Shown: piece by piece, positions 1-64,000 of the stretch
How the letters are laid out: each line of letters starts with the position of its first letter
Numbering within the stretch: the first letter of the stretch is position 1
Assembly (NCBI RefSeq): GCF_016865425.1
Contig: NZ_AP023355.1
Coordinates: 4,338,198 to 4,402,197 of the forward strand
Length of the DNA: 64,000 nucleotides
DNA from: Actinocatenispora thailandica
GTDB taxonomy: Bacteria > Actinomycetota > Actinomycetes > Mycobacteriales > Micromonosporaceae
Direction: 5' to 3'
Notes under the pieces: model-generated
Seen by the model: only the letters and a program-made list of their open reading frames with translations
The model's database searches: none
What the model was told of the DNA's origin: nothing
Position numbers and translations under genes: made by a program

Positions 1-134
1 AGGGCGGCGCCGCCGGCCAGCGCGCCGCGCCGGCTCACCGCCCGGCTGCCGATGCCGCTGCTCCCCCGCCGGTCGCTACCGGGCAGCGCGCCCTGGTCGG
101 GCGCCGTGTCGCCCGAGCCGCCACCGATCGCCAT
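1..134 (-). CDS. N-terminus of a Tat-exported protein, cut by the left edge
   Basis: An ATG at 134 on the minus strand is preceded by an excellent ribosome binding site (GAGGAGG, 5 bases upstream). The frame stays open to the window edge, giving about 44 residues. The visible part is a hydrophilic Gly/Ser-rich leader followed by a twin-arginine core (SRRGALAGGAA) that leads into a small-residue hydrophobic stretch, as in a Tat signal peptide. The mature protein lies outside the window, so function cannot be assigned. The same SRRG/GRRALLAG style of signal occurs in the beta-helix proteins at 10.3 and 12.5 kb. Confidence 0.6.
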   Translation of the reverse strand, partial: MAIGGGSGDTAPDQGALPGSDRRGSSGIGSRAVSRRGALAGGAA

Positions 135-349
135 GCCGTCCTCCTCGCGTCGTGCCGGATCACTCGGAGCGGGCCGCGGCCGCGGCGTGCTGCCGGCCGG
201 ATCTGCGCTGGCCCGGTTCGGTTCGTGCTCACCCTGGCATCGGCCGATCCGGCCGTCAATACTCCGAACAGACCGCGATTCCCGGACATCGGGCGGCATG
301 CCCGGCTTGCCCGCGCCGGGCAGCGGTACCAGGAATCCGGGTGCGGCGC

Positions 350-784
350 TCAGCCGCGACCGGGCGGCGTGCGGCCGGCCCCGGCGCGGGCTCGGACGTC
401 GTCGTCCGAGCAGAAGCCGCTGCGATCGCGCTTGAGGCACAGCAACCCGAGCAGCCGGCCCGCGCCGTCCACGACCGCGAGCCGGCGGCGCCGTTGCCGC
501 GCGAGAACGGCGGCCGCCCGCTGCACCGTGTCGTCGGGGCCGACGGTGCGGCCGGCGAGCGTACCGAGCGCGCGGGCCGGCGTGGCATCGGGCACCGCGG
601 TCAGATCGGCGCGTTCGATCGCGGTGACCAGTCGTCCATCCGCCCCGACGATCAGGGCGAGGTGCACGTGGTCGTCGGTGAAGTACCGGCGAAGCTGCGC
701 CACGCTGGTGGTGCTGCCGTGTGTGGTGGGCGCGGTGAGCATCGCCTGCGCCACCCGCTGCGTGGTAGCCACGTCGGCGGCCAT
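350..784 (-). CDS. CBS-domain protein
   Basis: This is a 144-residue protein. The ATG at 784 is chosen because AGGGAGG lies 7 bases upstream; an earlier in-frame ATG at 808 has no such site. Two CBS-like units are visible. Residues about 10-65 contain VAQAML followed by HLALIVGADGRLVTAIERADL. Residues about 70-125 contain TVGPDDTVQRAAAVLARQRRRRLAVVDGAG in discontinuous match to the CBS pattern. CBS pairs bind adenosyl ligands and usually regulate a partner; here no catalytic domain is attached. The C-terminal 25 residues are basic and Gly/Pro-rich. It lies 42 bases downstream of the GreA/GreB-like gene on the same strand, so co-transcription is possible. The ligand is not predictable. Confidence 0.75.
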   Translation of the reverse strand: MAADVATTQRVAQAMLTAPTTHGSTTSVAQLRRYFTDDHVHLALIVGADGRLVTAIERADLTAVPDATPARALGTLAGRTVGPDDTVQRAAAVLARQRRRRLAVVDGAGRLLGLLCLKRDRSGFCSDDDVRARAGAGRTPPGRG

Positions 785-826
785 CCGGGCACCTCCCTGT
801 CGCCGCATCGCCGGCCGTCGCCGCGG

Positions 827-1300
827 TCAACCGGCCGCCGAGTCGCCGCCCACCGACAGCACCACCGCGGTCTGCGCCCCGGCCGGCGCGTCGTAGCGGA
901 CCGTGTCACCGGCGCGGTGGCCGGCGAGGGCACGGCCCAGCGGGCTGTCCGCGGTGACGAGGCCGGGATCGGACTGGTCGTCGATCAGGGCGACCTCCAC
1001 CGTGGCGACCGAGCCGTCGGCGAACCGCACGGTGGCGGTGCTCCCCACCCCGATCACCTCCACCGACGGCCCGCCGGTGTCCGCGGTACGCAGCCGGTCG
1101 GTGAGCAGCGCGATGCGTTCCTCGATCGGTCCGAGGTTCATCGCCCGGCGTTCCCGGTCGGCGTGGTCGACGGCATCGCCGTCGCCCTCCGGATCCTGCA
1201 GGGTGGCGGCCAGCTCCGCCCGCTGGGTGTGCAGGTCGGCCAGCTCGCGCTGGACGGCCTGGCGTTCGCGGTCGCCGATCGGTTCGGACTGGTCACTCAT
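827..1300 (-). CDS. GreA/GreB-family transcription elongation factor-like protein
   Basis: This is a 157-residue protein. ATG at 1300 has GGGGAGAG just upstream. Residues 1-75 are charged and heptad-like, compatible with the Gre coiled-coil that enters the RNA polymerase secondary channel. Residues about 80-157 match the FKBP-like C-terminal domain, including the hallmark SPLGRALAGHRAGDTV. Canonical GreA carries a D-x-x-E-N-x-E-Y tip that places two acidic residues at the polymerase active site. Here the tip region is EGDGDAVDHADRER, acidic but not canonical. The protein may therefore be a Gre paralogue with altered activity rather than the housekeeping GreA. The assignment to the superfamily is firm; the exact role is inferred. 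Confidence 0.8.
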   Translation of the reverse strand: MSDQSEPIGDRERQAVQRELADLHTQRAELAATLQDPEGDGDAVDHADRERRAMNLGPIEERIALLTDRLRTADTGGPSVEVIGVGSTATVRFADGSVATVEVALIDDQSDPGLVTADSPLGRALAGHRAGDTVRYDAPAGAQTAVVLSVGGDSAAG

Positions 1301-1511
1301 CGCTCTCCCCGCACAGCTCGATCGCCGCGCCGGCCGGCGGCACCGCGGCGCGGCCGGCGGCGCCGTCTGCGTCGAGCCTAGTGCGCGTTCGGCCCCGAAC
1401 GTCCAACTCCGGTACCAGGGACCAATCCAGCCCGACGAGCCGGCGGGCGGACCGGTACCGGTCGGCCCGGAGCTGCCCGGCACGCCGTCACCGGGCCGCC
1501 GGCCGGGCGGT

Positions 1512-2384
1512 TCAGCCGGACCGCAGGTCGAGCAGATCGAACTGCCGCAGCCAACCGTCGGACGTCGCGGCGCAGGTCAGTGGCCGGCCGGCCGGGAGGT
1601 GCCGCTCGCGCAGCGACACCGTGCAGTCCGGATCGGCGAGCGCCACCCGCCAGCCCGCCGCACCGACCCGGTGGACCGCGACCACCCGCAGCGCGGCCAC
1701 ACCGGTGGCGCCGGTCGCGATCCGGGCGTGGTACTGGGCGGCCTGCGCCGCGGGCGGCAGCGAGCTGCGGCCGCGCAGCCAGCGCGGATCGATCGTGCCG
1801 GCCCGGTAGGCCCGGACGATCCGCACCGCCTCGGTGGTGGGCACGCCGCCGAGGGTGAAGCCGTGCGGCAGCAGCACCAGTACCGGGGCGAAGCGGCAGC
1901 CGCCGACGTGGCTGCACTCCCAGGTACCGGCGGGATCGTCGGCGGCGAGCGTCGCCGCCAGGGCCCGGCCGCGTACCGCGCAGCACGGGTCGTGCCGGCC
2001 GTGCGCGCAGACCAGCTGGAGCGGCCCGGCGACGCCGTCGCCAGCGGCACCCAGCGCCGCGACCAGCCCCGGCCCGGTCTCGAACGTACCGGTACGGATC
2101 GCCTCGTGGCCCTGCCGCGAGTCCACCCGGAACCAGCGGCGGACCCGCGCCGACCGGCCCCGCCGGCCGGGTCGGCGGATCAGCCCCAGCCGCGCGCCGT
2201 GCGCGCCGGCCCACTGCGACAGCGCGGCGACGGTGGTCGGGCCCAGGCCGGACGTTGCCAGCGCGTCGCGGCCCCACGGGCCGGGATGCTCGATCAGCAG
2301 CCAGCCCTCCGCCGGTGGCGCGGTACCTTCCCGCGGGTCGCCCGCCGCCTCGGCGAGGAACGAGCAGCGCGGCCAGGCACGCAC
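1512..2384 (-). CDS. Sucrase/ferredoxin-like (thioredoxin-fold [2Fe-2S]) protein
   Basis: This is a 290-residue protein. The GTG at 2384 lies one base after the stop of the JmjC gene, and the family signature PRCSFLAEAAGDP begins right after it. Family hallmarks are present: the HGRHDPCCAVRG block near residue 130, where H and C residues are the expected cluster ligands, then CSHVGGCRFAPVLVLLPHG. Members of this Apd1/Aim32-like family have a thioredoxin fold and bind a [2Fe-2S] cluster through Cys and His. The carboxy-terminal 80 residues are less conserved. It is the last gene of the repeat-protein/JmjC unit and may supply electrons or reduced iron to the oxygenase. That partnership is an inference from gene order. 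Confidence 0.82.
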   Translation of the reverse strand: MRAWPRCSFLAEAAGDPREGTAPPAEGWLLIEHPGPWGRDALATSGLGPTTVAALSQWAGAHGARLGLIRRPGRRGRSARVRRWFRVDSRQGHEAIRTGTFETGPGLVAALGAAGDGVAGPLQLVCAHGRHDPCCAVRGRALAATLAADDPAGTWECSHVGGCRFAPVLVLLPHGFTLGGVPTTEAVRIVRAYRAGTIDPRWLRGRSSLPPAAQAAQYHARIATGATGVAALRVVAVHRVGAAGWRVALADPDCTVSLRERHLPAGRPLTCAATSDGWLRQFDLLDLRSG

Positions 2385-2385
2385 G

Positions 2386-3738
2386 TCACGGCCCGGTCGA
2401 CGGGACCAGTACGCCCTCCCGCAGCAGCCGCCGCACCAGCACCAGCTGGTCGGCCACAGGCAGCTCCGGCAGCTCACCGACCTGTGCGGTACCGCCGGCG
2501 AGCAGGCAGCGCAGCGCCGCGGTCGTCGTGGCCGGCAGCCGGATCCGCCGATCCGCCAGCTCCAGCACGACGTGGTCGTCGCGTTCGACGAGCCGGTGCG
2601 GCAGCCCGGCGCGTCGGCGTACCGTGTCGCCGGGTGACAGGTTCGCGGCGAACCGGGCCGCGGCGACCGGCCGCACCGGCTCCGGCCGGCCACCCGACCA
2701 GACCCGGGACCGCAGCCGGCGGGCCACCGTCTCGTCGGCCGCCTGCGGTACCGCCCTCGCCAGCGCGGCGCGGACCGCGGCCAGCTGCGGGGCGAGCTGC
2801 GCCGGGTCGGTCGGGTCGATGCCCAGCGGCAGCGAGCGGCGCAGCTCCGGTTCCGCCGCGAGGCTTGCGACCAGCGCCTCCAGCACCGCGAACCGGGTGA
2901 GTACGGGCACGCCGACGGTCAGGTGCGCGGACACGTCGCCGAGCGCGGTCGCGGCGTGCAGCCAGCCGCGGGGCAGGTACATCGCATCGCCGGGGCCGAG
3001 CACGGTGTCGAGTTCCGGTGGCTCGCGCTCGGCCCGGTCGGCCACCGCCGCCGCATGGTCGGTCCAGGGCTGGTCGCGCAGCGGGTCGGGATGCACCGGC
3101 GGGTGCACCCGCCAGTGCTTGCCACCGGCGAGTTGCAGGACGAACACGTCGTGCACGTCGTAGTGCGCGGCGAACCCCTGCGCGGACGGCGGTGTCACGT
3201 AGGCGTTGACCTGCACCGGATGTCCGAGTTCGGCGGCGAGCGCGGTGCCGAACTCGACGATCGGCGGCCAGTTGCGGTGCAGCGCCTGAAGCACCACGGT
3301 GCAGCCGTCGGCGAACAGCGCGGCGACCCGGTCGTCGCGTACCTGGTCGGCGATCTCCGCGCCGACCCCGCCGGGGCCGGTGAACGACGCCGAGTCGAGC
3401 ACCGCACCGTCCCGCGCCAGCCGCAGGAACGGGGTGCGCAGCCCGCGGTACGACAGCAGTTCGTCGACGCCGTCGAGATCGAGCAGGTCGCGGAAGGCGT
3501 CCGGGTCCGCGCCGCGGACCAGCAGCGGCCGACGCGACCAGTACGAGCGGGCGAACCCGTCGACGTCGGCGCCGACCAGTCGGGCCAGCGGCCCGGCCGG
3601 CCGGGTCGGACCGGGCGGCCCGGTCGGACTGGCCGGGTCGGTCGGACCGGCCGGCCCGGTCGGACGGTCCACGGTGGGCCGCCCGACACTGCCGATCGAG
3701 GCGGCCGGATCAGCCGGCACCGGAGTCGGCCCCACCAT
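2386..3738 (-). CDS. JmjC/cupin-fold Fe(II)/2-oxoglutarate oxygenase (ROX-like)
   Basis: With the ATG at 3738 this is a 450-residue protein. The frame is open further upstream, but there it only reads the repeat gene in another phase. A GTG near 3668 is an alternative start. After a Pro/Gly/Thr-rich linker (residues 1-50), residues 50-290 match the Cupin_4/JmjC fold. HYD (H192, D194) and the later GWLHAA (H261) are the probable iron triad, and GDAMYLPRGWLH is characteristic. The last 150 residues resemble the winged-helix part of ribosomal oxygenases. Relatives hydroxylate His or Arg in ribosomal proteins. The gene overlaps the 3-prime end of the repeat-protein gene by 29 bases, so it is almost certainly coupled to it, and that repeat protein is the obvious candidate substrate. 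Confidence 0.82.
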   Translation of the reverse strand: MVGPTPVPADPAASIGSVGRPTVDRPTGPAGPTDPASPTGPPGPTRPAGPLARLVGADVDGFARSYWSRRPLLVRGADPDAFRDLLDLDGVDELLSYRGLRTPFLRLARDGAVLDSASFTGPGGVGAEIADQVRDDRVAALFADGCTVVLQALHRNWPPIVEFGTALAAELGHPVQVNAYVTPPSAQGFAAHYDVHDVFVLQLAGGKHWRVHPPVHPDPLRDQPWTDHAAAVADRAEREPPELDTVLGPGDAMYLPRGWLHAATALGDVSAHLTVGVPVLTRFAVLEALVASLAAEPELRRSLPLGIDPTDPAQLAPQLAAVRAALARAVPQAADETVARRLRSRVWSGGRPEPVRPVAAARFAANLSPGDTVRRRAGLPHRLVERDDHVVLELADRRIRLPATTTAALRCLLAGGTAQVGELPELPVADQLVLVRRLLREGVLVPSTGP

Positions 3739-4006
3739 CGGCACCACCGTCGTGCATGCCCGGGGTACCGCCGGCACCGGAGTCCGCCGGGCCTTCGGCC
3801 CCCGAATCGGCACCGCCGTCCGCACCACCGTCGTGCATGCCCGGGGTACCGCCGGCACCGGAGTCCGCCGGGCCTTCGGCCCCCGAATCGGCACCGCCGT
3901 CCGCACCACCGTCGTGCACCCCCGGCCTACCGCCCGCACCCGAATCCGCCGGGCCTTCGGCGCCGCCGCCTGCCGTGGTGGTCATGTCATTGTCGTCGAG
4001 CGTCAC
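3710..4006 (-). CDS. Small Asp/Gly-rich repeat protein, possible precursor/substrate of the JmjC oxygenase
   Basis: This is a 98-residue protein starting at GTG 4006, with GGGAGGGG 8 bases upstream, a strong site. A short leader (MTLDDNDMTTTAGGGAEGPA) precedes three repeats of 27 residues. Each repeat carries PG(M/V)HDGGADGGADSGA and then, in the first two copies, EGPADSGAGG. Each unit has exactly one His and several Asp, and there is no Cys or Lys. It has no hydrophobic segment, so it is soluble and probably disordered. The gene heads a unit with the JmjC oxygenase and the sucrase/ferredoxin-like protein. That arrangement resembles a RiPP precursor or a dedicated hydroxylation substrate. I do not recognise a named family. 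The leader and ribosome binding site argue against a chance frame. Confidence 0.68.
   Translation of the reverse strand: MTLDDNDMTTTAGGGAEGPADSGAGGRPGVHDGGADGGADSGAEGPADSGAGGTPGMHDGGADGGADSGAEGPADSGAGGTPGMHDGGADGGADSGAG
3741..3983. repeat. Three tandem 81-bp repeats inside the small repeat-protein gene
   Basis: The period is exactly 81 bases: the block GCACCACCGT starts at 3741, 3822 and 3903. The first two copies are nearly identical at DNA level and the third (leader-proximal) has diverged. Because 81 is a multiple of three, copy number can change without breaking the frame. Confidence 0.95.
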
Positions 4007-4591
4007 TGGAAACCCCTCCCCCGTACCGGCGTCGCCGCCGTACGCCGGGCGGCGCCGCCACCGTGGACCGCCGCCCGGATCCGGGCGCACCATGTCCGAC
4101 CGGGTGCCGGTTCCCCACCCCGCCGTAGTCCGGGCAACGGGGCCAAACTACCTCCGGCGGCGACGAAGCCCGACCGATTCCGAGGTTCCCGCGCCACCCG
4201 CCGTCGCCGGCATCGACCGGGGAGGCCCGCAGCACGACGACCGACTGCGGCAGGATCGAGAAACACCCGCGCCCGCGGCACCCGGGCACGGCGGGCGTCC
4301 GGAGCACGCAGCCGGACCGCATCCCTGCGCCGGCGCGGTCCCCGGCCACCCGCGCCGCGACGTCGGCCAGCGGGGCCGGTTCGGACCGCTCGACGCCCCG
4401 CCAGCCTGGCCGGCGGGCAACTCGGGCAGGTCGCGGTGGTGGTGCTGGCCGGCGCCGGCACGGGGCTGCGGGCTGGACGTAATGCTGGGCTGGACCGGGG
4501 CCGCGCTGCTCGCCGGCGCGCTCGTCCTGCAGCTACGGGACGGCTGACGAGATCCCGTTCCGGCGGGCCCCGGGGCGGCGCCGGCCGGTCG
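4007..4591. other. 585-base stretch without a supported gene
   Basis: This stretch lies upstream of the repeat-protein gene and downstream of the SDR gene. It must hold the promoter of the repeat-protein unit, but I could not pick -35/-10 boxes with confidence. Two weak protein-like traces exist. On the minus strand near 4230-4265, SILPQSVVVLRA resembles the C-terminal end of glycogen-debranching enzymes. On the plus strand at 4482-4547 a short hydrophobic frame reads MLGWTGAALLAGALVLQL. Neither has a start signal or context. They may be relics or chance. Confidence 0.4.
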
Positions 4592-5461
4592 TCAGGGCCG
4601 GATCGTGTTGCGGTACGGGGGCATGAAACGCAACCGCGGCAGCTGGTCGGCGAGCACCCCGCCATCCACGACCAGGTGGGTACCGGTGATGTAGCGGCCG
4701 GCGTCGGAGGCGAGCAGCAGCATCGCGCCGACGCAGTCCGCGGGCGAGCCGGGCCCGCCGGCGAGCGGGATCCGGTCCCGCCAGGCGGCGTCGAACGCCT
4801 CCCGGTCCAGCGGGAAGTCGTCCGCGATGGGCGTGGCGAGCATCCCCGGCGCGATCGTGTTCGCGGTGATCGAGTGCGGGCCGAGTTCGGCCGCGAGCGA
4901 CTGGGTGAGCAGCTCGACCGCGCCCTTGGACGCGTTGTAGTGCGCCAGGCCCGCCTCGGCCATCAGCCCGTTCTTGGACGAGATGGTGATGATCCGGCCG
5001 GCGATGCGGTCCGCGATCATGTGCTCGGCGATCCGCTGGGACAGGAAGAAGACCGCGTCGACGTTGATGCGCATCAGCTCGCGCCAGCCGGCCACGGTGA
5101 TCTGGTTGAAGTGTTCCAGCCGGGCGGTACCGGCGTTGTTGACGAGGACGTCGACCGGTCCGGCCTGCGCCCGGATGGTGTCGGCGAGGCCGGCCAGCCC
5201 CTCGGTGTCGGCCAGGTCGTACCCGACCGGGCGGCAGCTGCCGCCGGCCGCTTCGATCCGGGCGGTCAGCGCGTCCAGGCCGGGTGCGCCGGGCCGGTCC
5301 ACCGCGACGATCGCCGCACCGGCCTCGGCCAGCCCCAGCGCCAGCGTCTCACCGAGCCCCTGCGCGGCGCCGGTGACGACCGCCCGCCGGCCGGTCAGGT
5401 CGAACCGGCCCGCCGCGTCGGGCCGGCCGGAGCGGTCAGGCGGTTCGGGCCGGCCGGTCAC
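4592..5461 (-). CDS. SDR-family NAD(P)-dependent oxidoreductase
   Basis: This is a 289-residue protein. GTG at 5461 overlaps the amidohydrolase stop as GTGA. The classical short-chain dehydrogenase pattern is present: the TGAAQGLG dinucleotide loop at residues 30-37, NNAG near 108, catalytic Ser in ITISS (about 161) and YNASK (Y175, K179). The last residues contain GTHLVVDGG, typical of the family. It is the last gene of an operon with an aminotransferase, an enolase-superfamily enzyme and an amidohydrolase. It probably oxidises or reduces a hydroxy/keto intermediate of the same pathway. The substrate cannot be read from sequence. The N-terminal 25 residues are an unusual Pro/Arg/Asp-rich extension. 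Confidence 0.88.
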   Translation of the reverse strand: MTGRPEPPDRSGRPDAAGRFDLTGRRAVVTGAAQGLGETLALGLAEAGAAIVAVDRPGAPGLDALTARIEAAGGSCRPVGYDLADTEGLAGLADTIRAQAGPVDVLVNNAGTARLEHFNQITVAGWRELMRINVDAVFFLSQRIAEHMIADRIAGRIITISSKNGLMAEAGLAHYNASKGAVELLTQSLAAELGPHSITANTIAPGMLATPIADDFPLDREAFDAAWRDRIPLAGGPGSPADCVGAMLLLASDAGRYITGTHLVVDGGVLADQLPRLRFMPPYRNTIRP

Positions 5462-6300
5462 GACAGCCCCAGCAGGTCCAGCGAGGGACGGTGGATCAGC
5501 TTCTCGATCTGGTCGGTGTCCAGTGGCGGCAGGCCGGGGATGCCGGCTACCGCGCCGACCGCGCGCAACCCGTCGATCGAGTCGTTCACCGTGGTGAACG
5601 GGTAGTCGCTGCCGAACAGCAGCTTGTCCCAGACCCCGTAGTCCTGCACCAGCCGCAGCGAGTGCCACAGCTGGAACGGCCGGTAGTGCAGCGCGGACAC
5701 GTCGGCGTACACGTGCCGGTGCTTGCGGATCACCGCGATGCACTCGCCCTCGTACGGGTGGCCCAGGTGCGCGAGCACCATCCGCAGCTGCGGGTGCCGG
5801 ATCGCCACCTCGTCCAGGTGCACCGGCAGCGCGTACTTCAACGGCGCGGCCGAGACGAAGGTGGTACCGGTGTGCACCAGCAGCGGCAGCCCGTGCCGTT
5901 CGGCGTAGGTGTAGAGCTCGTCGTATGCCGGGTCCGCCGGGTCGAAACCGGCGTACATCGGCATCAGCTTGATGCCGCGCAGACCGAGTTGCTGGTGCCC
6001 GTGGCGCAGCTCGTCGGCCCAGCCGGGCTGGGTCGGGTCGATCGCGAGGTAGCCGATCAGCGCCTCCGGGTGGGCCGCGACGTAGCGAGCGACGTCGGCG
6101 TCGTCGACCCACAGGCCGCTGCGCCGCGCCTTGCCGCCGACCACGATCGTCCGGGTACCGGGCGGGCAGCTCGCCGCGTAGTCGGCCCAGCAGACGGCGA
6201 GGTCGACCTCGCCGCCGTGCGCCCGCGCGGCCTCGGACCGGAACGGGTCGGTGATGTCGTCCGCGCAGCCGAACAGGTGCGCGTGCACGTCGACGATCAC
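5458..6300 (-). CDS. Amidohydrolase-2 family metal-dependent hydrolase/decarboxylase
   Basis: This is a 280-residue protein starting at GTG 6300, which overlaps the upstream stop by 4 bases. It has a TIM-barrel amidohydrolase layout: HAH at residues 6-8, GIKLMPMYAGFDP in mid-protein, LLVHTGTT, MVLAHLGHP and the final metal/acid Asp in LLFGSDYPF. This pattern is shared by the ACMSD/dihydroxybenzoate decarboxylase and lactonase branch, so the enzyme could decarboxylate or open a lactone. It sits between the enolase-superfamily gene and the SDR gene. A hydrolytic or decarboxylating step after the dehydratase is plausible. The substrate is unknown. Confidence 0.85.
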   Translation of the reverse strand: MIVDVHAHLFGCADDITDPFRSEAARAHGGEVDLAVCWADYAASCPPGTRTIVVGGKARRSGLWVDDADVARYVAAHPEALIGYLAIDPTQPGWADELRHGHQQLGLRGIKLMPMYAGFDPADPAYDELYTYAERHGLPLLVHTGTTFVSAAPLKYALPVHLDEVAIRHPQLRMVLAHLGHPYEGECIAVIRKHRHVYADVSALHYRPFQLWHSLRLVQDYGVWDKLLFGSDYPFTTVNDSIDGLRAVGAVAGIPGLPPLDTDQIEKLIHRPSLDLLGLS

Positions 6301-7484
6301 GTGCGCTCCCGCCGCTCCCAGCCGGGGGCGAACATGTTCCAGAACCGTTGCGTCGGCGGGTGTTCGGCGAACACCTCGTCCACCAGCTCGACCCCCAGTC
6401 CGGGTCGCTCCGGCAGCCCGATCCGGCCGTCCACGATGGGCAGCGTCCCGGTGACGGCGTCGAAGACGTAGTCCTCCAGCAGCGAGTCGAACGTCTCCAG
6501 GATCTTCAGGTTGGTGATGCCGAGCGCGGCGTGCACCGACGCCGTGGTGCACAGCGGCGAGTTCGAGTTGTGCGGCGCGACCAGCATCGCGTGCATGTCG
6601 GCCAGCGCCGCCAGCTTGCGCAGTTCGGTGAAACCACCGGCCATCGACAGGTCCGGCTGGATGATGTCCACCGCGTTGGTGGCGAACAGCTGCTTGTACT
6701 CGTACCGGTTGTGGAAGTGCTCGCCGCCGGAGATCGGCATGCTGGCGCGGGCCCGCAGCTCGGCGTAGCGCTCGATGTGCGTCCACGGCAGCGGTTCCTC
6801 GAACCAGCCGAGGTCGAACGGTGCCAGCTCGGCCACCAGTCGCGCCGCGGTCGGCATCGCGAACCGGGCGTGCCCCTCGACGAACAGCTCCACGTCCGGG
6901 CCGACCGCGTCCCGTACCGCGGCGACGATCTCGACCGAACGCCGCAGCTCGGCGCGGGACAGCTCGCCCAGCCCGGCACCGAACGGGTCGAACTTGAGCG
7001 CCGCGTACCCCTTCGCCACCGTCTCGACGGCCTTCGCGGCGAACGCGCCGGGCTCGCGCTCGCCGGTGTACCAGCCGTTCGCGTACACCGGGACCGCCGC
7101 GCGGCAGGCGCCGCCGGTCAGCCGGTAGGCCGGTACGCCCAGCGCCTTGCCCATGATGTCGTGCAGCGCCTGGTCGACCCCGCTGAGCACGACCCCGCCG
7201 ATGTCGCCGCCGCGCAGGAAGTCGCCCTGGTAGAGCCGCAGCCAGAGCTCCTCGATGTCGAACGGGTCGGCGCCGATCAGGTGCCGGTGCGCCATCGCCT
7301 CGGCCAGCGCGCAGGTCTCGCTCCCCCGGTACGGGTGGGTGATCTCGCCGACGCCGTGCAGCCCGGCGTCGGTGTGGATCCGGACGTAGCCGAAGTCGCG
7401 CCAGGCGGTGCCGAGCATCAGCGTCTCGACCCGGCTGATCCGGCCGGCCGTAGTGGTCGGCCGCTCGGTGTCAACGGTGAGCAT
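6297..7484 (-). CDS. Mandelate racemase/muconate-lactonizing (enolase superfamily) enzyme
   Basis: This is a 395-residue protein. The ATG at 7484 lies 14 bases inside the end of the aminotransferase gene. It has an N-terminal capping domain (about 1-130) followed by the barrel. Metal-ligand strands are visible: ELFVEGHARF, FEEPLPW and ISGGEHF. A KFDPF motif on the second barrel strand replaces the KxK of mandelate racemase, a form common in sugar-acid dehydratases. The RYEYKQLF, DIIQPDLSMAGGFTE and MLVAPHNSNSP segments are typical of acid-sugar dehydratases. Known relatives dehydrate aldonic or aldaric acids. Which acid is used here is not determined. The operon is probably controlled by the IclR protein encoded opposite. 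Confidence 0.85.
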   Translation of the reverse strand: MLTVDTERPTTTAGRISRVETLMLGTAWRDFGYVRIHTDAGLHGVGEITHPYRGSETCALAEAMAHRHLIGADPFDIEELWLRLYQGDFLRGGDIGGVVLSGVDQALHDIMGKALGVPAYRLTGGACRAAVPVYANGWYTGEREPGAFAAKAVETVAKGYAALKFDPFGAGLGELSRAELRRSVEIVAAVRDAVGPDVELFVEGHARFAMPTAARLVAELAPFDLGWFEEPLPWTHIERYAELRARASMPISGGEHFHNRYEYKQLFATNAVDIIQPDLSMAGGFTELRKLAALADMHAMLVAPHNSNSPLCTTASVHAALGITNLKILETFDSLLEDYVFDAVTGTLPIVDGRIGLPERPGLGVELVDEVFAEHPPTQRFWNMFAPGWERRERT

Positions 7485-8838
7485 CGGCACCACCCATGGT
7501 GGAGGTACCGGCGAGCTGGTCGATGCCGCCGGCGGCCAGGGTGTCGCGCACCGCGGTGCGGGTGGCCTCGACGAGCCGGTCGGCGTCGTCGGCGGTGTGC
7601 GCGTACGAGACGTGGCTGCGCTTGAGGTTGAGCGGCAGCTCGAACACGCCGTGCTCGGCGAGCCGCCGCCGGTAGCCGATGAACATGCCCACATCGTTGC
7701 GCAGCAGGTCGGCGTAGGTGCGCGGAACCGGGCCGGACATCAGGTAGCTGACGAACACCGAGCCGTACCCGGTGACCACGGCCGGCAGGTTCAGCTCGGC
7801 GAACACGTCGGTGAGGCCGGCCCGGATCCGGTCACCGAGCGCGAAGACGTGCTCGTGCACCGGTTCGGTGCGCAGCTTGCGCAGCGTGGCCAGCGCCGCC
7901 GCGACGACCGCCGGATGCCCGTTGTAGGTACCGGCGAAGAACGCCGGGGCGCCGGGGGTGGTGCTGAACAGCTGCATCAGGTCGGCCCGGCCGCCGAGCG
8001 CGCCCACCGGGTACCCGTTGGCGATGGCCTTGCCGAGGGTGGTCAGGTCGGGGGTGATGCCGGACAGCTGCTGCCAGCCGCCGAGTGCGTGCCGGAATCC
8101 GGTGATCACCTCGTCGAAGACCAGGACGCTGCCGTGCCGGCTGGTCTCGTCCCGCAGCGCCTGCAGGAACCCGGTGTCGGGCAGCAGGCAGCCGACGTTG
8201 TGCGGCACCGGTTCGACGATGACCGCGGCGATGTCGGCGCCGTGCTCGGTGAAGGCGGCGCGGACCGCCTCGATGTCGTTGAACGGCAGCACCAGCGTGG
8301 CGTCCAGCACCTCGGGCAGGATGCCGGTGGAGATCGGGTCGTGCCGGCCGACCCGGTCCGGCGCGGAGATCACGTTGAGGCTCACCGAGTCGTGCCAGCC
8401 GTGGTAGCAGCCCTGGAACTTGACGACCAGCCGGCGGCCGGTGGCCGCGCGTGCGACCCGCAGCGCGTGGAACGTCGCCTCGCTGCCGGTGGAGGTGAGC
8501 AGCACCTGTTCCAGGCTGGGTACCAGCTCGCAGAGCTGCTCGGCGAGGTCGATCTCGCCGGGAGTGACGCCGACGCCGCACAGGTCGAGGGTGCGACCGG
8601 CCGCGGCGACCGCGGCGGTCACGTCCGGGTCGTTGTGGCCGAGCAGCGGCGGCCCGAAGGCCGCGTGGTAGTCGACGTACTCGCGGCCGGTGCTGTCGGT
8701 GAACCGGGCGCCGTCGGCGGCGGTGATCACCAGGTCGGCGAGGCCGGGAATGCTGCGCTGGCCGGAGTTCACCCCGCCCGGGATGACGCGCCGGGCGCGG
8801 TCGGCCAGTTCGGTGTCGTGGGGGTGTGCCGCCGTCAC
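7471..8838 (-). CDS. Class III PLP aminotransferase / glutamate-1-semialdehyde aminomutase-like
   Basis: This is a 455-residue protein. The GTG at 8838 starts the conserved part (HPHDTELADRARRVIPGGVNSG). An AGGAAGG lies about 12 bases upstream. Features include the STGSEATFHALRVARAATGR cofactor region, YHGWHDS, the LVFDEVITGFR Asp that contacts the PLP nitrogen, and TLGKAIANGYP with the Schiff-base Lys. It resembles GSA aminomutase but sits in a catabolic operon with no heme genes, so it is more likely a transaminase or mutase for an amino-acid or amino-sugar-derived substrate. It is the first gene of the operon. Its promoter overlaps the 17-base dyad at 9026-9042. Confidence 0.88.
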   Translation of the reverse strand: MTAAHPHDTELADRARRVIPGGVNSGQRSIPGLADLVITAADGARFTDSTGREYVDYHAAFGPPLLGHNDPDVTAAVAAAGRTLDLCGVGVTPGEIDLAEQLCELVPSLEQVLLTSTGSEATFHALRVARAATGRRLVVKFQGCYHGWHDSVSLNVISAPDRVGRHDPISTGILPEVLDATLVLPFNDIEAVRAAFTEHGADIAAVIVEPVPHNVGCLLPDTGFLQALRDETSRHGSVLVFDEVITGFRHALGGWQQLSGITPDLTTLGKAIANGYPVGALGGRADLMQLFSTTPGAPAFFAGTYNGHPAVVAAALATLRKLRTEPVHEHVFALGDRIRAGLTDVFAELNLPAVVTGYGSVFVSYLMSGPVPRTYADLLRNDVGMFIGYRRRLAEHGVFELPLNLKRSHVSYAHTADDADRLVEATRTAVRDTLAAGGIDQLAGTSTMGGADAHR

Positions 8839-9025
8839 CGCGTGGCCCGGCCTTCCTGGGCTACCTGGGACTTCCGGGTTGCCTGGGACTTCCGGGTTGC
8901 CGGGGCTTCCCGGGCGGCCCGGGCCTCCTGGGTGACCTGCACGTCGGTGCTCCTCGTTCTCGCCGCGGCGCGGTCCAGCCCGACCGCGCTCGCGTGATCC
9001 TGCTCCGTCTGTTCCACCGCACGCT

Positions 9026-9042
9026 GTTCGGTAATGCCGAAC
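9026..9042. promoter_or_regulatory. IclR-type operator O1 (dyad GTTCGG-N5-CCGAAC)
   Basis: A perfect 6-base inverted repeat with a 5-base spacer. It overlaps the likely -10 of the minus-strand operon, whose -35 could be TTGCCG at 9054-9049. It matches the second site at 9121 in 14 of 17 positions. Binding by the neighbouring IclR protein is inferred. Confidence 0.7.
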
Positions 9043-9091
9043 GCTGTGCGGCAAACCTAGAACCGCCGTGACCTGCGAGTCAAGAGTCCGG

Positions 9092-9120
9092 TTGGCGATC
9101 GGGCAGAAAATCCGTATGCT
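9092..9120 (+). promoter_or_regulatory. Promoter of the IclR gene, leaderless
   Basis: TTGGCG (9092-9097), a 17-base spacer and TATGCT (9115-9120). The expected start point is at or within a base or two of the ATG at 9129, and no ribosome binding site is present. The mRNA should therefore be leaderless. Confidence 0.7.
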
Positions 9121-9137
9121 GTTCGGCTATGGCGAAC
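9121..9137. promoter_or_regulatory. IclR-type operator O2 straddling the start codon
   Basis: GTTCG-N7-CGAAC is centred on the regulator's start region and contains its ATG. It is 95 bases from O1 and nearly identical to it, so autorepression plus control of the divergent operon is likely. Confidence 0.65.
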
Positions 9138-9944
9138 AGTAGGCGGCCGGCCGGCGAGGAATCCCGGTACTGGGTGCACAGCGTGGCGCGGGCGGCCGAG
9201 GTGCTGGAGACGCTCGCGGCGGCCCAGCCCGGCCGCGGCATGAGCGTCACCGAACTCGCCGCCGCCTGCCAGCTGTCCAAGAGCGCCGCCTTCAGCACGC
9301 TGTACACGCTGTGCCAGTTCGGCCTGGTCGCCGACGACGGTGACGGGATGAGCCGCCGGTACCGGCTGGGCATGAGCCTGGCCCGGCTCGGCTGGCGGGC
9401 GCAGTCGCAGGTCTCGCTGCGCGACGTGGCCCGGCCGGTGCTGACCGGGCTGACCGAACGCACCGGGCTCAGCTCCCGGCTCGCCGTCGGCGAGAGCGAC
9501 CACGCGGTCGTCGTCGACCAGATCAGCAACGGTCAGCGCATCCAGTTCGACCTGCGGATGGGGGTGCGCGAGCTGCCGCACTGCACCGGCCTGGGCAAGG
9601 CGCTGCTCGCCGAGATGACCGACGCGCAGGTGGCCGAGCTGATCGGGCGGGTCGGGATGCCCCGCCGGACCGGCAAGACGATCGTCGAGCTGGACCGGCT
9701 GCTCGCGCACCTGGCCGACGTGCGGCAGCTCGGCTACGCGGTGGACGACGAGGAGGACGCCGAGGGCATCTTCTGCATCGGCAGCGCCGTGCACGACCAC
9801 GAGGGCCGGTGCGTCGGCGCGGTCAGCGTCACCGGGATGAAGCTGGACATCCCCGCCTGGCGGCTGCAGGAGTTCGGCCACGCGGTGCGCGACGCCGCCC
9901 GGCACATCTCCACCGACCTCGGCCACCGCGACGACGACGGCTGA
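9129..9944 (+). CDS. IclR-family transcriptional regulator
   Basis: This is a 271-residue protein. The N-terminal winged helix-turn-helix (residues about 12-85) contains SVARAAEVLETL, MSVTELAAACQLSKSAAFSTL and YRLGMSLARLG. The C-terminal effector-binding domain (about 95-260) contains GESDHAVVVDQI, LPHCTGLGKALLAEM and GYAVDDEEDAEGIFCIGSAV, all family-typical. It is divergent from the aminotransferase/enolase-superfamily operon and most likely represses it until a pathway acid binds. The gene appears leaderless and carries an operator over its own start codon. Confidence 0.92.
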   Translation: MANSRRPAGEESRYWVHSVARAAEVLETLAAAQPGRGMSVTELAAACQLSKSAAFSTLYTLCQFGLVADDGDGMSRRYRLGMSLARLGWRAQSQVSLRDVARPVLTGLTERTGLSSRLAVGESDHAVVVDQISNGQRIQFDLRMGVRELPHCTGLGKALLAEMTDAQVAELIGRVGMPRRTGKTIVELDRLLAHLADVRQLGYAVDDEEDAEGIFCIGSAVHDHEGRCVGAVSVTGMKLDIPAWRLQEFGHAVRDAARHISTDLGHRDDDG

Positions 9945-9959
9945 CAGCCAGAGTCACCG

Positions 9960-10030
9960 GCAGGCGACCAGAGTGCCAGCGTCGCCGAGCAGGCGACCAA
10001 AGTGCCAGGGTCGCCGAGCAGGCGACCGGA
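9960..10030. repeat. 29-bp tandem direct repeat, about 2.4 copies
   Basis: Copies begin at 9960, 9989 and 10018 with the core GCAGGCGACC. The first two differ at two positions and the third is truncated after about 12 bases. There are no spacers of unique sequence, so it is not a CRISPR array. Confidence 0.85.
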
Positions 10031-10077
10031 CAGCCGCGGGCAGCCGCGGGCAGCCGGCCGGATGGTGGGCGACTGCC

Positions 10078-10106
10078 TTGACGGCCGGGGCCGGCCGACC
10101 TAAGCT
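10078..10106 (+). promoter_or_regulatory. Promoter of the first beta-helix gene
   Basis: TTGACG (10078-10083), a 17-base spacer and TAAGCT (10101-10106), close to the sigma-70/HrdB consensus. Transcription would start near 10113. Confidence 0.6.
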
Positions 10107-10272
10107 GGCGCAACCTCGCGGCGGTAGGCCGTCACGGGGGTTGGCCGACATCCACGCGTCGCAGCCCCGACCGCGGATCTCCCCTCGGCCCGCTCCGCCT
10201 TCGTCGCGCACTGTCCCGGCCCTGCCGAACGGATCGGTCGCTTGCCGACCCCTCCGAAGGGCGAGACGTCTG

Positions 10273-12473
10273 ATGAACGATGCAGCTCCAGCTCCCGAAT
10301 CCCACGGCCGCGGCAGACGCGCGCTGCTGGCCGGTGCCGCCGGCGCCGGCGGCCTGCTGCTCGCCGCCACGGCCAGCAGCCCGGCGCAGGCAGCGCCGCA
10401 CCCGGCGCCGCCGGCGTACCGGTTCGGCTCCGTCGGCGAGTTGCTCGCCGCGAAGCACCCGGCCGACGGTGCGGTGGCGCTCGTGGCCGGCTACCACTCC
10501 CCGGCGACGGCGGTGGCGGTGGCTACCGGTGGGATGCCGCGGCGACCCGCGCCGGCAACGGCGGTACCGTGCTGGATCCCTCTCGCGGCAAGGCGAAGCG
10601 CGGCCGGTGGCTGGCGCTGCACGCCGGCACGTTCGACTTCCGCCGGTTCGGCGTGTCCGGCCCCCAGGCGCCCGCCGACGCGGCGCTGTCGGCGATGGTC
10701 GCCGACCCGGCGATCGCCCGGATCGAGGCGCACACCGACCTGAACTTCGTCCGCCGGCACACCTTCTCCCGGAGCCGGATCGAGATCGACTTCGGCGGGC
10801 ACACGGTGACCACGAAGGGCATCGAGCAGGCCAGCCACGACCCGGACGTCAGCCCGTTCCAGGCGGTGCTCTACTTCCGCGGCACGCCGTCCGACTCGTC
10901 GATCTCGTGCACCACGACCGAGGCGATCGCCGAGCTGTCCGACGTGTTCCAGGTCGCCGACGCCGCGAAGTTCGGCGTGGGCAGCTGGTACGCGGTCGAG
11001 GTCAACCCGCTGTCCGGCAAGTACGAGCGGGAGCTGCAGAAGCTGCTGCAGGTCACCGAGATCGTGGACGGCACGCACGTGCGGGTGAACTACCAGAACG
11101 GCTGGCCGTTCGCGGCCGGGCGGACGTTTCGCTGGACGAAGGTCGAGCCGGTCACCGACGTACGGATCGGCAACCTGCGGTTCGTCGGCTCCGGCGGCAC
11201 CCCGTACGCGGAGTCCGACTGGCCGAAGCCGGACCCGGACGAGTGGAACGGCTCGCACCCGTTCGCGTTCGAGTACGCGGTGCGCTGCGACGTCGCCGAC
11301 GTGCACGCGGTCGGCACCTTCTGGCCGGTGGTGATGCGCCGCTGGGGCACGTTCTTCCGCACCGAGCGCTGTTCGATCGCCAACCCGCCGACCGTCTTCT
11401 ACGGCGGCGCCGGTTACCTGACGCAGAACATCTACTGCCTGTACGGGCACGTCGAGGACTGCCACAGCAGCAACGCCCGGCACCTCACCGACTTCGTCAA
11501 CGCCGCGTACTGCTACGTGACGAACTGCCACGGCGACGGGGACGACGCTGGCGGTAACCCGTTCACCACGCACGGCCAGTACGAGCACGACATCGTGTTC
11601 ACCGGCTGCTCGGGGCTGATGGACATCGCCAACAGCGGCTCCGCCTGGGGTACCGCGGCGAAGCGGTTCACCATCCGCCGGCACGTGATGTCCTGGTTCG
11701 TGGCCAGTACCAGGATCAGCGACCTGACGTTGGAGGACGTCGAGGTCGTCCCGCGCGCCACGTTCGACCCGGACGGCAAGTTCCTGGTCAACGCCGACGG
11801 GCTGCAGATGCGCGGCTGCTCCGGGAAGACGTTCGCGGTGGCGAAGGTGTCGTCCCGCTCGTCCCGGCCGAACGTGATCAGCGGCTGCACGTTCGAGGTC
11901 GCGTCCGCCGGCGTGCTGGTGCAGACCCCGGTCGACGTGCCGGTGCACTTCGACCGCTGCACCTTCACCGACGCCAGCGGTTTCGAGTGCCACGGCAGCG
12001 GCCCGGTGTACCTGACCGACTGCACCGTCACCGGGAAACCCGGCGGCAAGCCGATCTCGTTCGCGGGCACCGACGTGGTCGTCTCCGGCGGCCGCTACAC
12101 CGACACCGGGTTCGTTCTGACCGCCGCCCGCGACCAGCGCCTGCATCTGGGCGGCGGCGCCCGCCTCGCCGGTACGAACGCGGCGAAGGCGTTGCTGTCC
12201 CGGGGCAGCGGCGACAAGACCGTCAGCTGGGAACTGGCCGACTACGACAGCTCCGCGGACGACGGCACCGCGCACGTCGCGCTCGCCGCAGGCACCAACC
12301 GGTACACCGCGGTCGGTGCCCGGTTCACCGGCGGGACGCTGTCGCTGTCACCGCAGGCGTTCGGCCGTGGCTCCTTCCTGCTGCAGACCGGCTGCGTCGA
12401 GTCCGGCGTGAACCGGACGGCGTACCCGCCGGCCGGCGACCGGGTGCACACCGGCAACAACCTGAGCGTCTGA
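10273..12473 (+). pseudogene. Tat-exported right-handed beta-helix protein, frameshifted copy
   Basis: The reading starts at ATG 10273 with a Tat signal (GRGRRALLAGAAGAGG, then SPAQAA). It continues in frame through LLAAKHPADGAVALVAGYHS to about 10500. The homologous continuation (YRWDA, GTVLDPS, RGRWLALHAG) lies in another frame and runs to the stop at 12473. Comparison with the downstream paralogue, which reads YHTAGDGGGGEYRWDA at this place, indicates loss of one base near the C-run at 10497-10502. The rest of the protein (about 650 residues) is intact and strongly similar to the paralogue, including TDLNFVRRHT and AYCYVTNCHGDGDD. Either this is a recent pseudogene or a sequencing error. 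The intact form would be a secreted pectate-lyase-like beta-helix protein of unknown substrate. Confidence 0.75.
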
Positions 12474-12532
12474 GCCCTCGTCCCGGCGGCGTCGCGAGCG
12501 CCGTCACCCTCCCTGACTCTTCAGGAGAACTC

Positions 12533-14713
12533 ATGGAATCGGAATCTGCCGGCGCGCCCACCCGCGGCCGCCGCGCGCTGCTGGCCACCGTCGCCGGGGC
12601 CGGCGGCCTGCTGCTCGCCGGCGCCGCCGCCTCCCCGGCGCAGGCCGCCCCCGCCCACCAGGACCCGGTGTACGGCCTCACCCGGATCGCCGACCTGCTC
12701 GCCCTGAGCACCGGGAAGCTCGACGACGGTGCGGTCGCGCTGGTCGCCGGCTACCACACCGCCGGTGACGGTGGCGGCGGCGAGTACCGTTGGGACGCCG
12801 GCTCGGCCCGCGCGCACGACGGCGGGACCGTGCTGGATCCCTCCGGCGGCAAGGCGAAGAAGGGCCGCTGGCTCGCCCTGCACGACGGCGTGTTCGACTT
12901 CCGGCGCTTCGGCATCACCGGACCGAAGACCAACGCGGACGCGGCACTGGAGGCGATGGTCGGCGACCCGAGCATCTGGCGGATCGAGGCGCACACCGAC
13001 CTCAACTTCGTCCGGCGGCACACCCTGGCGCGCAGCAACATCGAGCTCGACTTCGGCGGCCACACCGTCGGCAGCAAGGGCATCGAGGCCAACACGCACG
13101 ACAACCCGTTCGGCGCGGTGCTCTACTTCCGCGGCACGGTGGCGAAGGACTCGATCACGTTCACCAGCACCGAGGCGATCGCGGAGCTGTCCGACGTGTT
13201 CCAGGTCGCCGACGCCGCGAAGTTCACCGTCGGCGACTGGTACGCGCTGCAGGTCAACCTGCTCAACACGACCTGGGAGCGGGAGCTGCAGAAGCTCGTG
13301 CAGGTCACCGAGATCGTCGACGAGACGCACGTGCGGGTGAACTACCAGAACGGCTGGCCGTTCGCCGCCGGCCGCACCTTCACCTGGACCAGGGTCGAGC
13401 CGGTGGTGAACGTGACGGTACGCAACATGGTGTTCGTCGGGGTGGGCGGCGACGAGCTGTCCGGCTCGCATCCGCTCGCCTACGAGTACACGGTGCGCTG
13501 CGATGTCTCCGGCATCCACGGTACCGCGACGTTCTGGCCGGTGATCATGCGGCGCTGGTGCACGTTCTTCCACACCGCGCAGTGCTCGCTGGTCAACCCG
13601 CCGGACGTGGACTACGGCGGCGCCGGCTACCTGACCCAGCAGATCTACTGCCTGTACGGGCACGTCGAGGACTGCCACACCTCCAACGCCCGGCACCTCA
13701 ACGACTGGACCGCCTCCGCGTACTGCTACGTGACCAACTGCCACGGTGACGGGGACGACCAGGGGCCGTTCGTCACGCACGGGCAGTACGAGCACGACCT
13801 GGTCTACACCGGCTGCTCCGGGCTGATGACGTTCGCCAACAGTGGCGCGCCGTGGGGCTCCTCGGCCAAGCGGATCACGGTACGCCGGCACGTCTGTTCC
13901 TGGTTCGTGGCCCGGGTGAAGGTCACCGACCTGACGCTGGAGGACGTCCGGGTCATCGGCAAGAAGGGGCTGGACGGCTCCGGGATGATCTGGGTGAACG
14001 CCGACGGCGTGCAGCTGCGCGGCTGCCAGGCCAGCGACACGTTCATCGTCTCCCAGTCGTCGAACCGGTCCGGCCGGGCGAACATCATCTCCGGCTGCGA
14101 CATCCCGGCCACGCCGACCGCCGGGGTCATCTACCCGGGTCAGCAGGGCAACGAGGTGGTGCAGGCCAACGTCACCAACCCGCTGTACTTCGACCGGTGC
14201 ACGTTCCGCGGCGTCAACGGAAACGCGTTCAACGGCACCGGCGAGCTGCACTTCACCGACTGCGTGTTCACCGGCGCGGACGACTCGCTGCCGGTCACGC
14301 TCGCCGCCGCGGCGGTGACCATCGACGGCGGTACGCTGACCGACGTCGGGCTGCAGCTCACCGCGGCCAAGGGCCAGCTGCTGCGCATCGGCGGCGGCGC
14401 CGTGCTCTCCGGTACCAACCATGCCAAGGCGTTGCTGTCCCGCGGCGACGGTGCCGCGACCGTCCGGTGGGAGCTCGGCAGCTACTCCAGCACCGCGGCG
14501 AACGCCGGCACCGCGCACCTCGCGCTGAAGTCGGGCACCAACCAGTACCACGCGACCGGCGCGCGGTTCACCGGCGGCACGCTGTCGTTGGCGGGCAAGG
14601 CGTTCGGCGGCGACTCGTACCTGCTGCACACCGGCAACGTCGAGTCCGGCGTCGAGCGCGACCTCCCGGCCGACGGCGAGCGCGTCCAGACCGCCGGCAA
14701 CCTGCGCATCTGA
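12533..14713 (+). CDS. Tat-exported right-handed beta-helix protein
   Basis: This is a 726-residue protein. ATG at 12533 has AGGAG 7 bases upstream. The Tat signal is TRGRRALLATVAGAGG with a cleavage-like SPAQAAPA around residues 38-45. Repeated short strands with Asn/Cys/His turns (SYCYVTNCHGDGDD-like segment, DRCTFRGVNGNAFNG, LHFTDCVFTGADD) form the coils of a right-handed parallel beta-helix. There are many paired Cys in the middle. It is a close paralogue of the preceding frameshifted gene, 59 bases away, so the pair arose by tandem duplication. Related folds are found in pectate lyases, polysaccharide lyases and phage-tail-like adhesins. No catalytic residues could be assigned. It acts outside the membrane, perhaps on polysaccharide. 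Confidence 0.8.
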   Translation: MESESAGAPTRGRRALLATVAGAGGLLLAGAAASPAQAAPAHQDPVYGLTRIADLLALSTGKLDDGAVALVAGYHTAGDGGGGEYRWDAGSARAHDGGTVLDPSGGKAKKGRWLALHDGVFDFRRFGITGPKTNADAALEAMVGDPSIWRIEAHTDLNFVRRHTLARSNIELDFGGHTVGSKGIEANTHDNPFGAVLYFRGTVAKDSITFTSTEAIAELSDVFQVADAAKFTVGDWYALQVNLLNTTWERELQKLVQVTEIVDETHVRVNYQNGWPFAAGRTFTWTRVEPVVNVTVRNMVFVGVGGDELSGSHPLAYEYTVRCDVSGIHGTATFWPVIMRRWCTFFHTAQCSLVNPPDVDYGGAGYLTQQIYCLYGHVEDCHTSNARHLNDWTASAYCYVTNCHGDGDDQGPFVTHGQYEHDLVYTGCSGLMTFANSGAPWGSSAKRITVRRHVCSWFVARVKVTDLTLEDVRVIGKKGLDGSGMIWVNADGVQLRGCQASDTFIVSQSSNRSGRANIISGCDIPATPTAGVIYPGQQGNEVVQANVTNPLYFDRCTFRGVNGNAFNGTGELHFTDCVFTGADDSLPVTLAAAAVTIDGGTLTDVGLQLTAAKGQLLRIGGGAVLSGTNHAKALLSRGDGAATVRWELGSYSSTAANAGTAHLALKSGTNQYHATGARFTGGTLSLAGKAFGGDSYLLHTGNVESGVERDLPADGERVQTAGNLRI

Positions 14714-14732
14714 CCGTACCGGGCCGGCCGCC

Positions 14733-14752
14733 GGCGGGCCGGCCGGCCCGCC
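14733..14752. terminator. GC-only palindrome after the beta-helix gene
   Basis: A 20-base perfect palindrome (GGCGGGCCGG and its complement) lies 20 bases after the stop. It has no U-tract, which is usual in these organisms. It could act as a terminator or be chance in very GC-rich DNA. Confidence 0.35.
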
Positions 14753-14811
14753 GCCCCGACGGCGGCGTCCGACCCGCCCCGGCGGCTCGCCCGCACGCCA
14801 TCCGCGCGCGG

Positions 14812-14829
14812 TTTGAGCGATCGCTCAAA
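14812..14829. promoter_or_regulatory. TetR operator, 18-base perfect palindrome
   Basis: TTTGAGCGA followed directly by its reverse complement. It covers the probable -35 (TTGAGC, 14813-14818). A -10 (TACGGT, 14836-14841) follows after 17 bases. The downstream gene encodes a TetR protein, so autorepression of the whole operon is expected. Confidence 0.8.
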
Positions 14830-14876
14830 TCCTGCTACGGTGCCTGTCGACCACCGGCGGAAGCGGAGGCGGCGCG

Positions 14877-15509
14877 ATGGCGGATACCCGTACCAAGCTG
14901 ATGGACGCGGCGCTGCGGGTGCTGCGCGATCGGGGTGTCGCCGCCGCCTCGGCGCGGGTCATCGGCACCGAGGCCGGGGTCAACCAGGCGCTGGTCTTCT
15001 ACCATTTCGGCACCGTCACCGACCTGCTCGCGGCGGCCTGCCGGTACGGCAGCGAGGCGCGCGTGGCCGCCTACCGGGAACGGTTCGCCACGGTCGGCTC
15101 GCTGCCCGAACTGCTCGCCGTCGGCAGGTCGCTGCACGAGCAGGAACGGCAGCTCGGCAACGTCGCGGTGCTCGGCCAGGCGCTCGCCGGCGCGCAGGGC
15201 GACCCGGCGCTGCGGCCGGCGGTGGCCGAGGCGCTCGACCGCTGGGTGGCCGAACTCGACTCGGTGCTGGCCCGGCTGCTCGCCGACAGCCCGCTCGCCG
15301 GCATCGCCGACAGCACCGGCATCGCGCGCGCGGTCGCCGCCGCGTTCATCGGCCTGGAGCTGTACGAGGGAGTCGACGCGCCGGCCGCCGGCGACGCGTT
15401 CGCCGCGCTGGAGCGGCTCGCGGTGCTCGCCGAGGTGGTCGACGATCTCGGCCCGGTCGCCCGGCGCGCGCTGCGCTCCCGGCTGCGTCGCGCCGGTGCG
15501 CCGGCATGA
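14877..15509 (+). CDS. TetR-family repressor
   Basis: This is a 210-residue protein. The N-terminal helix-turn-helix (residues about 5-50) reads LMDAALRVLRDRGV, SARVIGTEAGVNQALVFYHFG, typical of TetR. The C-terminal ligand domain is diverse. It is the first gene of an operon in which every following gene overlaps its predecessor by 4 bases. The perfect palindrome upstream is its likely operator. Given the operon content, the ligand may be a lipid or hydrophobic compound, but that is inferred. Confidence 0.9.
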   Translation: MADTRTKLMDAALRVLRDRGVAAASARVIGTEAGVNQALVFYHFGTVTDLLAAACRYGSEARVAAYRERFATVGSLPELLAVGRSLHEQERQLGNVAVLGQALAGAQGDPALRPAVAEALDRWVAELDSVLARLLADSPLAGIADSTGIARAVAAAFIGLELYEGVDAPAAGDAFAALERLAVLAEVVDDLGPVARRALRSRLRRAGAPA

Positions 15510-15937
15510 GCCGCACCCGTTCGCGGCTCGACGCGACCGGCGGGCGGTGGCACGGCACGGTGCACCGGGTGGCCGCGGTGACGGTGACGCTGGTCTGGTG
15601 GTACGAGGGCAGCTGGGAGAAGATCCTGGCCGGCAGCGCCGACCAGCGGGCGATCGTGGCATCGGTGCCGTGGCTGCCGGCCAGCCTGGTGTCCGATGCG
15701 GTCCTGGCGATCGGCATCGCCGAGATCGGGCTCGGCCTGTGGGTACTGACCGGCGTGCGGCCCCGGCTCGCCGCCCTCGCGCAGACCACCGCGCTGGTCG
15801 CGTTCAACGCCGGCGGCCTGGCGTTCGGCCACCGGTACCTGACCCAGCCGGCGGCGATGCTCGCCCGCAACGTGACGTTCCTCGCCCTCTGCTGGCTGGT
15901 GGCGTTGTCCGCCGGGCGATCCGGGCGGCGACCGTGA
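15506..15937 (+). CDS. DoxX-like small membrane protein
   Basis: This is a 143-residue protein, ATG overlapping the TetR stop as ATGA. Four hydrophobic segments are visible: around residues 20-35 (VAAVTVTLVWWYEGSWEK), 55-80, 85-105 and 115-135. The WYEGSWEKIL motif near the first segment and GIAEIGLGLWVLTG in the second are typical of the DoxX-like family. These proteins are poorly understood and are often linked to oxidoreductases. Here the gene is co-transcribed with a BtaA-like transferase. Confidence 0.75.
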   Translation: MSRTRSRLDATGGRWHGTVHRVAAVTVTLVWWYEGSWEKILAGSADQRAIVASVPWLPASLVSDAVLAIGIAEIGLGLWVLTGVRPRLAALAQTTALVAFNAGGLAFGHRYLTQPAAMLARNVTFLALCWLVALSAGRSGRRP

Positions 15938-16926
15938 CCGGCGGCACCGGATGGCGGGCGGGGCGGCTCACCCCGGGCCGGGGTGCCCGGCTGGTGTTCG
16001 GCCAGATGTACGAGGATCCGCAGGTGGAGCTGGCGGAGTTCCCGCCCGGGAGCCGGGTGCTCGCGATCGCGTCGGCCGGCGACACCGCGGCGGCGCTGGC
16101 CGCGGCCGGGCACCGGGTGACTGCCCTCGATCTCAATCCGGTGCAGCTCCGGTACGCGGCGAGCCGGCTCGCCGGTGCACCGATCCGGCCGGGTCAGGCC
16201 GAGCGGATGCTCGCCGCCGGGCGAGCGGCGCTGCGTGCGGTGGCACCGGACTGGCGGCCGGGCCGGCTGGCACCGTTCCTGCGCCTGACCGACCCCGCCG
16301 ACCAGATGGCCTGGTGGGACGAACGGCTGGACCGGGGCGCGCTGCGGACGCTGCTGCGCCCGCTGCGGTACGCCGGCCTAGCGGTGCGGCCCGAGCTGGC
16401 CGCGGCGGTGCCGAACCGGTTCGACAGGGTGCTCCGGGATCGGTTGCGGGACGGGTTGTCCCGGCACCCGAACGCGACGAATCCGTTCCTGCGCCGGCTG
16501 GTGCTCGGCGCCGGATCGGTCGGTCCCGGCGCACCCGGCTGCCGCCGTACCGCAGCGCCAGGCGGTTCGGCCCGTCCGGGCCGGGCGGATCCCGCCGGCC
16601 CGCGGCCGGCCCGGAGCGACGCCGGGCCGACGCCGGCCCGGGGCAGTGTGCGGTTCGTGCTGGCCGACGTGGTGGAGCACCTCGGTACCGGCCACCCCGG
16701 CCGCTACGACGCGGTCACGCTGTCCAACGTCACCGACGGCACGACCGTCCACTTCCGACGGACGCTCGTCACCGTGCTGCGGCACGGGCTTCGCCCCGGT
16801 GGACCGATCGTGCTGCGCGGTTTCGGCAGCACGGCGCCGCTCGACGCCGACCTCGGCTGGCAGGACCGGACCGATCGGGACCGCTGCCCGTTGTGGGGCA
16901 CCGTGTCGGTGGGGGCGGTGCGATGA
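15934..16926 (+). CDS. DUF3419 / BtaA-like 3-amino-3-carboxypropyltransferase
   Basis: This is a 330-residue protein, GTG overlapping the DoxX stop. The DUF3419 signature is present: GSRVLAIASAGDTAAALAA followed by HRVTALDLNPVQLRYAASRL (residues about 35-75). This is the S-adenosylmethionine site of BtaA, which moves the aminocarboxypropyl group of AdoMet onto diacylglycerol. A second block near residues 255-290 (YDAVTLSNVTDG) corresponds to the family's LSD-V motif. A 45-residue Pro/Arg/Gly-rich insert lies around residues 190-235. BtaA makes the first intermediate of betaine lipids, and a methyltransferase gene two positions downstream makes a betaine-lipid-like pathway possible. Biochemical identity is inferred. 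Confidence 0.75.
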   Translation: MTGGTGWRAGRLTPGRGARLVFGQMYEDPQVELAEFPPGSRVLAIASAGDTAAALAAAGHRVTALDLNPVQLRYAASRLAGAPIRPGQAERMLAAGRAALRAVAPDWRPGRLAPFLRLTDPADQMAWWDERLDRGALRTLLRPLRYAGLAVRPELAAAVPNRFDRVLRDRLRDGLSRHPNATNPFLRRLVLGAGSVGPGAPGCRRTAAPGGSARPGRADPAGPRPARSDAGPTPARGSVRFVLADVVEHLGTGHPGRYDAVTLSNVTDGTTVHFRRTLVTVLRHGLRPGGPIVLRGFGSTAPLDADLGWQDRTDRDRCPLWGTVSVGAVR

Positions 16927-17684
16927 TCGAGCGACTGCGGCGACATCCGGTGCCGATGGCCACCCGGTTCGGCCATTCCGTCGTCCTCAGCTACGCGTTG
17001 CCGGCCGCCGTGCTGGCGCCGTTACTGCCGGCCGGGCTGCGCCTCGACACCTACAGCGGGTTCGGCTTCGTCGCCATCGGCGTGGTGTCGACCCGGCGGC
17101 TGCGGCCCGCGTACCTGCCGTCCCGGATCGGCCTGGATGCGGTGCTGGTCGGCTACCGGATCATGACGGCGTTCGGCACCCCGACCGGGCGCACCATGCG
17201 TGGCTTGTACGTGCTGCGCAGCGACACCGACCGCCGGCTGCTGCGGCTCGGCGCCAACGCCCTCACCCGGTACCACTATCACCAGGCCCGGATCCGCGAC
17301 ACCAGCACCGACACCTGTGTCCGGATCGACGTGAGCACCGTGGATGGCCGCGCGGAGCTGGCGCTGCGGGCCGACATCTCGGCCGAGTCGGGCCTGCCGG
17401 AAGGGTCACCGTTCGCCACGATGGGCGACGCCCGCCGGTTCGCCGGCCCGCTGCCGTACACCTTCGATCACGAGCCGAGCACCGGCTCGATCGTCGTGGT
17501 GAAGGCGTTCCGGTCCGCCTGGCGACCGCGACCGGTGGCGGTGACCGTGCCGCGACCGGGATTTCTGGTTCGCGGACCGTTCGCCGGCACCAGACCGGTG
17601 CTGGCCAACGCCTTTCACGTCGCCGACCTCGACTACGGCTGGCACCGCGGGCGGGCGTACGCACCGGACGGGAGCCCGCGATGA
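16923..17684 (+). CDS. DUF2071 family protein (acetoacetate-decarboxylase-like fold)
   Basis: This is a 253-residue protein, ATG overlapping the upstream stop by 4 bases. It matches the DUF2071 layout: HSVVLSYALPAAVLAPLLPAG near the start, then VAIGVVSTRRLRP, VGYRIMTAFGT, RGLYVLRSDTD and a C-terminal YDFDHE-like PYTFDHEPS segment. The family is predicted to share the acetoacetate decarboxylase fold, but no reaction is known. No signal or membrane helix is present. Its conserved placement between a BtaA-like enzyme and a methyltransferase suggests a role in the same pathway. Confidence 0.75.
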   Translation: MIERLRRHPVPMATRFGHSVVLSYALPAAVLAPLLPAGLRLDTYSGFGFVAIGVVSTRRLRPAYLPSRIGLDAVLVGYRIMTAFGTPTGRTMRGLYVLRSDTDRRLLRLGANALTRYHYHQARIRDTSTDTCVRIDVSTVDGRAELALRADISAESGLPEGSPFATMGDARRFAGPLPYTFDHEPSTGSIVVVKAFRSAWRPRPVAVTVPRPGFLVRGPFAGTRPVLANAFHVADLDYGWHRGRAYAPDGSPR

Positions 17685-18409
17685 GCACCACCGGGGTGCG
17701 CCGGGTCGTCGCGTTCAACTGGCCGAAGTACGCCGCCGCCGCCCTGCTCGCCGCGGGCGGCACCGCGCTCCCCGGCCGGCTGCCCACGCCGGTCCGCCGC
17801 GCACTGCGTACCGGCGCCGCGCTCACCGCCGCCGGTACCGCGGCGAGCCTGGCCGCCAGCTGGTGGGTCTACGACCGTTCCGCGCTGTACGAGTGGGGCT
17901 GGATACGACCGCTGCTGCCCGCGCGGCTGCACCGGCACGCCGTGGTCACCACCGGGCTGGACGAGGTGAGCGGGGCGCTGCGCCGGCAGCACCCGGCCGC
18001 GCGCGGCGTGCTGCTGGACTGCTACCGCGACACCGTGTCCGGTTCGATCCGCCGAGCTCACCGCGGTCAAGCGCCGGGCCACGCCGGTTGGCCCTGCCGG
18101 CCCGACGCCCTGCCGCTCGGCACCGGCAGCCTGGACGCCGTCGTCACCGCGCTGGCCGCACACGAGCTGCGCCGGCCGGCCCAACGCGCCGCCCTCTACG
18201 CCGAGGCGGCCCGGGTGCTGCGGCCGGGCGGCCGGCTGGTCGTGGTCGAGCACCCGCGCAACGCGGCGACGATCGCCGCGTTCGGCCCGGGCGCCTGGCA
18301 CTTCCACCCGCGCCGTGCCTGGCTGCGGCCCGCCGGGCCGGCCCGCCTGCGGTTGGTCGGCGAGCTGTCGATGACGCCGTTCGTGCGCGGTTGGGCGTTC
18401 CAGCGGTGA
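17681..18409 (+). CDS. Methyltransferase-like protein with degenerate AdoMet motif
   Basis: This is a 242-residue protein, ATG overlapping by 4 bases. An N-terminal membrane-associated region (residues about 15-65, with two hydrophobic stretches and ASWWVYDRSALYEW) precedes a Rossmann-like domain. Motifs IV-VI are recognisable (GSLDAVVTALAAHEL, EAARVLRPGGRLVVVEHPRN). The expected glycine-rich motif I is missing: the corresponding strand reads RGVLLDCYRDTVSGS. It could be a BtaB-like N-methyltransferase, a methyltransferase of another kind, or an inactive partner. The first reading is supported only by the BtaA-like neighbour. Confidence 0.6.
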   Translation: MSTTGVRRVVAFNWPKYAAAALLAAGGTALPGRLPTPVRRALRTGAALTAAGTAASLAASWWVYDRSALYEWGWIRPLLPARLHRHAVVTTGLDEVSGALRRQHPAARGVLLDCYRDTVSGSIRRAHRGQAPGHAGWPCRPDALPLGTGSLDAVVTALAAHELRRPAQRAALYAEAARVLRPGGRLVVVEHPRNAATIAAFGPGAWHFHPRRAWLRPAGPARLRLVGELSMTPFVRGWAFQR

Positions 18410-18816
18410 TGGTGCCCGCACTGCGCGCCGTCGGCGCGGTCCTCGTGCTGCTGGGCCTCGCGCACCTGGCTCTGCCGTACGGGATGGGTTGGTTGCGCGA
18501 GTTCACCGCGCTGACCGCGCTGACCCGCCGGATCATGCACCTGCACACCGGGTTCATCGGCCTGGCCTGCGTACTGGGCGGCCTGCCGCCGCTGCTGCTC
18601 ACCGGCGACCTGCTGGCCGGCGGGCGGCTCGCGACCGCGATCCTCGCGGGTGAATGCGTCTTCTGGGGTGCCCGCTGGGCCTGCCAGTTCGCCGCCTTCA
18701 GCCCGTCGATCTGGCGCGGCTCGCCGGTCCGTACCGCGGGTCACGTCGGGTTCGCCCTGCTCTGGAGCTGGATCACCGCGACCTTCGGCATCGCGCTGCT
18801 CACCGCCACGTGGTGA
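18409..18816 (+). CDS. Small polytopic membrane protein
   Basis: This is a 135-residue protein. The ATG at 18409 overlaps the stop as TGATG, and a GTG three bases earlier (GTGA overlap) is an equal alternative. Four hydrophobic segments are visible: ALRAVGAVLVLLGLAHLALP, FIGLACVLGGLPPLLLTGD, LATAILAGECVFWGARW and HVGFALLWSWITATFGIALL. A conserved-looking RRIMHLHTGF lies between the first two. I do not recognise the family. It is the last gene of the TetR-led operon. Confidence 0.65.
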   Translation: MVPALRAVGAVLVLLGLAHLALPYGMGWLREFTALTALTRRIMHLHTGFIGLACVLGGLPPLLLTGDLLAGGRLATAILAGECVFWGARWACQFAAFSPSIWRGSPVRTAGHVGFALLWSWITATFGIALLTATW

Positions 18817-18901
18817 CGGCACTCCGGCCCACCCGGGTACCGGCTAGGCTCCCGCCGGGCGCGGAGCATCCGGTCGCCCTGGGCATGGAGAGCGAGGGCC
18901 G

Positions 18902-19915
18902 ATGGTGAAGCAGGTGGCGACGGGGGTACTGCTCGGGCTGGCGATCGGCGACGCGATGGGCTTCCCCACCGAATTCCAGGACGTCGCGCGGATCGCGGCG
19001 ACGTGCGGCCCCTGGCGCGAGCTGGCGCTGCCGGTGTCCGGCGGTATCGCGTACGTCAGCGACGACACGCAGCTGACGCTCGCGCTGGGCGAAGCGCTGC
19101 GCGAGGTGACCGGAACCGGGCCGCTGACACCGCAGCGGATGGAGCCCCCGACCCGTGCGCACTTCGTGGACTGGTGGGCATCGCCCGACAACAACCGCGC
19201 CCCGGGTGCCACGTGCCTGCGGGCCTGCCAGGAACTCGGCCAGGGTGGCCGGTGGCAGGCCGCGAGCCAGCTCGGGTCGAAGGGATGCGGCGCCAACATG
19301 CGGGTGGCGCCGGTCGCGCTGGTACCCGGGCTCGATCCGGCGACGCGGTCCGGTGCGGCGCAGTTGCAGTCGGCGCTCACCCACGGGCACCCGACAGCGC
19401 TCGCCGCCAGTGACCTGACCGCGCACGCCATCCGGCTGCTGGTGGATGGCGCCGAACCCGCCGAACTGGTGGGTCTGCTGCGCCGTCATGCCGAGCAGCA
19501 CCGGTCGAACTACCGCGCCGACTGGCTCGGTGATCTCGCCGAGCACGGCCACGACCCGGATCCGGTGTCGTTCATCGCCCGCGGCTGGGACGAGTGCCGG
19601 GACGCCCTCGACCGGCTCGACGACGCGCTCGCGGTCGCCGATCCGGACACCGACCCCTGTCTGGCCACCGGTGCCGGTTGGATCGCGGAGGAGGCGCTCG
19701 CGACGGGTCTGTACTGCTTTCTCCAGTTCACCGACGACCCACCCGCAGTGGTTCGCCGGGCGGCGTACTCGTCCGGCGACTCCGACTCCATCGCCGCGCT
19801 CGCCGGCGCCTTCGCCGGTGCGTACCACGGTGCCGGCGGCTGGCCGGCCGAGTGGACTGCGGCCATCGAGTACCGCGAGCGGCTGCTCGCTCTCGGCGCC
19901 GCCTGGGACGGCTGA
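18902..19915 (+). CDS. ADP-ribosylglycohydrolase family protein
   Basis: This is a 337-residue protein with GAGGG 4-8 bases before ATG 18902. The binuclear-metal signatures of the DraG/ARH fold are in place: GLAIGDAMG (residues 12-20), SDDTQLTLA (53-61), GSKGCGANMRVAP near 125 and SGDSDSIAALAGAFAGAYHG near 290. These residues bind two Mg ions and the ADP-ribose. Members remove ADP-ribose from proteins, DNA ends or small molecules. No ADP-ribosyltransferase gene is next to it, so the target is open. It stands alone, 85 bases after the TetR operon on the same strand. Confidence 0.9.
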   Translation: MVKQVATGVLLGLAIGDAMGFPTEFQDVARIAATCGPWRELALPVSGGIAYVSDDTQLTLALGEALREVTGTGPLTPQRMEPPTRAHFVDWWASPDNNRAPGATCLRACQELGQGGRWQAASQLGSKGCGANMRVAPVALVPGLDPATRSGAAQLQSALTHGHPTALAASDLTAHAIRLLVDGAEPAELVGLLRRHAEQHRSNYRADWLGDLAEHGHDPDPVSFIARGWDECRDALDRLDDALAVADPDTDPCLATGAGWIAEEALATGLYCFLQFTDDPPAVVRRAAYSSGDSDSIAALAGAFAGAYHGAGGWPAEWTAAIEYRERLLALGAAWDG

Positions 19916-20129
19916 GCGGCCCGGCCCGGGCCCGGCGAGGTCGGTTCCCGGCGGGTACGGATCGGCCCCGGCACGATCAGGAATCGAGAAGCGGCGACGG
20001 CGGGCCCTGGTTAGCGTGATCGTGGGTATCCGGTGGCGCCGGCAGTGGTCACCACCGGAGCCCGGAACGCGCACCGCTCGCCGCCCCGGCGTACCCGGGA
20101 AAGGCGCCGACATCCGGAGGTACGTCACC

Positions 20130-20591
20130 ATGGCGGACAACAAGCCCGCGAAGCCCGCTGCCCGGAAGGCCGCCGCCAGGTCGGCGCCCAAGTTCACCGC
20201 GGAGGAGCGCGCCGCGATGCGGGAACGCAGCCGGGAGTTGAAGAAGAGCAAGTCCCGGGCGGACGGGGAGAGCGACCTGCTGGCCAAGATCGCCGAGATG
20301 ACCGGCTCGGACCGGGAGATCGCCGAACGGCTGCACGCCCTGATCACCGCCACCGCCCCGGAGCTGGAACCCAAGACCTGGTACGGGATGCCCGCCTACG
20401 CCCAGGACGGCAGCGTGCTCTGCTTCTTCCAGCCGGCGCAGAAGTTCAAGGCCCGCTACGCCACGCTCGGCTTCAACGACAAGGCGATGCTGGACGACGG
20501 GGCGATGTGGCCGACCTCGTTCGCGCTGACCGCGCTGACGCCCGCGGACGAGAAGCGCATCGTGGCCCTGATCAAGCGCGCTGTCGCCTGA
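20130..20591 (+). CDS. DUF1801-domain (YdhG-like) protein
   Basis: This is a 153-residue protein. ATG at 20130 has CCGGAGG 9 bases upstream. Residues 1-65 are Lys/Ala/Arg-rich (KPAKPAARKAAARSAPK and KKSKSR), a basic tail that could bind nucleic acid. Residues about 70-150 match DUF1801: APELEPKTWYGMPAYAQDG, VLCFFQPAQKFKARYATLGF and the final DEKRIVALIKRA. The fold is YdhG-like, resembling frataxin, with no known activity. It faces the FAD monooxygenase gene, with a shared hairpin between them. Confidence 0.8.
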   Translation: MADNKPAKPAARKAAARSAPKFTAEERAAMRERSRELKKSKSRADGESDLLAKIAEMTGSDREIAERLHALITATAPELEPKTWYGMPAYAQDGSVLCFFQPAQKFKARYATLGFNDKAMLDDGAMWPTSFALTALTPADEKRIVALIKRAVA

Positions 20592-20720
20592 GCAGCCGGC
20601 GGCCGGCGCAGCCGACCGCGACCAGCGCCCCCGCCGCGACGCGCGCCGGCCGAGCCACCACCGGCTCCCGCCGGCCGAGCACCACCGGCTCCGCCGAGCC
20701 ACTGGCGGCTCGTGCCGAGC

Positions 20721-20754
20721 GCGCCGCCGGCCGGCGGGAACCGGCCGGCGGCGC
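20721..20754. terminator. Bidirectional hairpin between convergent genes
   Basis: A 14-base perfect stem (GCGCCGCCGGCCGG) with a CGGGAA loop starts two bases after the stop of the FAD monooxygenase gene on the minus strand. It is placed to serve both converging genes. Confidence 0.7.
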
Positions 20755-20756
20755 TG

Positions 20757-21917
20757 CTACTCGGTCAGCTGCAACCGGCGCTGCAGCAGCCGGCCGACCG
20801 GCGGCAGCGCGGCGAGCCGCAGGGGCAGGTCGCGCAGGAACAGCCGGGTCCGGTCGGCCGGCGCGTACAGGCCCCGGACCTGCCGGCCGAGCCGCTGCTT
20901 CTGCTCGGCGTACGGGCGCAGGCCGGTCTCCCACTCGGCCAGCGCGGCGTCGACGTCGGCGCCGTGCCGTTCCAGCGCGGTACCCAGCGCGTCGGCGCCG
21001 GCCACCGCGAGCGAGGCGCCGAACCCGGCGAACAGCGTGACGCACCAGGCCGCGTCGCCGATCAGCGCGACCCGGCCACGGCGCCAGGACGGCAGCACGA
21101 TCTGGCTGATCGAGTCGAAGTACACCTCGTCGGTGCCGGCGAGCTGCTCCAGCACCTCCGGTGCCGCCCAGCCCATCCGGTCGTACGCGGCCGGTAGTGC
21201 GAGCTGCGGACCGGCGGCGAGCTCGGCGGCGGCGTCGCTGGTGCGGTACCCGAAGAAGGCGGTGGGGCGGCGATCGCCGGTCGCGATGATCGCCAGGGTA
21301 CGGCCGGCCTCGGTCAGCGTCTCGGTCGCACCCGGCGTGACGCCGGCGGGGAGCCGGTCCAGGGTGAACACCCCGACCATGTGGTCCAGGTCGAGCCGGA
21401 AGTCGCGTTCCGGGCCGAACGTGTCGGCGCGGGTCGCCGAGTGCAGTCCGTCCGCACCGACCACCAGGTCGGCCCGGACCGAGGTGCCGTCGCTGAGCTG
21501 CACGGTCGCCGCCGAGCGGTCCTGCTGTACCGCGGTGAGGGTGGTACCGAACCGGATCTCCACGTCCGCGGCGACCGCCCGGTAGAGCACGTCCTCGATG
21601 TCGCCGCGCATCAGGTTGAGGGCGCGGCGGCCGAGCATCGCCCGTACCGTCGGGCCGGGGACGGTGAACCGGCGCTCGCCGGACGGCTTGAGGTAGTTCA
21701 TCCGGTCCGGGGTGAGGTGCTGGTCGGCCAGCTCGCCGAGGATGCCCATCCGTTCGGCCGCGTCGTACCCGATGCCGGAGAACGTGACGGTGTAGCCGCC
21801 GGTGCGCCGCACCGGCGCCCGCTCCACCACCAGCGGGCTCCATCCGGCCTGCCGCAACCGGAGTGCGGTGGCCAGGCCGGCGATGCCGGCACCGATGATC
21901 ACTGCCTTCTTGCTCAT
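20757..21917 (-). CDS. FAD-dependent monooxygenase (PHBH family)
   Basis: This is a 386-residue protein, ATG 21917 with GAGGCGG 4-5 bases upstream. The N-terminal FAD-binding motif is AVIIGAGIAGLATALRLRQAG, split here as AVIIGAGIAGLA and TALRLRQAG. The middle DG motif is VGADGLHSATR, and the third FAD motif is RVALIGDAAWCVTLFAGFGASLA. These place it among aromatic hydroxylase-type flavoprotein monooxygenases, with TetX/UbiH-like enzymes as relatives. It is divergent from a MarR-type regulator with a 24-base palindrome between them, so it is probably induced by its substrate, perhaps an antibiotic or aromatic compound. The substrate is unknown. Confidence 0.88.
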   Translation of the reverse strand: MSKKAVIIGAGIAGLATALRLRQAGWSPLVVERAPVRRTGGYTVTFSGIGYDAAERMGILGELADQHLTPDRMNYLKPSGERRFTVPGPTVRAMLGRRALNLMRGDIEDVLYRAVAADVEIRFGTTLTAVQQDRSAATVQLSDGTSVRADLVVGADGLHSATRADTFGPERDFRLDLDHMVGVFTLDRLPAGVTPGATETLTEAGRTLAIIATGDRRPTAFFGYRTSDAAAELAAGPQLALPAAYDRMGWAAPEVLEQLAGTDEVYFDSISQIVLPSWRRGRVALIGDAAWCVTLFAGFGASLAVAGADALGTALERHGADVDAALAEWETGLRPYAEQKQRLGRQVRGLYAPADRTRLFLRDLPLRLAALPPVGRLLQRRLQLTE

Positions 21918-22027
21918 GATCCGCCTCGTTCGTCTGCGCCCACCCGGTACGCCCGGGCCGGGTCCGACCGGACCGACCTGCTGCTCGGCCGAGCGGCGTG
22001 CGGTCCGGTGTGGGTACAGCGTAGCAT

Positions 22028-22051
22028 AAGTTTCAGAGATCTCTGAAACTT
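22028..22051. promoter_or_regulatory. 24-base perfect palindrome, MarR operator
   Basis: The half-site AAGTTTCAGAGA is followed directly by its complement. The dyad ends at a -35 (TTGAAG, 22051-22056) for the MarR gene, whose -10 is TACGCT (22073-22078). On the minus strand it touches a TATGCT element at 22028-22023 for the monooxygenase gene. One dyad can therefore control both directions. Confidence 0.85.
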
Positions 22052-22106
22052 TGAAGCACACAGAGTTCTCGATACGCTGACCACGGATGACGAAGAGGAG
22101 ACGGCG

Positions 22107-22583
22107 ATGACCGAGCCGACCGACCGACGACTGGCCGAACTGGCCGAGTCGTTCGCGCTGACCATGGCGCAGAGCGGGATGCAGAAGGCCACCGCGCGGG
22201 TGCTGGCCGCGCTGCTGTTCAGCAGCGACGAGACCATGACCGCCGGCGAGCTGGGCGAGCAGTTGCAGCTCAGCTCCGGCTCGGTGTCCGGCGCGATCAA
22301 GCAGCTGACCCCGATCGGCCTGATCGAACGGGTACCGGCACCCGGCAGCCGCCGCGACCACTTCCGCGTCCGTAGCGGCGCCTGGGCCACCCTGATGGGC
22401 GGCCAGAACGCGATGTTCCACGTCATGCAGCACGCCGCCCGGGACGGCATCGACATCGCGGGGGCCGACAGCGTCACCGGCCGGCGGCTCGACGAGATGC
22501 ACGACTTCTACCGCTACATGGCTACCGAGCTGCCCGCCCTCATCGACCGCTGGCACCGGCAGTACCACGGCGGCGCGAGCTGA
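22107..22583 (+). CDS. MarR/GbsR-type transcriptional regulator
   Basis: This is a 158-residue protein. ATG at 22107 has GAGGAG upstream. The winged helix lies around residues 25-95: ATARVLAALLFSSDETMTAGELGEQ, LQLSSGSVSGAIKQLTPIGLIERV and PGSRRDHFRV. The GSRRDHFRV wing and the C-terminal helical part (HDFYRYMATELPALIDRW) are typical of the GbsR-like branch common in actinomycetes. It is probably the repressor of the divergent FAD monooxygenase through the palindrome at 22028. Confidence 0.88.
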   Translation: MTEPTDRRLAELAESFALTMAQSGMQKATARVLAALLFSSDETMTAGELGEQLQLSSGSVSGAIKQLTPIGLIERVPAPGSRRDHFRVRSGAWATLMGGQNAMFHVMQHAARDGIDIAGADSVTGRRLDEMHDFYRYMATELPALIDRWHRQYHGGAS

Positions 22584-22671
22584 GTTTGCCATTCCGGCAA
22601 GGAAAGTCGCCGGCGAGCCCGGCTGCCGGCACGCTGCGGGCAGGACCGAGCCGGACCGAACGGGAGTGACC

Positions 22672-23265
22672 ATGGACGGCGATTACTGGGACGAGCGGTA
22701 CCGCGAGCGCGGGCAGCTGTGGAGCGGTCGGCCGAACGGCGTGCTCGTCGACGAGGCGTCGGCGCTGCCGCCCGGCCGGGCGCTGGACGTCGGCTGTGGC
22801 GAGGGCGCCGACGCGCGATGGCTCGCCGGGCGCGGCTGGCAGGTCACCGCGATCGACATCTCGGCGGTCGCGCTGGAGCGGGCCGCCGCCAGTACCGACG
22901 ATGCTGCCGTCACGTTCACCCAGCTCGATCTCGCCACCACGGCACCGCCGCGGGGCAGCTACCAGCTGGTGTCCGCGCAGTACTTCCCGCTGCCCCGGCA
23001 GCCGGATCATGCCGCGCTGCGCCGGCTGCTGGCCGCGGTCGGGCCCGGGGGCACGCTGCTGGTCGCCGGGCACGATGTCGCGGAGCTGCCGGCACACGCC
23101 CACGGCGGCCCCGATCCCGCCGACTTCTACCGACCCGACGAGATCGCGGCGATCCTGGACGATGGCTGGACGGTGCTGATCGACGAGGTCCGGCCGCGGG
23201 TCCGCGCCGCGCCACCCGGCACCGCGCACACCCGGGACGCGGTGCTCGTCGCCCGCCGCCGCTGA
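22672..23265 (+). CDS. Class I SAM-dependent methyltransferase (TehB/thiopurine type)
   Basis: This is a 197-residue protein. ATG 22672 is preferred over the GTG two codons earlier because GGAG lies 5 bases before it. It starts with DYWDERYRERGQLWSGRPN, the usual N-terminal signature of the TehB/thiopurine methyltransferase group. Then come motif I (ALDVGCGEGADARWLAGRG), motif II (VTAIDISAVALERA) and motif IV near residue 85-110. Such enzymes methylate small thiols, metalloids or drugs. It stands alone after the MarR gene, separated by a small inverted repeat (TTGCC-N5-GGCAA at 22586). The substrate is unknown. Confidence 0.88.
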   Translation: MDGDYWDERYRERGQLWSGRPNGVLVDEASALPPGRALDVGCGEGADARWLAGRGWQVTAIDISAVALERAAASTDDAAVTFTQLDLATTAPPRGSYQLVSAQYFPLPRQPDHAALRRLLAAVGPGGTLLVAGHDVAELPAHAHGGPDPADFYRPDEIAAILDDGWTVLIDEVRPRVRAAPPGTAHTRDAVLVARRR

Positions 23266-23511
23266 CCGCACCCACCCTGCGTACTGCGTCACACCAGCGC
23301 CCGAAGGCGTGACGGCGCGGCGTGTCGTGCGTTGCACGGAATGCGTCCCGTCCCCCGGGACGCGCACGGTCGCTGCCGGCCGGTTGTCCTTCCTCGGTTC
23401 CCGGTCGGCAGCCCGTGGCGCCGCCGCTCGACCGGCCCGGGTGCCCACCAGCCGGCTTCGACGGCGCGCCCCGCATCTCCGCGCCGGGCCGACCGGCCCG
23501 GACCGACCGGC

Positions 23512-24573
23512 TCAGCGCGACAGCGCGCAGTCGATGATCGCCCCGGCAGGGTCCGGCGCCACGTCGGCCGGGACGGAGGCGGACCGATCGAGGGTCCGGC
23601 GCAACACGGTGGAGAGCTGCTCCGGGTACCGGATCCACGGGATGATGCCGGCCCGGTCCAGAACGCTCGCGTTCGCTTGGCCGTGCCCGGGCAGCGGCCG
23701 GTAGGTGAGCACCGGCAGGCCGGTCGCGAGCGCCTCCAGGCTGGTCAACCCGCCACCGTTGTGCACCACCAGGTCGACCGCGCGCAGCAGCGTCGGCATG
23801 TCGTCCACCCAGCTGAGCGGCACCAGGCCGGGTACCGCGGTGAGCCGCTGGTACAGGGTCCGGTAACGGCCGCAGACGACGACCGGGGTGGCGAGGCCGG
23901 TGCCGGCGACCTCGCAGGCGGTGCGTTCCGGCCGGCCGAGGCCGAGCGAGCCGGCAACCACCAGCGCGAGCTTCCCGGTCGGCGGCAGCCGGAACGCCCG
24001 GCGAGCCGCCGCGACCTCGGCGTCGGTACCGGCCGGCCGGAAGTCCGGCGACACGGCCGGGGCGACCCGCCGCACGCCCGCCGCCCCGAGCCGCCGTGCC
24101 TCGATCGCGGTCACGTCGTAGGTGGCCAGGCAGCGGTCCACGCCGGCGGCGATCCAGGTACGGTGCACGGACGGATCGGTCAGGTAACTGATCACCGGCA
24201 CCCGGAGGAATCCGGTGCGGCGCAACCGTCCCAACACCTGGCTTGCCAGCGGATAGGTCGAGACCACGGCGACGGTGTCGGGGCGTACCAGCCGCAGGAT
24301 CCGACGGTCGGCGCCGTGCACCGCCCAGGCCGCGAAACCGGTCGGCGCGGCGCGGTCGAAGACCCGTACGGTCGCCTGATAGCTCCACGGCGCGGCGGCC
24401 AGCTGACGGTAGTAGCCGGTGGTGAGCAGCAGGGCGAGCGAGCGTGGCAGCAGTTCGAGCAGGTCGTACCGGTCGGTCTTGTACCCGGCAGCGCCGAGCC
24501 GCCGGGCCAGTTCGGCGGCGGCGCCGTCGTGCCCGGCACCGATGCTGGCCGAGATGATCGCGACGTGGCTCAT
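23512..24573 (-). CDS. Diacylglycerol glucosyltransferase/MGDG-synthase-like GT
   Basis: This is a 353-residue protein starting at ATG 24573. Its GT28-like GT-B fold shows an MGDG-synthase N-terminus (HVAIISASIGAGHDGAAAEL, residues 3-22), a conserved middle (PVISYLTDPSVHRTWIAAGV) and a C-terminal donor site (LVVHNGGGLTSLEALATGLP, then PLPGHGQANA). These enzymes transfer a sugar from a UDP-sugar to diacylglycerol, or to a related lipid acceptor, at the cytoplasmic face of the membrane. The gene is preceded by a promoter nearly identical to that of the BlaI/M56 operon, so it is probably induced with it under cell-envelope stress. The acceptor is inferred from family. Confidence 0.8.
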   Translation of the reverse strand: MSHVAIISASIGAGHDGAAAELARRLGAAGYKTDRYDLLELLPRSLALLLTTGYYRQLAAAPWSYQATVRVFDRAAPTGFAAWAVHGADRRILRLVRPDTVAVVSTYPLASQVLGRLRRTGFLRVPVISYLTDPSVHRTWIAAGVDRCLATYDVTAIEARRLGAAGVRRVAPAVSPDFRPAGTDAEVAAARRAFRLPPTGKLALVVAGSLGLGRPERTACEVAGTGLATPVVVCGRYRTLYQRLTAVPGLVPLSWVDDMPTLLRAVDLVVHNGGGLTSLEALATGLPVLTYRPLPGHGQANASVLDRAGIIPWIRYPEQLSTVLRRTLDRSASVPADVAPDPAGAIIDCALSR

Positions 24574-24731
24574 CGGGGGCACGCCTTTCCGCGCGGCCGG
24601 GGTTGCGCGGTCGCACGCGCTGGTTCGAGGGGTTGGTCGGCAGCCGCGGGCCCGCCGAGCTGGTGCCGCGTGGCGCGCGTCGGCCGACCGGTGCCCGGTT
24701 CCCGGGCTACCGGTCGGAGGCGTCGTTCCAT
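24570..24731 (-). CDS. Possible 53-residue upstream ORF overlapping the GT start
   Basis: The frame from ATG 24731 ends with TGA sharing ATGA with the glycosyltransferase start. The product is Arg/Pro/Ala-rich (MERRLRPVAREP and on to PRPRGKACPR), with no recognisable domain and no clear ribosome binding site. It lies wholly within the predicted mRNA leader. It might be a leader peptide for translational coupling, or simply a chance frame. Confidence 0.25.
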   Translation of the reverse strand: MERRLRPVAREPGTGRPTRATRHQLGGPAAADQPLEPARATAQPRPRGKACPR

Positions 24732-24933
24732 CGCGTGGCCAGCCACGCTCCCGACTACGACAGGGAGTGTAGTAACAATGCCTACGACACTCAAGCGTCG
24801 TAGCTCACCCGAACCGCCGACCCGGCACACCGTCGCGGCGGGTCATCGGTCGGCCGCCGCGGGTCAGCGGTCCCGGGCGGCGAGGGGGGCCACCCGCAGC
24901 CGGCGCGCCCCCGCCGCCACCGCCAGCCCACGG
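24574..24933. other. Leader and promoter region of the GT gene
   Basis: Besides the short frame above, this 360-base stretch contains a roughly 185-base leader and the BlaI-type promoter at 24750-24803. From 24804 to 24933 I see nothing but GC-rich sequence after the stop of the small Cys/His-rich gene. Confidence 0.55.
24750..24803 (-). promoter_or_regulatory. BlaI-type operator/promoter of the GT gene
   Basis: Read on the minus strand it has a dyad CTACGAC-N8-GTCGTAG around the -35 (TTGAGT, 24794-24789), a 17-base spacer and -10 TACACT (24771-24766). A second dyad ACTAC-N10-GTAGT lies over the -10 and start. It aligns without gaps to the blaI promoter at 35308-35361, with 41 of 54 bases identical by my count. 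This is strong evidence for shared control by the BlaI protein encoded at 35372. Confidence 0.8.
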
Positions 24934-25110
24934 TCAGGCGCTGGCCGGCCCGGCCGGGACGGCGGGCACCGGAGGCAGATAGCGCTCGCACGGGCACTGG
25001 GGCCCGGCGAGGTCCGGGTGCTCCACGCAGCGGTCCTCGGGCGAGTCGTGGTAGCAGACGTCGTCGTGGTCGACGTCGGGGTGGCCGCAGTGGTGGCACC
25101 CGGCAGGCAT
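24934..25110 (-). CDS. Small Cys/His-rich, probable zinc-binding protein
   Basis: This is a 58-residue protein. ATG 25110 has GAGGGGG 8 bases upstream. It contains CHHCGH near the start, then DHDDVCYHDSPEDRC, EHPDLAGPQCPCERY. This gives six Cys and several His/Asp spaced as in a compact zinc ribbon or treble-clef fold. The C-terminal tail is Pro/Ala-rich. It lies downstream of the MoxR/DUF58 operon on the same strand with a 182-base gap, and could be a separate transcript. I do not recognise a named family. Confidence 0.65.
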   Translation of the reverse strand: MPAGCHHCGHPDVDHDDVCYHDSPEDRCVEHPDLAGPQCPCERYLPPVPAVPAGPASA

Positions 25111-25292
25111 GGCAGTCCCCCTCGCCCGGGCCGCCGCTGCGGGCCCCGGTGCGTCCCCAGGTCGGCGGCCCCAGCCGGGGCGTACCGCCGCTGGCCTGCC
25201 GGAACCGTGTGAGCGCGCCGAGCGTACGCGGTGCACGACAAGGCCCCGGCAAGCGTGCGGCAAGGCCGCCGCACTGCCGCCCCCGGGTACGG

Positions 25293-25796
25293 TCAGCGGC
25301 GGGTGGCGGCGCGGGCCAGCACCCAGGCGACCGCGGCGGTGCCGAGCGCGGCGGCGAACACCGCGGCGGTACCCGCGAGCGGGTGGACCGCACCGACCGC
25401 GTAACACAGCAGCGAGACGACGAGCCCGATCCCGCCCAGCGCGGCGGAGCGCAGTACCCGGCGGGCCGGTGGCGCCGGGTCGGTGCCGGCACCGCGCTGC
25501 TCCCAGCTCCAGGCACCCAGCTCGGCGGCGACGAACAGCAGCACCCCGAGCGGGCCGAGCAACCAGGTCCGGTCCGTGGCCAGCAGGCCGAGTACCGGCG
25601 GGGCGCTGGCCAGCAGCGTCAGGCCGAAGCGGTCGTCGCGGGCGAGGAGGCCGAAGACCGCGGCGGCCAGTGCCAGCACCGCGCAGCAGGCGAAGATCGG
25701 CCGGGCGTTGGCCGGTCCGAGCGCGAGCGCCACCGCGTTCACGACGATGACGCAGCCCAACGAGCCGGCGGCGAGGAGCAGCCGCGGGCCGGTCAC
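25293..25796 (-). CDS. Membrane protein of the MoxR/DUF58 operon
   Basis: This is a 167-residue protein, GTG overlapping the DUF58 stop as GTGA. About five hydrophobic helices fill the length: LLLAAGSLGCVIVVNAVALALG, IFACCAVLALAAAVFGLLA, LGPLGVLLFVAAELGAW and two near the end. The linker EQRGAGTDPAPPARR lies mid-protein on one face. There is no known domain. Genes for small membrane proteins often end such operons and may anchor or assist the DUF58/DUF4129 partners. Confidence 0.7.
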   Translation of the reverse strand: MTGPRLLLAAGSLGCVIVVNAVALALGPANARPIFACCAVLALAAAVFGLLARDDRFGLTLLASAPPVLGLLATDRTWLLGPLGVLLFVAAELGAWSWEQRGAGTDPAPPARRVLRSAALGGIGLVVSLLCYAVGAVHPLAGTAAVFAAALGTAAVAWVLARAATRR

Positions 25797-27085
25797 CGGG
25801 CGGCCCGGAGCGAGCGGCGGCCGGCGCGGCGCAGGCCGCCGACCACGGAACGGGCCAGGCCGCCAGGACCGACGGTGACGACCGGGATGCCGACACCGGT
25901 CAGCGCGGCGCGGCGACGGTCGATCTCCAACCGCCACAGCCGACGCGCGACCACCTCGGTGCTCGACGTGGGCGGCGGCAACGCGTCGCCGGCGTCCAGT
26001 ACCGCGACCGCGACCGTGCGCCCCTTGGACCGCCACTCCTGGCAGAACCGCACCACGCTGCGCTGGTACAGCGAGGTCAGCGCGATCACCAGCGCCGACT
26101 CGGGCACCGGCAGCCGGTGCGAGACCCAGTTGTGGCTGGTGGTGTCCACCGCGTCGGCTCCCATCGCGAGCATCGTCTCCAGCAGCTGGTACTTGGCGCG
26201 CTCGCCACCGGCCGGATGCAGCGTGCGCCAGCCGCCGCCGAGACCGATCAACCCGACCCGGTCGCCGGCCTGCAGGTGTACCGAGGCGATCGCCCAGGCC
26301 GCGCGGGCGGCCCGGGCCAGTACCTCGGTGGTGCCGTCGGTGTAGGTGTCGAGGACGACGACGACCTCGCCGGACAGCTCCGGGTGGTGCCGGTTGACGT
26401 ACGGGCGGCGGTGCCGCGCGGTGGCGCCCCAGTTCAGGTCGCGCAGCCGGTCGCCCGGCTCGTACGGGCGCAGCTCGGCGAACTCGTAGCCCTCGCCGAT
26501 CCGGCGTGCCTGGTGCACCCCAGCGGCGGTGCGCGACTCGGCCGGATCCAGCAGCCGGTTCAGCCGCTCCACCTGCGGCAGTACCCGCAGCGACGGTCCG
26601 GTCGCGACGCGGCCCTGCCACACCAGCAGGCCGCGCGGCGCCCGGGCCCGTACCCACACCTCGCCGACCGGGTGCCGGCCCCAGTGCGCGGCCCGCAGCA
26701 CCACCGGCAGCCGGACCGGCCCGGCGGCGGCGGGCATCGCCCACCGCGTCGGGTGGCCCGGCACCGCGGCCATCCCGTTCGGCGTGCGGATCAGCACCTC
26801 CAGGTCCAGCGGGCCGGACCAGTCGAGGGTGATCTCGCCCCGCAGCAGGTCGCCTTCCAGCAGTTGCTCGGTGTCCACCGTGATGCCCGCGGTGACCGGC
26901 AGCGGGCCGGTCCGTGCCAGGCCGAAACCGAGCGCGAGCAGGAACGGCACCGCCAGCGCCACCACCGCGGGGGCGCCGGCGACGACCGCGACGACCAGGG
27001 CGCCGATCGCGACCGCCAGGTAGGGCACCAGCCGGCCGTCGCGGCGCGGTGGCAGCATCGTGGGCTGCCCGGTGGGTGCGGTCAT
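25793..27085 (-). CDS. DUF58-domain protein
   Basis: This is a 430-residue protein, ATG overlapping the MoxR stop as ATGA. Two N-terminal hydrophobic segments (residues about 20-60: LVPYLAVAIGALVVAVVAG, VVALAVPFLLALGFGL) precede a periplasm-like immunoglobulin-type region. The DUF58 block then follows at about residues 190-320, with YEFAELRPYEPGDRLRDLNW and GATARHRRPYVNRH. A VWA-like fold is suggested by VVVVLDTYTDGTT. MoxR ATPases and DUF58/VWA proteins usually work together in chaperone-like maturation of membrane or metal-dependent complexes. The client is unknown. Confidence 0.87.
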   Translation of the reverse strand: MTAPTGQPTMLPPRRDGRLVPYLAVAIGALVVAVVAGAPAVVALAVPFLLALGFGLARTGPLPVTAGITVDTEQLLEGDLLRGEITLDWSGPLDLEVLIRTPNGMAAVPGHPTRWAMPAAAGPVRLPVVLRAAHWGRHPVGEVWVRARAPRGLLVWQGRVATGPSLRVLPQVERLNRLLDPAESRTAAGVHQARRIGEGYEFAELRPYEPGDRLRDLNWGATARHRRPYVNRHHPELSGEVVVVLDTYTDGTTEVLARAARAAWAIASVHLQAGDRVGLIGLGGGWRTLHPAGGERAKYQLLETMLAMGADAVDTTSHNWVSHRLPVPESALVIALTSLYQRSVVRFCQEWRSKGRTVAVAVLDAGDALPPPTSSTEVVARRLWRLEIDRRRAALTGVGIPVVTVGPGGLARSVVGGLRRAGRRSLRAAR

Positions 27086-28071
27086 CGCCAGTTCGGTGCC
27101 GGGACGCGGTCGACGATCTGGCGTACCACGTCGTCGGAGGAGACCCGGCGCGCCCACGCCTCGGACCGCAGCACCACGCGGTGCGCCAACGCCGGTACCG
27201 CGATGGCGCGCATGTCGTCGGGGGTGGTGAAGTCGCGGCCGGCGAGGACCGCGATCGCGCGGGACAGCTTGATCAGGGCGAGCGACCCGCGCGGGCTGGA
27301 GCCGACCTCCAGTTGCTTGTCCGACCGGGTCGCGGTGACCAGCGCGACCGCGTACTGCGCGATGCTGCGGTCCACGTGCACCTGTTCCAGGCTGGCCTGC
27401 ATGGTGCGGAACTGCTCGGCGGTGACCACCGGGGTCAGCGGCACGTCGTCCTGGCCGCGGGTGATCCGCTGGGTGAGCAGTTCCAGCTCGTCGTCCGGGG
27501 TGGGGTAGCCGACACCGGTGCGCAGCAGGAAGCGGTCCAGCTGCGCCTCCGGCAGCGGATAGGTGCCCTCCGACTCGATCGGGTTCTGGGTGGCGATGGT
27601 CAGGAACGGCCGCGGCAGCAGGTGGGTGTTGCCGTCCATGGTCACCTGCCGCTCCTGCATCGCCTCCAGCAGCGCGGCCTGCGTCTTGGCCGGCGCCCGG
27701 TTGATCTCGTCCGCCAGCACCAGCTGGGCGAACACCGGGCCGGGCCGGAAGACCGGCGTGGTGGTGGCGAGGTCGAGCACCATCGTGCCGGTGATGTCGG
27801 CGGGCAGCACGTCGGGAGTCAGCTGCAGCCGGCGGAACTCCAGCCCGGCGACCGTCGCGAAGGAACGGGCCAGCAGCGTCTTCGCCACCCCGGGCAGGTC
27901 GTCGAGCAGCACGTGGCCGTCGGCGAGCAGCCCCGCCAGTACCAGTTCCAGTACGTGCCGCTTGCCGACGACGGCGCGCTCGACCTCGGCGAGGATCCGC
28001 TTGGCCGCGGCGGCGGTACCGGCGACGCCCGGCCCGGCTGCCTCGACGCCGATCGAAGGTTGGTCGTTCAC
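27082..28071 (-). CDS. MoxR-family AAA+ ATPase
   Basis: This is a 329-residue protein, GTG overlapping the upstream stop by 4 bases. Unlike the usual GxxxxGK(T/S) Walker A, MoxR proteins carry a variant such as GVAKTLL; here it reads DLPGVAKTLLARSFA (around residues 58-72). Walker B is LVLADEINRAPAKTQAALLEAM, and sensor 1 lies in FLTIATQNPIESEGTYPLPEAQLDRFLL, a MoxR hallmark. It is presumably a chaperone partner of the DUF58 and DUF4129 proteins in the same operon. Confidence 0.95.
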   Translation of the reverse strand: MNDQPSIGVEAAGPGVAGTAAAAKRILAEVERAVVGKRHVLELVLAGLLADGHVLLDDLPGVAKTLLARSFATVAGLEFRRLQLTPDVLPADITGTMVLDLATTTPVFRPGPVFAQLVLADEINRAPAKTQAALLEAMQERQVTMDGNTHLLPRPFLTIATQNPIESEGTYPLPEAQLDRFLLRTGVGYPTPDDELELLTQRITRGQDDVPLTPVVTAEQFRTMQASLEQVHVDRSIAQYAVALVTATRSDKQLEVGSSPRGSLALIKLSRAIAVLAGRDFTTPDDMRAIAVPALAHRVVLRSEAWARRVSSDDVVRQIVDRVPAPNWR

Positions 28072-28619
28072 AGTCGCTCCACATCGTCGATGATCATGCT
28101 CAGGTACTGCAGATGGACGGGCTGGTCGAGCGCGCGGTGCTGGCCGGGCGGCGGCGGCTGGATCAGCGCCCAGGCGGGCGGCGAGATCAGCCGCTGGATC
28201 CGTGGCACGTGCTCGGGTACCCGCGCGTCGAGGCCGTGGCTGTCGGCCAGCCGGCGGCGCAGCTCGTCCCGCAGGGTGCCACGGGTGGAGAACGGGATCG
28301 CGCCGGCCGGCGCGCTGCGCAGCGTCGCTGCCAGGTCGTCGGTGAGGTCACGCAGCCCGACCGGCAGCTTCCGGTCGAACCGGTCGCCGCCGGTCGCGCG
28401 GAACGGCGAGGTCGACGGGTCGGAGCGGGCCGGCCAGCGGACCCGGCGCAGCTGCCACGCCGCCGCACCGGCGGCGAGCAGTGCCAGCAGCAGCCGCAGG
28501 ACGGTCTCGGCGCCGGCCGGCCACGCCAGGGCGAGCAGCACCGCGGCGATGCTCGCCAGTACCGCAAAGGTGACGCCGCGGCGCAGCAACAGGTTCTCGG
28601 TCGCGGGTGGTCCGGCCAT
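28068..28619 (-). CDS. Operon membrane protein of unknown function
   Basis: This is a 183-residue protein. ATG 28619 (TGATG) or a GTG three bases upstream could be the start. Two adjacent hydrophobic segments lie at residues about 15-60 (FAVLASIAAVLLALAWPAG, LRLLLALLAAGAAAW). The remaining cytoplasmic part is charged, with FDRKLPVGLRDLTDDLAATL and a C-terminal HLQYLSMIIDDVERL. Small two-helix proteins with a soluble tail are common between DUF4129 and MoxR genes in actinomycetes. No function is known. Confidence 0.7.
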   Translation of the reverse strand: MAGPPATENLLLRRGVTFAVLASIAAVLLALAWPAGAETVLRLLLALLAAGAAAWQLRRVRWPARSDPSTSPFRATGGDRFDRKLPVGLRDLTDDLAATLRSAPAGAIPFSTRGTLRDELRRRLADSHGLDARVPEHVPRIQRLISPPAWALIQPPPPGQHRALDQPVHLQYLSMIIDDVERL

Positions 28620-29932
28620 CACGCCGCCCCGGTGGGCGCCATCGCGGTCAGGTCCGCCGCGGCCTCGCGCAGCGCGGCGAGTGCGGCATCCCGGTCGTCG
28701 ACGGTGAGCGGGTGCGGCGAGAACCGGGCCCGCTCGAACAGTTCGGTGAGCGCGCGCAGCGGCTCCGGCCGTACCCGCAGGCCCAGCAGCACCCGGCGCA
28801 GGTGTTCCATCGGCGCCTCGTGGTCGTACCGGGCCAGCCCGCAGGCGGCGAGCCCCTCCAGCAGCCGGGCGTACGCCCCGATGATGGCGGTGCGTGGATC
28901 CGGGTCGGCGAGCATCGCGTCGATGCTGCCGTGCACCGTCGCCGCCATCGCCTCCCGGGCCTGCGCGAACTCGTCGGGCGCCGGCGCCGGCGCGGCGGTG
29001 CGCGGCCGGCGGGCGGCCCGGCCGACCACGATCGCGACCGCCACCAGCGCGGCCAGTACCACCACGCCCACCAGCACGATCAGGATCCAACCCAGCGCGG
29101 CCAGGTTCAGCCCGCCGGACGCGTCCGGGTGCCGCGTACCGGCCGACTGCTGCGGAGTGGGGTCGATCGGCGGCGCGGACGGCGCATCCGGCAGGCTCTC
29201 CAGGTACCTGTCGACGTCGGTGTGCGACATGCCGGAGCCGCCGCTGTCGTCCAACGCGACGTAGCCGTCGATGGTGCCGTCGCCGTCGGTGTCCACCGCG
29301 CCGACCCAGCGACCGTTGCGGCGCACCACGTACAGCCGGCTGGGGCCGAGCCGCGAGGTGGCGTCCTGCTGCCGGACGAAGATGCCGTCGATGGTGCCGT
29401 CGCCGTCCAGGTCGACGCCGATGTCGGGCTTGCCGTCGTGGTCGAAGTCGCCGACCCGGGCGGTGCCGACCGGCCTGGCGAGGCTGCCGCCGGCGCCGGC
29501 GGTGCCGCCGACCCCGCCGTCCTGCGCGCTCGGGCTCGGCGTCGGGGTCGGGCTCGACGCCGCCGGTGTCGCTGGCGGCAGTCCGGTCCGGGAGATGCCC
29601 ACCAGCGCCAGCAGCGCCAGCGCGACGACCGCGGCCGGGACCGCGATCCGCAGCGTGTGCCGCAGTCCGCGGTCGCCGGGTCGGGTCCGCAACACCAGCC
29701 GCACGATCAGGATCACCAGCACCGTCGCCACCAGTCCGGCGCCGACCACGATGCCGACCGTGACGAGGATGGCGAGCCGGTCCGGCCGGCCGTGCCGCAA
29801 CGGTGCCAGCACCGAGGTGGCCGATGCGGCGACCGCGAGCAGTGCCAGCGAAACCACCGCGCCGAGCAGGATCCAGCCGGACCGGCCCGGTCCGGTGCTG
29901 CGGGGCGGGCCGGGCAGTGGCGGTGGGTTCAC
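28619..29932 (-). CDS. DUF4129 membrane protein with EF-hand-like calcium-binding insert
   Basis: This is a 437-residue protein with GTG start 29932; there is no strong ribosome binding site, so the start is uncertain. Three hydrophobic segments lie at the N-terminus (residues about 20-110). A Thr/Pro/Ser-rich linker and an extracytoplasmic region with calcium-type loops follow: DFDHDGKPDIGVDLDGDGTID and VDTDGDGTIDG, of the D-x-D-x-D-G-x-x-D form. Next comes a further membrane helix (LAALGWILIVLVGVVVLAALVAV). The C-terminal DUF4129 domain contains TAIIGAYARLLEGLAACGL, with the last 60 residues typical of the family. DUF4129 domains normally accompany transglutaminase-like proteins; none is encoded here. 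The calcium loops are an unusual addition. Confidence 0.8.
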   Translation of the reverse strand: MNPPPLPGPPRSTGPGRSGWILLGAVVSLALLAVAASATSVLAPLRHGRPDRLAILVTVGIVVGAGLVATVLVILIVRLVLRTRPGDRGLRHTLRIAVPAAVVALALLALVGISRTGLPPATPAASSPTPTPSPSAQDGGVGGTAGAGGSLARPVGTARVGDFDHDGKPDIGVDLDGDGTIDGIFVRQQDATSRLGPSRLYVVRRNGRWVGAVDTDGDGTIDGYVALDDSGGSGMSHTDVDRYLESLPDAPSAPPIDPTPQQSAGTRHPDASGGLNLAALGWILIVLVGVVVLAALVAVAIVVGRAARRPRTAAPAPAPDEFAQAREAMAATVHGSIDAMLADPDPRTAIIGAYARLLEGLAACGLARYDHEAPMEHLRRVLLGLRVRPEPLRALTELFERARFSPHPLTVDDRDAALAALREAAADLTAMAPTGAA

Positions 29933-30220
29933 CGGCGGGCGGCCGACGGTGTCGGTGCGGCGCGGTCGAGCGGGCACGCCGCATCGACGGCGGCAAGTGG
30001 GATCGGCATGGGCACCATTGTGCGGATCGGCCGTACTGAGCGCGATCCCGTAATCAGAGGCAATTGTCACGCGGTGCCGTCGTGGTTTGCCCGGGTCTGT
30101 TGCGATCCGCCGTCGGCGATCCGCGTCCGGCGCCGAGCCGCCGGATGCGACAGTTTCGTGCATGGCAACGAACGGGGTGTGCCGGTACGGTCCGAGACAG
30201 ACCAGGACGAAGGGGTTGCC

Positions 30221-31519
30221 ATGCGCTGGATCCGGACCGGAGTCGCCATTGCCGCCCTGCTCGCGGCGACCACCACCGCCGCGGCGGGCCCGACCGTCAC
30301 CCCCGCAGCGCACGCCGACGGCGTGCTGCACCCGCAGGCGGCGGCGTTCGCGCACCTCGACCCGTCCGGCTTCACCCTGGACCCGGCCGGTACCGCGGCG
30401 AACTACCAGGGGCTGGTGGCGCAACTGGAAAGTGACCCGCGGATCCACCGCACGTCGCTGGACGACGTGCTGTCCTCCGGGGTGGTACGCACCGGCAGCT
30501 GGCCGCTGTGCCACCCGACCCACCTGGCGTCGACGTACTCGCCGTCCGGGTTCTGCTGGGACCACGACGACGACACGACCGACCAGTGGGTGCCGCAGGG
30601 CATCACCGGCTCCGGCGACGCGTCGGCAACCGGGTACGTGGACGGCAAGCGACTGCTCGCGGCCAGCTGGCACGCACCGTCCGACGCGTTCGCGCGGGTC
30701 AGCATCGCCGACTACACCAAGCCTTCGGCCGGCGTGCCCTACCACCACCTGCTGCTCGTCGAGCCGTACCGGAACGCCAGCGGCGGTGCGGACTTCCGCT
30801 CGGTGCAGAACGTGCACGCCGACGGGCTGATGTGGTACGGGAACCGGCTGTTCCTCGCCACCGGCACCCGGTTGCAGGTGTTCAGCCTCGACCACATCTG
30901 GCAGACGATCACCAGCGGCGGCAACGCCGGCAACGTCGGCCTGTACGCCGACGGCGCGCACGCGCGGTGGCACGCCTGGGCGCTGCCGATGATCGCCGAG
31001 TACCGCACGGTGTGGGGCGCCGACGGCGGCTGGGTGTCGTGCAACTCCGCCACCGGCAGCAAGCCCTGCCTCAACTCGATCAGCCTGGCGCCGGACCGGG
31101 CGTCGTTCATCACCGCGGAGTACTACGCGCCGACCGACGGCAGCTCACCGGCCGGCGCCCGGGTGATCCGCTGGCCGCTCGCCGACTCGTCGACCGGCCT
31201 GCCGGAGACCGGGATCGTGCACGCGACCGAGGCGTACTCGTCGCCGATCTGGCACCTGCAGGGCGCGGCAACGGACGGCACCGCGTTCTACCTCACCGGA
31301 GACTGCCCCGGCACGCCACCGTCCGGTACCGATCCGAACGACTGGATCTGCATCCACAAGGCGCTGCCGGACCAGTCGCCGCACGTGCTCACCCAGGGTC
31401 CGCCGCTGACCCAGAACCTGTCGTACTGGCCGCAGACCGGCGAGCTGTGGGGCATCAACGAGCGGATCGACACCACGACCGGCGCCCGGGTCGTCTTCAA
31501 GATCATCCCGAATCCCTGA
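30221..31519 (+). CDS. Secreted protein of unknown function
   Basis: This is a 432-residue protein. ATG 30221 has AAGGGG 7 bases upstream. A Sec signal peptide is clear: MRWIRTGVAIAALLA followed by an Ala/Thr-rich stretch and a cleavage-like AHA near residue 33. The mature protein is rich in Trp, Gly and Ser and has many paired Cys (WPLCHPTHLAS and FCWDHDDD, SCNSATGSKPC, DCPGTPP). It looks beta-propeller-like (repeated VQNVHADGLMWYGNRLFLATGT and SYWPQTGELWGINE). No catalytic motif was recognised. It is encoded alone, between the DUF4129 operon and a convergent HxlR gene. Confidence 0.7.
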   Translation: MRWIRTGVAIAALLAATTTAAAGPTVTPAAHADGVLHPQAAAFAHLDPSGFTLDPAGTAANYQGLVAQLESDPRIHRTSLDDVLSSGVVRTGSWPLCHPTHLASTYSPSGFCWDHDDDTTDQWVPQGITGSGDASATGYVDGKRLLAASWHAPSDAFARVSIADYTKPSAGVPYHHLLLVEPYRNASGGADFRSVQNVHADGLMWYGNRLFLATGTRLQVFSLDHIWQTITSGGNAGNVGLYADGAHARWHAWALPMIAEYRTVWGADGGWVSCNSATGSKPCLNSISLAPDRASFITAEYYAPTDGSSPAGARVIRWPLADSSTGLPETGIVHATEAYSSPIWHLQGAATDGTAFYLTGDCPGTPPSGTDPNDWICIHKALPDQSPHVLTQGPPLTQNLSYWPQTGELWGINERIDTTTGARVVFKIIPNP

Positions 31520-31538
31520 GGCCGCAGGCCGGCGACGG

Positions 31539-31943
31539 TCAGGGCAGCGGGCGGTCCGACGCGTCGTAGCTGCGCCGGGCGGTGTCGACCTCCGGCAGGT
31601 GCTCGCCGGCCCACTCCGCGAGGTGCGCGAACAGCGGGGCGAGGCTGCGGCCGAGCTCGCTGATCTCGTACTCGACCCGGGGCGGCACCTCGGGGTGGTA
31701 GGTGCGCACCACCAGGCCGTCGCGTTCGAGCTGGCGCAGCCGCTGGGTGAGCACCTTCGGCGTGATGGTGCCGATCCGGCGGGACAGCTCGACGAACCGC
31801 TGCCGGCCGAAGGCGTTGAGGCTCCACAGGATCGGCGTCGTCCACCGGCTGAACACGATGTCGACCACCGGGCTGATCGGGCACGCCTGCTCGGCGTCGA
31901 GGGCCGGGTCGACGGCCCGATCCTCCGCCCACGTTGCGCTCAT
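31539..31943 (-). CDS. HxlR-family transcriptional regulator
   Basis: This is a 134-residue protein. ATG 31943 is preferred because GAGAGG lies 6 bases before it; the ATG at 31949 directly abuts that site. The MarR-like winged helix of HxlR is complete: QACPISPVVDIVFSRWTTPIL with Cys21, then GRQRFVELSRRIGTITPKVL, LRQLERDGLVVRTYHPEVPP and RVEYEISELGRSL. HxlR proteins with this N-terminal Cys often sense aldehydes, quinones or electrophiles. The divergent NAD(P)-binding protein is the probable target. Confidence 0.92.
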   Translation of the reverse strand: MSATWAEDRAVDPALDAEQACPISPVVDIVFSRWTTPILWSLNAFGRQRFVELSRRIGTITPKVLTQRLRQLERDGLVVRTYHPEVPPRVEYEISELGRSLAPLFAHLAEWAGEHLPEVDTARRSYDASDRPLP

Positions 31944-31973
31944 CCGCATCCTCTCGGGTTAGCCACTTTCCTC

Positions 31974-31983
31974 TAGGTACCTA
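31974..31983. promoter_or_regulatory. HxlR operator core (TAGGTACCTA)
   Basis: A 10-base perfect palindrome in the short divergent region, just upstream of TACTAT (31982-31987), a possible -10 for the NmrA-like gene. HxlR regulators of this type commonly bind GTAC-centred dyads between divergent genes. Confidence 0.65.
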
Positions 31984-32056
31984 CTATCCCGACGATGCTA
32001 GCTTTCCCACGTCGCGGCGACAACGCCGCGCCTGAGCTGGGAAAACAGGAGTCATC

Positions 32057-32884
32057 ATGATCGTTGTGACCGGTGCGACCGGCAACATCGGCGGACCGCT
32101 GGTCCGGGCGCTCGCGGACGCGGGCGAGCAGGTCGTCGCGGTGTCCCGGACCGCCGCGGAGGTACCGGACGGGGTCACGCACGCCACCGCGGACCTGACC
32201 GACGCGACGACGCTGGCCCCGGTACTGGCCGGCGCCGACGCACTGTTCCTGCTGCTCGCCGACCCGCGACTGGACCCGGCGCTGCTCGCCGACACCGCGG
32301 TACGGGCCGGGGTGCGCCGGATCGTGCTGCTCAGCTCGCAGGGCGCCGGTACCCGATCGGAGTCGCCGTCGCACGGCTGGTTCCTCGCCGCCGAGAAGGC
32401 CGTGCTCGACACGCCTGCGGCGGTGACCGTGCTGCGCCCCGGCGGTTTCGCCTCCAACGCGTACCAGTGGGCGGCGTCGGTGCGGGCCGACCGCACCGTG
32501 GCCGCGCCGTACGGGGACGTTTCGCTGCCGGTCGTCGACCCGGACGACATCGCCGCGGTCGCCGCGACGGTGCTGCGTTCCGACGACCACGCCGGCCGTA
32601 CCTACGTGCTGACCGGGCCGGCCCCGATCTCGCCGCGCCAGCAGGCGGCGGCGCTCGGTGCCGCGCTCGGCGAGCCGGTCGGGTTCTCCGAACTGAGCCG
32701 CGCCGACGCGCGGGCCGCGATGCTGGCGTTCATGCCGGGCCCGATCGCGGACACCACCCTCGACGTGCTCGGTCACCCGTCCGCCGAGGAGCGGCAGGTC
32801 AGCCCGGACGTCGAGGCGCTGCTGAGGCGGGCGCCGGGCAGCTTCGCCGGCTGGGCGGCCCGCAACGCCGACGCGTTCCGCTGA
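32057..32884 (+). CDS. NmrA-like NAD(P)-binding protein (atypical SDR)
   Basis: This is a 275-residue protein with AGGAG 5 bases before the ATG. It starts with a Rossmann motif, IVVTGATGNIGGPLVRAL. There is no YxxxK catalytic pair. LFLLLADPRLDPALLADTAVRAGVRRIVLLSS is typical of the NmrA/QOR2 branch, as is VTVLRPGGFASNAYQW. Relatives include NAD(P)H:quinone oxidoreductase 2 and redox sensors. It is divergent from an HxlR regulator and probably induced by quinone or aldehyde stress. Confidence 0.88.
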   Translation: MIVVTGATGNIGGPLVRALADAGEQVVAVSRTAAEVPDGVTHATADLTDATTLAPVLAGADALFLLLADPRLDPALLADTAVRAGVRRIVLLSSQGAGTRSESPSHGWFLAAEKAVLDTPAAVTVLRPGGFASNAYQWAASVRADRTVAAPYGDVSLPVVDPDDIAAVAATVLRSDDHAGRTYVLTGPAPISPRQQAAALGAALGEPVGFSELSRADARAAMLAFMPGPIADTTLDVLGHPSAEERQVSPDVEALLRRAPGSFAGWAARNADAFR

Positions 32885-33055
32885 CCGGCCCGGGGCGTAC
32901 CCGGTCGCGCCGGGTCGCCGCGGCCCGCGGACCGGGGCAGCCGCGCTCCGGGAGCCCGGCGGACGGCGGCGCCACCGGGCCCGCACCGGCGGGATCCGGT
33001 GGCGCCGCAACGGCTCCACATCGCACGAGCGCGGTGATGCGGGCCCCGCGGTCGG

Positions 33056-33985
33056 TCAGGCCGGGATCAGGATGGTACGACCGGCGAGCCGGCCGGCGGC
33101 GTAGTCGGCGTGCACCGCCGGCAGGTCGGCCAGCGGTCGCCGGTCGGCGACGTCGATGCGCAGGGTACCGGCGTCCACCCGGGCGACGAGCTCCGCGAGC
33201 TGCGCGGCGTCGCTGCGGGAGAACACCTGCGCGGTCCGGACCTGTCGGGCCGGGTCCGGGTCGGCCGGCGCCGTCGCGCTGACCAGCACTCCCCCGTCGG
33301 CGACGAGCCCGACCAGCACGGCGGACTGCTCCGGCGAGGTCGGCACCAGGTTGAGCACCACGTCGAACGGCGCACCGGTTACCGGCGCGGAACCTTCGAC
33401 GTAGCCGACGATCCGGTCGGCACCGTACTCGCGGAGCCGGTCCGCGCTGCGGTCGCTGCCGGTCGCGGTGACCTCGGCACCGAGCTGTTTCGCCAGCTGC
33501 ACCGCGTACCCGCCGACCGCACCGCCGGCTCCGTTGACCAGGATCCGCTGCCCCGTCGTCAGCCCCGCGACCTCGGTCAGCGCCTGCCAGGCGGTCAGCG
33601 CGGCGGCCGGCAGCGCGGCGGCGTCGGCCAGCGGTACGGTCCGCGGCGCCGCGGCGAGCGCCTCGGCCGGCGCGAGCACGTGCTCGGCGGCGGCGCCGTC
33701 GGCGGTCATCGGCAGGTAGGCCAGCACCGCGGCACCGACCTGCTGGCCCGTGACGTCGGCACCGAGTTCGGCGACCGTGCCGGCGACCTCGACACCGGGC
33801 ACGTGCGGGAACTCGACCGGGAACACCTCGGCGAGCCGGCCCGCCCGGATCGACGCGTCGACCGGGTTGAACGTGGTGGCGGCGACCTGCACCAGCACCT
33901 GCCCGGCGGCGGGCACCGGGCGCGGCGCGTCCTCGTAGGCCAGGACGTCGCTGTCGCCGTACCGGTGGAAACGTACTGCCTTCAT
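33056..33985 (-). CDS. Quinone oxidoreductase-like NADP-dependent dehydrogenase (MDR superfamily)
   Basis: This is a 309-residue protein. ATG 33985 has GGGAGGG 6 bases upstream. It is a zinc-independent medium-chain dehydrogenase: residues 1-115 form the GroES-like domain (FNPVDASIRAGRLAEVFPVEFPHVPGVEVAGTV, in separate motifs), and residues 120-250 form the Rossmann domain (ILVNGAGGAVGGYAVQLAKQ). It lacks the structural-zinc Cys cluster. Such enzymes reduce quinones or enones with NADPH. The gene is divergent from a MarR regulator, with three matching operators in the intergenic region. Confidence 0.9.
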   Translation of the reverse strand: MKAVRFHRYGDSDVLAYEDAPRPVPAAGQVLVQVAATTFNPVDASIRAGRLAEVFPVEFPHVPGVEVAGTVAELGADVTGQQVGAAVLAYLPMTADGAAAEHVLAPAEALAAAPRTVPLADAAALPAAALTAWQALTEVAGLTTGQRILVNGAGGAVGGYAVQLAKQLGAEVTATGSDRSADRLREYGADRIVGYVEGSAPVTGAPFDVVLNLVPTSPEQSAVLVGLVADGGVLVSATAPADPDPARQVRTAQVFSRSDAAQLAELVARVDAGTLRIDVADRRPLADLPAVHADYAAGRLAGRTILIPA

Positions 33986-34006
33986 GATTTGCCCTCCCGC
34001 GATTTG

Positions 34007-34020
34007 CTTCGATTTCGAAG
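34007..34020. promoter_or_regulatory. MarR operator 1 (CTTCGA-N2-TCGAAG)
   Basis: A perfect 6-base dyad with a TT centre, 22 bases before the start of the oxidoreductase gene on the minus strand. It is one of three such sites in this region. Confidence 0.75.
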
Positions 34021-34039
34021 TGCCCCCACCGTGCCACTG

Positions 34040-34053
34040 CTTCGAGCTCGAAA
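34040..34053. promoter_or_regulatory. MarR operator 2 (CTTCGA-N2-TCGAAA)
   Basis: Same dyad as the flanking sites with one mismatch in the right arm, 33 bases from site 1. It lies where the minus-strand promoter is expected. Confidence 0.7.
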
Positions 34054-34086
34054 CAACAGCGCCGGCCGGTGAGGGTCGTCACTCTG

Positions 34087-34100
34087 CTTCGAAATCGAAG
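34087..34100. promoter_or_regulatory. MarR operator 3 (CTTCGA-N2-TCGAAG)
   Basis: A perfect dyad with flanking TG and CA extending the symmetry. It lies just before a TAGACT -10 (34105-34110) and the ATG at 34117, which would give a leaderless regulator mRNA. Confidence 0.75.
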
Positions 34101-34116
34101 CAACTAGACTGTCGGC

Positions 34117-34605
34117 ATGGCGGACGCCCTGGAACCCGAGCAGCTGCGCGCCTACTTCGCGCTGATGGAGTCGGTGAGCCTGCTGCAGCACGCCGTCGAA
34201 CAGCAGCTGCGCGCCGACGGGGGCATCAGCTACGTGCAGTTCCAGCTGCTCGCCCGGCTCGCCCAGACGAAACAGCTCACCATGACCGAACTGGCCGACG
34301 GCGTGGTGTACAGCCGCAGCGGCCTCACCCACCAGGCGAAACTGCTGGAGCGAGCCGGCCTGATCACCCGCACCGGCTGCCCGGACGACCAGCGCGCCAC
34401 CGTGGCCGCCATCACCGACACCGGCCTCGCCCTGATCAGGCGACTGATGCCCGGCCACATCGAGGTCACCCGCAGCCTGCTGTTCGACTCGCTGTCCAAC
34501 GAGGATCTGCACGCCCTGACCGAGATCATGACCCGGGCCCGCGACCACATGCGGGCGCAGCCACCCCGGTCGGCGACCAGCCGGCGACGCCCGACCACCG
34601 ACTGA
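34117..34605 (+). CDS. MarR-family transcriptional regulator
   Basis: This is a 162-residue protein. The winged helix lies at residues about 35-110: SYVQFQLLARLAQ, LTMTELADGVVYSRSGLTHQAKLLERAGLI, TRTGCPDDQRATVAAITDTG (consecutive motifs). N- and C-terminal helices give the usual dimer. There is no ribosome binding site, and the -10-like TAGACT sits 6 bases before the ATG, so a leaderless transcript is likely. It probably represses both itself and the divergent quinone-oxidoreductase-like gene through the three CTTCGA dyads. Confidence 0.92.
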   Translation: MADALEPEQLRAYFALMESVSLLQHAVEQQLRADGGISYVQFQLLARLAQTKQLTMTELADGVVYSRSGLTHQAKLLERAGLITRTGCPDDQRATVAAITDTGLALIRRLMPGHIEVTRSLLFDSLSNEDLHALTEIMTRARDHMRAQPPRSATSRRRPTTD

Positions 34606-34611
34606 ACCGGG

Positions 34612-35265
34612 TCAGGTCGCGGTCGGGCGGTCGGCCGTGATCAACGGCCGCAGCCGGGTACCGGCGAGCCGGTCGAGCAGCCGGGCCAGCGGCGCGGTCA
34701 GGCAGACCACCAGTACCACCGCGACCAGGGCACCGATCAGCAACCCGGCACCGACATCGGTCGGATAGTGCACGCCGACATAGACCCGGGCGAACGCCAG
34801 GAACACGGCCAGTACGGCGGCGAGCGCTCCCCACCGCCGGTGCACCAACAGCAGCCCGCCGGCGAACGCGCCGGCGATCATCGCGTGGTCGGACGGGAAC
34901 GACCCGTCGGCGGCGTGCGGCAGCAGTTGCAGCACGTGCGGCAGCGTCACGAACGGCCGCGGCCGGTCGACCACCGGGTTGATGATCTGGTTGAGCGCCA
35001 ACGCGGCCACCGTGGCCACCGCGGTGAGGAGTACGCCGGCGAGCGGTCGCCGGTCCGCCCCGCGCCGGGCCGACAGCCCGCAGCAGGCCCAGGCCACGGT
35101 GAGCGCCACCAGACCGCCCCACAGCGCGTACCCGGCCATGAACCCGTGCGCCCATCCGGTGTCCGCGGACAACCGGTTGACATCGAGAAACAGTGAGCTG
35201 TCCCAGCCCATCCGGTGCGCCTCCAGATACCCCACGAGCATCGACAGTGCATGGTGTCGGTTCAT
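34612..35265 (-). CDS. PAP2-family membrane phosphatase
   Basis: This is a 217-residue protein. ATG 35265 has GGAGGAG just upstream. The three PAP2 motifs are complete: NPVVDRPRPF, GSFPSDHAM and ARVYVGVHYPTDV. About five to six membrane helices are visible. Relatives dephosphorylate undecaprenyl diphosphate (BcrC-like) or phosphatidate at the outer face of the membrane. The gene is divergent from blaI; the BlaI-type dyads at 35308-35361 lie 43 bases upstream. Envelope-stress control, together with the glycosyltransferase at 23.5 kb, is therefore plausible but inferred. Confidence 0.88.
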   Translation of the reverse strand: MNRHHALSMLVGYLEAHRMGWDSSLFLDVNRLSADTGWAHGFMAGYALWGGLVALTVAWACCGLSARRGADRRPLAGVLLTAVATVAALALNQIINPVVDRPRPFVTLPHVLQLLPHAADGSFPSDHAMIAGAFAGGLLLVHRRWGALAAVLAVFLAFARVYVGVHYPTDVGAGLLIGALVAVVLVVCLTAPLARLLDRLAGTRLRPLITADRPTAT

Positions 35266-35307
35266 CCCGCTCCTCCGGCGACCGAGCGGCGGTGCGACAC
35301 GACCCGG

Positions 35308-35361
35308 CTACTACACTTGAGCGTCGCAGCTATTATTACTACATCCGATGTCGTAGTTGTG
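35308..35361 (+). promoter_or_regulatory. BlaI operator/promoter of the blaI-M56 operon
   Basis: -35 TTGAGC (35317-35322), a 17-base spacer, -10 TACATC (35340-35345). Two imperfect dyads overlap it: CTACTAC-N8-GTCGCAG and ACTAC-N10-GTAGT. The block is conserved at the GT promoter (24750-24803). It also sits upstream of the divergent PAP2 gene. Confidence 0.8.
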
Positions 35362-35371
35362 CGGGGTGGCG

Positions 35372-35752
35372 ATGGGTACCGACGACGGCGCCGACCGGGT
35401 GGGCCTGACCCGCCGGGTCTGGCAGGTGCTGTCCGCATCGACCGAACCGATGACCACCGCACAGGTGCGTACGGTGCTCGGCGGCGGCTGGGCGTACACC
35501 ACGGTGATGACCGTGCTGACCCGCCTCGTCGCGCAGGGCGCCGCCACCCGGCACCGGGTCGGCCGCGCCTTCGCCTACACCGCGGTCGCCGACGAGGCCG
35601 AACTCACCGCACGCCGGATGAGCCGGCTGCTGGACGCCGGTACCGATCGGGCCGCGGTGCTGGCCCGCTTCATCGACGTGCTCAGCGACCAGGACGAGAA
35701 GCTGCTGGAGGAGCTGCTCGCCAGCCCACGCGACGACGAGGACGGGTCGTGA
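35372..35752 (+). CDS. blaI: BlaI/MecI/CopY-family repressor
   Basis: This is a 126-residue protein. ATG 35372 follows GGGGTGG; an in-frame GTG two codons earlier is possible. The winged helix is typical of BlaI: TRRVWQVLSASTEPMTTAQVRTVL, GGGWAYTTVMTVLTRLVAQG and HRVGRAFAYTAV (separate motifs). The C-terminal part (SRLLDAGTDRAAVLARFIDVL) is the dimerisation helix region that is normally cleaved or released on signalling. It is followed, with a GTGA overlap, by an M56 peptidase, the usual sensor partner. The family controls beta-lactam or envelope-stress genes. No beta-lactamase is seen here; the second operator is at a glycosyltransferase gene. Confidence 0.9.
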   Translation: MGTDDGADRVGLTRRVWQVLSASTEPMTTAQVRTVLGGGWAYTTVMTVLTRLVAQGAATRHRVGRAFAYTAVADEAELTARRMSRLLDAGTDRAAVLARFIDVLSDQDEKLLEELLASPRDDEDGS

Positions 35753-36714
35753 TCGCCGCCGTCGTGGTGTGCCTCGGCGCCTGCCTGGCCTTCGCGGCCG
35801 TCGCACCCCTCGCCGGCCGGCGACTGCCACCGGCCGCGGCCACCCGGCTGCTCGCCGGTGGCTCGGTGCTGGCGGCCGGCTGCGGCGGCTTCGTGCTCGC
35901 CGTGATGGCGGCCGTCTGGCTCGGCCAGATCGGCGAGGTCGCCGAGTGGGGGCACTGGTCCCCGGTCGCGCTGCACGCCGACTCGCCGCTGCCGGCACCG
36001 GTCGGCTTCGCGGCGGGCGCCGTGCTGCTGCCGCTCGCCTTCCTCGGCGTACGCGCCGTCGTCGACCGCTGCCGGCAGCTGGTCCGGGTGCACCTCGCCT
36101 GCCGGCGACTGGCCCGGCCCGGCCAGGTGGCGATCGTCGACTCCGCGGTGCCGGACGCCTTCACCACCCCCGGGGTGGTCGGCCGGATCGTGGTGACCAC
36201 CGCGCTGCTCACCGCGCTCGACCCCGACCAGCAGCGGGCCCTGATCGCGCACGAGCGGTCCCACATGGCCCACCGGCACGCCTGGTGGCGGCTGGCCGCG
36301 GACCTCGCCGCCGCCGTCAATCCGCTGTTGCGGCGCACCGCCGACACCGTCGCCCAGGCCATCGAGCGATGGGCCGACGAGGACGCCGCGGCGGTCGTCG
36401 GGGACCGGCAGCTGGTGGCCCGCGCGGTGGCACACGCCGCACTGGCCAGCCGTCGCCGACCCGCCTCGCCGGTGGCGGCCGCGGTCGGCGGTCGGGTACC
36501 GCAGCGGGTCCGCGCCCTGCTCGCTCCGCCGCCGCGCCGACGCCCGCTGCTGCTCGCCGGGCTGCTGGTGGTGCTGCTGGCCGGGGCCGGCGGCGCCGCC
36601 GCGGTCGAGCACACCGGCGAGGACCTCTTCGAGCACGCCGAACTGCACGGCCAGCACGCCGCGCCGCACGGCCCCGCGCTCGCCCGGTACCGGGACGGCC
36701 GGCGGCACCGCTGA
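35749..36714 (+). CDS. M56-family membrane metallopeptidase (BlaR1-like, short)
   Basis: This is a 321-residue protein, GTG overlapping blaI by 4 bases. Membrane helices lie near residues 3-20, 35-60, 80-105 and 270-290. The zinc site is ALIAHERSH (HExxH) at about 165, with the downstream Glu in IERWADEDAA. It lacks the extracellular penicillin-binding domain of BlaR1, as do most actinobacterial M56 proteins. It presumably cleaves BlaI, or a regulated partner, when the envelope is perturbed. The C-terminal tail is His-rich (EHTGEDLFEHAELHGQHAAPHG) and could bind metal. Confidence 0.9.
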   Translation: MIAAVVVCLGACLAFAAVAPLAGRRLPPAAATRLLAGGSVLAAGCGGFVLAVMAAVWLGQIGEVAEWGHWSPVALHADSPLPAPVGFAAGAVLLPLAFLGVRAVVDRCRQLVRVHLACRRLARPGQVAIVDSAVPDAFTTPGVVGRIVVTTALLTALDPDQQRALIAHERSHMAHRHAWWRLAADLAAAVNPLLRRTADTVAQAIERWADEDAAAVVGDRQLVARAVAHAALASRRRPASPVAAAVGGRVPQRVRALLAPPPRRRPLLLAGLLVVLLAGAGGAAAVEHTGEDLFEHAELHGQHAAPHGPALARYRDGRRHR

Positions 36715-36774
36715 GCGACCGGCCGACGCGCCCGGCGGGCAGACCGGCCGGCCACCGCGGCGCACACTGGTGGC

Positions 36775-37101
36775 ATGACACGTCCCGAGCTGGCGGCACG
36801 GCCAGGGTGGCGCCGCACCGGCGACGGCCGGTTCCCGGCGGCGGCCCGGGTCGACGGCCGCTGGTGGGTGCTGCGGCTCAACGGGTTCCCTGATCATCCA
36901 CTGTGGACGCTGTTCGTGGCCGGAGCGGTTCGCTACGACCTGGACACCACGCCGGTCGGCTGGGACCACCCGCTGGACCGCTCCGCGCCGGCGCTGCCGG
37001 ACGAGGTCGCCGCCACGGTGCTGGCGCCGGTGCGCCCGTTCGCCGCGTACGGCAGCGAGCACGGCCAGCCCTGCGACGGCCCGTTCTGCTGCGACGGCTG
37101 A
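36775..37101 (+). CDS. Conserved-looking small protein of unknown function
   Basis: This is a 108-residue protein with ATG 36775. No good ribosome binding site is visible. The composition is well mixed, with GC-rich third positions and many Trp/Pro (RWWVLRLNGFPDHPLWTLFV, in two runs), so it looks coding. It ends in a short Cys cluster, CDGPFCCDG, that could hold a metal or disulfide. There is no signal peptide or membrane helix. I do not recognise the family. It lies 60 bases after the M56 gene on the same strand and may be read from that operon. Confidence 0.6.
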   Translation: MTRPELAARPGWRRTGDGRFPAAARVDGRWWVLRLNGFPDHPLWTLFVAGAVRYDLDTTPVGWDHPLDRSAPALPDEVAATVLAPVRPFAAYGSEHGQPCDGPFCCDG

Positions 37102-37285
37102 TCCCGCGGCACGCCGGCGGGTCACGGCGGTGCGCGGGCAAGGTCGGTCCGTCGCCACCGGACGAGGTCGCCCTCGTGGCCGGACGTTGCCGGTGTCCTC
37201 CGACGTGGCGCATCCCCGCCGCAGCGATACGGGTGGTACGGGTTGGTTCGGCGCGGTTCGCCACCGGTACGGCGCGATACCCACC

Positions 37286-37320
37286 GAACGGCCGGTCCTC
37301 GCTGACCGAACCGGCCGTTC
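37286..37320. terminator. Hairpin 1 in the 37.1-37.5 kb region
   Basis: An 11-base perfect stem (GAACGGCCGGT) with a 13-base loop. It is followed 4 bases later by a second hairpin. It may terminate the upstream transcript or form part of a structured leader of the secreted-protein gene. Confidence 0.45.
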
Positions 37321-37324
37321 CGGC

Positions 37325-37349
37325 TGCACCCGGTAGCGAACCGGGTGCA
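37325..37349. terminator. Hairpin 2 in the 37.1-37.5 kb region
   Basis: A 10-base perfect stem (TGCACCCGGT) with an AGCGA loop. The tandem arrangement with hairpin 1 is what makes either of them notable. Confidence 0.45.
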
Positions 37350-37515
37350 CCGCGGCGAAGACCAAGCGGCCCGCGCTCCGGCGACCGCCGATGGCTCCGG
37401 TCGTCCGAGGACCCCCGGCGCGGGTCCGTTCGGTACGTGCTGTCAGCGACCCGGCGTTACCCCGGGCCGCTGGCGGAGTCGCCACGCGCGGCTCGACAAG
37501 CAAGGGATGTGGTAC

Positions 37516-38484
37516 ATGCACAGGAAGTTACTGGCGATGGCCGCGGTCGCGACCGTCGCCGGCGGCCTGCTCGCCGCGGGCGCCGCGAACGCCGCACCGA
37601 CCCCGCAGGACAACACGATCCGCAGCGTCGACAAGCAGCTGTTCATCCCCGGCAACACGATGAACGGCGACTTCTCGACCGCGACGTTGAGCCGCCGCGG
37701 GGTCACGCTGGCGGTCTCGGCGCCGGGTGACCAGGCCGGCTATCTGCGGCCGCTGGCCGCCAAGACGCCGCTGGCCAACGTGGCCTCGTTCGGGTACACG
37801 ACCGTCCAGCTGGCCGCCCAGCCGGCCAACGCGGCGCTGCTGCCGACGCTGCAGCTCGGGGTGTACGACACGGCCGGCCACTGGGACGGCACCCTGGTGT
37901 ACGACCCGGCGCAGGGCGGCAGCGGGGTCGACGGCACCCGGTTCGACACCACGCAGACCACCGGTGGCTGGTGGTGGACGAAGAACCCGGACGCCGCGCA
38001 CAAGGTCTCCGACCGGCGCACCCTGGCCGACTGGGGGTCCGCGGACCTGAAGGGCTTCACCGTCGGCTACTACGGTGTCGAGCTCGGTACGTTCCCGGCG
38101 CCGCAGGCGGTGAAGGCGTCGGTCAACGACGTGCACATCGTCACCGACGCCCAGGACGTCACCGACCACTTCACCTCGCAGGCGGCGCCGCCGGCGTTCG
38201 AGCCCAGCGTGCTCGAACCGTCGAACCTGTGCCGGGTGTCGTCGACCGACAAGCACAACGTGTGGCAGGTGACCAACGTGTCGGGCGGCCGGGACCGGAC
38301 GTTCCACGCCGGCGTCACCTACGACGGCAAGACGACCTGGTTCGGCTGGCCGCACACGGTCAAGGCCGGGCAGTCGACGGCCATCGTCTCGCCGTACGGC
38401 GGCAAGCTGACGATCCAGTGGTACGACGGCGCGGGCAACAAGAAGCTCGCCTACGCCACCAGCGACCACACCATCGTCTGCTGA
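37516..38484 (+). CDS. Secreted protein of unknown function
   Basis: This is a 322-residue protein. ATG 37516 is preferred because AAGGGA lies 8 bases upstream; the ATG at 37507 is too close to it. A Sec signal peptide (MHRKLLAMAAVATVAGG with a cleavage-like ANA-A near 28) is clear. The mature part looks beta-rich, with repeated Trp (TTGGWWWTKNPDAAHK, TWFGWPHTVKAG) and two Cys, one in SNLCRVSS and one at the final residue, possibly a disulfide. There is no catalytic motif. A strong hairpin lies 16 bases after the stop. Confidence 0.72.
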   Translation: MHRKLLAMAAVATVAGGLLAAGAANAAPTPQDNTIRSVDKQLFIPGNTMNGDFSTATLSRRGVTLAVSAPGDQAGYLRPLAAKTPLANVASFGYTTVQLAAQPANAALLPTLQLGVYDTAGHWDGTLVYDPAQGGSGVDGTRFDTTQTTGGWWWTKNPDAAHKVSDRRTLADWGSADLKGFTVGYYGVELGTFPAPQAVKASVNDVHIVTDAQDVTDHFTSQAAPPAFEPSVLEPSNLCRVSSTDKHNVWQVTNVSGGRDRTFHAGVTYDGKTTWFGWPHTVKAGQSTAIVSPYGGKLTIQWYDGAGNKKLAYATSDHTIVC

Positions 38485-38500
38485 CGTTCCGGTGACATCG

Positions 38501-38539
38501 GGCGTGCCCGGCGGATCACGGTGATCCGCCGGGCACGCC
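38501..38539. terminator. Near-perfect 19-base-pair inverted repeat
   Basis: Arms of 19 bases beginning GGCGTGCCCGGCGG flank a single central base. It begins 16 bases after the stop of the secreted-protein gene. There is no U-run, but the stem stability is extreme, as expected for actinobacterial terminators. Confidence 0.75.
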
Positions 38540-38712
38540 TGTCGACGGGCCCCTTCCGGTACCGGTCGCGGATCCACCGGTACCGGCCAGCGCACCGATC
38601 ACCGCCTTTCCAGCGCACCGGCCGGGCACCCGGCACGCGGCGAAACTCGGCGGTGCCGCGCAACGTGCTGTGGCAGGCTGGCGGCTTCCCGACGAACCGG
38701 AGGAGCCAGGTA

Positions 38713-40539
38713 ATGGGCAGCGTGGCGTCGCTCGCGCAACGGGTGGAACAGGCCGTCGGTACCGCGATCGGCGCGGTGCTGCCGGACCGACGCGACGCCG
38801 ACCCGCTGGTCCGACGCTCCGACCGGCCCGGAGTGGACGTCCAGTCGAACGCGGCGCTGTCGCTCGCCGGGGCGGCGCACCGGTCCCCGGCCCAGCTCGC
38901 CGGTCAGCTGGCCGATCGGCTGGGCGGGGTGGCGACCGGGTTGCCCGGCGCCGTCTCGGTGACGGGACCGGGATTCCTCAACGTGAGGTTCGACGACGCC
39001 GCGCTGTGGGGCCAGGTCGCCGCGCGGCTCGCCGACGACCGGCTCGGCGTCGGTACGCCGCAGGCCGGCGTACGCGCGGTCGTCGACTACTCGTCGGTCA
39101 ACGTGGCGAAACAGCTGCACGTCGGGCACCTGCGGTCGACCGTGATCGGTGACGCGCTGGTGCGGGTGCTCGGCTTCCTCGGCGCCGAGGTGATCCGGGA
39201 GAACCATCTGGGCGACTGGGGCACCCAGTTCGGGATGCTGATCCAGTACCTGGTCGAGCATCCGGAGGCGCCGTGGCAACACGACCGGCTCGCCCCCGGT
39301 GTCACCGCGGTCTCCGCGCTGGACGCGCTGTACCGGTCCGCGCGGGCGGCCTTCGACGCCGATCCGGCGTTCGCGGACCGGGCGCGCCGGCGGGTGGTCG
39401 CGCTGCAGTCCGGCGATCCGGACACCCTGGACCGGTGGCGGCAGATCGTCACCGAGTCGCAGCATGCCTTCCAGCAGGTGTACGACCGGCTCGGCGTGCT
39501 GCTGACCGAGGCCGACGCGGCCGGCGAGTCGCGCTACAACGACGCGCTGCCCGGCGTCGTCGACGAGCTGGTACGGCGGGAGATCGCGGTGCCCTCGCAT
39601 GGCGCGCTGTGCGTGTTCGACCCGGCGTTCACCGGCCACGACGGCGCACCGGTGCCGCTGATCGTACGCAAGAGCGATGGCGGTTTCGGCTACGCCGCAA
39701 CGGATCTGGCCACCGTCCGGGATCGGGTCGACCGGCGGCGGGTGACCCGGATGCTGTACGTGGTGGATGCCCGGCAGGGGCTGCACTTCCGCCAGGTGTT
39801 CGCCGCGGCCCGCCGGGCCGGCTGGCTGCCCGACGACGTGCACGCCGAACACGTCGCGTTCGGGATGGTGCTCGGCGCCGACGGCCGGCCGTTCCGGACC
39901 CGGGACGGCGACACAGCGCGGCTGTCCGACCTGCTCGACGAGGCGGTGGCGAGCGCCCGGCGGGTGGTGCTGGCGAAGAATCCGGCCATCTCGGGCGCCG
40001 AGGCGGACCGGATCGCCGAGCTGTGCGGGATCGCCGCGGTCAAGTACGCCGATCTGGCCACCTCGCGGCAGCAGGACTACCGGTTCGACCCGGACCGGAT
40101 GGTGTCGTTCACCGGCAACACCGGCGTCTACCTGCTGTACGCGCACACCCGCGTCGCCGCGATCCTGCGCCGCGCCGGGGCGCCGGGCGAGTCCGCCGCG
40201 GCCGGGGCGATCGGCGGGTCGGATCGCGCCGGGGAGCCGGCCGCTTTCCCGGCGCCGGATCCGGCGGTACCGGTGGCGCCGGCCGAGCGCGCGCTGATCC
40301 TGGCGCTCGACGGGTTCGGTGAGGTGGCGGCGGACGTCGCGGCGCTGCTGGAGCCGCACCGGCTGTGCGGCTACCTGTACGAGCTGGCCCGCGCGTTCAC
40401 CGCGTTCTACGAGAGCTGCCCGGTACTCGCGGCCGAGCCGCCGGTGCGCGGCAACCGGCTGGCGCTGTGCCGGCTGACCCGTCGCACCCTCGCGCAGGGG
40501 TTGGCGCTGCTCGGCCTGCCCGCCCCGGACCGGCTCTAG
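38713..40539 (+). CDS. argS: Arginyl-tRNA synthetase (E. coli-like type)
   Basis: This is a 608-residue protein. ATG 38713 has GAGGAG upstream. Domains in order: an N-terminal Add1 domain (residues 1-90), a class I catalytic core with HVGHLRST as the HIGH motif (about 136-143), and an insertion. The KMSKS-equivalent loop is GADGRPFRTRDGDTARLSDLLDEA; this PFxTRxG form is that of the E. coli enzyme. The C-terminal DALR anticodon-binding domain follows (about 500-608, YLYELARAFTAFY). It charges tRNA-Arg with arginine. Many actinomycetes encode a main ArgS of a different type, so this could be a second copy. That needs the rest of the genome. Confidence 0.93.
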   Translation: MGSVASLAQRVEQAVGTAIGAVLPDRRDADPLVRRSDRPGVDVQSNAALSLAGAAHRSPAQLAGQLADRLGGVATGLPGAVSVTGPGFLNVRFDDAALWGQVAARLADDRLGVGTPQAGVRAVVDYSSVNVAKQLHVGHLRSTVIGDALVRVLGFLGAEVIRENHLGDWGTQFGMLIQYLVEHPEAPWQHDRLAPGVTAVSALDALYRSARAAFDADPAFADRARRRVVALQSGDPDTLDRWRQIVTESQHAFQQVYDRLGVLLTEADAAGESRYNDALPGVVDELVRREIAVPSHGALCVFDPAFTGHDGAPVPLIVRKSDGGFGYAATDLATVRDRVDRRRVTRMLYVVDARQGLHFRQVFAAARRAGWLPDDVHAEHVAFGMVLGADGRPFRTRDGDTARLSDLLDEAVASARRVVLAKNPAISGAEADRIAELCGIAAVKYADLATSRQQDYRFDPDRMVSFTGNTGVYLLYAHTRVAAILRRAGAPGESAAAGAIGGSDRAGEPAAFPAPDPAVPVAPAERALILALDGFGEVAADVAALLEPHRLCGYLYELARAFTAFYESCPVLAAEPPVRGNRLALCRLTRRTLAQGLALLGLPAPDRL

Positions 40540-40733
40540 CCGGCCCCGACGAACCGGTCTGCTCCCGGCCGTTCCGGACCGGCTCCGGGCCGGCCCCGAC
40601 GAACCGGACCGGCGGGCCGGGGCCAGCTGCGGGCAGGCCCCGACGAAGCAAACCGCCGGTACCTGCTGACCGGGACCCGGTTCCGCCGGACACCCACCGG
40701 GTCGGCGCGCGCCGGCCGGCCGGCACCTCGCGG

Positions 40734-40755
40734 TATCGTTCGGTGGAACGAACGA
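40734..40755. promoter_or_regulatory. XRE-cupin operator A
   Basis: The dyad TCGTTCG-N6-CGAACGA lies 49 bases before the regulator start. It matches the operator at 41480-41501 at 17 of 22 positions, which supports autoregulation. Confidence 0.75.
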
Positions 40756-40803
40756 CGAGCGGACCCTCGCGGGTACGGCGAGGCGAACGGGGAGGCGGCC
40801 ACG

Positions 40804-41388
40804 GTGCGCGGGGCGGAAGGATCGATCCGGGGCCAGCTGGCCGCCAACCTGCGGCGGGCGCGGTCCGGCCTGGGCCTGTCCATCTCCGAACTGTCCCGGT
40901 TGTCCGGCATCGGCAAGGCCACCCTGTCGCAGCTGGAGTCCGGCTCCGGCAACCCGACCATCGAGACGGTGTTCAGCCTGTCCCGGGCGCTGCGGATGCC
41001 GATCTCGGACCTGCTCGACGCCAGTACGACCGAGCCGACGGTAGTGCGCGGCGCCGACGTCGAGGTGCTGCGCGGGGCCGGTGTCGACCTGCGGCCGCTG
41101 TCCCGGTTGGAGACCGGGGAGAGCATCGTCGAGCTCTACGACCAGCGGGTTCGGGCCGGTCAGCGGCAGGACTCGGACGGCCATGTCGGGATCGAGCACA
41201 CCACGGTGCAGGCCGGCACGCTGCTGGTGCACCTGGCCGGTCGGACCACCCGGCTCGAACCGGGTGACTACATCCGGTTCGACGCGACGGCGCCGCACAG
41301 CTACCAGGCGCCGGACGGCGAGGTGACCTCGGTGCTGCTGTTGCAGTACCGACCGGACCGCGCGGGCAGCCCCGTCACGCCGCACTGA
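40804..41388 (+). CDS. XRE-family regulator with cupin domain
   Basis: This is a 194-residue protein, GTG 40804. The helix-turn-helix is at residues about 10-65 (LAANLRRARSGLGLSISELSRLSGIGKATLSQLESGSGNPTIETV, in parts). The C-terminal cupin (about 110-185) contains GTLLVHLAGRTTRLEPGDYIRF and HSYQAPDG. Regulators of this plan control amino-acid or amine catabolism and bind a small ligand in the cupin. It lies 121 bases upstream of the hydroxyproline operon on the same strand, and the same operator occurs in both promoters. Confidence 0.9.
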   Translation: MRGAEGSIRGQLAANLRRARSGLGLSISELSRLSGIGKATLSQLESGSGNPTIETVFSLSRALRMPISDLLDASTTEPTVVRGADVEVLRGAGVDLRPLSRLETGESIVELYDQRVRAGQRQDSDGHVGIEHTTVQAGTLLVHLAGRTTRLEPGDYIRFDATAPHSYQAPDGEVTSVLLLQYRPDRAGSPVTPH

Positions 41389-41479
41389 TCGCCCGGCCGG
41401 CCGCGCCGGGCCGGCGCCGTTCGGCGGGCGGAACCCCGATCGCCCCGTGACATCGGCCGTGGACCGGTTGTACCCTCGG

Positions 41480-41501
41480 AATCGTTCGGTTTAATGAACG
41501 G
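41480..41501. promoter_or_regulatory. XRE-cupin operator B at the hydroxyproline operon
   Basis: The dyad CGTTC-N8-GAACG has the same spacing as operator A. It overlaps a TTTAAT element (41490-41495), a possible -10 with TTGTAC at 41468-41473, and ends at the GGAGG of the first gene. Binding here would block transcription. Confidence 0.75.
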
Positions 41502-41509
41502 GAGGCTCC

Positions 41510-42706
41510 ATGCGGGTGGTGGTGGTCGGCGCCGGCATCGTCGGCGCCGCGTGCGCCCGCGAGCTGGCCCGCGCCGGCTGCGAGGTGGTGCTGCTCGACC
41601 GGGGTGGCGCCGCGGCAGCGACCACCGCACACGGCGAGGGCAACATCCTCGTCTCGGACAAGGAACCCGGACCGGAGCTGGCCCTCGCCCAGCTGTCCCG
41701 CGAGCTGTGGCCGCGGGTGCTCGCCGAACCGCGGGCCCGCTCCGCGACGACCACCGACGGCCGCCGGCACCCGGGCGAGGCCGGGGTCGCCGAGTGGGAC
41801 GCGAAGGGCGGCATCGTGGTCGCCACCACCGCGGCCGGCGCCGCGGCGCTGCGCGAGTTCGCCGCCGCCCAGCGCTCGGCCGGGGTCACCGCGACCGAGC
41901 TGGACGACGCGGAGCTGCACGCCGCGGAGCCGCACCTGACCCGCGGGCACACCGCGGCGGTGCACTACCCGGACGATGCGCAGGTGCAGCCGGCCGGTGC
42001 GGCCACGCTGCTGCTCGGCGACGCGCTCGCGGCCGGCGCAGTGCTGCGCACCGGCTGCACGGTGACCGGTCCGGTGCGCGCCGGCGGCCGGCTCACCGCG
42101 GTACGCACCAGCGACGGCACGGTGGCCGGCGACGCTTTCGTGAACGCTGCCGGCCCGTGGGCCGGCGCGGTGTCCGCGTCGCTCGGAGCCCCGATCGACG
42201 TCCGGCCGCGGCGCGGCGAGGTGCTCGTCACCACGCCGCAACCGCCGACGGTGTTCCACAAGGTGTACGACGCGGACTATGTCGGCGCGGTCGCCAGCGA
42301 CGAGACCGCCGTGCAGACCTCGGCGGTGGTCGAGTCGACCCGGGGCGGCACCGTACTGCTCGGCTCGTCCCGGCGGCAGGTCGGCTTCGCCGAGGCGATG
42401 CCGGTGGCGGTGTGGTCGGCGATCGCGGCGAAGGCGCTGCGGCTGTTCCCGGGGCTGGCCGGGGTGCCGGTGATGCGGGCGTACGGCGGGTTCCGGCCGT
42501 TCGTACCGGATCACCTGCCGGTGATCGGGGCGGACGAGCGGCTGCCGGGCCTGTGGCACGCCACCGGGCACGAGGGCGCCGGGATCGGGCTGTCGGTCGG
42601 TACCGGCCGGATCGTCGCCGACCTGCTCTGCGGGCGCACCCCGCCGATCGATCCGGCCCCGTTCTCCCCCAACCGATCCACCGTCGCCATCGAGGAGGGC
42701 ACGTGA
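41510..42706 (+). CDS. FAD-dependent oxidoreductase (DadA-like), D-hydroxyproline dehydrogenase subunit
   Basis: This is a 398-residue protein. ATG 41510 has GGAGG 5 bases upstream. DAAO-family features are present: VVVVGAGIVGAACARELARAG at the N-terminus (two motifs), HGEGNILVSDKEPGPEL near residue 45, a middle substrate domain and the C-terminal GFRPFVPDHLPVIG and HATGHEGAGIGLSVGTGRIVA. It is the first gene of a five-gene operon that also encodes a [2Fe-2S] protein and an NAD(P)/FAD oxidoreductase. Such a trio forms heteromeric D-hydroxyproline dehydrogenases, which oxidise cis-4-hydroxy-D-proline to pyrroline-4-hydroxy-2-carboxylate. The complex is inferred from operon content. Confidence 0.82.
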   Translation: MRVVVVGAGIVGAACARELARAGCEVVLLDRGGAAAATTAHGEGNILVSDKEPGPELALAQLSRELWPRVLAEPRARSATTTDGRRHPGEAGVAEWDAKGGIVVATTAAGAAALREFAAAQRSAGVTATELDDAELHAAEPHLTRGHTAAVHYPDDAQVQPAGAATLLLGDALAAGAVLRTGCTVTGPVRAGGRLTAVRTSDGTVAGDAFVNAAGPWAGAVSASLGAPIDVRPRRGEVLVTTPQPPTVFHKVYDADYVGAVASDETAVQTSAVVESTRGGTVLLGSSRRQVGFAEAMPVAVWSAIAAKALRLFPGLAGVPVMRAYGGFRPFVPDHLPVIGADERLPGLWHATGHEGAGIGLSVGTGRIVADLLCGRTPPIDPAPFSPNRSTVAIEEGT

Positions 42707-42782
42707 GCGAGCGGGCACGCACCGGCCAGCCGGGCGGCGGCACCGCGTCGGGACGCCGCCCGGAGACCGGCGGGGAGCGGCC

Positions 42783-43175
42783 ATGAGTTCGCGAGCGATC
42801 CGGCCCGACGCCGACGTGCTGGGCCGCGCCGACCGGCCGGTCACGATCCTGGTCGACGGCACGCCGGTCACCGGGATCGCCGGGCAGTCCATCGCCGGTG
42901 TGCTGCTCGCCGCCGGCCGCACCGCCTGGCGGTACGGGCCGACCGGCGGCGCCCGTGGCGTGTTCTGCGGCATCGGGGTGTGCTTCGACTGCCTGCTGAC
43001 CGTCAACGGCATCCCGGACGTACGGGCCTGCCGCCGCCGCGCCCGCGACGGTGACGTGATCGCCACCCAGTCCCGGGCCGCCGCCCCGTCCACGGTGGAC
43101 GACAACGAGGCCGGTGGCGAACCGGAGCCGCCTGCTCCCGCCACGACACCGTCCAGTGTGGATGGTGCCCGGTGA
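42783..43175 (+). CDS. [2Fe-2S] small subunit of the D-hydroxyproline dehydrogenase
   Basis: This is a 130-residue protein. ATG 42783 lies 76 bases after the previous gene, with GGGGAG 6 bases upstream. The plant-type ferredoxin-like cluster is GVFCGIGVCFDCLLTVNGIPDVRAC, with Cys in CGIGVCFDC and a fourth Cys 11 residues on. The last 30 residues are an acidic Pro/Glu-rich tail. Small proteins like this pass electrons between the two flavoprotein subunits in heteromeric amine or amino-acid dehydrogenases. It overlaps the next gene by 4 bases. Confidence 0.85.
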   Translation: MSSRAIRPDADVLGRADRPVTILVDGTPVTGIAGQSIAGVLLAAGRTAWRYGPTGGARGVFCGIGVCFDCLLTVNGIPDVRACRRRARDGDVIATQSRAAAPSTVDDNEAGGEPEPPAPATTPSSVDGAR

Positions 43176-44614
43176 GGCACGTGGCGGTGATCGGGGCCGG
43201 GCCGGGTGGGCTGTCGGCGGCGGCCACCGCGCTCGGCGCCGGCGCGCACGTCACGCTGGTCGACGCGGCCGAGCAGCCGGGCGGCCAGTACCACCGGGCG
43301 CCGGCGCCCGAGTTCGGGGCTACCCGACCGGACCGGCTGCAGCACGGCTGGCGCGACTTCGCCGCCCGGCGCGACCAGGTCCTGGGCCATTCGCGCTGCA
43401 CGTTCCTGCCGGAGACCAGCGTGTGGGCGCTGGAGGGTGCCGACGGGATACCGGTGGTGCACGTGCTGACCGGGCCGGCCGACGGCGCCGGCCGGCGGCG
43501 CCGCACGATCGAGGCGGACGCGTTGGTCCTCGCGGTCGGCGCGCACGACACCATGCTGCCGTTCCCCGGCTGGGAGCTGCCCGGGGTGGTCACCGCGGGC
43601 GCGGCGCAGGCGCTGGTGAAGGGCGAACGGGTGGCGATCGGTGAGCAGGTCGTGGTCGCCGGCACCGGTCCGTTCCTGCTGCCGGTGGCCGCCGCGCTGC
43701 TCGGCGCCGGCTCGACCGTCCGGCAGGTGCTGGAGGCGAACCGGCCGGGCCGGATCGCCGCCGGTTGGGGCGCGCGCCCGTGGCAGCTCGCCGCCCAGGC
43801 CGGCAAGCTGCCCGAACTCGCCGGGTACGCGGCGACGCTGGCCCGGCACCGGGTCCCCGTGCTGGCCGGCCGCGCGGTGGTCGCCGCCCGCGGTGACGGC
43901 CGGGTCGAGGAGGTCGTCACCGCCCGGCTGCGCGACGACTGGTCGGCGGTACCGGGCACCGAGCGCACCGTGGCGGTGGACGCGGTGTGCGTCGGGCACG
44001 GGTTCAGCCCGCAGCTGGAGCTGCCGGTCGCCGCGGGGTGCGCGCTGCGCGCCGAGCCGGACGGTCGCCGGTTCGTCGCCGTCGACGCCGACCTGCGCAC
44101 CAGCCGGCCGGGGGTGTACGCGGTCGGTGAGCTCACCGGCATCGCCGGCGCGCCGGCCGCCCGAGCGGAGGGCGCGCTGGCCGGCTGGCTCGCGGCCGGC
44201 GGCCCGGACCGCCCGGCGGTACGCGCGCTGCGGCGCCGGGTGGCCGCGGGGCGCCGGTTCGCCGACCGGCTGGCCGCCGCGCATCCGATCGGTGCCGGCT
44301 GGCCGGGCTGGCTGCGCGACGACACCGTGGTCTGCCGCTGCGAGGACGTCCGGTACCGCGCGCTGCGGCTGGCGGCCGACCAGGACCCCCGGGTCGCCAA
44401 GCTGGGCACCCGGGCCGGGATGGGCCCGTGCCAGGGCCGCATCTGCGGTCCGACGGTCGCGGCGCTGCGCTCCGCCGAGGCCGCGCGCCGCCGGGCGGCG
44501 GCCGGTACGGCGGCCCGCGGCGGCAACCCGCACCACCGCCCGATCGCCCAACCCATCCGCCTCGGCGAACTCGCCGCCGCCGCGGACACCGAACACAGTG
44601 AGGAGCCTTCGTGA
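43172..44614 (+). CDS. NAD(P)/FAD oxidoreductase with C-terminal [2Fe-2S] BFD-like domain
   Basis: This is a 480-residue protein, GTG overlapping the [2Fe-2S] gene as GTGA. The N-terminal FAD motif is HVAVIGAGPGGLSAAATALGAG, followed by EQPGGQYHR. The second nucleotide-binding fold is near residue 155-185 (QVVVAGTGPFLLPVAAALLGAG). TSRPGVYAVGELTGIAG marks the third flavin contact. The last 90 residues carry CRCEDV, then AGMGPCQGRICGP, the BFD-like cluster. This is the layout of the sarcosine-oxidase alpha/HcnB-type subunit of D-hydroxyproline dehydrogenases. Confidence 0.87.
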   Translation: MRHVAVIGAGPGGLSAAATALGAGAHVTLVDAAEQPGGQYHRAPAPEFGATRPDRLQHGWRDFAARRDQVLGHSRCTFLPETSVWALEGADGIPVVHVLTGPADGAGRRRRTIEADALVLAVGAHDTMLPFPGWELPGVVTAGAAQALVKGERVAIGEQVVVAGTGPFLLPVAAALLGAGSTVRQVLEANRPGRIAAGWGARPWQLAAQAGKLPELAGYAATLARHRVPVLAGRAVVAARGDGRVEEVVTARLRDDWSAVPGTERTVAVDAVCVGHGFSPQLELPVAAGCALRAEPDGRRFVAVDADLRTSRPGVYAVGELTGIAGAPAARAEGALAGWLAAGGPDRPAVRALRRRVAAGRRFADRLAAAHPIGAGWPGWLRDDTVVCRCEDVRYRALRLAADQDPRVAKLGTRAGMGPCQGRICGPTVAALRSAEAARRRAAAGTAARGGNPHHRPIAQPIRLGELAAAADTEHSEEPS

Positions 44615-45528
44615 GTACTTCGACGCGTGGACTTGGCGGTGTCGTGGTGGCGACGCCCGTCTTCTACCGCGAGCAGGCCAGCGCACCGGCCGGTCTCGCG
44701 CTGGACTTCGACGCCTACGCCGAGCACTGCCGCTGGCTGGTCGACAACGGCTGTCACGGGGTCGGCCCGAACGGATCGCTCGGCGAGTACTCGTCGCTGA
44801 CCGACGAGGAGCGCCGGCGGGTGGCCCGGACCGCGATCGACGCGGTCGGCGCCGACGCGACGGTCATCGTCGGCGTGCACGGGGTCGGCAGTCACCAGGC
44901 CGTCCGGTGGGCCGAGGCGGCGGCCGAGGACGGCGCCGACGGCGTGCTGTGCCTGCCACCCACCATGTACCGCGCCAACGAGTCCGAGGTGGTCGCGCAC
45001 TACCAGGCGGTCGCCGCGGTCGGGCTGCCGGTGATGGCCTACAACAACCCGTACGACACGAAGGTCGACCTGACCCCCCGGCTGCTCGGCGAGATCGCCG
45101 CGATCGACAACGTGGTCGCGGTCAAGGAGTTCTCCGGCGACGTGCGCCGGGTGCTGGAGATCAAGGAGCACGCGCCGGACCTGCAGGTCGTCGCCGGGGC
45201 CGACGACGTGCTGCTGGAGGCGGTGCTGATGGGCGCGGCGGGCTGGTTCGCCGGGTTCCCCAACGTGTTCCCGGCCGAGACGACCCGGCTGTACGCGCTC
45301 GCCGAGGCGGGCAAGCTGGACGAGGCGCGGGCGCTGTACGAACCGATCGTCGCGACGCTGCGCTGGGACACCCGCACCGAGTTCGTCCAGGCGATCAAGT
45401 TGGGCCTGGACCGCACCGGCCGGTACGGCGGTCCGTGCCGGCCGCCGCGCGGGCCGCTGACCGCCGCCCAGCGCGAGCAGCTCACCGCCGACCTGGACCG
45501 GGCGATCGCGGCGCTGCGGGAGTCCTGA
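44611..45528 (+). CDS. DapA-family lyase, probable pyrroline-4-hydroxy-2-carboxylate deaminase
   Basis: This is a 305-residue protein, GTG overlapping by 4 bases. It belongs to the class I aldolase superfamily of dihydrodipicolinate synthase: GVVVATPVFY at the start, VGPNGSLGEYSSLTDEER near 52-70, the Tyr region MAYNNPYDTKVDL and the Schiff-base Lys in NVVAVKEFSGD (about residue 172). In hydroxyproline operons this family member deaminates and dehydrates pyrroline-4-hydroxy-2-carboxylate to 2-oxoglutarate semialdehyde. Operon context makes that the best call. Aldolase or synthase activity on another substrate is possible. Confidence 0.85.
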   Translation: MSTSTRGLGGVVVATPVFYREQASAPAGLALDFDAYAEHCRWLVDNGCHGVGPNGSLGEYSSLTDEERRRVARTAIDAVGADATVIVGVHGVGSHQAVRWAEAAAEDGADGVLCLPPTMYRANESEVVAHYQAVAAVGLPVMAYNNPYDTKVDLTPRLLGEIAAIDNVVAVKEFSGDVRRVLEIKEHAPDLQVVAGADDVLLEAVLMGAAGWFAGFPNVFPAETTRLYALAEAGKLDEARALYEPIVATLRWDTRTEFVQAIKLGLDRTGRYGGPCRPPRGPLTAAQREQLTADLDRAIAALRES

Positions 45529-46529
45529 TGCGGGCCGCACGCGCGATCACCGCGGTCGACTCGCACACCGAGGGCATGCCGACCCGGGTGGTCACCGGTG
45601 GGGTGGCACCGATCCCGGGTGCCAGCATGGCGCAGCGCCGCCGGTACGCGATGGAGCACCTGGACGAGCTGCGCCGGTTCCTGGTCGACGAGCCGCGCGG
45701 GCACGGCGCCATGAGTGGCGCGATCCTGCAGCCGCCGACTCGCGACGACGCCGACTGGGGCGTGCTGTACATCGAGGTCAGCGGGTTTCTGCCGATGTGC
45801 GGGCACGGCACCATCGGGGTCGCCACGGTGCTGGTGGAGACCGGCATGGTGCCGGTCACCGAGCCGGAGACGCTGGTCCGGCTGGACACCCCCGCCGGGC
45901 TGGTGACCGCGCGGGTCGCGGTCCGGGACGGCGCGGTGCAGCGCGTCACGCTGCGCAACGTGGACGCGTTCTGCCTGGAACGGGACGCGGTGGTGCGGGT
46001 GCCGGGGTTCGGCGAGGTGCGCTACGACCTGTCGTACGGCGGGAACTTCTATGCGATCCTGCCGATCGAGCGGGTCGGGCTGCCGTTCGACCGGCGCCGC
46101 AAGGACGAGATCCTGGCCGCCGGACTGTCCATCATGGACAGCATCAACGCGCAGCGCCGGCCGGTGCATCCGGTCGACAGCGACGTGTCCGGTTGCAAGC
46201 ACGTGCAGTTCCTCGCACCGGGCTCGGACGCCCGGCACTCCCGCAACGCGATGGCGATCCATCCGGGCTGGTTCGACCGGTCCCCGTGCGGTACCGGTAC
46301 CTGCGCGCGGATGGCGCAGCTGCACGCCCGCGGCGAGCTGCCGCTGGACACCGAGTTCGTCAACGAGTCGTTCATCGGCACCCGGTTCACCGGACGGTTG
46401 CTGCGTGACACCGAGGTCGGCGGCCTGCCGGCGGTGGTACCGGAGTTCTCCGGCCGGGCCTGGATCACCGGCACCGCCAGCTACCTGCTCGACCCGACCG
46501 ACCCGTTCCCGCACGGCTTCGTGCTCTGA
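45528..46529 (+). CDS. 4-hydroxyproline 2-epimerase (proline racemase family)
   Basis: This is a 333-residue protein. The ATG shares TGATG with the previous stop. The proline racemase fold is clear: DSHTEGMPTRVVTGG at the start, the first catalytic Cys in FLPMCGHGTIGVA and the second in DRSPCGTGTCARMA, then VNESFIGTRFTG. A Cys/Cys pair is the arrangement found in epimerases and racemases; the dehydratase relatives replace one by Thr or Ser. With the D-hydroxyproline dehydrogenase genes upstream, it is expected to convert trans-4-hydroxy-L-proline to cis-4-hydroxy-D-proline, the first step of the pathway. Confidence 0.9.
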   Translation: MRAARAITAVDSHTEGMPTRVVTGGVAPIPGASMAQRRRYAMEHLDELRRFLVDEPRGHGAMSGAILQPPTRDDADWGVLYIEVSGFLPMCGHGTIGVATVLVETGMVPVTEPETLVRLDTPAGLVTARVAVRDGAVQRVTLRNVDAFCLERDAVVRVPGFGEVRYDLSYGGNFYAILPIERVGLPFDRRRKDEILAAGLSIMDSINAQRRPVHPVDSDVSGCKHVQFLAPGSDARHSRNAMAIHPGWFDRSPCGTGTCARMAQLHARGELPLDTEFVNESFIGTRFTGRLLRDTEVGGLPAVVPEFSGRAWITGTASYLLDPTDPFPHGFVL

Positions 46530-46604
46530 TCCGAAGCGCCGCCCCGGCGCCCAACGGCACCGGGACCGGTGCGGGCCCGGGGCACGCCCGCGGCGGGAAG
46601 AGCG

Positions 46605-47576
46605 TCAGGCGGGCAGCCGGCGCCAGCCCGGGGCGGCGACCGGCGGATGGCTCGCGGCGGCACGTTCGCGGTGTTCGCGCGGGCTGATCCCGCGCACCCG
46701 CTTGAAGGCGGTGGACAGCGCGAAGGCGGTGGAGTACCCGACGCGGGCGGCGACCCCGGCCACCGTCGCGTCCGGCTCGCGGAGCAGGTCGGCGGCGAGC
46801 CCCAGCCGCCACTGGGTCAGGTAGCCCATCGGCGGCTGCCCCATCAGCTCGGTGAACCGGCGGGCCAGCGCGGCCCGCGACACGTGCACCTCGGCGGCGA
46901 GCGCGCTGACGGTCCACGGTGCCGCCGGGTCGTCGTGCAGCAACCGCAGCACCGGCCCCACCACCGGGTCGGACTGCGCCCGGTACCAGGGCGGCGGCTC
47001 GTGGCCGGGGCGCGACAGGTGGTCGCGCAGCACCGCCACGAGCAGCAGGTCCAGCAGCCGATCGAGGACCGCCTCCTGGCCCGGCTCGTCCCGCTCGACC
47101 TCGGTGGCCAGCAGCCCGACCAACGGCGACGTGCACTCCGGTACGTGCACCACCGGCGGCAGCGCGGCCAGCAGCGGCCCGCACACCTCGCTGAGCACCT
47201 GGTAGGTCCCGGTGATCAGTACGCAGCCCCCGTCCGGGCTGTTTCCCCAGCTCCGCGGGCCGGTCATCGGGTACGGCGTGGTGCCGTCGGGCGCCGTGCA
47301 GCGCTGTCCGGGGTGGATCACCGCCTGCGGCTCGGTGCCCGGTTCGTCCGCCACCGTGTACTCGTCGGGCCCGCGCAGGACGGCGACGTCTCCCGGCGCC
47401 AGCCGCACCGGGTCGCTCGCGGCCGGCAGCACCCAGGCGTGCCCGCCGGCGACCGCGACGAGCGTCAGCGGCGCCTCGTCGCGTACCCGGATCGACCACG
47501 GTGGCGCGAGCGAGCTGCGCAGCAGGAAGGCGCCGTGTGCCCGCGGCCCGGTGAGCAGCGCGTCCAGCGGATCCAC
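46605..47576 (-). CDS. AraC-family transcriptional regulator
   Basis: This is a 323-residue protein, GTG 47576. The N-terminal cupin-type sensing domain (residues about 5-190) resembles Cupin_6 (RSSLAPPWSIRVRDEAPLTL, then GDVAVLRGPDEYTV). The C-terminal domain (about 215-305) contains two helix-turn-helix units: WTVSALAAEVHVSRAALARRF and AGVAARVGYSTAFALSTAFKR. The gene is divergent from a DUF1772 membrane protein gene, a common pair. It converges on the hydroxyproline operon but is unlikely to control it, as the XRE-cupin protein fits better. Confidence 0.9.
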   Translation of the reverse strand: MDPLDALLTGPRAHGAFLLRSSLAPPWSIRVRDEAPLTLVAVAGGHAWVLPAASDPVRLAPGDVAVLRGPDEYTVADEPGTEPQAVIHPGQRCTAPDGTTPYPMTGPRSWGNSPDGGCVLITGTYQVLSEVCGPLLAALPPVVHVPECTSPLVGLLATEVERDEPGQEAVLDRLLDLLLVAVLRDHLSRPGHEPPPWYRAQSDPVVGPVLRLLHDDPAAPWTVSALAAEVHVSRAALARRFTELMGQPPMGYLTQWRLGLAADLLREPDATVAGVAARVGYSTAFALSTAFKRVRGISPREHRERAAASHPPVAAPGWRRLPA

Positions 47577-47657
47577 GCCGCCACTCTAGACGCGTACGCA
47601 TGCTCCTCGAGCGCCGTGACCATGGCCCCGAGACCCGCCTCACGGTGGAATCGGGTC

Positions 47658-48200
47658 ATGACGATCTCGACCCCTCCGCCCACTCCCGCCGTCCCGAACG
47701 CGGCGCCGCGGACCCGCCGGTACGCCACCTCCGGCGCCACCATGCTGATGCTGTCGCTGCTGACCGTCGGGCTGGTCGCCGGCGTGTACTTCGCGTTCCA
47801 GGTGGCGGTGATCCCTGGCCTGTCGCGCGCATCGGACAGGACGTACGCGGAGGCCATGAACCGGATCAACGAGTCGATCGAGAACCCGGTGTTCTTCGCG
47901 GCGTTCTTCGGGGCGCTCGCGGTCACCGCGATCGCCACGGTGCAGCAGCGGCGCCGGGGCAACCGCACCGCCGCGCTGTTCGCGCTGCTCGCGCTCGCCC
48001 TGTACGTGGTCGGTTTCGGTGCCACGATCGTCGGCGACATCCCGCTCAACGAGCAGCTCGCCGCCGCCGGGACCGCGCACGCTGGGCCGGTCATCGACCG
48101 GATCCGGACGCCGTGGCTGGCCTGGAACGCGATCCGTACCGTGGCCTCGGTCGCATCGCTGCTCTGCCTCGGCCGGGCGCTGGCCGTGCACCGGCGCTGA
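47658..48200 (+). CDS. DUF1772 (anthrone-oxygenase-like) membrane protein
   Basis: This is a 180-residue protein starting at ATG 47658. Four membrane helices are visible: around residues 25-50 (ATMLMLSLLTVGLVAGVYFAF, in parts), 85-105, 112-132 and 155-175. YFAFQVAVIPGLSRASDRTYAEAMNRIN, then NPVFFAAFFGA and GDIPLNEQL, are typical of DUF1772. A few family members are cofactor-free anthrone oxygenases; most have no known role. Divergent to the AraC regulator, which likely controls it. Confidence 0.85.
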   Translation: MTISTPPPTPAVPNAAPRTRRYATSGATMLMLSLLTVGLVAGVYFAFQVAVIPGLSRASDRTYAEAMNRINESIENPVFFAAFFGALAVTAIATVQQRRRGNRTAALFALLALALYVVGFGATIVGDIPLNEQLAAAGTAHAGPVIDRIRTPWLAWNAIRTVASVASLLCLGRALAVHRR

Positions 48201-48392
48201 GGCAGCCCCTCCGGCCGGCCGTGATGCCCCTCCGGGCCCACGGCCGGCCGCTCGCCGTACCGCGGGAGCACCGGCCCGGCCGAGCGGCCGGCGAGCATTC
48301 GGTCCACAGCTCGTGAACACCTGCTGGGCATGCGGCGAACAAGCAGTGTGACCGACATCAGGCCCCACGGGAGGTAAGGACGTGGCACCCAG

Positions 48393-49010
48393 ATGACCAG
48401 CCCTGCCGGCGCATCGCCGGCACACTCCGACGCCGGCGAGCTGGACCGGCCCAACCTCGCCGCACTCACCGACACCGCGCTGACCGAACGGTTCGGTCGG
48501 CTGTTCACCGAACACGCCCCCGGCCTGCAGCGCTACCTGGCCCGCCGGGTCGGCGCCAGCGCCGCCGAGGACATCGTGGCCGAGACGTTCCTCACCGCGC
48601 TGCGTCGCCGGGCCAGCTACGACCCGGACCGGGCCGGCATCCGGGCCTGGCTCTACGGCATCGCCGGCAACCAGCTCAAGCAGCACGAACGTACCGAGAT
48701 GCGCCGGCTGCGGGCGACCTCGCGGCTGGCCGCCGGCGATACCGCCGGCACCGACCACGCGGAGGCGGTCGGCGACCGGGTGGACGCGGCGTACCGGGTG
48801 GGTCAGCTCGCCGCGGCGCTGAGCCAGCTGCCGCCCGGCGACCGGGACGTACTGCTGCTGACCAGCTGGGCCGGGCTGGACGCCACCGAGATCGGCCAGG
48901 TCCTGCACATCCCGCCGGGCACCGTGCGTTCCCGGCTGCACCGGGTACGCCGCTGGTTGCGCCGGCAGTGCCCCACCACGACCCTGCACGAGGACGGCAC
49001 CGATGACTGA
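48393..49010 (+). CDS. ECF-subfamily RNA polymerase sigma factor
   Basis: This is a 205-residue protein starting at ATG 48393. Region 2 covers residues about 30-100: FTEHAPGLQRYLARRVGASAAEDIVAETFLTALRRR, followed by GIRAWLYGIAGNQLKQHER. Region 4 (about 140-195) contains LPPGDRDVLLLTSWAGLDATEIGQVL and IPPGTVRSRLHRVRRWLRR. It directs RNA polymerase to a set of envelope or stress promoters. The downstream CU044_5270-type gene overlaps its end by 8 bases and probably encodes its membrane-bound partner. Confidence 0.93.
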   Translation: MTSPAGASPAHSDAGELDRPNLAALTDTALTERFGRLFTEHAPGLQRYLARRVGASAAEDIVAETFLTALRRRASYDPDRAGIRAWLYGIAGNQLKQHERTEMRRLRATSRLAAGDTAGTDHAEAVGDRVDAAYRVGQLAAALSQLPPGDRDVLLLTSWAGLDATEIGQVLHIPPGTVRSRLHRVRRWLRRQCPTTTLHEDGTDD

Positions 49011-50166
49011 TCACCGAACCGAACCAATCCGTCCATTGTGGACGGACGCGGACCTGGACCGGGCGCTCGACGCGCTGCACGCCGACGACGCCGGCGAGCG
49101 ACTCGGCACCGCCCGCGCCACCCTGGACGACGCGCTCGCACACCAGGGCGTACCGATGCTCACCCCCTCGCGCCAGCACGACGGCACGCCGCCGCGGCCG
49201 ATCCGCACCCGACGCTGGGTGTCCGCCGCGATCGCCGCCGGCGTCGCCGTCGTCGCAGCCGCCGCGGTCGCCTTCACCGGCCCGTTCGGCCAGCACCACC
49301 CATCGCAGCACAAGCGGGCGGCGGTACCGGACAAGACGACCGTCGCCACGGTGCCCGGCGGCAGCACGATGCGGGCCGCCGCGACCAAGACCGTCCAGTT
49401 CGGCGACCCGAAGCTGGGCCCGGGCCAGTACCTGTACGTCAAGGACATCAGCTCCGAGGTCTACGTCTACGCGCCCGACCACTACACGCTCGCCTGGCGC
49501 CGCACCACGCAGACCGAGAAGTGGGTGCCGTACGACCAGTCCGGGACCTGGGTGCAGCACTTCGGTCAGATCGGCTCGATCAAGTGGCTGGTGGGTACGA
49601 AGGAGCAGATCGCCAAGCACGGTGCACAGGCGCGGAAGGGCTTCGGTGATCCACCGGCCTGGACCGAGGCCGCCTGCGGCGACTTCTACCACGTGTACTC
49701 CGGCGGCACCCCGCGCTGCGTGCAGGGCAACGAGGTACGCAAGCAGCCGAACACCGAACTGCTCAAGCAGGTGCCGCAGGACCCGAAGAAGTACCTGGCC
49801 TGGGCGGCGAACGGCAAGCCGGTGCACGCGGCCGACGTCGAGCAGCAGGTGATGCAGACCAGCGCGATGCTGCTCAGCTCCGGCGTGATCCCGGCCAAGC
49901 TGCGGGGCACGATCTACCGCGCACTGGCGATGTTGCCGAACCTGAAGGTGACCGAGCGGGTCGCGAACCTCGCCGGCAGGCGCGGCACCGCGCTCGGTCT
50001 CGACGCGTACGGCGATCGGGAGGAGATCATCATCGACCCGGACACCGGTCAGTACATCGGGATGCGGATCACCGCGCTCTCGGACAGCGACGTGCCGGCC
50101 GGCACCGTCCGCGACCTCGACGCCATGACCGTCTCCGTGGTGGACAAGCCGCGACAGCGGCCTTGA
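49003..50166 (+). CDS. CU044_5270-family membrane protein (putative anti-sigma partner)
   Basis: This is a 387-residue protein, ATG overlapping the sigma gene by 8 bases. Residues 1-60 are cytoplasmic and acidic (TDADLDRALDALHADDA). A single helix follows at about 70-92 (AAIAAGVAVVAAAAVAFTG). The rest is extracytoplasmic, with GPGQYLYVKDISSEVYVYA near 145 and IDPDTGQYIGMRI near the end, both family-typical. Proteins of this family follow ECF sigma factors in actinomycetes and are thought to restrain or sense for them. No zinc-binding anti-sigma motif is present, so mechanism is open. Confidence 0.8.
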   Translation: MTDHRTEPIRPLWTDADLDRALDALHADDAGERLGTARATLDDALAHQGVPMLTPSRQHDGTPPRPIRTRRWVSAAIAAGVAVVAAAAVAFTGPFGQHHPSQHKRAAVPDKTTVATVPGGSTMRAAATKTVQFGDPKLGPGQYLYVKDISSEVYVYAPDHYTLAWRRTTQTEKWVPYDQSGTWVQHFGQIGSIKWLVGTKEQIAKHGAQARKGFGDPPAWTEAACGDFYHVYSGGTPRCVQGNEVRKQPNTELLKQVPQDPKKYLAWAANGKPVHAADVEQQVMQTSAMLLSSGVIPAKLRGTIYRALAMLPNLKVTERVANLAGRRGTALGLDAYGDREEIIIDPDTGQYIGMRITALSDSDVPAGTVRDLDAMTVSVVDKPRQRP

Positions 50167-50209
50167 CCGCAGACCCGGCCGGCCGGGCGGGGCAACCCCG
50201 CCCGGCCGG

Positions 50210-51817
50210 TCACTGCTGCTGCGGCGTACCGCCGGATCGGTCTGCCGGCCGTGCCGGCAGAGCCGCCCGCGGTGCCGGTGCGGCAGCCGGCACCGGCGGG
50301 TCGGAGCTCGCGCTCGGCGGCGGTGTGGTGGGCAGGCGGACGGTGAAGGTGGTCGGCGGGCTGGTGACCCCGACCGTACCGTGGTGCGCGGCGACCACCG
50401 CCGACACGATGGCCAGGCCCAGCCCGGTGCTGCCGGCGGACCGGGAGCGGGACGAGTCGCCGCGGGCGAACCGTTCGAACACCCGGGGCAGCAGCTCCGG
50501 GGCGATCCCCGGCCCGTCGTCGCGGACCGACAGCACCGCGACCCGGCGATCACCGCGCAGCCGGGCGGTCACCGTGGTATCCGGCGGCGTGTGGGTCCGG
50601 GCGTTCCCGAGCAGGTTGACCACCACCTGATGCAGCCGGGCGGCATCACCGGTGACCAGCACCGGTTCGGCCGGCAGATCCAGCTGCCAGTGGTGCTGCG
50701 GTCCCGCCACGTGCGCGTCGCTGACCGCGTCGGCGATCAGCCGGGACAGGTCGACCTCCTCGTGCGCCAGCGGCCGCCCGGAGTCCAGCCGGGCCAGCAG
50801 CAGCAGGTCGTCGACCAGCGTGCTCATCCGCGCCGACTCGGACTCGACCCGGTCCATCGCGTGCCGCACGTCCGGCGGCAGGTGGTGGCCGCCGCGGCGG
50901 GTCAGCTCGGCGTACCCGCGGATCGCGGCGAGCGGGGTGCGCAGCTCGTGGCTGGCGTCCGCGACGAACTGCCGCACCCGCTGCTCGGAGGCGTGCCGGA
51001 CGGACAGCGCGTTCGCCACGTGCTGCAGCATCCGGTTGAGCGCACCGGCGACCTGACCGACCTCGGTCGTCGGCTGCAGGTCGGCGTCCGGCACCCGGAC
51101 CGACAGCGCCACCTCGCCGCGCTCCAGCGGCAGCTCCGCGACCTGGCTCGCGGTCGCCGCGACCCGGCGCAGCGGGCGCAACGAGTGCCGGACCACCAGG
51201 GCACCGACCGTGCCGCCGATCAGCACCGCGCCCGAGGCGATCAGCAGTTCGATCAGCGCCACCCGCAGCAGGGTGGCGTCCACCGACCCCTGCGGCAGAC
51301 CGGCGACGACGGTCTCTCCGTTCCCGACCGGCAGCCCGACCAGCCGGTACGTGCCGAGGTCACCGCCGAGGTCGACGGACCGGGGTTGGCCGTCGGCCGG
51401 TACCTGGGCCAGCTGCTGGCCGGCCTCGGTGGGCAGGCCGCCGACCGAGTGCGTCTCGACCAGCTGCCCGTCGGTGACCGCGCCCCCCTCGACGGTGGCC
51501 AGCACGGTACCGGCCGGCAGCCCCAGGAACCGCTGCGGCTGGCGGTGTCCCGGCTGCACGTCGGGCGGTTCCGGCCCGCGCTGGATCACCACCGAGTGCC
51601 GGGCGGCCTGGTCGACCTGGCCGTCCAGCTGCGCGAAGAGGTACGAGCGCAGCGCCACCTCGGTGGCCACCCCGGCCGCGACGCAGACGATCGCGATCAG
51701 TACCACCACCATCGCGGTCAGCCGGGACCGCAGCGACCAGCCGGCGAACCGGGCCCGCCGTCGCGGCGGGCCACCGGCCGCGGTACCGGCGGGGTGCGGT
51801 TGCGGGCTGCCGGTCAT
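50210..51817 (-). CDS. Two-component sensor histidine kinase
   Basis: This is a 535-residue protein, ATG 51817, 7 bases after the response-regulator stop. Helix 1 is at about residues 33-55 and helix 2 near 185-210, with an extracytoplasmic sensing region between them. A HAMP-like linker follows (to about 265). HisKA has the H-box DASHELRTPLAAIRGYAELTRR. The ATPase domain shows NLLGNARTHT, RDDGPGIA and GSTGLGLAIV. A 45-residue Pro/Ala-rich tail ends the protein. It is the partner of the OmpR-type regulator encoded immediately upstream. The signal is unknown. Confidence 0.93.
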   Translation of the reverse strand: MTGSPQPHPAGTAAGGPPRRRARFAGWSLRSRLTAMVVVLIAIVCVAAGVATEVALRSYLFAQLDGQVDQAARHSVVIQRGPEPPDVQPGHRQPQRFLGLPAGTVLATVEGGAVTDGQLVETHSVGGLPTEAGQQLAQVPADGQPRSVDLGGDLGTYRLVGLPVGNGETVVAGLPQGSVDATLLRVALIELLIASGAVLIGGTVGALVVRHSLRPLRRVAATASQVAELPLERGEVALSVRVPDADLQPTTEVGQVAGALNRMLQHVANALSVRHASEQRVRQFVADASHELRTPLAAIRGYAELTRRGGHHLPPDVRHAMDRVESESARMSTLVDDLLLLARLDSGRPLAHEEVDLSRLIADAVSDAHVAGPQHHWQLDLPAEPVLVTGDAARLHQVVVNLLGNARTHTPPDTTVTARLRGDRRVAVLSVRDDGPGIAPELLPRVFERFARGDSSRSRSAGSTGLGLAIVSAVVAAHHGTVGVTSPPTTFTVRLPTTPPPSASSDPPVPAAAPAPRAALPARPADRSGGTPQQQ

Positions 51818-51824
51818 CACCGGT

Positions 51825-52586
51825 TCAGAGCGCCGGTTTGAGCACGTAGCCGGCACCGCGCAGGGTGTGGATCATCGGGTCGCGACCGACGTCGATCTTC
51901 TTCCGCAGGTACGAGATGTACAGCTCGACGATGTTCGCCTGGCCGCCGAAGTCGTAGCTCCACACCCGGTCCAGGATCTGCGCCTTGCTCAGCACCCGGC
52001 GCGGGTTGCGCATCAGGAACCGCAGCAGTTCGAACTCGGTCGCGGTCAGCTGGATGTCCTGCCCGTCCCGGCGCACCTCGTGGCTGTCCTCGTCCAGGCT
52101 CAGGTCGCCGACGACCAGCAGCGAGCCCTCCCGGGCGGCGACCCGGTGTGCCCGGCGCATCAGCCCGCGCAGCCGCGCCACCACTTCCTCCAGGCTGAAC
52201 GGCTTCGTCACGTAGTCGTCGCCGCCGGCGGTGAGCCCGGCCACCCGGTCCTCCACCGCGTCCCGGGCGGTCAGGAACAGCACCGGCAGCTCCGGCGCCT
52301 CGGACCGCATCCGGCGCAGCACCTCCAGCCCGTCCAGGTCGGGCAGCATGATGTCGAGCACCACCGCGTCCGGCCGGAACTCGCGGGCCAGCCGGACCGC
52401 GCCGGCACCGTCGGTGGCCGACCGCACGTCCCAGCCCTCGTACCGCAGGGCCATGGCAAGCAGCTCGCTGAGGGTCTGCTCGTCGTCGACGACCAGCACC
52501 CGGACGTCCGAGCCGTCCGGCCGGCTCAGCCGCACCGGGCCGGCGCCGCCGTGGGCCCGGCCGGGCTCGATACCTGTCTGCCGCAT
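51825..52586 (-). CDS. OmpR-family response regulator
   Basis: This is a 253-residue protein; the ATG at 52586 is chosen as the longest good start. The receiver domain (about 29-140) has the acidic pair in VLVVDDEQ, the phosphorylated Asp in AVVLDIMLPDLDG, Thr in LPVLFLTARD and Lys in DYVTKPFS. The C-terminal winged helix (about 160-250) carries LTATEFELLRFLMRNPRRVLSK and VELYISYLRKKID. A 28-residue N-terminal extension precedes the receiver and may not be translated; a later start near the VRVLVVDDE segment is possible. Confidence 0.93.
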   Translation of the reverse strand: MRQTGIEPGRAHGGAGPVRLSRPDGSDVRVLVVDDEQTLSELLAMALRYEGWDVRSATDGAGAVRLAREFRPDAVVLDIMLPDLDGLEVLRRMRSEAPELPVLFLTARDAVEDRVAGLTAGGDDYVTKPFSLEEVVARLRGLMRRAHRVAAREGSLLVVGDLSLDEDSHEVRRDGQDIQLTATEFELLRFLMRNPRRVLSKAQILDRVWSYDFGGQANIVELYISYLRKKIDVGRDPMIHTLRGAGYVLKPAL

Positions 52587-52692
52587 GTACCCATCGTGGC
52601 CACGCCGGCTGTGGCACCGTGGGGACTTTCCTGTGCACCACCTGTACGCGTGCCGAATAGCACCCGCCGGGGCCGAACGGTACGGACAGCGC

Positions 52693-52727
52693 GATGCCCA
52701 CCGATCCCGGCGGGATCGGTGGGCATC
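52693..52727 (-). terminator. Terminator of the CoiA-like gene
   Basis: A 16-base perfect stem (GATGCCCACCGATCCC) with a 3-base loop lies 19 bases after the stop of the minus-strand gene ending at 52747. Confidence 0.8.
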
Positions 52728-52746
52728 GGACAACGCACGCCGCGGG

Positions 52747-54129
52747 TCAGGCGGCCGGGCGGCGCAGCCGGTCGAGCATTCGACGCAGCCACCCGCCGGA
52801 CCGCGGCGCCGCCGGCGGCCGGCCGGCCTGGGTGCCTCGTCCGGTCGGCCGGGTGGCGGCCGGCTCCGCGGCGGCCGGGGCGCCCGCCGTCGCCGGCTGG
52901 TCGGTGCCCGCGGTGAGGTCGGCGTCCTTCCCCTCGGCCGGTTCGGCGGTCGCCACGCTGGTCGGCGCGTCGGTCGCGACGGCGGCCGGCTGGTCGGTGC
53001 CCGCGGTGACGTCCGCGTCCTTCTGCGCGGGCGGCTCGTCGGTGGCGGACTGTTCCACCCCGGCCTTCGCGGCGGCCACCTCCGCCGCCGGCTCGGCCTC
53101 GGCCGGCTTCGTCGCGGAGTCCGCCGGGTCTGCGGCGGCCGGCGCGGCTGCCGCATCGCCGGCGGTGGTGGCCGGCGGCTCGGCGGCGTCGGCCGGCTCG
53201 GCTGCCGCCTCGGCGACGACCGAACCGGCCGGGTCGGCCTCGGCAACCGGCTCGGCGGTGCTGGCCGGCTCGGTGTTGTCGGCCGGCTCGGTGCTGCCGG
53301 CCGGCTCGGTGCTGCCGGCCGGCTCGGTGGCCGCGGCCGACTTGGCGCCGGCGTCGAGGCGCCAGGCCTCGATCGGCAGCTCGGTGAGGGCCAGCGCGGT
53401 CGCGTCGGCGTCCGCGTCGGCCTGGCCGATCAACCCGAGGAACGGGTTCAGCCAGGCGACCGTGGCCTGGCCGGCGAGCGCGGCCGGCACCGGCGCGGCC
53501 GGCCGGTACAGGTCGGTCCCCGGCGCCTTCTTGGCGAACGCGCCGGTGTTGGCGAGCAGCCAGACGGCGGTGACGCCGGCCTCGCGATGCGCGTCGGCCT
53601 GGGCCCGCCAGTCGGCGTCGGAGATCTTGTCGGCCAGCAGGTGCACCGCGATCCGGGTCCCGTCGGCGGTGTCGATCAGCACGTCCGGGGTCGGCGTCAG
53701 GTCGATGTCGGCGGTGCGGACGGTGCCGCCCGGGTACGCCTGCCGCGCCCAGCCGGCCACGGCCTGTCGACCGGCGAGCCGCCACATTTCCAGCTTGGCC
53801 TGCTTGTCGGTGTGCGTGGCTTCGGTCTTGGGATGCACGAAGGCGACCCGACCGGCGCCCTTGCGGACGCCGGAGAAGGCGGCGGCACAACCCGGGTACG
53901 GGCAGTGCAGCGCACCGGCCTTGGTCAGCGCGCGCCAGGATTCGCCGGCGCCGTCGGCCGCGGCGTCCGGGCTGGCGTCGGCGGGCAGGTAGCGCCAGCC
54001 GCCGTCGGCGTCGATCGCCCAGGCCTGGTAGAGCGTGGTGTCGAACAGATGGCCACGGCCGGCGACCGCACGGGTCGCGATCGGGGCGGTGTGGGGTGAT
54101 TCGTCGTTGCGATCGGGCGTATCGCTCAT
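52747..54129 (-). CDS. CoiA-like (competence/nuclease family) protein with repetitive acidic Ala-rich tail
   Basis: This is a 460-residue protein, ATG 54129. Residues about 15-230 resemble the CoiA family: a Cys pair in HCPYPGCAAAF, VAFVHPK, ATHTDKQAKLEMWR, DIDLTPTPDVLIDTADG and then KISDADWRAQADAHREAGVTAVWLLAN (discontinuous). The D and K/Q residues match the nuclease-like core. Residues about 265-430 are a low-complexity tail of Ala/Glu/Pro/Thr, with repeated TEPAGS units and two DADxTAGTDQPA blocks. It ends with a basic amphipathic WLRRMLDRLRRPAA. The tail may be a flexible linker to that anchor. The role is unknown; DNA processing is a family inference. Confidence 0.68.
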   Translation of the reverse strand: MSDTPDRNDESPHTAPIATRAVAGRGHLFDTTLYQAWAIDADGGWRYLPADASPDAAADGAGESWRALTKAGALHCPYPGCAAAFSGVRKGAGRVAFVHPKTEATHTDKQAKLEMWRLAGRQAVAGWARQAYPGGTVRTADIDLTPTPDVLIDTADGTRIAVHLLADKISDADWRAQADAHREAGVTAVWLLANTGAFAKKAPGTDLYRPAAPVPAALAGQATVAWLNPFLGLIGQADADADATALALTELPIEAWRLDAGAKSAAATEPAGSTEPAGSTEPADNTEPASTAEPVAEADPAGSVVAEAAAEPADAAEPPATTAGDAAAAPAAADPADSATKPAEAEPAAEVAAAKAGVEQSATDEPPAQKDADVTAGTDQPAAVATDAPTSVATAEPAEGKDADLTAGTDQPATAGAPAAAEPAATRPTGRGTQAGRPPAAPRSGGWLRRMLDRLRRPAA

Positions 54130-54473
54130 GGGCGGCAACAGTAAAGGACGCGTCGGACCTTTGGGAAGCCGACCCGCATGTGTGTCGTCGATGTCCTGCC
54201 GCACCGGTTTCTCTCCCCGCACTCGTCTGGTCACCGCTGGCCGGGTCGCGGCCGGCCCGGCACTGACCTGGCCGGACCGGTTCGGCTGTTCCACCGCCGC
54301 CGGCGGGATGCGCGATGACCGCGTCGATCTCGCCCGGGTGGTGGGGCCGGCTGGTGCCGCCGGCCCGGTGACAACCTGTCCGTGAGGTGCCGGCCGGGAC
54401 CCGGCAGCACCTCTCTACTGAACGAGCACGGCCGGTCGGACGTCACGCTCCCGCACTGTCCGAAGTGGACCAA
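54130..54473. other. 344-base intergenic region
   Basis: This region holds the promoter of the CoiA-like gene on the minus strand (not resolved) and the end of the glycan operon with one hairpin. I see no gene. Confidence 0.5.
54384..54412 (-). terminator. Possible terminator of the glycan operon
   Basis: GAGGTGC pairs with GCACCTC around an inner GCC-rich stem with a small mismatch. It lies 62 bases after the TAG stop at 54474. Confidence 0.5.
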
Positions 54474-56582
54474 CTACCCGTCGTGTCGATCATGCGCGAG
54501 CGCGTCGAGGGTGACCGGCACGTCGTCCCGCCGCACCTCGGCGACCTCGGCACCGGCGAGCCGCACCCCGTGGATCGCGACGCCCTCGGCCCGTTCCAGT
54601 ACCAGGGACACCCGGTCGGCGTCGTTCGCCAGCGGCGGCTCGGCGCGCAGCAGCACGCCGGCGACGCTGACGTCCCGGTAGGCCAGCACGCCGGTACGGC
54701 CGTCCACCTCGCTGCGGCCCCACCCGGCGATCCGCACCGCGTACCGGCCGCACCAGCCGACCTCGGCGTCGCTGACCTCGATCCTCGACGACACCGGCGA
54801 ACTGCCCGGGGTGGCGTGGAACCGGTCGGTGTTGTCGCCGGGCAGCAGCCGGAAGCCGATCTCCACCCCGGTACAGCGCAGCCCGCGCAGCGACACGTCG
54901 TGCACCGAACTGAGGTAGCAGCCCTCGAACGCGTCGGCCACCCGCACGTCGCGCAGCCGCAGCCGGTACGGGTGGTACGACGGGCCGGTCAGCTCGGTGA
55001 CGTCGGTGCCGACGGCACCCCAGTGCACCGCCAGGCCGGTACCGCCGCCGGACACCGAGAGCCCGTCGACGGTCAGGTCGCGGACCGCGCCGAGCACCGC
55101 CACCGAGTTCGCCGGGCAGCGACCGGCCCGCCGCACCGCCAGGCCGCGCAGCTCGACCTCGTCGATCCAGTCCGGCCGCTCCGGGTAGAAGTAGCGGCCC
55201 ACGGTGACCGCGGTCCACCGGTCGCCGTCGTGCGGGCCGGGCCGCGCGTCCGGCAGCCGCAGCGTCAGGTCGGCGAGCAGCACCCGGGAGCCGAGCACGT
55301 GCAGCAGCGGCGCCTCCGCCGCGACCGGCTGCACCAGGGTGGTACCCGCCGGGTCGCCCCGCAGCGTCGCGTCGGCCGGCACGGTGAGCCCGCCCGCCAC
55401 CGGGTACTCGCCGGCCGGCAGCCGGATCGCCGCCGGCCCGGCCAGCAGCCGCTGCAGCAGCTCCCGGTTGGCCTCGGCGTCGCCGGACAGCTCCGGCGTC
55501 ACCGCCGGTACCGGATCGATCTCGGTGCGGCGCAGCCGCCAGTCCAGCGGTCGTGCCGTCTCGATCCGCACCACCGCCGGGCCGGCCAGCCGACCGGAGT
55601 ACTCGACGGCCAGCTCGCCGCCGCGCCGGTGCACCCGGCACGGCCGCGGCGCGCCGCCGTCCAGTGGAACGAGCCGGACCACCGGCGGCTCGGCCAGCGC
55701 GGCCCGTACCGTCGCCGGCGCGGTGGCGTACCGCACCGGGGCGGTCACCGTACGGCCGGTGCGCAGCGTGGTGCGGCGCAGCCGGCGCAGCGCCGCGAAC
55801 CGGGCCGCCTCGTACCGGCGCCTGGCCAGCGCGATGCCCTTGTCCCGGTAGCGCAGCGGCGGCGCGCCGGTCGGCGGCTCCTGCCAGAGCGGCCCGTACT
55901 GCGGGGTCACCGGGTCGACCGCGGCCGGCGGCTGCGGCGCGGCGCGCAGCACCCACCGGTAGCGCACCGGGTCCGGGTTGGGCGGTGCCACCAGGAACAG
56001 CCCGTCCTCGACCGACGAACCGCCGGCCGGCGCCACCTGGCCCTCGGCCGAGACCGCCGGGCCGACCGCCGGAAGTGGTTCGACGGCGACGGAATCGATC
56101 CGGACCCCGACCGCGGCGTACGGCAGGCTGCCGGTCCCGGCCGCCGCGTCGGCGATCTCCAGCACCAGCAGGCCGTCGGCCGGGAGCTCGTCGGCGGCCA
56201 GGTCGAAACGCACGGTGGCGGTCGCGTCCAGCGCGAACGCGCCGCGCGGCCGGGTCAGCAGCGCCGCGGCGCGGGTGGCGCCCTGCGACCGGACCAGCAG
56301 CAGCCGGGCGGCATGCGGCCGGCGCGGCCGTACCGAATCCGGGACGCGGTGTTCCCACCAGGTCGCCGTCTCCCGGTCGGCCCGCAGCACCACGCTGACC
56401 CGCACCGGCCCGCCGGCCGCGACCTTCAGCCCGAGCAGACCCGGGCTGGCGGAGAACCGGCCGACGATGCCGGTACCGCGCACGAAGCCGTCGCAGATCT
56501 GCAGCGACGCGCCGCCGCCGGTGCGTACCGTCACCGGCGGCCGCAGCGCCGGCACCGGCCGGTCCAGCACGGTGTCGAACAT
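54474..56582 (-). CDS. Right-handed beta-helix (pectate-lyase-like) protein of the glycan cluster
   Basis: This is a 702-residue protein, ATG sharing TGATG with the upstream stop. Residues about 10-190 look like a beta-sandwich carbohydrate-binding region. After a linker with many Arg (about 250-300), residues about 370-690 form beta-helix coils: IRLPAGEYPVAGGLTVPADATLRGD, LADLTLRLPDARPG, LTVDGLSVSGGGTGLAVHWG and VSLRGLRCTGVEIGF. There is no export signal. It is the last gene of the operon. It may be cytoplasmic, or exported by an unknown route, and could be a glycan-modifying or -binding protein. Confidence 0.72.
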   Translation of the reverse strand: MFDTVLDRPVPALRPPVTVRTGGGASLQICDGFVRGTGIVGRFSASPGLLGLKVAAGGPVRVSVVLRADRETATWWEHRVPDSVRPRRPHAARLLLVRSQGATRAAALLTRPRGAFALDATATVRFDLAADELPADGLLVLEIADAAAGTGSLPYAAVGVRIDSVAVEPLPAVGPAVSAEGQVAPAGGSSVEDGLFLVAPPNPDPVRYRWVLRAAPQPPAAVDPVTPQYGPLWQEPPTGAPPLRYRDKGIALARRRYEAARFAALRRLRRTTLRTGRTVTAPVRYATAPATVRAALAEPPVVRLVPLDGGAPRPCRVHRRGGELAVEYSGRLAGPAVVRIETARPLDWRLRRTEIDPVPAVTPELSGDAEANRELLQRLLAGPAAIRLPAGEYPVAGGLTVPADATLRGDPAGTTLVQPVAAEAPLLHVLGSRVLLADLTLRLPDARPGPHDGDRWTAVTVGRYFYPERPDWIDEVELRGLAVRRAGRCPANSVAVLGAVRDLTVDGLSVSGGGTGLAVHWGAVGTDVTELTGPSYHPYRLRLRDVRVADAFEGCYLSSVHDVSLRGLRCTGVEIGFRLLPGDNTDRFHATPGSSPVSSRIEVSDAEVGWCGRYAVRIAGWGRSEVDGRTGVLAYRDVSVAGVLLRAEPPLANDADRVSLVLERAEGVAIHGVRLAGAEVAEVRRDDVPVTLDALAHDRHDG

Positions 56583-58309
56583 CAGCCCTCCCACAGCTCG
56601 TCCTCGGCGGCGGACAGGTCGAAACGGGTCAGGAACGGCTCGCGGCGCCGCCACATCCGCCGTACCGCGGTGAACGCCGGGTCGCCGTCCGACTCCACGT
56701 GCTGCATCGCCACCCGCAGGATGCGCAGCAGCTGGTCGGACTGGCCGGCCTCCCAGTGCGGTACCAGCGAGGTCGGCACGTCGGCGGCGGTGCGGTAGAA
56801 CCAGTGCCACAGCCGGGCGCGCTCCTGCTGCTCCGGCGACACCAGCTCGGCGCCGGACCGCAGCCCGCCGATCGAGTCGTCCAGCACCGACCAGTAGTCG
56901 TCGACGCCGGTGGCGACCCGGGCGAAGCCGCACGCCGACCACTCGGCCCAGCCGGCCATCACCGCCGGGATCCCGTACGCCGGCAGCTCGTTGGAGACGC
57001 TGCCGCGCACCGTGACCCCCAGGTCGGTCAGGCTCAGCAGCAGGTTCTTCGCCAGCTTCGCGCTCGGCACGAAGGCGAGGTTGCCGCGCCCGGCGTGCCG
57101 GTCGGCGACCGCGTCGAAGAACCCGGTCGCATCGTACAGGCCCTGGCTGGGATGGTCCACGAACAGCCAGTTCACGTCGGTCCGCTCGGCGGCGTAGTCG
57201 GCGGTGCGCTCGAACCAGTCGGCCAGGTCGGCGAAGTGCTCCACGTTGGTGCCCAGCGCGTCGGACACCGCGTGGTTGAACACCGCCACGGTCGGCCGGT
57301 CCGGCTCGAACCCGAACCGGTGCGCCGCGTGCGACCGCAGCTGCCGCCGCTCGGTGCCGGTACGGATGTCCACCGACGCCGTCGCGCCGCCCCGCCACCA
57401 GGACGGCCGGCCGAGGTTCCCCTTGGCCCGCCAGGACACCAGCTCCGCCCCGTGCCGCAGCGACTCCCGCATCGGCCAGAGCGTCTTCTCGAAGTACTCG
57501 CCGATCCGGCCGGTCAGCGCGGCCCGCGGGCTCGGCGCCGTGTCGAAGTCCTCCGGGTAGACCGCGTACGACTTCAGCGAACCGGTGGTCTGCACGTGCA
57601 GGATCGGCGTCCCGTACCGCCGGGCCGCGCTCACCGCGAGCCCCCACTGGTTGTAGTCGACGTGGCTGGTGACCAGCGCATCCGGGGTGAACGCGGCGAA
57701 CAGCCGGTCGTAGGCGTCGGCGAACGCGTCGGTGCGCGCCACGATCCGCCGGTACTTCTCGCCGCCGCGGTGCTCGTCGGTCAGCCGCGGTACCTTCAGC
57801 AGCCGGCAGGCGGTGGCGTACCGGTTGGCGGCGAGTTCGGCGGCGTCCAGCGGCTCGCGCCCGGTGCGCGTCGGCACCCCGCGGCCGGCGACGCGGAACG
57901 CCGGTGCGGCGCCCACCCAGCCGACCGCGTCATCCCCTCCGGCCGGTCTGCCGGGGCCGGCCGCGGCACCGGTGGCGAGGTAGGCGTCGACCAGCTCGTG
58001 CACGTCGAGCACGTCGTCGGCCTGGTAGGCGTCGGCGAGCTTGCGCACCAGGCCGGTGTCGAACCGGGTCCACAGCGCGTCGTGCCAGTCGGGGTCGCTG
58101 CCGGTCAGCACGATCAGCCGGGCCGGGAAGATCCGGCGCAGCCCGTTGGCCACGGTCAGGGTGCGCAACGCCACCCGCAGGTCCTGGTGCAGCACCTCGA
58201 CCACGATGGTGCCCGCACCGGGCCCCACCGGCCGGATGTTGTTGGACCAGTAGACCGAGGCCACGGCGAGGAACCGGTCGAACTCCGCGGTGGCCGCGTT
58301 CAGACGCAC
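56582..58309 (-). CDS. Surface-polysaccharide biosynthesis protein, glycosyltransferase-like
   Basis: This is a 575-residue protein, GTG 58309 with AAGGAG 9 bases upstream. The layout suggests a GT-B-like enzyme. There is an N-terminal half with VYWSNNIRPVGPGAGTIVVEV and LTSHVDYNQWGLAVSAARRYG (discontinuous). A C-terminal half has NWLFVDHPSQGLYDATGF and GSVSNELPAYGIPAVMAGWAEW. The latter resembles the glycerophosphotransferase/capsule-polymerase type motif in which a conserved Glu and a late Gly-rich loop bind the nucleotide sugar. No firm family was recognised. It is adjacent to sugar-nucleotide genes and likely builds the same glycan. Confidence 0.5.
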   Translation of the reverse strand: MRLNAATAEFDRFLAVASVYWSNNIRPVGPGAGTIVVEVLHQDLRVALRTLTVANGLRRIFPARLIVLTGSDPDWHDALWTRFDTGLVRKLADAYQADDVLDVHELVDAYLATGAAAGPGRPAGGDDAVGWVGAAPAFRVAGRGVPTRTGREPLDAAELAANRYATACRLLKVPRLTDEHRGGEKYRRIVARTDAFADAYDRLFAAFTPDALVTSHVDYNQWGLAVSAARRYGTPILHVQTTGSLKSYAVYPEDFDTAPSPRAALTGRIGEYFEKTLWPMRESLRHGAELVSWRAKGNLGRPSWWRGGATASVDIRTGTERRQLRSHAAHRFGFEPDRPTVAVFNHAVSDALGTNVEHFADLADWFERTADYAAERTDVNWLFVDHPSQGLYDATGFFDAVADRHAGRGNLAFVPSAKLAKNLLLSLTDLGVTVRGSVSNELPAYGIPAVMAGWAEWSACGFARVATGVDDYWSVLDDSIGGLRSGAELVSPEQQERARLWHWFYRTAADVPTSLVPHWEAGQSDQLLRILRVAMQHVESDGDPAFTAVRRMWRRREPFLTRFDLSAAEDELWEG

Positions 58310-58324
58310 TCGGGTATCTCCTTG

Positions 58325-60487
58325 TCAGGGCCGGCGCAGCCGGCGCAGTTCCCGGCGCAGCAGCCGGATGCCCAGGTGGTACGGGAGGGTGGCGAGGTAG
58401 CCGACCCGGTAGGTCACCGACCGGCGCAGGGTGCCTAGCTCGGACAGCCGCCGGTCGCGCTCCGCGACGGTGACGTCCAGCCAACCGATCTGTGCCCGCG
58501 CGTCGGCGAGCTCGGCGCCCAGCGCACCGATCACCGCGAGCGCCTCGGCGTACCCGCGCGGCGGTGGTGTGGCGAGCGCCGGGTCGGCCGCCCAGCGGGG
58601 CTGCCCGGCCGCGTACCGGACGGCCTCGGCGTGCTCGCCCGGCTCGGCGCCGCCCGCCACCGCCTGCCCCGGCGCCAGCTGGCCGGCGCCCGGTTCCTCC
58701 GCCGCCGGCGGCGGCTCGTCCGTGCCGAGCGGAGCGGTCAGGTACACCGCCAGGGCGGCGGCGTCGGCGAGCTCGCGCGCCGAGGTGGTGACGTCGGCGG
58801 TGGCGGCCAGCGTGCTGGCCAGCCGGTCGGCGGACAGGCCGGCCGGCCACGGGTGCGGCGCGCCGCTGGCCAGCAACCGGTAGGCGAACCGCTGCAGGCC
58901 GCGCAGGAACACCAGCCGGACCGGTACCGCTACCCCCGACGACCAGCTGCGATCCGCCAACCGCAGGACCAGCGAGCCGGTCGGGCCGGCGGCGCCGTCC
59001 GGGCCGGCACCGTCCCGGTCGACGTCGCCGGTGTCGCCGGCCTCCGGCATCGCACCGTCCGGGTCGGCGGGGGCGGGGCCGACCAGGACGGCGTCGCAGG
59101 TGGCGAGCACCCGGTCGGCGCGGCAGAGCGGGTCCTCCCCCGCCTCGTCGTCGGACCAGACCGCGCGCCACCGGCCGGCTTGCGCACCGGTCCCGAGGAA
59201 GCCGAGATACCCGGTGACCAGCCCGCGTACCGCGACGAGGTCACCGTGGCGGCAGGCCGCAGCCAGCGCGTCCGCCAGGCTCTCCCCCGCCGGTACCGCT
59301 CCGGTCAGCCGGCGCGGATCCCGGCGCAGGTGGTCCAGCAGCCGGACGGAGTGGTCGGGCCGCAGCGGCTCGGCCCGCCAGCCGGCCCCGGCCCGGCGCA
59401 CCACCCGGGGCACCGCCCAGTACGCCGGTTGCCCCCGGTCGGCGAGCACGATCGCCGCCGGCGCCGTGTCGAGGGCGTCGGTCACATCAGCCGGCGGCCT
59501 GCCGTCGGCCGCCGGCTCGGTACGGCCCGGCTCAGGGTGAGCCGGGCCGGTGCCGACCGGTTCGGTGCCGACCGGTTCGGTGCCGACCGGCCCGGGGTGG
59601 ACCGCCGCGGAGCGGCTGCCCGTACCGGTCACCGATCCGACGCGACGGGTGGTGATGGCGATCCAGTGTGGTGCGAGCGGGAACCCGAGGCCGTGGCGTA
59701 CCGCTTGGTACGCGAGCCGGCCCGGGTCGGTGAGCGCCGGGCCGGCGTGGGCCGCGGCGTACCCGGCGGCGATCAGCCGGGCCGGCACCTCGGCCGCGGT
59801 GTCGCCACCCTCGGGGTACGGCGGCAGCGCAGTCGCGGTGGCGACGAGCCCCGGATAGCCGGCGAGCAGTGTCCGGACCGGCAACCCGGCCGCCGCGAGC
59901 ACACCGGGTACCGCGGCCACCCCGCCCGGCACGCCGTCGATCCCGGCCGCCGAACCGGCCGGGTCGACACCGGGCCCGGCAGTGGTCGGTGCGTCCCCGT
60001 GCACCAGCCGGTCCAGACCGAACGGGTTGGGCACCAGGACGACGACCGGCGCGCCGGGGCGGGCCAGCGCACCGATCGTCGCGAGCGTCGCCGGCCAGGA
60101 TCCCGGTAGGTGGTCCGGGCCGGACAGGATCACCGGGTCGTCCACCGCGAGGACCGCGTCGTAGCCGGAGCCGGCCGGGATGCGGTCCAACCCACCGCAG
60201 CGGACCCGGACACCGGCCGCGGCGAGCCGTACCCGCGCGGCGGCGGCATCCGGCAGGCTGCGCAGCACCAGGTCCACCTGGCTGCCGCGGGCGGCCAGCG
60301 CGGTGAGCAACGAGTCGTGGTACCGGCCCAGGACCAGCGTGCGGCCCGTCGCCGGCAACGCCTCGGCCAGTAGCGGCAGCAGCCAGTCCCCGTACCGGTC
60401 GGTACCGTCCAGATCGGACTCGCCGAGCAGCTCGCCGCCCAGCAGCGGAACCGCGCCGGCGTCCACGGTCACCGTCGACGCGCTCAT
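58325..60487 (-). CDS. Large protein with degenerate methyltransferase-like N-terminus, unknown
   Basis: This is a 720-residue protein. ATG 60487 has GAGGAA 6 bases upstream. Residues about 30-180 resemble a Rossmann fold of the methyltransferase kind (TLVLGRYHDSLLTALAARG, then SGYDAVLAVDDPVIL), but motif I lacks the glycine-rich loop. A long Pro/Gly/Glu-rich insert (about 300-350, with VGTEP repeats) follows, then a second globular region (about 370-560). The C-terminus is helical and basic (VAERDRRLSELGTLRRSVTYRVG, then LRRELRRLRR). Such a tail often sits at the end of glycosyltransferases in surface-glycan clusters. No activity can be named. It is 15 bases upstream of the preceding gene in the operon. 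Confidence 0.5.
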   Translation of the reverse strand: MSASTVTVDAGAVPLLGGELLGESDLDGTDRYGDWLLPLLAEALPATGRTLVLGRYHDSLLTALAARGSQVDLVLRSLPDAAAARVRLAAAGVRVRCGGLDRIPAGSGYDAVLAVDDPVILSGPDHLPGSWPATLATIGALARPGAPVVVLVPNPFGLDRLVHGDAPTTAGPGVDPAGSAAGIDGVPGGVAAVPGVLAAAGLPVRTLLAGYPGLVATATALPPYPEGGDTAAEVPARLIAAGYAAAHAGPALTDPGRLAYQAVRHGLGFPLAPHWIAITTRRVGSVTGTGSRSAAVHPGPVGTEPVGTEPVGTGPAHPEPGRTEPAADGRPPADVTDALDTAPAAIVLADRGQPAYWAVPRVVRRAGAGWRAEPLRPDHSVRLLDHLRRDPRRLTGAVPAGESLADALAAACRHGDLVAVRGLVTGYLGFLGTGAQAGRWRAVWSDDEAGEDPLCRADRVLATCDAVLVGPAPADPDGAMPEAGDTGDVDRDGAGPDGAAGPTGSLVLRLADRSWSSGVAVPVRLVFLRGLQRFAYRLLASGAPHPWPAGLSADRLASTLAATADVTTSARELADAAALAVYLTAPLGTDEPPPAAEEPGAGQLAPGQAVAGGAEPGEHAEAVRYAAGQPRWAADPALATPPPRGYAEALAVIGALGAELADARAQIGWLDVTVAERDRRLSELGTLRRSVTYRVGYLATLPYHLGIRLLRRELRRLRRP

Positions 60488-60614
60488 CGCCGTTCCTCCC
60501 TCGTCGAAACGACAGCGGGGTGCCCGGACGCACTCCGGCCGCGACTCGCACGCCGCTGCCCGCAGGTCGGCGCGTGCCGCCCGGCGCCGGCCGGCCGGGT
60601 CGGTTCGATGCGGT

Positions 60615-61484
60615 TCACGCCACCGACTCCGTCCCGGCCCGCTGCCCGAGGGGTGGCCAGCCGAGCAGGTCGGCGAGTTCGGCCGGCGGCGCGACGTGCC
60701 GGACACCCAGCTCCTGCCGGGCCACCTCGGCCGCCTGCTCCGGATCCACCTCGGGTACGTGCAGTTCGGGCCAGAGCCGGCGGATCCGGGCGATCCCGCC
60801 GTACGCGGGGTGCTCGTTCTCGATCATCATCGGGTCGCCGTAGACCCCCACCCGGCAGCCGGCGGCGGCGCCGTACAGCACGGCGGTGCACAGCCGGTTC
60901 GCCGCCACCCAGCGGTGCGCCCGCAGCTCGGCCAGCTGCTTGTTCAGAAACCACGGGTCGGTGCCCTGGTAGTGGCCGCCGCGCGGTCCATGCGTGATCA
61001 CCCGGAAGCCGAACGACTCGTACATCTCGCGCAGCTGCGGATGCCTGAACTCCAGCCAGTACAGGCAGATCGTGACCGGCGGTTCAGCCCGCTCGACGAT
61101 CTCCGCGGCGAGCGCCCGGTGATCGCCGAACACCGACTGCGCCTCCCACCCGTGGAACGGGTAGAAGATCGTCCCGCGCCGCTCCGGGGGCGGCCCGACC
61201 GCCCCGCCGGCGCCGCCGGCCGGCGCACCCGGGGTGGCGAGCAGGTAGGCGAAGGGCGCGCCGATCACCCGGTAGCCGTGCCGGCCGGCGAGCATGCCGC
61301 GCCGGCGCGGCCCGTCCGACCAGACCAGCCGCGGCACCCCGGGCGCCGGGCTGTCGTCGGCGCCGTACCCGTCGTGCACGTTCCAGCCGTGCTGCAGGTA
61401 CCCCCAGATCCGTGGCGGTGCGGCCAGCCCGCAGTAGCGGGCCAGCGCGTGCGCGTGCCCGTACCAGTGGTTCTGGTGGTTCAT
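60615..61484 (-). CDS. Unrecognised enzyme-like protein of the glycan cluster
   Basis: This is a 289-residue protein, ATG 61484. It is a soluble mixed alpha/beta protein with many conserved-looking aromatic runs (WYGHAHALARYCGL, IWGYLQHGWNVHDGY, FYPFHGWEAQSVFGDH, GVYGDPMMIENEHP). The start lies 50 bases after the PseC stop. There is no signal peptide. I do not recognise the family. Because it lies between a PseC-like aminotransferase and the large unknown protein, it probably belongs to the same polysaccharide pathway, possibly as a glycosyltransferase. Confidence 0.5.
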   Translation of the reverse strand: MNHQNHWYGHAHALARYCGLAAPPRIWGYLQHGWNVHDGYGADDSPAPGVPRLVWSDGPRRRGMLAGRHGYRVIGAPFAYLLATPGAPAGGAGGAVGPPPERRGTIFYPFHGWEAQSVFGDHRALAAEIVERAEPPVTICLYWLEFRHPQLREMYESFGFRVITHGPRGGHYQGTDPWFLNKQLAELRAHRWVAANRLCTAVLYGAAAGCRVGVYGDPMMIENEHPAYGGIARIRRLWPELHVPEVDPEQAAEVARQELGVRHVAPPAELADLLGWPPLGQRAGTESVA

Positions 61485-61534
61485 CGCCGTCCTCACTCGA
61501 TCTGCCGTGCCGCGCTGGTGTCTGTTGTGGACGC

Positions 61535-62659
61535 TCAGGTGAGCAGGGCGCGCAGCCGCTCGACGACCCGGTCCTGGTCGGTGTCGGTCAGCCCGGGATA
61601 CATCGGCAGCGACAGCTGCTCGGCGTAGTACGCCTCGGCGTTCGGGCACAGCCCGCGCCGGTAGCCGGCGTCGGCGAACACCGGGTGCCAGTACACCGGC
61701 ACGTAGTTGACCTGCACGCCGATCCCGCCGGCGCGCATCCCGTCGTAGATCTCCCGGCGCCGGCCGCCGAGCACCCGCACCGGGAACAGGTGCCAGGCCG
61801 GCGTCACGTCCGCCCGCTGCGCCGGCAGCGCCAGGCCGTCCACGTCGGACAGCAGGCGGCGGTACCGGTCGGCCAGCTCGGCGCGGCGGGACAGGAAGGC
61901 CGACAGCCGGCGCAGCTGCACGCTGCCGATCGCGCAGAGCACGTCCGGCAGCCGGTAGTTGAGCCCGAACTCGTGCACCTCCTGGTGCCAGCCGCCCTGA
62001 TCGGTGATGCGGAACTCGTCCGCCTCCCGGACCAGCCCGATGTTACGGAACCGGGCGGCCCGCCGGGCCAGTTCGGCGTCCCCGGTGACGACCGCGCCGC
62101 CCTCGGCGGTGGTCAGGTTCTTCGTCGGGAAGAACGAGAACGTGGTCAGGTCGGCGATCGAGCCGACCGGCGCCCCCCGATACGATGCGCCGATCGAGTG
62201 CGCGGCGTCGTCCAGCAGCAGCGCCCCGGCGCTGTCGGCGACCGACCGCAGCGCGTCGTAGTCCGCCGGGTGGCCGGCGTAGTCGACCGCGGCGACCACC
62301 CGGGTGCGGTCGGTCAGTGCGGCCTTCGCGGCGGCCGGGTCCAGCAGCGCGGTGTCCGGCTCGACGTCGGCGAACACCACGGTGGCGCCGAGCAGCGCGG
62401 CCGTCGAGGCGGTCGCCACGAACGTCATCGGGCTGGTCACGACCTCGTCGCCGGGCCCGATCCCGGCCGCCGCGTACGCGGTGTGCAGCGCGGCGGTGCC
62501 GGACGTGACGCTGACCGCGTGCGCGCCGCCGGCCACGGTGGACAGTTCGGCCTCGAACGCGCGGACCGCGGGGCCGGTGGTCAGCCAGTCGCCGCGCAGC
62601 ACCGCCGCGACCGCCTCGATCTCCTCGTCGCCGATCGACTGCCGACCGTACGGGAGCAC
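61535..62659 (-). CDS. pseC: PseC-like UDP-4-amino-sugar aminotransferase (DegT family)
   Basis: This is a 374-residue protein, GTG 62659, one base after the PseB stop. It starts with LPYGRQSIGDEEIEAVAAVLRGDWLTTGP, matching the PseC N-terminus (two adjacent motifs). PLP-binding features are SVTSGTAALHTAY, LLDDAAHSIGASYRG and the Schiff-base Lys in FSFFPTKNLTTAEGGA (about residue 185). The enzyme aminates C4 of UDP-4-keto-6-deoxy-L-AltNAc. Together with PseB it starts pseudaminic acid synthesis, or makes an amino-dideoxy sugar for the same glycan. Confidence 0.88.
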   Translation of the reverse strand: MLPYGRQSIGDEEIEAVAAVLRGDWLTTGPAVRAFEAELSTVAGGAHAVSVTSGTAALHTAYAAAGIGPGDEVVTSPMTFVATASTAALLGATVVFADVEPDTALLDPAAAKAALTDRTRVVAAVDYAGHPADYDALRSVADSAGALLLDDAAHSIGASYRGAPVGSIADLTTFSFFPTKNLTTAEGGAVVTGDAELARRAARFRNIGLVREADEFRITDQGGWHQEVHEFGLNYRLPDVLCAIGSVQLRRLSAFLSRRAELADRYRRLLSDVDGLALPAQRADVTPAWHLFPVRVLGGRRREIYDGMRAGGIGVQVNYVPVYWHPVFADAGYRRGLCPNAEAYYAEQLSLPMYPGLTDTDQDRVVERLRALLT

Positions 62660-62660
62660 C

Positions 62661-63650
62661 TCAGCTCGCCTTCGCGGCGACGAGCATCTCGCGCAGCTGC
62701 TCGACCGACAGCCACAGGTCGTTGGTGTCGGAGCGGAAGCTGAAGTCGGCCGGTACCGTCTCCGCCTCGGCCGGCGGCCGGTAGCCCCACGTCGCGATCG
62801 TCGGCTGCAGCACGTACCGGTCGGCCAGCCGCAGCGCGCGCCGCCCCTCCTCCGGCGAGATCATCTCCTCGTGCAGCTTCTCCCCGGGGCGGACGCCGAT
62901 CTCGTGGGTCGGCGCGTCCGGCGCCACCGCGGTGGCCAGATCCAGCACCCGCATGCTGGGGATGCGCGGCACGTACAGCTCGCCGCCGGCCATCAGGTCG
63001 AACGAGTCGACGACGAACTGCACCGCGGCCGGCAGGCTGATCCAGAACCGGGTCATCCGCTTGTCGGTGATCGGCAGCGACTTGCCCTCGGCGGCCAGCT
63101 TGGCGAAGAACGGGATGACCGAGCCGCGGCTGCCCATCACGTTGCCGTACCGCACGACCGCGAACCGGGTGGGGTGGTGCGCGGCGTAGTGGTTCGCCGA
63201 CACGAACAGCTTGTCCGCGACGAGCTTGGTCGCCCCGTACAGGTTGATCGGGCTGGACGCCTTGTCGGTGGACAGCGCGACCACCTTGCGCACGCCGCTG
63301 TCGATGGCCGCCTCGACCACGTTCTGCGAGCCGGCGACGTTGGTCTGCACGTACTCGAACGGGTTGTACTCGGCGGTGTCGACCTGCTTGAGCGCGGCGG
63401 CGTGCACCACGTACTGGACGCCGTGCATGGCCCGGCGCAGCCGGTCCACGTCGCGGATGTCGCCGATGAACCAACGCAACCGTGAATCGTCGTTGAACAG
63501 TTGACGAACCTCGTACTGTTTGAGCTCGTCCCGGGAGAACACCACCACCCGGGCCGGGTCATGATGGTCCAGCAGGTGCCGAATGAAGGCCTTGCCGAAC
63601 GAACCGGTTCCCCCGGTGATGAGAATGTCTGAACCCGTGAGTGTGGACAC
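62661..63650 (-). CDS. pseB: PseB-like UDP-GlcNAc 4,6-dehydratase (inverting)
   Basis: This is a 329-residue protein. GTG 63650 starts just before STLTGSDILITGGTGSFGKAFIRHLL. A TTG three codons upstream with GGAAGGA is an alternative. It is an extended SDR: the Rossmann loop GGTGSFGKAF, VVFSRDELKQYEVRQLF, then VHAAALKQVDTAEYNPFEYVQTN and ALSTDKASSPINLYGATKLVADK (several motifs). The STDKA-PINLYGATK active site is that of PseB rather than of retaining dehydratases. It makes UDP-2-acetamido-2,6-dideoxy-beta-L-arabino-4-hexulose. The operon runs from here to 54474. Confidence 0.9.
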   Translation of the reverse strand: MSTLTGSDILITGGTGSFGKAFIRHLLDHHDPARVVVFSRDELKQYEVRQLFNDDSRLRWFIGDIRDVDRLRRAMHGVQYVVHAAALKQVDTAEYNPFEYVQTNVAGSQNVVEAAIDSGVRKVVALSTDKASSPINLYGATKLVADKLFVSANHYAAHHPTRFAVVRYGNVMGSRGSVIPFFAKLAAEGKSLPITDKRMTRFWISLPAAVQFVVDSFDLMAGGELYVPRIPSMRVLDLATAVAPDAPTHEIGVRPGEKLHEEMISPEEGRRALRLADRYVLQPTIATWGYRPPAEAETVPADFSFRSDTNDLWLSVEQLREMLVAAKAS

Positions 63651-63741
63651 TGCCTTCAACGATTCCTTCCAAGAAAACGCCGTGTTGCGGTCAGTGAAAA
63701 CCGACGAGGTTATTACCAGGTGAACACCGAATGGGAACGAC

Positions 63742-64000
63742 ATGACGAGAATCATCGGCATTGTGCAGGCCAGGATGGGCTCGACGCGGCTGCCCGGCAA
63801 GGTACTGCGGCCGCTCGGCGGGCGCAGCGTGCTGGGCTGGGTGATCCGGGCGGCCCGCGCCTCGGGCGCCCTGGACGAGCTGGTGGTCGCCACCACCACT
63901 GACCCGGCCGACGACGCGGTCGTCGCCGAGGCGACCGCGCTGGGCGTGGCGACCAGCCGCGGCTCGGTGCACGACGTGCTCTCCCGGTTCGTCGCGGCGC
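63742..64000 (+). CDS. Cytidylyltransferase (PseF/SpsF-like), cut by the right edge
   Basis: The first 86 residues are visible, from ATG 63742. The start reads RIIGIVQARMGSTRLPGKVLRPLGG, a nucleotidyltransferase motif of the SpsF/PseF/NeuA group, followed by VLGWVIRAARASGALDELVVATTTDPADDAV. Relatives activate nonulosonic acids as CMP sugars or serve in spore-coat polysaccharide synthesis. It is divergent from PseB and separated by 91 bases, the likely shared control region. The remainder lies beyond the window. Confidence 0.8.
   Translation, partial: MTRIIGIVQARMGSTRLPGKVLRPLGGRSVLGWVIRAARASGALDELVVATTTDPADDAVVAEATALGVATSRGSVHDVLSRFVAA

Follow-up and report, generated by a model that had tools for sequence, protein, structure and literature searches.

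JmjC oxygenases are best known from their work on ribosomes and chromatin. According to the available text of PMC4543633, NO66, MINA53 and YcfD hydroxylate C-3, and the substrates of NO66, MINA53 and YcfD/RoxA are His or Arg residues of ribosomal proteins. These enzymes share with the JmjC protein described here the family PF08007, the HxD...H site and the fold, including its C-terminal winged-helix-like part, but they have no dedicated repeat-peptide gene. The JmjC asparaginyl hydroxylase FIH has a similar fold and, in the same portion of PMC4543633, its C-3 hydroxylation can include Asp. It differs in acting on ankyrin-repeat and HIF substrates without a leader, and its fold match is weaker than that of NO66.

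JmjC/cupin-like hydroxylases are also found on RiPP precursors. The accessible parts of PMC12707348 and PMC12257519 describe BipG and PbsQ, from biphenomycin-type clusters, as hydroxylating Orn after an MNIO and an arginase, in clusters that also encode a B12 radical SAM enzyme, whereas the unit presented here has an Asp-repeat core and, apart from JmjC, no modifying enzyme that is widely conserved. Beta-hydroxyaspartate on a ribosomal peptide occurs in the nitrilobacillin pathway (pes), where, in the text available from PMC13060819, an MNIO and its partner act on one Asp; for the present unit we propose a JmjC enzyme acting on many. RRE-JmjC (PF08007) fusions with an RRE-like C-terminal fold, and bacterial homologues in RiPP-like contexts, are described in PMC12710340, the available part of which names no precursor family, Suc_Fer partner or chemistry. 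Open-licence PMC literature contains neither the precursor repeat strings reported below nor a description of a sucrase/ferredoxin-like protein paired with JmjC or of a sucrase/ferredoxin protein with a RiPP precursor peptide, and descriptions elsewhere are possible.

In the window, by which we mean the whole stretch of 64,000 nucleotides analysed, a small Asp-repeat gene, a JmjC_2 oxygenase gene and a gene for a sucrase/ferredoxin-like (Suc_Fer-like) protein form a trio that recurs in actinobacteria (Table 1). Read from the sequence, the small gene runs on the minus strand from a GTG at 4006 to a stop at 3712-3710, with GGGAGGGG immediately 5' of the start. It encodes a 16-aa leader including VTLDDNDMTTT, three 27-aa repeats and one Gly, and holds an 81-bp tandem array with 91 % matches. 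This largely agrees with the initial annotation, which described a small leader-bearing protein with three 27-residue repeats, each with one His and a run of Asp. Each repeat does carry one His; its four Asp are spaced (ADSG, HDGG, ADGG, ADSG) and not contiguous, neighbouring Asp being found solely in the leader (DDND).

Table 1. Positions of the genes and motifs of the unit in the window
Feature	Position	Strand	Remarks
Asp-repeat precursor gene	3710..4006	-	98 aa, GTG start
Precursor leader, VTLDDNDMTTTAGGGA	3959..4006	-	
Precursor repeat 1, EGPADSGAGGRPGVHDGGADGGADSGA	3878..3958	-	
Precursor repeat 2, EGPADSGAGGTPGMHDGGADGGADSGA	3797..3877	-	
Precursor repeat 3	3716..3796	-	identical to repeat 2
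JmjC_2 oxygenase gene	2386..3738	-	PF08007, E 7e-25; start uncertain
HxD iron-ligand motif (H126, D128 in alignment A1)	3157..3165	-	invariant in 27/27 aligned proteins
Third iron ligand (H195 in A1)	2956..2958	-	invariant in 27/27
C-terminal winged-helix-like domain, candidate leader-binding site	2389..2643	-	from model secondary structure
Suc_Fer-like protein gene	1512..2384	-	PF06999, E 2e-13
CX8C of Suc_Fer-like protein (C126 to C135)	1980..2009	-	both Cys in 30/30 and 48/48
H159-x3-C163 of Suc_Fer-like protein	1896..1910	-	counterpart of HX3H in yeast Aim32

No known family was recognised for the small protein in Pfam or NCBIfam, where nothing exceeded the cut-off and the sub-threshold matches (SdrC, SdrD and ClfB at E 1.5-2.7, Bacteroid_pep at E 0.34) all fall far below it. 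Over 14 pairs of homologues pN/pS is 0.093 in the coding frame, whereas the remaining two frames give 4.3 and 5.0, and the small gene is thus under selection at the protein level.

The identification of the second gene as a JmjC oxygenase holds: its Pfam match lies above the cut-off, it has the HxD...H triad, and its AlphaFold2 model (pLDDT 91.6) adopts the JmjC fold with NO66 as best match (E 1e-28) and further matches to MINA53, RoxA and FIH (E 6e-10 for the last). The HxD motif aligns with the corresponding motif of NO66, and the iron ligands are, judging from the alignment, intact. The C-terminal domain, for which no Pfam match was found at E up to 5, is modelled as winged-helix-like and is perhaps the site where a leader would bind. 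Leader-recognition elements (RREs) are widespread in RiPP pathways without being essential to them. Start candidates in frame are ATG 3738, GTG 3720 and GTG 3672. The 29-base overlap with the small gene that had been reported exists only if ATG 3738 is used; most relatives have the small-gene stop some 60-170 bases ahead of the conserved JmjC core, and an overlap is accordingly not conserved. A single base does separate the JmjC stop (2388-2386) from the GTG of the third gene (2384), as annotated.

The distribution of the JmjC gene is patchy. No match at E 1e-40 was found in 336 of 396 genomes of the phylum, and one genome of the window's own genus likewise lacks a match. Vertical inheritance of the window's copy with its own family is rejected by an AU test (p 1.8e-129) on a quickly built tree. 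The 26 rows of that tree took their names from kinship labels and genus names; six named rows (L053, L054, L089, L091, L108 and L112) had a stop inside the cut-out stretch and were left out. The window's copy probably arrived by lateral transfer. None of 47 pattern matches in viral sequences is a relative, ruling out viral carriage, and of 133 plasmid records with weaker relatives none covers 80 % of the query.

The third protein matches PF06999 above the cut-off and its predicted fold resembles a thioredoxin-like [2Fe-2S] ferredoxin over about 100 residues, a weak match (E 3e-3) that is nevertheless the best in the list; no solved structure was found by sequence. With Aim32/Apd1 and other PF06999 proteins it shares the family, the CX8C and the first His of the motif given in the available text of PMC8482512. 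The second His of HX3H, needed for bis-His cluster ligation, is replaced in the 30 proteins compared by Asp (26) or Cys (4); the first is present in all 30.

We then asked how constant the unit is. All 77 named actinobacterial loci with sufficient upstream sequence have the Asp-repeat gene ahead of JmjC, in one case frame-broken, and in a set of relatives' loci it is intact beside JmjC in 29 of 30 and frame-broken in the 30th; the two sets share some genomes (equal precursors in L009 and L056, L018 and L088, and L030 and L109 are examples), so that the counts are not independent. These counts do not rest on the calling of neighbour genes, for which JmjC codons served as training and in which no more than 30 precursors were clustered. 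A repeat score of at least 5, on a pattern composed after the repeats had been seen, was reached at 68 of 70 JmjC genes and at none of 607 neighbouring control genes; together with the codon-level selection this rules out chance or a repeat artefact. Distant members with another type of core still show the pairing, with gene order and strand maintained. Weaker JmjC_2 relatives, read at six loci in five genomes, lack both an Asp-repeat gene and a Suc_Fer gene in their surroundings, and the pairing thus marks one JmjC subfamily. Conservation of the small gene next to JmjC, which had been set as one of two tests of the annotation, is therefore borne out, and the pair, often joined by a Suc_Fer-like gene, recurs across many actinobacteria.

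The Suc_Fer-like gene is found at 52 of 72 named loci. Of 33 genomes from other genera of the same family, 16 match JmjC strongly and not one matches Suc_Fer, which rules out Suc_Fer as an obligatory part: the partner is frequent yet dispensable. Apart from JmjC, Suc_Fer and the precursor, no gene family occurs at more than 15 of the 72 loci, with neighbours counted without annotation. A RiPP pathway without a conserved protease or exporter is unusual. A linked protease or exporter is a frequent, non-defining trait of such pathways, and none was apparent among these 72 loci on the same unannotated count.

Leader and core behave differently. An automatic run, with a search pattern that itself fixes part of the motif, aligned 115 of 135 precursors on M-x-[LI]-[ND]-D-D-D-[IM]-T-T; it picked the wrong frame in several loci, including L016, L075, L089, L091 and L124, whose precursors were identified separately. 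Core types shift from EGPADGGANPxGHDGGADGSA to DADA/DGTDGDS types and repeat number varies among loci, yet most precursors retain an acidic leader that ends in D[IM] or the like. Most of the distant members, too, have the leader, with cores such as DADAADADASDADA. A leader held in most members ahead of a changing core in a selected coding frame, with the enzyme encoded directly downstream, is the arrangement of a RiPP pathway. Gly, Ala and Asp make up about 77 % of residues. Asp is present in all 76 close and all 14 distant cores, and in close cores 74 % of Asp follow Ala and 86 % precede Gly. His is absent from 10 of the 76 close cores, three from Pseudonocardia among them, and from 11 of the 14 distant cores, which rules it out as a conserved target. 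The residue preceding DGGAD[GSA] is A (250), H (115), S (39), T (26), G (17), Q (7), V (4), E (3) or R (2). Because Asp is universal and His is missing from many cores, His is unlikely as the hydroxylation target. Of the original proposal of a dedicated repeat substrate modified by JmjC in a RiPP-like unit, the co-conservation of the genes is upheld and the single His per repeat as the modified residue is not.

With His demoted, leader-guided C-3 hydroxylation of Asp appears to be the best reading of these sequences, and on balance we favour a minimal RiPP-like modification unit acting on the Asp of the repeats in this way. The acidic N-terminal leader would bind the JmjC protein, perhaps through its C-terminal winged-helix-like domain. 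The active site, with Fe(II), 2-oxoglutarate and O2, would then hydroxylate C-3 (beta) of many core Asp, spaced along the repeats between small residues, giving a poly-beta-hydroxyaspartyl peptide. The Suc_Fer-like protein, where present, may maintain the JmjC iron in its reduced state or handle iron, a role we assign tentatively. The product would probably be metal-binding or intracellular, because no exporter, protease or regulator family is widely conserved beside the unit; taken singly, metal binding is rather doubtful. That the small protein is the JmjC substrate is highly probable, that Asp is the modified residue is likely, and as to the reaction we lean towards C-3 hydroxylation. Several points count against this explanation. 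Among relatives of solved structure, the nearest are known as His or Arg enzymes; NO66-type enzymes, which work without a leader peptide, carry winged-helix domains too; some lineages (L034, L130, L131, L133, L134) have a short leader lacking the motif; and L136 has only an acidic frame without clear repeats.

Hydroxylation of the single His in each repeat, as NO66 and MINA53 do on ribosomal-protein His, would suit the closest fold matches, which are His hydroxylases, and the 66 of 76 close cores that do contain His, often before DGGAD. The His-free cores lie beside a JmjC gene all the same, and Ala outnumbers His before DGGAD[GSA], making this very unlikely. It is also conceivable that the enzyme, in the manner of RoxA or NO66, has its target in a ribosomal protein or another protein of the cell, the Asp-rich protein being a helper, regulator or target mimic. 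The shared fold of the ribosomal oxygenases, the action of YcfD on L16 (PMC4543633, available text) and the lack of a conserved protease or exporter are consistent with this. Retention of the leader in most members despite replacement of the core is, however, typical of an enzyme substrate, and so patchy an enzyme poorly fits a housekeeping ribosome modifier; we regard this as quite unlikely.

In another reading, the repeats give rise to a secreted natural product (an antibiotic, a signal or a metallophore), with maturation by this unit together with an unlinked protease and exporter; its chemistry overlaps with leader-guided Asp hydroxylation. Variable repeat number fits multi-core RiPP precursors, but no additional gene family accompanies the loci at the frequency given above, and the strong conservation of cores within genera, seen in the low coding-frame pN/pS, would be unusual for an antibiotic; we consider such a product unlikely. 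Least credible is that the Asp-rich protein stays unmodified, serving for instance as an acidic buffer for calcium or iron, and that its gene is merely co-transcribed with JmjC. The residue composition suits an unstructured acidic polymer, yet the pairing with one JmjC subfamily persists in distant members whose core differs, in the same order and on the same strand.

We hypothesize, as a possibility that falls short of probable, that these loci represent an undescribed and widespread class of actinobacterial ribosomal peptides. In this class a JmjC enzyme guided by the leader would hydroxylate many Asp of a freely diverging repeat core, and the resulting encoded poly-beta-hydroxyaspartate would serve a conserved function in the cell, for instance in handling iron or calcium. 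The unit is small, with two or three genes, and is directly testable by expression and mass spectrometry. If the hypothesis is true, JmjC oxygenases of a large bacterial phylum would have a repeat peptide as their dedicated substrate, and one group of bacterial Suc_Fer-like proteins would gain a role. A gene-coded beta-hydroxyaspartate polymer would then be a new kind of peptide, likely a metal binder.

Three consecutive genes occupy positions 1512-4006 on the minus strand. The initial annotation described them as a repeat protein with a leader and three 27-residue repeats, a JmjC oxygenase and a Suc_Fer-like protein, and this trio is borne out by our reading of the minus strand with support from Pfam. 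The precursor consists of VTLDDNDMTTTAGGGA followed by three 27-aa repeats (EGPADSGAGG[RT]PG[VM]HDGGADGGADSGA) and a terminal G, with 91% matches within the 81-bp repeat array of its gene. The small protein has no match in Pfam or NCBIfam, and the hits of three of its relatives in these databases are all far below cut-off.

Genes of the unit in the window
Gene	Position	Strand	Remarks
Asp-repeat precursor gene	GTG 4006 to stop 3710	-	98 aa; first in row
JmjC_2 oxygenase gene	2386-3738	-	PF08007, E 7e-25; second in row; start uncertain
Suc_Fer-like gene	1512-2384	-	PF06999, E 2e-13; third in row, one base from the JmjC gene

The genes flanking the trio (GreA/GreB-like, CBS-domain protein, SDR and amidohydrolase by Pfam) look unrelated to it. 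At 4592-9054 on the minus strand, the SDR and amidohydrolase genes are followed by frames that on reading resemble an enolase-superfamily enzyme and an aminotransferase, which suggests a catabolic operon.

Because alternative frames are likewise open across the repeats, the coding status of the small gene required a pN/pS test. Across 14 homologue pairs the ratio is 0.093 for the proposed reading and 4.3 and 5.0 for the two alternative frames; these values are indicative, since certain species contribute to more than one pair and the repeats evolve in concert.

As the proposal of the initial annotation requires, the small gene is conserved next to the JmjC gene among relatives. Among 61 genomes, of which 60 are from relatives and one is the window's own, 35 show a JmjC match; we read 30 loci from 30 genomes, window included, the remaining five genomes having partial or weak matches. 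An intact small Asp-rich gene lies immediately upstream of JmjC in 29 of these loci, counting L033 and the divergent genes of L035 and L036. The precursor frame is broken solely in L030, whose sequence and frame break recur in L109, apparently from one fragmented genome; the break reflects either loss of function or an assembly error. In named genomes there are at least 575 relatives, the best 80 of which we also examined; some of them come from genomes of the first set, and all are actinobacteria by name except L092, recorded as unverified Bacillus. With L037, L039 and L060 set aside for too little upstream DNA, the small gene precedes JmjC in 77 of the 77 remaining loci: 76 found by script (the genes of L064 and L091 being incomplete and that of L109 broken) and L050, whose stop lies outside the scan range, found by reading. 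A repeat score based on one fixed pattern, composed after the repeats had been seen, reaches 5 or more at 68 of 70 JmjC genes in loci from these best 80, against 0 among the 607 neighbouring genes (maximum 4). L050 and L116 fall below 5, yet their small gene is visible by eye.

To estimate the reach of the pairing we used a phylum sample of 396 genomes, 60 of which match JmjC with an E-value of at most 1e-40 and 37, including the window's own, with one of at most 2e-67. Of these 37, we inspected the upstream region of the window and of 35 others (all but G250), and a clear Asp-rich gene is present in 34 of these 35; the remaining genome has a merely acidic frame in which repeats are not clear (L136 of G191). 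In six loci sampled from 5 of the 23 weaker-match genomes (L157-L161, L165) there is no upstream Asp-repeat gene, and the surrounding DNA examined gives no Suc_Fer match. The pairing therefore marks a JmjC_2 subfamily and not JmjC_2 at large. Two of these six, L158 and L165, have in common another short upstream frame (SGL..x..RR...AR.R....SD..G...D.ND or similar), which may represent a further family of peptides served by a dedicated JmjC enzyme. On a Streptomyces clavuligerus plasmid record, a JmjC gene with 39% identity to that of the window at 56% query coverage is preceded by a 48-aa hypothetical protein (L145:3742-3888) with an acidic leader-like start and an Asp- and Pro-rich core.

The leader M-x-[LI]-[ND]-D-D-D-[IM]-T-T aligned in 115 of 135 precursors in one automatic run, the pattern used predefining part of the motif. 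The 20 misses comprise wrong frames chosen by the script, incomplete or broken loci and truly different leaders, short ones being found for example in L034, L130, L131, L133 and L134. Distant leaders read, for instance, LTDDDIET or VVDEDIETVW. Close-relative cores resemble EGPADGGANPNGHDGGADGSA, and distant ones are of the kind DADAADADASDADA or DGTDGDS. Asp is present in 76 of 76 close cores, where it makes up 15.9% of residues, is preceded by Ala in 74% of cases and followed by Gly in 86%; in 14 distant cores it reaches 36%. His, the target proposed initially, is absent from 10 of the 76 close and 11 of the 14 distant cores. Judged by sequence, the feature that the cores share is Asp flanked by small residues. 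The 222-aa precursor of L020 has a second repeat type (GADRGVERGADAGADV) inserted between ordinary units.

The HxD...H triad is kept in all 27 aligned JmjC proteins. The AlphaFold2 model of the window enzyme (pLDDT 91.6) best matches NO66 (E 1e-28), followed by MINA53, RoxA-type enzymes, YxbC and FIH. NO66 and MINA53 hydroxylate His and YcfD Arg, all at C-3, and FIH can also hydroxylate Asp (PMC4543633), so that C-3 hydroxylation of Asp would be close to known chemistry. The C-terminal end of the model forms a winged-helix-like domain, in which Pfam finds no match. Putative leader binding by this domain agrees with a report that fish and algae have PF08007 fused to RRE-like domains and that the nearest bacterial homologues occur in RiPP-like contexts (PMC12710340).

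A Suc_Fer family member is found at 52 of 72 named loci (from the best 80 of at least 575). Among 12 distant loci, 10 carry it immediately after JmjC in the same orientation; in L154 it is on the opposite strand and L155 has none. Of 33 genomes from other genera of the window's family, 16 match JmjC strongly (E 1e-106 or better) and one more weakly; none of the 33 has a Suc_Fer match, so Suc_Fer is dispensable. Of 24 genomes from other families, 13 reach 1e-40 or better for JmjC. Each of these 13 also yields a Suc_Fer match, which lies next to the JmjC gene in 12. The Suc_Fer-like model (pLDDT 93.8) has a weak match, about 100 residues long, to thioredoxin-like [2Fe-2S] ferredoxins (E 3e-3), and CX8C and one His are invariant in 30 aligned proteins. 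Where the Aim32 motif HX3H (PMC8482512) has its second His, 26 of these proteins have Asp and 4 have Cys, and the cluster ligands may thus be different from those of the yeast proteins. The window protein has Cys there (1896-1898), as do 3 of 29 aligned relatives, with Asp in 26.

The window JmjC shares 86-87% identity with its counterpart in one same-genus genome; the next nearest among the matches listed are from Pseudonocardiaceae, e.g. Saccharopolyspora and Pseudonocardia (73%). Another same-genus genome, G002, has neither a JmjC nor a Suc_Fer match. Forcing the window JmjC into one group with 24 sequences from its own family was rejected in a quick tree (AU p 1.8e-129). This family is probably Micromonosporaceae, given the equal precursors of L018 and Actinoplanes philippinensis L088. 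The window copy was likely acquired laterally.

The best reading of this predicted two- or three-gene unit is that the leader would guide hydroxylation of many Asp residues. JmjC-type hydroxylation (BipG, PbsQ; PMC12707348, PMC12257519) and Asp beta-hydroxylation by MNIO (PMC13060819) are already known in RiPPs. We found no description of the precursor/JmjC/Suc_Fer unit in open-licence papers, where the pairing of an Asp-repeat core that diverges freely with JmjC as the sole widely conserved modifying enzyme appears not to have been described. Beyond precursor, JmjC and Suc_Fer, no family is common to more than 15 of 72 loci (from the best 80 of at least 575), and an intracellular role therefore seems likelier than an antibiotic one. 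As a guess, the proposed poly-hydroxyaspartate might bind metal.
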